Positions 1-6,238 of a DNA stretch of 6,238 nt are shown here, in pieces. The stretch spans positions 1 through 6,238 of the forward strand of contig JACPHL010000182.1 of assembly GCA_016188625.1 (NCBI GenBank). Direction: 5' to 3'. The stretch comes from Candidatus Rokuibacteriota bacterium (lineage in GTDB: Bacteria; Methylomirabilota; Methylomirabilia; Rokubacteriales; JACPHL01). Position 1 is the first letter of the stretch; each line of letters begins with the position of its first letter. Below the pieces are notes generated by a model. It was not told the DNA's origin and ran no database searches. It worked only from the letters and a program-made list of their open reading frames with translations. Position numbers and translations under genes: made by a program.

Positions 1-1
1 C

Positions 2-685
2 GGCGCCGGCGACATCGCCTCGTTGCCGCTGACCAAGCTGGTCCGCGAGGGCGTCATCGTGGATGTCTCCGACGCCGTCGGGGACTGGGACGTCATCACC
101 CCCGGGCAGATTACCGACAAGGTCCAGGTCAAGAGGGGGGACATCCTCGTCATCCACACCGGGTACCACCGGTACTACCAGGGGATGCCCGAGCAGGATC
201 TGACCCGGTACTTCTGCCTGCACCCCGGCGGGACCCGGGAGCTGGCCGAGTGGATGCTGGAGATGGAGATCGCGTGGTGGGGCGTGGATGCCGGGTCCGG
301 CGACCACCCCATGAACACCACCATCCGCTACATGCGGCCGGATCTCACCCGGCGCTTCGAGGAGAAGGTGGGGATGCCGGTGGGGCAGTTCTTCGGGGAG
401 TACGAGTACCGGCACAAAAAGAGCGGCCGCCTCGTCAAGGAGGACCTCTTCCCGCTGCACTACCTCGCCTTCCCCGAGGGGTGCATCCACGCCGAGAACG
501 TGGGCGGGGAGATCGACCTGGTGCTCAACCGGCGGTGCATCATCGGGGCGTTCCCCTGGAAGTTCGAGGGCGGCGAGGCCTGCCCCTGCCGGATCATCGC
601 CTTCTTCGACGTCGGGGAGCCTTCGGTGGAGGAGCTGCGGGGTCCAGGGGTCGGGTGCGGGAAGCCCGGCGATCGGCGCCGGTAG
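2..685 (+). CDS. Cyclase family protein (kynurenine formamidase-like hydrolase), 5'-truncated
   Basis: The reading frame is open from the first complete codon at position 2 to the TAG at 683-685, so the gene starts upstream of the window; 227 residues are visible. The protein matches the cyclase / kynurenine-formamidase family (PF04199 type), metal-dependent hydrolases that act on formamide or lactone-like amide bonds. Visible family landmarks are GDILVIHTGYHRYY at about residues 47-60, the block WWGVDAGSGDHPMNT at about 92-106, and the C-terminal LHYLAFPEGCIHAENVGG then FPWKFEGGEACPCRIIAF. The metal-binding HxGTHxDxPxH motif belongs in the missing N-terminal part and cannot be checked. The TTG at position 23 is not a convincing start because family-like sequence precedes it. 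The C-terminal tail after residue 205 (GVGCGKPGDRRR) looks unconserved. The substrate cannot be inferred: many members are uncharacterised and are not true tryptophan-pathway formamidases. No following gene is coupled to it. Confidence 0.88.
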   Translation, partial: GAGDIASLPLTKLVREGVIVDVSDAVGDWDVITPGQITDKVQVKRGDILVIHTGYHRYYQGMPEQDLTRYFCLHPGGTRELAEWMLEMEIAWWGVDAGSGDHPMNTTIRYMRPDLTRRFEEKVGMPVGQFFGEYEYRHKKSGRLVKEDLFPLHYLAFPEGCIHAENVGGEIDLVLNRRCIIGAFPWKFEGGEACPCRIIAFFDVGEPSVEELRGPGVGCGKPGDRRR

Positions 686-738
686 CAGGACGCGTCAGCG
701 GGGGCGGTTTGGGGGGTCACCCTCCGCCGGGTCAGGGG

Positions 739-837
739 GTGAAAAAATTGGCCCTTCCGGAAATCGCGTGGCTGTCGCTCCCCGTCGGGGACCCTGCCCG
801 CCACACAGAAGGCGGAAGGGCGAAAAAGTTTGGGCCC
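739..837 (+). other. Intergenic nested inverted repeats flanked by A-rich tracts
   Basis: In the 184-bp gap between the cyclase and the amidase, GCCCTTCCG (751-759) pairs exactly with CGGAAGGGC (813-821). Inside lie GTGGC (768-772) with GCCAC (800-804), and CCCC-GTC-GGGG (780-790). The element is bracketed by two similar A-rich stretches, GAAAAAATTGG (741-751) and GAAAAAGTTTGGG (822-834), which stand out in this GC-rich sequence. On the plus strand it could fold as a 71-nt structured RNA ending in GAAAAAGTTT. It could be a terminator for the cyclase transcript or an upstream control element for the amidase. It matches no riboswitch consensus that I recognise. Confidence 0.3.
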
Positions 838-859
838 GCGGGTGCCCCTCCCCTACAAT
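830..859 (+). promoter_or_regulatory. Possible sigma-70 promoter of the amidase-rph operon
   Basis: TTGGGC (830-835), an 18-bp spacer and TACAAT (854-859; 5 of 6 consensus bases) form a plausible promoter directly before the amidase start. The predicted transcription start, about 866, would fall downstream of the GGAGG ribosome-binding site at 860-864. Either the transcript is nearly leaderless or the true promoter is further upstream. Confidence 0.4.
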
Positions 860-869
860 GGAGGCTCCC

Positions 870-2383
870 ATGGGCCGCTGCCTTCCCCGGCTCGCGCTCG
901 TCTGGCTCCTCCTGGCGCTCCCGGCCCCCCTGGCGGCCGAGACGCTGCTCCTCGAGGTCCGCTCGACGGGAGGCTCGCCGCGTCCCCGACAGCCCCGCAG
1001 GCGACCCTCACGGTGGCGGGCCGGACCGCCATCGTGTTCCGTGACAGCCCGGAGATCCTCGCCGCCGGCCGCCAGGTCCGGCTGGGCGCCGCTGCCCGCC
1101 TGCGCAACGGGGAGTGGGAGGTGCCGGGCGAGTTTCTGGTCCGGGCGCTCCCGGCCCTGATCGGGCGCGGCGTCCACGTCGCGGTGACCCCCGCGCCCCC
1201 GCCGGGTCCACCCCCCAAGGCGGGTGGGACCGTCGTCACCAAGTCCCCCGGGCCCGCTCAGCCCCCGGCCAAGCTCGCCTCCGTCCAGCGACCGGACCCC
1301 GCGCCCCCGCCGGCCCTTCCGCGGGGTGGGATCCGTCTCCTCGACCTCCGCTACCGCTCCTACCCCACCTACACCCGGGTCGTCCTCGAAGGGAGCGCGC
1401 CGTTCGAGCCGCTCCTGGTCGAGGCGCCGGGAAGCCTCCTGGTGCGCCTCCCCGGCCTGGCGGTCGCCCCTGATCCGGCGCCCCGGCCGATCGGGGACGG
1501 ACTGGTCGCCGACCTCGGCTTCGTCGAGGATCGGGGGCTGCCCGGGCTCAGGATCCGGTTCGAGAACCCTCCGGGCTCGCGGAAGGTCTTCCGGCTCGAG
1601 GAGCCCTACCGGCTCGTCCTCGACCTCTACCGCCCGCCCGCCCCGCGCCCCCCGTCGGCGACCCCGGGCGCGGCGCCGCCCGTCCACATCGTCCTGGACC
1701 CCGGTCACGGCGGCCACGACCCCGGGGCCATCGGGCCCGGGGGACTCAAGGAGAAGGAGCTGGTCCTGGACGTCGCCAGGCGCCCGGCGGCCTTCCTCGA
1801 AGAGGGGCTGGGGGCCAAGGTCACGCTGACGCGGACCCGCGACGAGTTCGTGCCGCTTCGGGAGCGGACCGCCCTGGCCAATCGCCTGCGCGCCGATCTC
1901 TTCGTCTCGATCCACGCCAACGCCGCCCGGCACAGCGCGGCGGCGGGCGCCGAGACCTACTTCCTCTCCTCGGAGGCGACCGACAAGGAGGCGCGGGCGG
2001 TGGCGGCCTTCGAGAACAAGGTCATCGAGCTCGAGCCGGGGGGCCCGGCGGCCCGCCGGGACCTCCTCAAGACGATCCTCTGGGACCTGGCCCAGTCGGA
2101 GTTCCAGGACGAGTCGAGCCGGCTCGCCGAGAGCCTCCAGGACGCCCTCGAGCAGGCCCTCCGCACCCCCAACCGCGGGGTCAAGCAGGCCCCCTTCTAC
2201 GTCCTCGGGGGCGCCGCCATGCCCGCGGTCCTGGTCGAGATCGGCTTCCTGACCCACCGCGAGGAGGAGCGGAAGCTCCGCGACGAGGGGTACCGGGAGC
2301 GGCTCGCCCGGGCCCTCTACGCGGGGGTGGCGGCCCACAAGGACCGCTACGACAGGAAGCTCGGCGTCGTCACCCGGCAATGA
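870..2383 (+). CDS. Exported N-acetylmuramoyl-L-alanine amidase (AMIN + Amidase_3), with an apparent -1 frameshift near 962
   Basis: This periplasmic zinc amidase cleaves the bond between N-acetylmuramic acid and L-alanine in peptidoglycan and is typically used in cell separation. ATG at 870 has GGAGG five bases upstream and begins a signal peptide ([12 protein letters not shown], then a Leu/Ala core ending PLAA before ETLLLEV). That frame soon becomes nonsense, while the mature protein continues in the frame whose codons start at 962. Reading C962 twice gives a smooth join (LEVR-LDGRLA) and a product of about 504 residues. In composite numbering, residues 36-108 are an N-terminal domain, 108-152 a proline-rich linker, 153-258 an AMIN domain (septum or peptidoglycan targeting), and 273-492 Amidase_3. 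Zinc ligands are H280 (DPGHGG), E295 (KEKEL) and H349 (SIHAN); the catalytic Glu is E457 (VEIGF). The stop overlaps the rph start (ATGA). The shift could be a sequencing or assembly error, a real mutation, or less likely programmed, since no slippery heptamer is visible. Confidence 0.9.
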
Positions 2384-3123
2384 TCCGTCGCGACGGCCGC
2401 ACCCCCCGGCAGCTCCGTCCGGTCCGCCTGACCCGGGACTTCATCCCGCACGCCGAGGGCTCGATCCTCGTGGAGGTGGGGGACACCCGGGTCATCTGCA
2501 CCGCCTCGGTCGAGGAGCGCGTGCCGGGCTTCCTCAGGGGGCTCGGCCAGGGGTGGGTCACGGCGGAGTACGCGATGCTCCCCCGCGCGACCCTGGTCCG
2601 CACCCCGCGGGAGACCGGCCGGACCGGCGGGCGGACCCAGGAGATCCAGCGGCTGGTCGGCCGCTCCCTCAGGAGCGTGGTCGATCTCCCCAGGCTGGGG
2701 GAGCGCACCGTCACCATCGACTGCGACGTGATCCAGGCCGACGGCGGGACCCGCACCGCCTCCATCACCGGCGGGTTCGTGGCGCTGGCCGACTGCCTCG
2801 CCAGGCTGAAGGCCGGCGGCCAGCTCGCCCAGGACCCGCTGAAGGACTTCGTGGCCGCGACCAGCGTCGGGGTGGTGGGCGGCGGGGTGGTCCTCGATCT
2901 GGCCTACGTGGAGGACTCCACGGCCGAGGTGGACATGAACGTGGTGATGACCGGGAGCGGCCGCTACGTCGAGATCCAGGGGACCGCGGAGCAGACCCCC
3001 TTCGCCCAGGAGATCCTGCTCGCGATGCTCGCCGTGGCCGAGGAGGGGATCCGGCAGCTGATCGGCCTCCAGCGGCGGGCCCTCGCCGACCGGAGCGGGA
3101 CCGCCTTCACCCTGCCGGCTTGA
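2380..3123 (+). CDS. rph: Ribonuclease PH
   Basis: RNase PH is a phosphorolytic 3'-to-5' exoribonuclease that trims tRNA 3' extensions and participates in structured-RNA turnover. It forms a hexameric ring in the cytoplasm. The 247-residue product has normal family length and is complete. The phosphate-site and active-site landmarks are present: [19 protein letters not shown] (residues 80-98, with R85), [13 protein letters not shown] (120-132, with T124 and R125), and [12 protein letters not shown] (176-187, with D179 and D185 at the metal/catalytic aspartate positions). ATG at 2380 overlaps the amidase stop by four bases (ATGA), which implies translational coupling and a shared transcript. 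No separate promoter is visible. Its stop codon lies inside the -35 box of the tRNA-Pro promoter that follows, so the enzyme sits next to one of its likely substrate classes. The rdgB/Ham1 gene that often follows rph in related gene orders is absent. Confidence 0.97.
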
Positions 3124-3150
3124 CGCCCCCGGGGGAGCGGGGGCTATACT
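3120..3150 (+). promoter_or_regulatory. tRNA-Pro promoter overlapping the rph stop codon
   Basis: TTGACG (3120-3125), a 19-bp spacer and TATACT (3145-3150) place transcription start near 3157, seven bases before the mature tRNA. The TGA of the -35 box is the rph stop codon. The long spacer is the only weak point. Confidence 0.65.
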
Positions 3151-3163
3151 GGATCACCTCCGA

Positions 3164-3240
<77 letters not shown>

Positions 3241-3248
3241 TCTCCTTC

Positions 3249-3278
3249 GGGTGGCCCTCGCCGCTCGCTCCGCCACCC
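3249..3278 (+). terminator. Hairpin after tRNA-Pro, possible terminator
   Basis: GGGTGGC (3249-3255) and GCCACCC (3272-3278) form a perfect 7-bp stem with a 16-base loop, starting nine bases after the tRNA CCA. No T-run follows, so intrinsic termination is uncertain. Position between convergent units is the main support. Confidence 0.35.
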
Positions 3279-3288
3279 ATGCCGACAC

Positions 3289-3318
3289 CTCCCCGGCGCC
3301 CGCCCGCGCCCCGGGGAG
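3289..3318. terminator. Inverted repeat between convergent tRNA-Pro and FKBP, possible bidirectional terminator
   Basis: CTCCCCGG (3289-3296) and CCGGGGAG (3311-3318) form a perfect 8-bp stem with a 14-base GC-rich loop, ending six bases beyond the FKBP stop codon on the minus strand. It could end both convergent transcripts. There is no T-tract on either strand. Confidence 0.4.
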
Positions 3319-3324
3319 CGGTGG

Positions 3325-3846
3325 CTACTTCGCGGTGGGGGGCTCCACCTCGATGATCTCGACGTCGAAGCGAAGGGTCTTGCCGGCCAGGGGGTGGTTC
3401 AGGTCCAGGACGACGGTGGCCTCGCGGATCTCCTTGATCTTCACCGGCACGGTGGCCCCCGTCCCGGTCGTCGCCAGGAGCTGGGCCCCAACGGTCAGGG
3501 TGTCGGGCGGGATCTGCTCCTTGGGCACCTCGACCTCGGCGGCCGGGTCCACGGGGCCGAAGCCGTCTTCGGGCGGCACTGTGACGTGCTTCGTCTCGCC
3601 GGCTCGCATCCCCGCGATGGCCTTCTCCAGGCCGGGGAGGATCTGCCCCTGGCCGTGGACGTAGGTGAACGGCTTCCCCTGGGTCGAGGTGAGCACCTCC
3701 CCCGCGTCGTCCTTCATGACGTACTCGAACTTGACCGCGGAGCCGTTCTCGACGGCCGGGCCCGGGGGGCTTCCCTGCTGGGCCTGCGCGACGCCGAGCA
3801 CCAGCAGGAGCAGCACGGGAAGCGTCATCGCCCCCAATCTCTTCAC
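3325..3846 (-). CDS. Exported FKBP-type peptidyl-prolyl cis-trans isomerase, SlyD-like
   Basis: This prolyl isomerase/chaperone catalyses cis-trans isomerisation of X-Pro bonds, here probably in the periplasm. I chose the GTG at 3844-3846 (173 residues): GGGAGG lies five bases upstream, and it gives a signal peptide with a basic start (MKRLGAM), a Leu/Val core and an AQA cleavage site near residue 22. A longer frame reaches 3921 but has no signal-peptide logic and overlaps the promoter. The FKBP fold runs from about residue 36 to 168: FEYVMKDDAGEVLTST, then FTYVHGQGQILPGLEKAI (60-77), then VPPEDGFGPVDP. The SlyD-type insert-in-flap region and its signature LDLNHPLAGKTLRFDVEI (147-164) follow. 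It lacks the His-rich metal-binding tail of enterobacterial SlyD. It converges with tRNA-Pro and diverges from tRNA-Arg. The family is certain; periplasmic location is inferred from the signal peptide. Confidence 0.94.
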   Translation of the reverse strand: MKRLGAMTLPVLLLLVLGVAQAQQGSPPGPAVENGSAVKFEYVMKDDAGEVLTSTQGKPFTYVHGQGQILPGLEKAIAGMRAGETKHVTVPPEDGFGPVDPAAEVEVPKEQIPPDTLTVGAQLLATTGTGATVPVKIKEIREATVVLDLNHPLAGKTLRFDVEIIEVEPPTAK

Positions 3847-3892
3847 GGCAGCCTCCCATCCGCCCTCGAGGGGCTGGTCGGATATGCGGGTG

Positions 3893-3921
3893 AGTCTACA
3901 CCCTGCGGGGGCTCGACGCAA
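3893..3921 (-). promoter_or_regulatory. Likely sigma-70 promoter of the FKBP gene
   Basis: Read on the minus strand, TTGCGT (3916-3921), a 17-bp spacer and TAGACT (3893-3898) predict transcription start near 3886. This gives a leader of about 40 bases before the GTG start. The -35 box is only a partial match. Confidence 0.45.
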
Positions 3922-3990
3922 TCCGGGTTCGGGCGGGGCGCGAACGGGAGGCCGGCGGCCGAGGGATGGCGCCCCGCGGCCCGGGGAGTG

Positions 3991-3996
3991 TAGAAT
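3991..3996 (+). promoter_or_regulatory. Probable -10 box of tRNA-Arg
   Basis: TAGAAT lies 11 bases before the mature tRNA-Arg 5' end, in otherwise very GC-rich sequence. No convincing -35 hexamer lies 16-19 bases upstream. Confidence 0.4.
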
Positions 3997-4007
3997 CTCT
4001 GCAGCGG

Positions 4008-4083
4008 GCGCCTGTAGCTCAGCGGACAGAGCAACGGACTTCTAATCCGTGGGTCAGAGGTTCGAATCCTCTCAGGCGCGCCA
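4008..4083 (+). tRNA. trnR: tRNA-Arg, anticodon UCU
   Basis: This is a 76-nt cloverleaf with a perfect acceptor stem, GCGCCTG (4008-4014) with CAGGCGC (4073-4079), discriminator G4080 and an encoded CCA at 4081-4083. The anticodon stem ACGGA/TCCGT closes the loop CTTCTAA, with anticodon TCT at 4041-4043. The T arm AGAGG-TTCGAAT-CCTCT is perfect. It reads AGA/AGG arginine codons, which should be rare in a genome this GC-rich. It is divergent from the FKBP gene and convergent with the DUF4410-like lipoprotein gene. Confidence 0.97.
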
Positions 4084-4164
4084 GCAACCACGCCCATTCC
4101 TACCGCCAGGCCCTCGGCGCCCTTCACCGGTCGTCCCATGAGCGGCGCCCTTCCCGGCACCTCC

Positions 4165-4680
4165 TCAGGGTTTCCCCGGCTCCACGACGCCCTTGATGTA
4201 CTTGACGATCTCTTCCCCGTGTCGGCGGGCCACGCCTTCCATGCTGCTCACGGCGGTGGCGTTGTAGCTCCGGATCACGGATCGGGCCACCGTGCGATCG
4301 GTGCGCGGGTCGGTGAGTTCGACCACGGATTCCAGGTGGTCACTGCCCGCCAAGACTCCGAACATGAACCGGACGACCCCACCCCGATCCCGATACTCTT
4401 TCACGGCCACACGGAGGGCAAGCTGTCTGGCCCGCTCCTGCGTCAATCCCTGCCCTCGCAGTTCCTGCTCGACGAAACTCTTCACCATCTCCACGACATG
4501 GGAGGGGACCTTCTCGTTGGCGGCTGTGACACTGGCCAGATGGATCTGAGCCCCGCCCCCTTGGACGGCCGCCATGTCCACCACCGCGGCCTCCCGCACG
4601 GTGCTGCCGCAGCCCGCGGCCGCCAGGGCCAGGAACGGGAGCAGGACGGTTACCGTCAGGCGTCGTCGCGCGATCGTCAT
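4165..4680 (-). CDS. DUF4410-like predicted lipoprotein
   Basis: The product is a 171-residue predicted lipoprotein of unknown function. ATG at 4678-4680 is preceded by a strong ribosome-binding site, AAAGGAGG, eight bases upstream. The N-terminus has basic residues (ARRR), a hydrophobic core and a lipobox (A21-A22-G23-C24), so it should be lipidated at C24 and membrane-anchored. Gly at +2 favours the outer membrane by Lol-type rules. The body resembles DUF4410-type proteins: a helical segment VEMVKSFVEQELRGQGL, a strand LALRVAVKEYRDRGG, then FMFGVLAGSDHLESVVELTDPRTDRTVARS. This resemblance is recognised by eye and needs a profile search. Upstream on the same strand is a sigma-54-type promoter (4776-4790), giving a leader of about 85 bases. 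The gene diverges from pilZ across a shared regulatory region, so the two may be co-regulated. No enzymatic motif is seen. Confidence 0.85.
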   Translation of the reverse strand: MTIARRRLTVTVLLPFLALAAAGCGSTVREAAVVDMAAVQGGGAQIHLASVTAANEKVPSHVVEMVKSFVEQELRGQGLTQERARQLALRVAVKEYRDRGGVVRFMFGVLAGSDHLESVVELTDPRTDRTVARSVIRSYNATAVSSMEGVARRHGEEIVKYIKGVVEPGKP

Positions 4681-4775
4681 GACCTAGTCCTCCTTTGGGT
4701 CTCGGCCCCCGGTTCCGCGCATCTCCGTTTCGTTCGGCAGGCTGCCAGCCGCCATGACCGGCACCCCGCTAACAG

Positions 4776-4790
4776 GCAAGCCTGATGCCA
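4776..4790 (-). promoter_or_regulatory. Sigma-54-type promoter of the lipoprotein gene
   Basis: On the minus strand the sequence reads TGGCAT-CAGGC-TTGC. The -24 GG and -12 GC elements are 12 bases apart, as in the sigma-54 consensus TGGCAC-N5-TTGC. Predicted transcription start is near 4765. The same architecture appears facing the other way before pilZ. Confidence 0.6.
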
Positions 4791-4998
4791 GGAGAGGAGA
4801 GCCGAAAAATCAAGGAGTTGCCTGACCTCCGTTCATGCTTGAGGACGGTCGGTGGTCAAGCCCTGAGCAGTGAACTGACCAGGGAGGTCTCCGGCTCCCT
4901 CCCCGACTCGGCTGAACGATGGCGGTGGGGACGGGAGCCGACGGGCCGGGTCAGAACACGCGGCGACCGGGGAGAGGCGAAAGGGCCTCCCTCAGGAG

Positions 4999-5015
4999 CG
5001 GACGAATTTCGTCCG
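4999..5015. promoter_or_regulatory. Perfect palindrome, candidate enhancer-binding-protein site
   Basis: CGGACGAA-T-TTCGTCCG is a perfect 8-bp inverted repeat around one base. A third half-site, CGTCCG, follows at 5019-5024. The centre (5007) lies about 165 bases upstream of the predicted pilZ transcription start and about 240 upstream of that of the lipoprotein gene. Those are usual distances for activators of sigma-54 promoters. The cognate activator is not in the window. Confidence 0.5.
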
Positions 5016-5048
5016 GCCCGTCCGCGAGTTGTCAGCCGGGCTATCTCC

Positions 5049-5078
5049 GCGACGCGGCGGAGATCCTCCCGCCGTCGC
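5049..5078. repeat. Imperfect inverted repeat upstream of pilZ
   Basis: GCGA (5049-5052) and CGGCGG (5055-5060) pair with CCGCCG (5069-5074) and TCGC (5075-5078), giving a 10-bp stem with a two-base bulge and an 8-base loop. It could be a protein-binding site or a structural element between the palindrome and the promoter, or chance in GC-rich DNA. Confidence 0.3.
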
Positions 5079-5122
5079 TGCCCAGACCACAGCCCGGCCA
5101 CGGCCCAAGCGCGGCAGTTTCC

Positions 5123-5138
5123 CCCCCTTCCGAGGGGG
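5123..5138. repeat. Short perfect hairpin next to the pilZ -24 box
   Basis: CCCCCT (5123-5128), TCCG and AGGGGG (5133-5138) form a 6-bp stem with a four-base loop, ending eight bases before the sigma-54-type promoter. Its role is unknown. Confidence 0.3.
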
Positions 5139-5146
5139 CATAGGGC

Positions 5147-5162
5147 TGGCATCCGATTTGCT
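5147..5162 (+). promoter_or_regulatory. Sigma-54-type promoter of pilZ
   Basis: TGGCAT-CCGAT-TTGCT matches the -24/-12 consensus, with GG and GC 12 bases apart. Predicted transcription start is near 5172-5173, just ahead of the purine-rich ribosome-binding stretch AGGAGGAGGGA (5176-5186). This implies activator-dependent expression of pilZ and the small gene behind it. Confidence 0.65.
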
Positions 5163-5186
5163 CTCTCGTGGGGGCAGGAGGAGGGA

Positions 5187-5507
5187 ATGGCGGTCATGCT
5201 TCCGGCGACCGGAGAAGAGGCCCGAGATCGGCGCAGGGCCCCGCGCATGGCGGTCGGCCTCCCCGTCGAGTTGGAGCACGGCAAGGGCTGGACGCGCGAC
5301 GTCAGCGCCTCCGGGGTGTACTTCGAGACGGACGCCCCACCCGCGGTCGGGACCCAGGTCCGCTTTGCCCTGCTCTTGCCCTACGGGACGGCCGTGCGGG
5401 TCGAATGCGCGGGCGAGATCGTGCGCGTCGAACGGCACGAGGATCGAGTGGGGGTGGCCGCCACCATCGCCGCCTCGCGGCTGATCCGGGAGGACCTGAT
5501 CGGATGA
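5187..5507 (+). CDS. Single-domain PilZ protein (predicted c-di-GMP receptor)
   Basis: The 106-residue cytosolic protein consists essentially of one PilZ domain, the common bacterial receptor for cyclic di-GMP. Both binding motifs are intact: RxxxR as R16-R17-A18-P19-R20, and DxSxxG as D38-V39-S40-A41-S42-G43. Strands such as GTQVRFALLLP and VRVECAGEIVRVE follow, and the region VGVAATI closes the barrel. ATG at 5187 is chosen because AGGAGGAGGGA directly precedes it and the domain begins soon after; the frame upstream to 4785 is unlike any protein I recognise and contains the promoter. Expression is probably from the sigma-54-type promoter at 5147-5162. A 58-residue membrane protein gene starts 26 bases after the stop and is likely on the same transcript, so PilZ may signal to or through a membrane partner. 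That link is inference from position only. Confidence 0.9.
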   Translation: MAVMLPATGEEARDRRRAPRMAVGLPVELEHGKGWTRDVSASGVYFETDAPPAVGTQVRFALLLPYGTAVRVECAGEIVRVERHEDRVGVAATIAASRLIREDLIG

Positions 5508-5533
5508 GCGCTCGGAGGTTCGGCTAGCTCGCG

Positions 5534-5710
5534 ATGGTCCCCCTCAGGGTGGTCATCGGCTGGACGGTGTCGGCCTTGCTCCTGTTCCTCAGCTCCACCC
5601 TTCTGTTCTGCTTCGCGCTCCAGGGGATCCTCCAGCCCGATCACTGCCGCCGCCTCCAGGGTCTCTTCTGGAGCGCGGCCCGGCCGCTCCTGAATCTCTT
5701 CGGCCTCTAG
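5534..5710 (+). CDS. 58-residue single-pass membrane microprotein, paralogue of the facing gene
   Basis: This short gene is easily missed. It encodes 58 residues: a basic N-terminus (R5), one strongly hydrophobic helix (about residues 6-33, including SALLLFLSSTLLFCFAL), a segment PDHCRRLQG (35-43) and a C-terminal amphipathic tail ending LFGL. Nearly all codons end in G or C, as expected for a real gene here. An in-frame stop at 5525 leaves ATG 5534 as the first start; GGAGG at 5514-5518 is 15 bases upstream, which is rather far. It follows pilZ by 26 bases and probably shares its sigma-54-type promoter. It aligns end to end without gaps with the 58-residue gene facing it, with 18 identical positions including C26, P35, C38, LQG (41-43) and LFG (55-57). 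No known family is recognised and function is unknown. Confidence 0.7.
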   Translation: MVPLRVVIGWTVSALLLFLSSTLLFCFALQGILQPDHCRRLQGLFWSAARPLLNLFGL

Positions 5711-5735
5711 CCTCGGGCGCCTACCCGCCGAAGAG
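5696..5735. terminator. Inverted repeat formed by the two microprotein 3' ends, possible bidirectional terminator
   Basis: CTCTTCGGC (5696-5704) and GCCGAAGAG (5727-5735) form a perfect 9-bp stem with a 22-base loop that contains both stop codons. The arms are the codons for the conserved L-F-G of the two facing genes. It may terminate both transcripts, though there is no T-tract. The repeat may equally be a by-product of paralogy in inverted orientation. Confidence 0.4.
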
Positions 5736-5897
5736 CTTCTCGACCGACTCGGAGACTTCCACGACGAAGCCCTGGAGGTTGTGGCACATGAATGGCCGGA
5801 CGGCGGGGGCGGTGTAGGAGCAGAGCACCAAGGCCAGGCTCAGGAAGAGCATCGACCACGCGAAGACCCAGAGGCCCGCGAGCCGCAAGCCTCCCAT
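5721..5897 (-). CDS. 58-residue single-pass membrane microprotein, second paralogue
   Basis: The product has 58 residues: N-terminal R5, one hydrophobic helix (about residues 6-33, including WSMLFLSLALVLCSYTA), the segment RPFMCHNLQG (34-43) and an acidic amphipathic tail VEVSESVEKLFGG. ATG at 5895-5897 has GGAGG (5907-5911) nine bases upstream. A near-consensus promoter, TTGACA-N17-TACACT, lies on the same strand at 5972-6000, so expression has strong sequence support. The stop is 10 bases from the stop of the facing paralogue. C26 and C38 are conserved between the two, each with a histidine beside C38 (C38-H39 here, H37-C38 in the partner). This suggests metal, redox or disulfide chemistry, but that is speculation. 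No known family is recognised. Unlike its partner, it appears to be driven by the housekeeping sigma factor. Confidence 0.75.
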   Translation of the reverse strand: MGGLRLAGLWVFAWSMLFLSLALVLCSYTAPAVRPFMCHNLQGFVVEVSESVEKLFGG

Positions 5898-5971
5898 GCT
5901 AGTTCGCCTCCACGGAGAGATCCTCCACCCTGCGCGGTCGGGGCTGCCTGCCGGGCGCGACAGTTGAGCGG

Positions 5972-6000
5972 AGTGTAGGCGGGATCGGGCTGGCTGTCAA
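5972..6000 (-). promoter_or_regulatory. Near-consensus sigma-70 promoter of the minus-strand microprotein gene
   Basis: On the minus strand, TTGACA (5995-6000, perfect), a 17-bp spacer and TACACT (5972-5977) predict transcription start near 5965 and a leader of about 68 bases. The match is as good as that of the tRNA-His promoter in this window. Confidence 0.75.
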
Positions 6001-6075
6001 CGCCGTTCCGGAGGTCACCAGCCCTGGATCGAGCCGCTGGGCCGGGGACGGAGGCGTACCCGGGCGGCCGCCGGG

Positions 6076-6104
6076 TTGACAGGGGAGAACCCCTTTCGTA
6101 AGAT
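6076..6104 (+). promoter_or_regulatory. tRNA-His promoter
   Basis: TTGACA (6076-6081), a 17-bp spacer and TAAGAT (6099-6104) put transcription start near 6111, about ten bases before the tRNA. It diverges from the microprotein promoter 75 bp away. Confidence 0.75.
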
Positions 6105-6120
6105 AAGAGCCCGGTCGGAC

Positions 6121-6197
6121 GGTGAGCGTAGCTCAACGGTTAGAGCACTGGACTGTGGCTCCAGGGGTTGAGGGTTCGAATCCCTTCGCTCACCCCA
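6121..6197 (+). tRNA. trnH: tRNA-His, anticodon GUG, with encoded G-1
   Basis: The acceptor stem GTGAGCG (6122-6128) pairs perfectly with CGCTCAC (6187-6193). G6121 is the histidine-specific G-1, opposite discriminator C6194, and CCA is encoded at 6195-6197. The anticodon stem CTGGA/TCCAG closes the loop CTGTGGC, with anticodon GTG at 6155-6157. The T arm contains TTCGAAT. It has its own strong promoter and is the last feature before the window ends in GC-rich sequence. Confidence 0.97.
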
Positions 6198-6238
6198 CTG
6201 CCCCCTCCCCGCCGGGGGCCGGGGGGCGGCGGGAGCCG

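What the first reader, a model, noticed from the sequence alone, without database searches (positions are those of the whole stretch)
5534..5897. Inverted pair of paralogous 58-residue membrane microproteins
Two short genes, 5534-5710 on plus and 5721-5897 on minus, converge with 10 bp between their stops. Both encode exactly 58 residues. They align without gaps with 18 identical positions: M1, L4, R5, W10, LFLS 17-20, L23, C26, P35, C38, LQG 41-43 and LFG 55-57. Each has one transmembrane helix, a conserved Cys at its end, a second Cys with an adjacent His, and an amphipathic tail. GC3 is very high in both. I recognise no known family. An inverted duplicate that keeps its length and key residues argues for real, selected small proteins, possibly partners.
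Basis: partly seen in the sequence, partly recalled or inferred. Interest (0 to 1): 0.78.

Follow-up and report, generated by a model that had tools for sequence, protein, structure and literature searches.

The report
Paired two-cysteine membrane microprotein family

Summary
ORF A (5534-5710, +) and ORF B (5721-5897, -) each encode 58 residues and share 18 identities without gaps, far beyond chance. They are real, related genes: the same genome has two more A genes, two more B genes and an outlier (C318), and one other genome of the order (G039) has one A and one B. W10, L23, C26 and C38 are invariant in all nine; LQG and LFG are not. dN is below dS wherever both could be estimated.

The 'inverted duplicate' reading fails. 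A and B are two old subfamilies that split before the two genomes did, and their relative orientation differs between loci. A and B nevertheless share a contig every time, and all three B genes of this genome lie within 225 bp of a tRNA gene. The pilZ link does not recur.

No Pfam, NCBIfam, PADLOC, PDB, phage, plasmid or IMG/VR relative was found; 93 of 95 phylum genomes lack convincing members. Best reading: a lineage-restricted pair of small membrane proteins (transmembrane helix, two-cysteine turn, amphipathic helix) that probably act together; the biochemical role is inference. Main rival: a membrane-active, toxin-like peptide.

The parts
5534..5710 (+). ORF A, 58 aa: helix 4-29 (transmembrane), turn with C26 and C38 at its two ends, amphipathic helix 35-55
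   Evidence: homologues G000:C64:31072-31245, G000:C243:1217-1384, G039:C119:617-793
5721..5897 (-). ORF B, 58 aa, paralogous subfamily: helix 4-28, C26 and C38, helix 34-56
   Evidence: homologues G000:C64:14855-15028, G000:C243:932-1096, G039:C119:7877-8059
5972..6000 (-). sigma-70-like promoter TTGACA-17-TACACT, 74 bp upstream of ORF B
   Evidence: 10 of 12 matches; mean 0.0 such sites in shuffles of the region
5907..5911 (-). Shine-Dalgarno-like GGAGG, 9 nt before the ORF B start (read by eye)
   Evidence: GGAGG-CGAACTAGC-ATG
5187..5507 (+). PilZ-domain gene, 26 bp upstream of ORF A on the same strand; possible operon, at this locus only
   Evidence: PF07238 E=7.7e-11; not near the other family members
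6122..6197 (+). tRNA-His(GTG), 225 bp from ORF B; own promoter-like site at 6076-6104

Best explanation
ORFs A and B are members of a lineage-restricted family of small single-pass membrane proteins with two ancient subfamilies, A and B, kept together because their products act together. Each chain is predicted to be a transmembrane helix, a short turn and an amphipathic helix that would lie along the membrane. The two invariant cysteines sit at the end of helix 1 and the start of helix 2, on either side of the turn, where they could form a disulfide or a metal or redox site (inferred). The likeliest mode of action is an A-B hetero-oligomer that alters the membrane or modulates a membrane complex (inferred). 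Shown: homology, purifying selection, invariant cysteines, the A/B split, genomic linkage. Not shown: expression, topology, physical pairing, activity.
For: Nine related ORFs in two genomes, all open over the matched stretch. dN below dS in 11 of 12 NG86 comparisons (the twelfth gave no dS) and in all ML ones; codon position 2 is highest or tied in 11 of 12 pairs. W10, L23, C26 and C38 invariant in nine. A-versus-B branch 95/94. A and B share a contig in all four cases (three in G000, one in G039); three B genes landing one on each A contig has chance about 5e-7 under uniform placement. AlphaFold2 gives helix-turn-helix for both, mean pLDDT 76 and 80. A strong promoter-like site and a Shine-Dalgarno-like site precede B.
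Against: On C64 A and B are 16 kb apart, and in G039 7 kb apart with transposases between, so they are not always one unit. C318 appears unpaired on its 7.6 kb contig. B of C243 lacks an ATG in frame; only a GTG start giving 48 aa, or an indel, explains it. dS is saturated or poorly estimated. No transcript, peptide or topology data; a two-helix model from one or two sequences is weak evidence. Charges do not settle the orientation.
Confidence: 0.45

Rival explanations
1. Membrane-active toxin-like peptides: chromosomal paralogues comparable to type I toxins or small holins, kept silent by antisense RNA or used under stress to depolarise the membrane.
For: Small hydrophobic single-pass proteins, many diverged copies in one genome, patchy distribution; a cysteine with a proposed role in oligomerisation is known in some such peptides (PMC7472228); convergent A/B transcripts would overlap here.
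Against: No match to Hok, Fst/Ldr or other toxin families in Pfam or NCBIfam at loose cut-offs. No antisense promoter-like site over the A leader. The convergent layout is not conserved at other loci. No antitoxin-like gene recurs beside the copies.
Confidence: 0.25
2. Cargo or remnants of mobile elements that insert at tRNA genes; the proteins serve the element, not the host.
For: All three G000 B genes lie 12-225 bp from a tRNA gene; chance for 3 of 5 loci about 1.5e-6 with 29 tRNA genes found in the assembly, computed after seeing the data. G039 copies sit on a contig with DDE-type, IS21-like and IS630-like transposases and Zor-like genes. Only 2 of 60 genomes of the order have the family.
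Against: No integrase or other shared gene seen next to the G000 copies; neighbours are ordinary chromosomal genes; position relative to the tRNA differs each time; no phage, plasmid or IMG/VR homologue.
Confidence: 0.15
3. Accessory subunits: each copy is a small regulator of whichever membrane complex is encoded next to it (RND transporter, PilZ pathway, DUF6627 protein), in the way AcrZ or CydX serve theirs.
For: A of C64 lies upstream of an RND-transporter-like gene on the same strand, A of the window follows pilZ, C318 precedes a DUF6627 gene.
Against: No neighbour recurs; A and B co-locate with each other more than with any third gene.
Confidence: 0.1

Closest known systems
Type I toxin peptides (Hok/Gef, Fst/Ldr)
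   Same: Short single-pass membrane proteins with several chromosomal paralogues; some have a functional cysteine (PMC7472228)
   Different: No sequence match at loose cut-offs; here two invariant cysteines and a long second helix; two co-located subfamilies; no antisense RNA evident
TatA/TatB (architecture only, general knowledge)
   Same: Paired paralogues with one transmembrane helix, a hinge and an amphipathic helix
   Different: No Pfam match to the Tat family, two invariant cysteines, no tatC seen beside them
Small membrane regulators such as AcrZ, CydX, KdpF (general knowledge)
   Same: Size and single transmembrane helix
   Different: Those sit with one fixed partner complex; this family has no recurring neighbour other than itself

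Membership tests
Type I toxins (Hok/Gef, Fst/Ldr) | match to the toxin profile | tested here: not met
   no such family up to E = 1 (NCBIfam) or 5 (Pfam)
Type I toxins (Hok/Gef, Fst/Ldr) | antisense RNA antitoxin against the toxin mRNA | tested here: inconclusive
   no promoter-like site antisense to A; consensus scan only, no RNA data
Type I toxins (Hok/Gef, Fst/Ldr) | growth arrest when overexpressed | not testable with these tools
   needs expression in a laboratory strain
TatA/TatB | Tat profile match | tested here: not met
   no match in Pfam-A at E up to 1 and 5
Phage holins or other phage proteins | PHROGs, phage or viral-contig homologue | tested here: not met
   only one member gave a weak hit (E=0.061) to an uncharacterised PHROG
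Paired A/B small membrane protein family defined here | profile match with W10, L23, C26, C38 | tested here: met
   C318 is the outlier, with the Cys spacing two residues shorter

The most novel reading that the evidence does not exclude
A and B are obligate partners of a new kind of two-subunit membrane device whose cysteine pairs form a switchable disulfide or bind a metal at the A-B interface, duplicated as whole A-B pairs several times in one bacterial lineage.
Probability: 0.15. Interest if true: 0.65.

Novelty: new variant of a known kind. Interest (0 to 1): 0.42.

Why it matters
It is a clean example of a small-protein family that standard annotation would miss, shown to be real by paralogues and selection rather than by database names. 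The A/B linkage and the invariant cysteine pair make a simple, testable prediction of a two-subunit membrane microprotein, and the tRNA proximity offers a clue to how such genes spread.

Tried and rejected
A fourth genomic DNA hit (C244) lies inside an apparent transporter binding-protein gene: chance. The only genome contigs match (Demequina, L029) has no small ORF of this shape: rejected. The G070 hit (E=0.001, B profile) and the G340 hit (three stops inside) were set aside as chance. With the nine-row profile no other genome of the order scores better than E=0.0135. PilZ as a general partner: weak PilZ homologues in five other genomes, none with a family hit below E=0.05. Two genome-contig scans gave nothing else; the single-genome and 17-genome outside phyla say little. 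Paper searches found nothing on this family.

Full report
Observation. The window is contig C319 of a 2.6 Mb, 344-contig assembly, 84% complete. ORF A (5534-5710, +) and ORF B (5721-5897, -) are as described. The 18 identities are exact, and shuffling B within its three segments never reached the score in 100,000 trials.

A real family. With the single proteins and then profiles, the same genome yields A genes at C64:31072-31245 and C243:1217-1384, B genes at C64:14855-15028 and C243:932-1096, and an outlier of 57 aa at C318, found at E=5e-4 by a profile that did not contain it. G039, in another family of the order, has one A and one B on contig C119. An A-only profile finds window B at 1.8e-8 and a B-only profile finds A members; hhalign gives E=4.2e-10. 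The E-values of 1e-19 to 1e-27 come from a profile built with these same rows and are not independent.

Selection. NG86 gives dN below dS in 11 of 12 within-subfamily pairs and no dS in the twelfth; ML gives dN below dS in all 12. dS is saturated, so no ratio should be quoted. Second codon positions are the most conserved or tied in 11 of 12 pairs. Third positions are 93-95% G or C in the window, as in neighbouring genes. Together with the conserved length this argues for coding genes. B of C243 is the doubtful member: its frame has only a GTG start, leaving 48 aa. In alignment A5 I gave two C243 rows an N-terminus by hand; that end of those rows is not evidence.

Conserved features. W10, L23, C26 and C38 are invariant in nine rows. 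LQG and LFG are not invariant, and a His beside the second Cys is not conserved. Predicted structures are two helices, 4-29 and 35-55 in A, 4-28 and 34-56 in B. A positive residue at positions 3-7 in most members favours a cytoplasmic N-terminus, while a net positive tail in most favours the opposite; orientation is open.

Not an inverted duplicate. On a tree of nine rows one well supported branch parts A from B (95/94), with a G039 member on each side. The split is therefore older than the two genomes' copies, or the pair was carried between lineages. The layout is convergent in the window, tandem B then A on C243, same strand 16 kb apart on C64, and same strand 7 kb apart across transposases in G039.

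Linkage and tRNA genes. A and B share a contig each time; in G000 the chance is about 5e-7 for random placement. The three B genes lie 225, 12 and 225 bp from a tRNA gene among only 29 found in the assembly, about 1.5e-6 for 3 of 5 loci. Both figures were computed after seeing the pattern and assume uniform placement, which small genes in intergenic stretches do not obey. If whole pairs were duplicated, the linkage would be inherited and the loci not independent.

Neighbours. No third gene recurs: pilZ and tRNA-His here; a trypsin/PDZ protease gene, tRNA-Leu and tRNA-Ala by B of C64; an RND-transporter-like gene and a GNAT gene by A of C64; tRNA-Ser and tRNA-Arg genes on C243; DUF6627 at C318; transposases and Zor-like genes in G039. 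B of the window has its own strong promoter-like site, divergent from that of tRNA-His.

Distribution. 93 of 95 phylum genomes have no convincing member, nor do 291 genomes of one other phylum (not all first-look candidates were scored). Phages, plasmids (A only), IMG/VR, PDB, Pfam, NCBIfam and PADLOC are empty, and PHROGs gives one weak hit. Short proteins are hard to detect, so absence elsewhere is provisional; the metagenome collection was not open.

Judgement. A real orphan family of small membrane proteins with two old, co-located branches. Joint action is the best reading of the linkage; a toxin-like or mobile-element role is not excluded.

Noticed in passing
L018 (G039:C119) 2250-4484, minus: ZorB-like (PADLOC E=1.6e-21) and weakly ZorA-like genes among three transposase types, between the B and A members of G039; no further Zorya genes identified.
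   Followed up: partly
L016 3361-3462, minus (G000:C64): A 33-residue ORF with a CPIHG...CPEC zinc-ribbon-like pattern ends 15 bp before A of C64.
   Followed up: no
L015 6757-7029, minus (G000:C64): B of C64 stops 12 bp before tRNA-Leu(CAA) on the same strand; they may be co-transcribed.
   Followed up: no
L017 399-710 and 4344-4537 (G000:C243): Five tRNA genes (four Ser, one Arg) on one 6.9 kb contig, with a deaminase gene resembling tRNA adenosine deaminase.
   Followed up: no
window 4165-4680, minus: DUF4410 lipoprotein-like gene between tRNA-Arg and pilZ.
   Followed up: no
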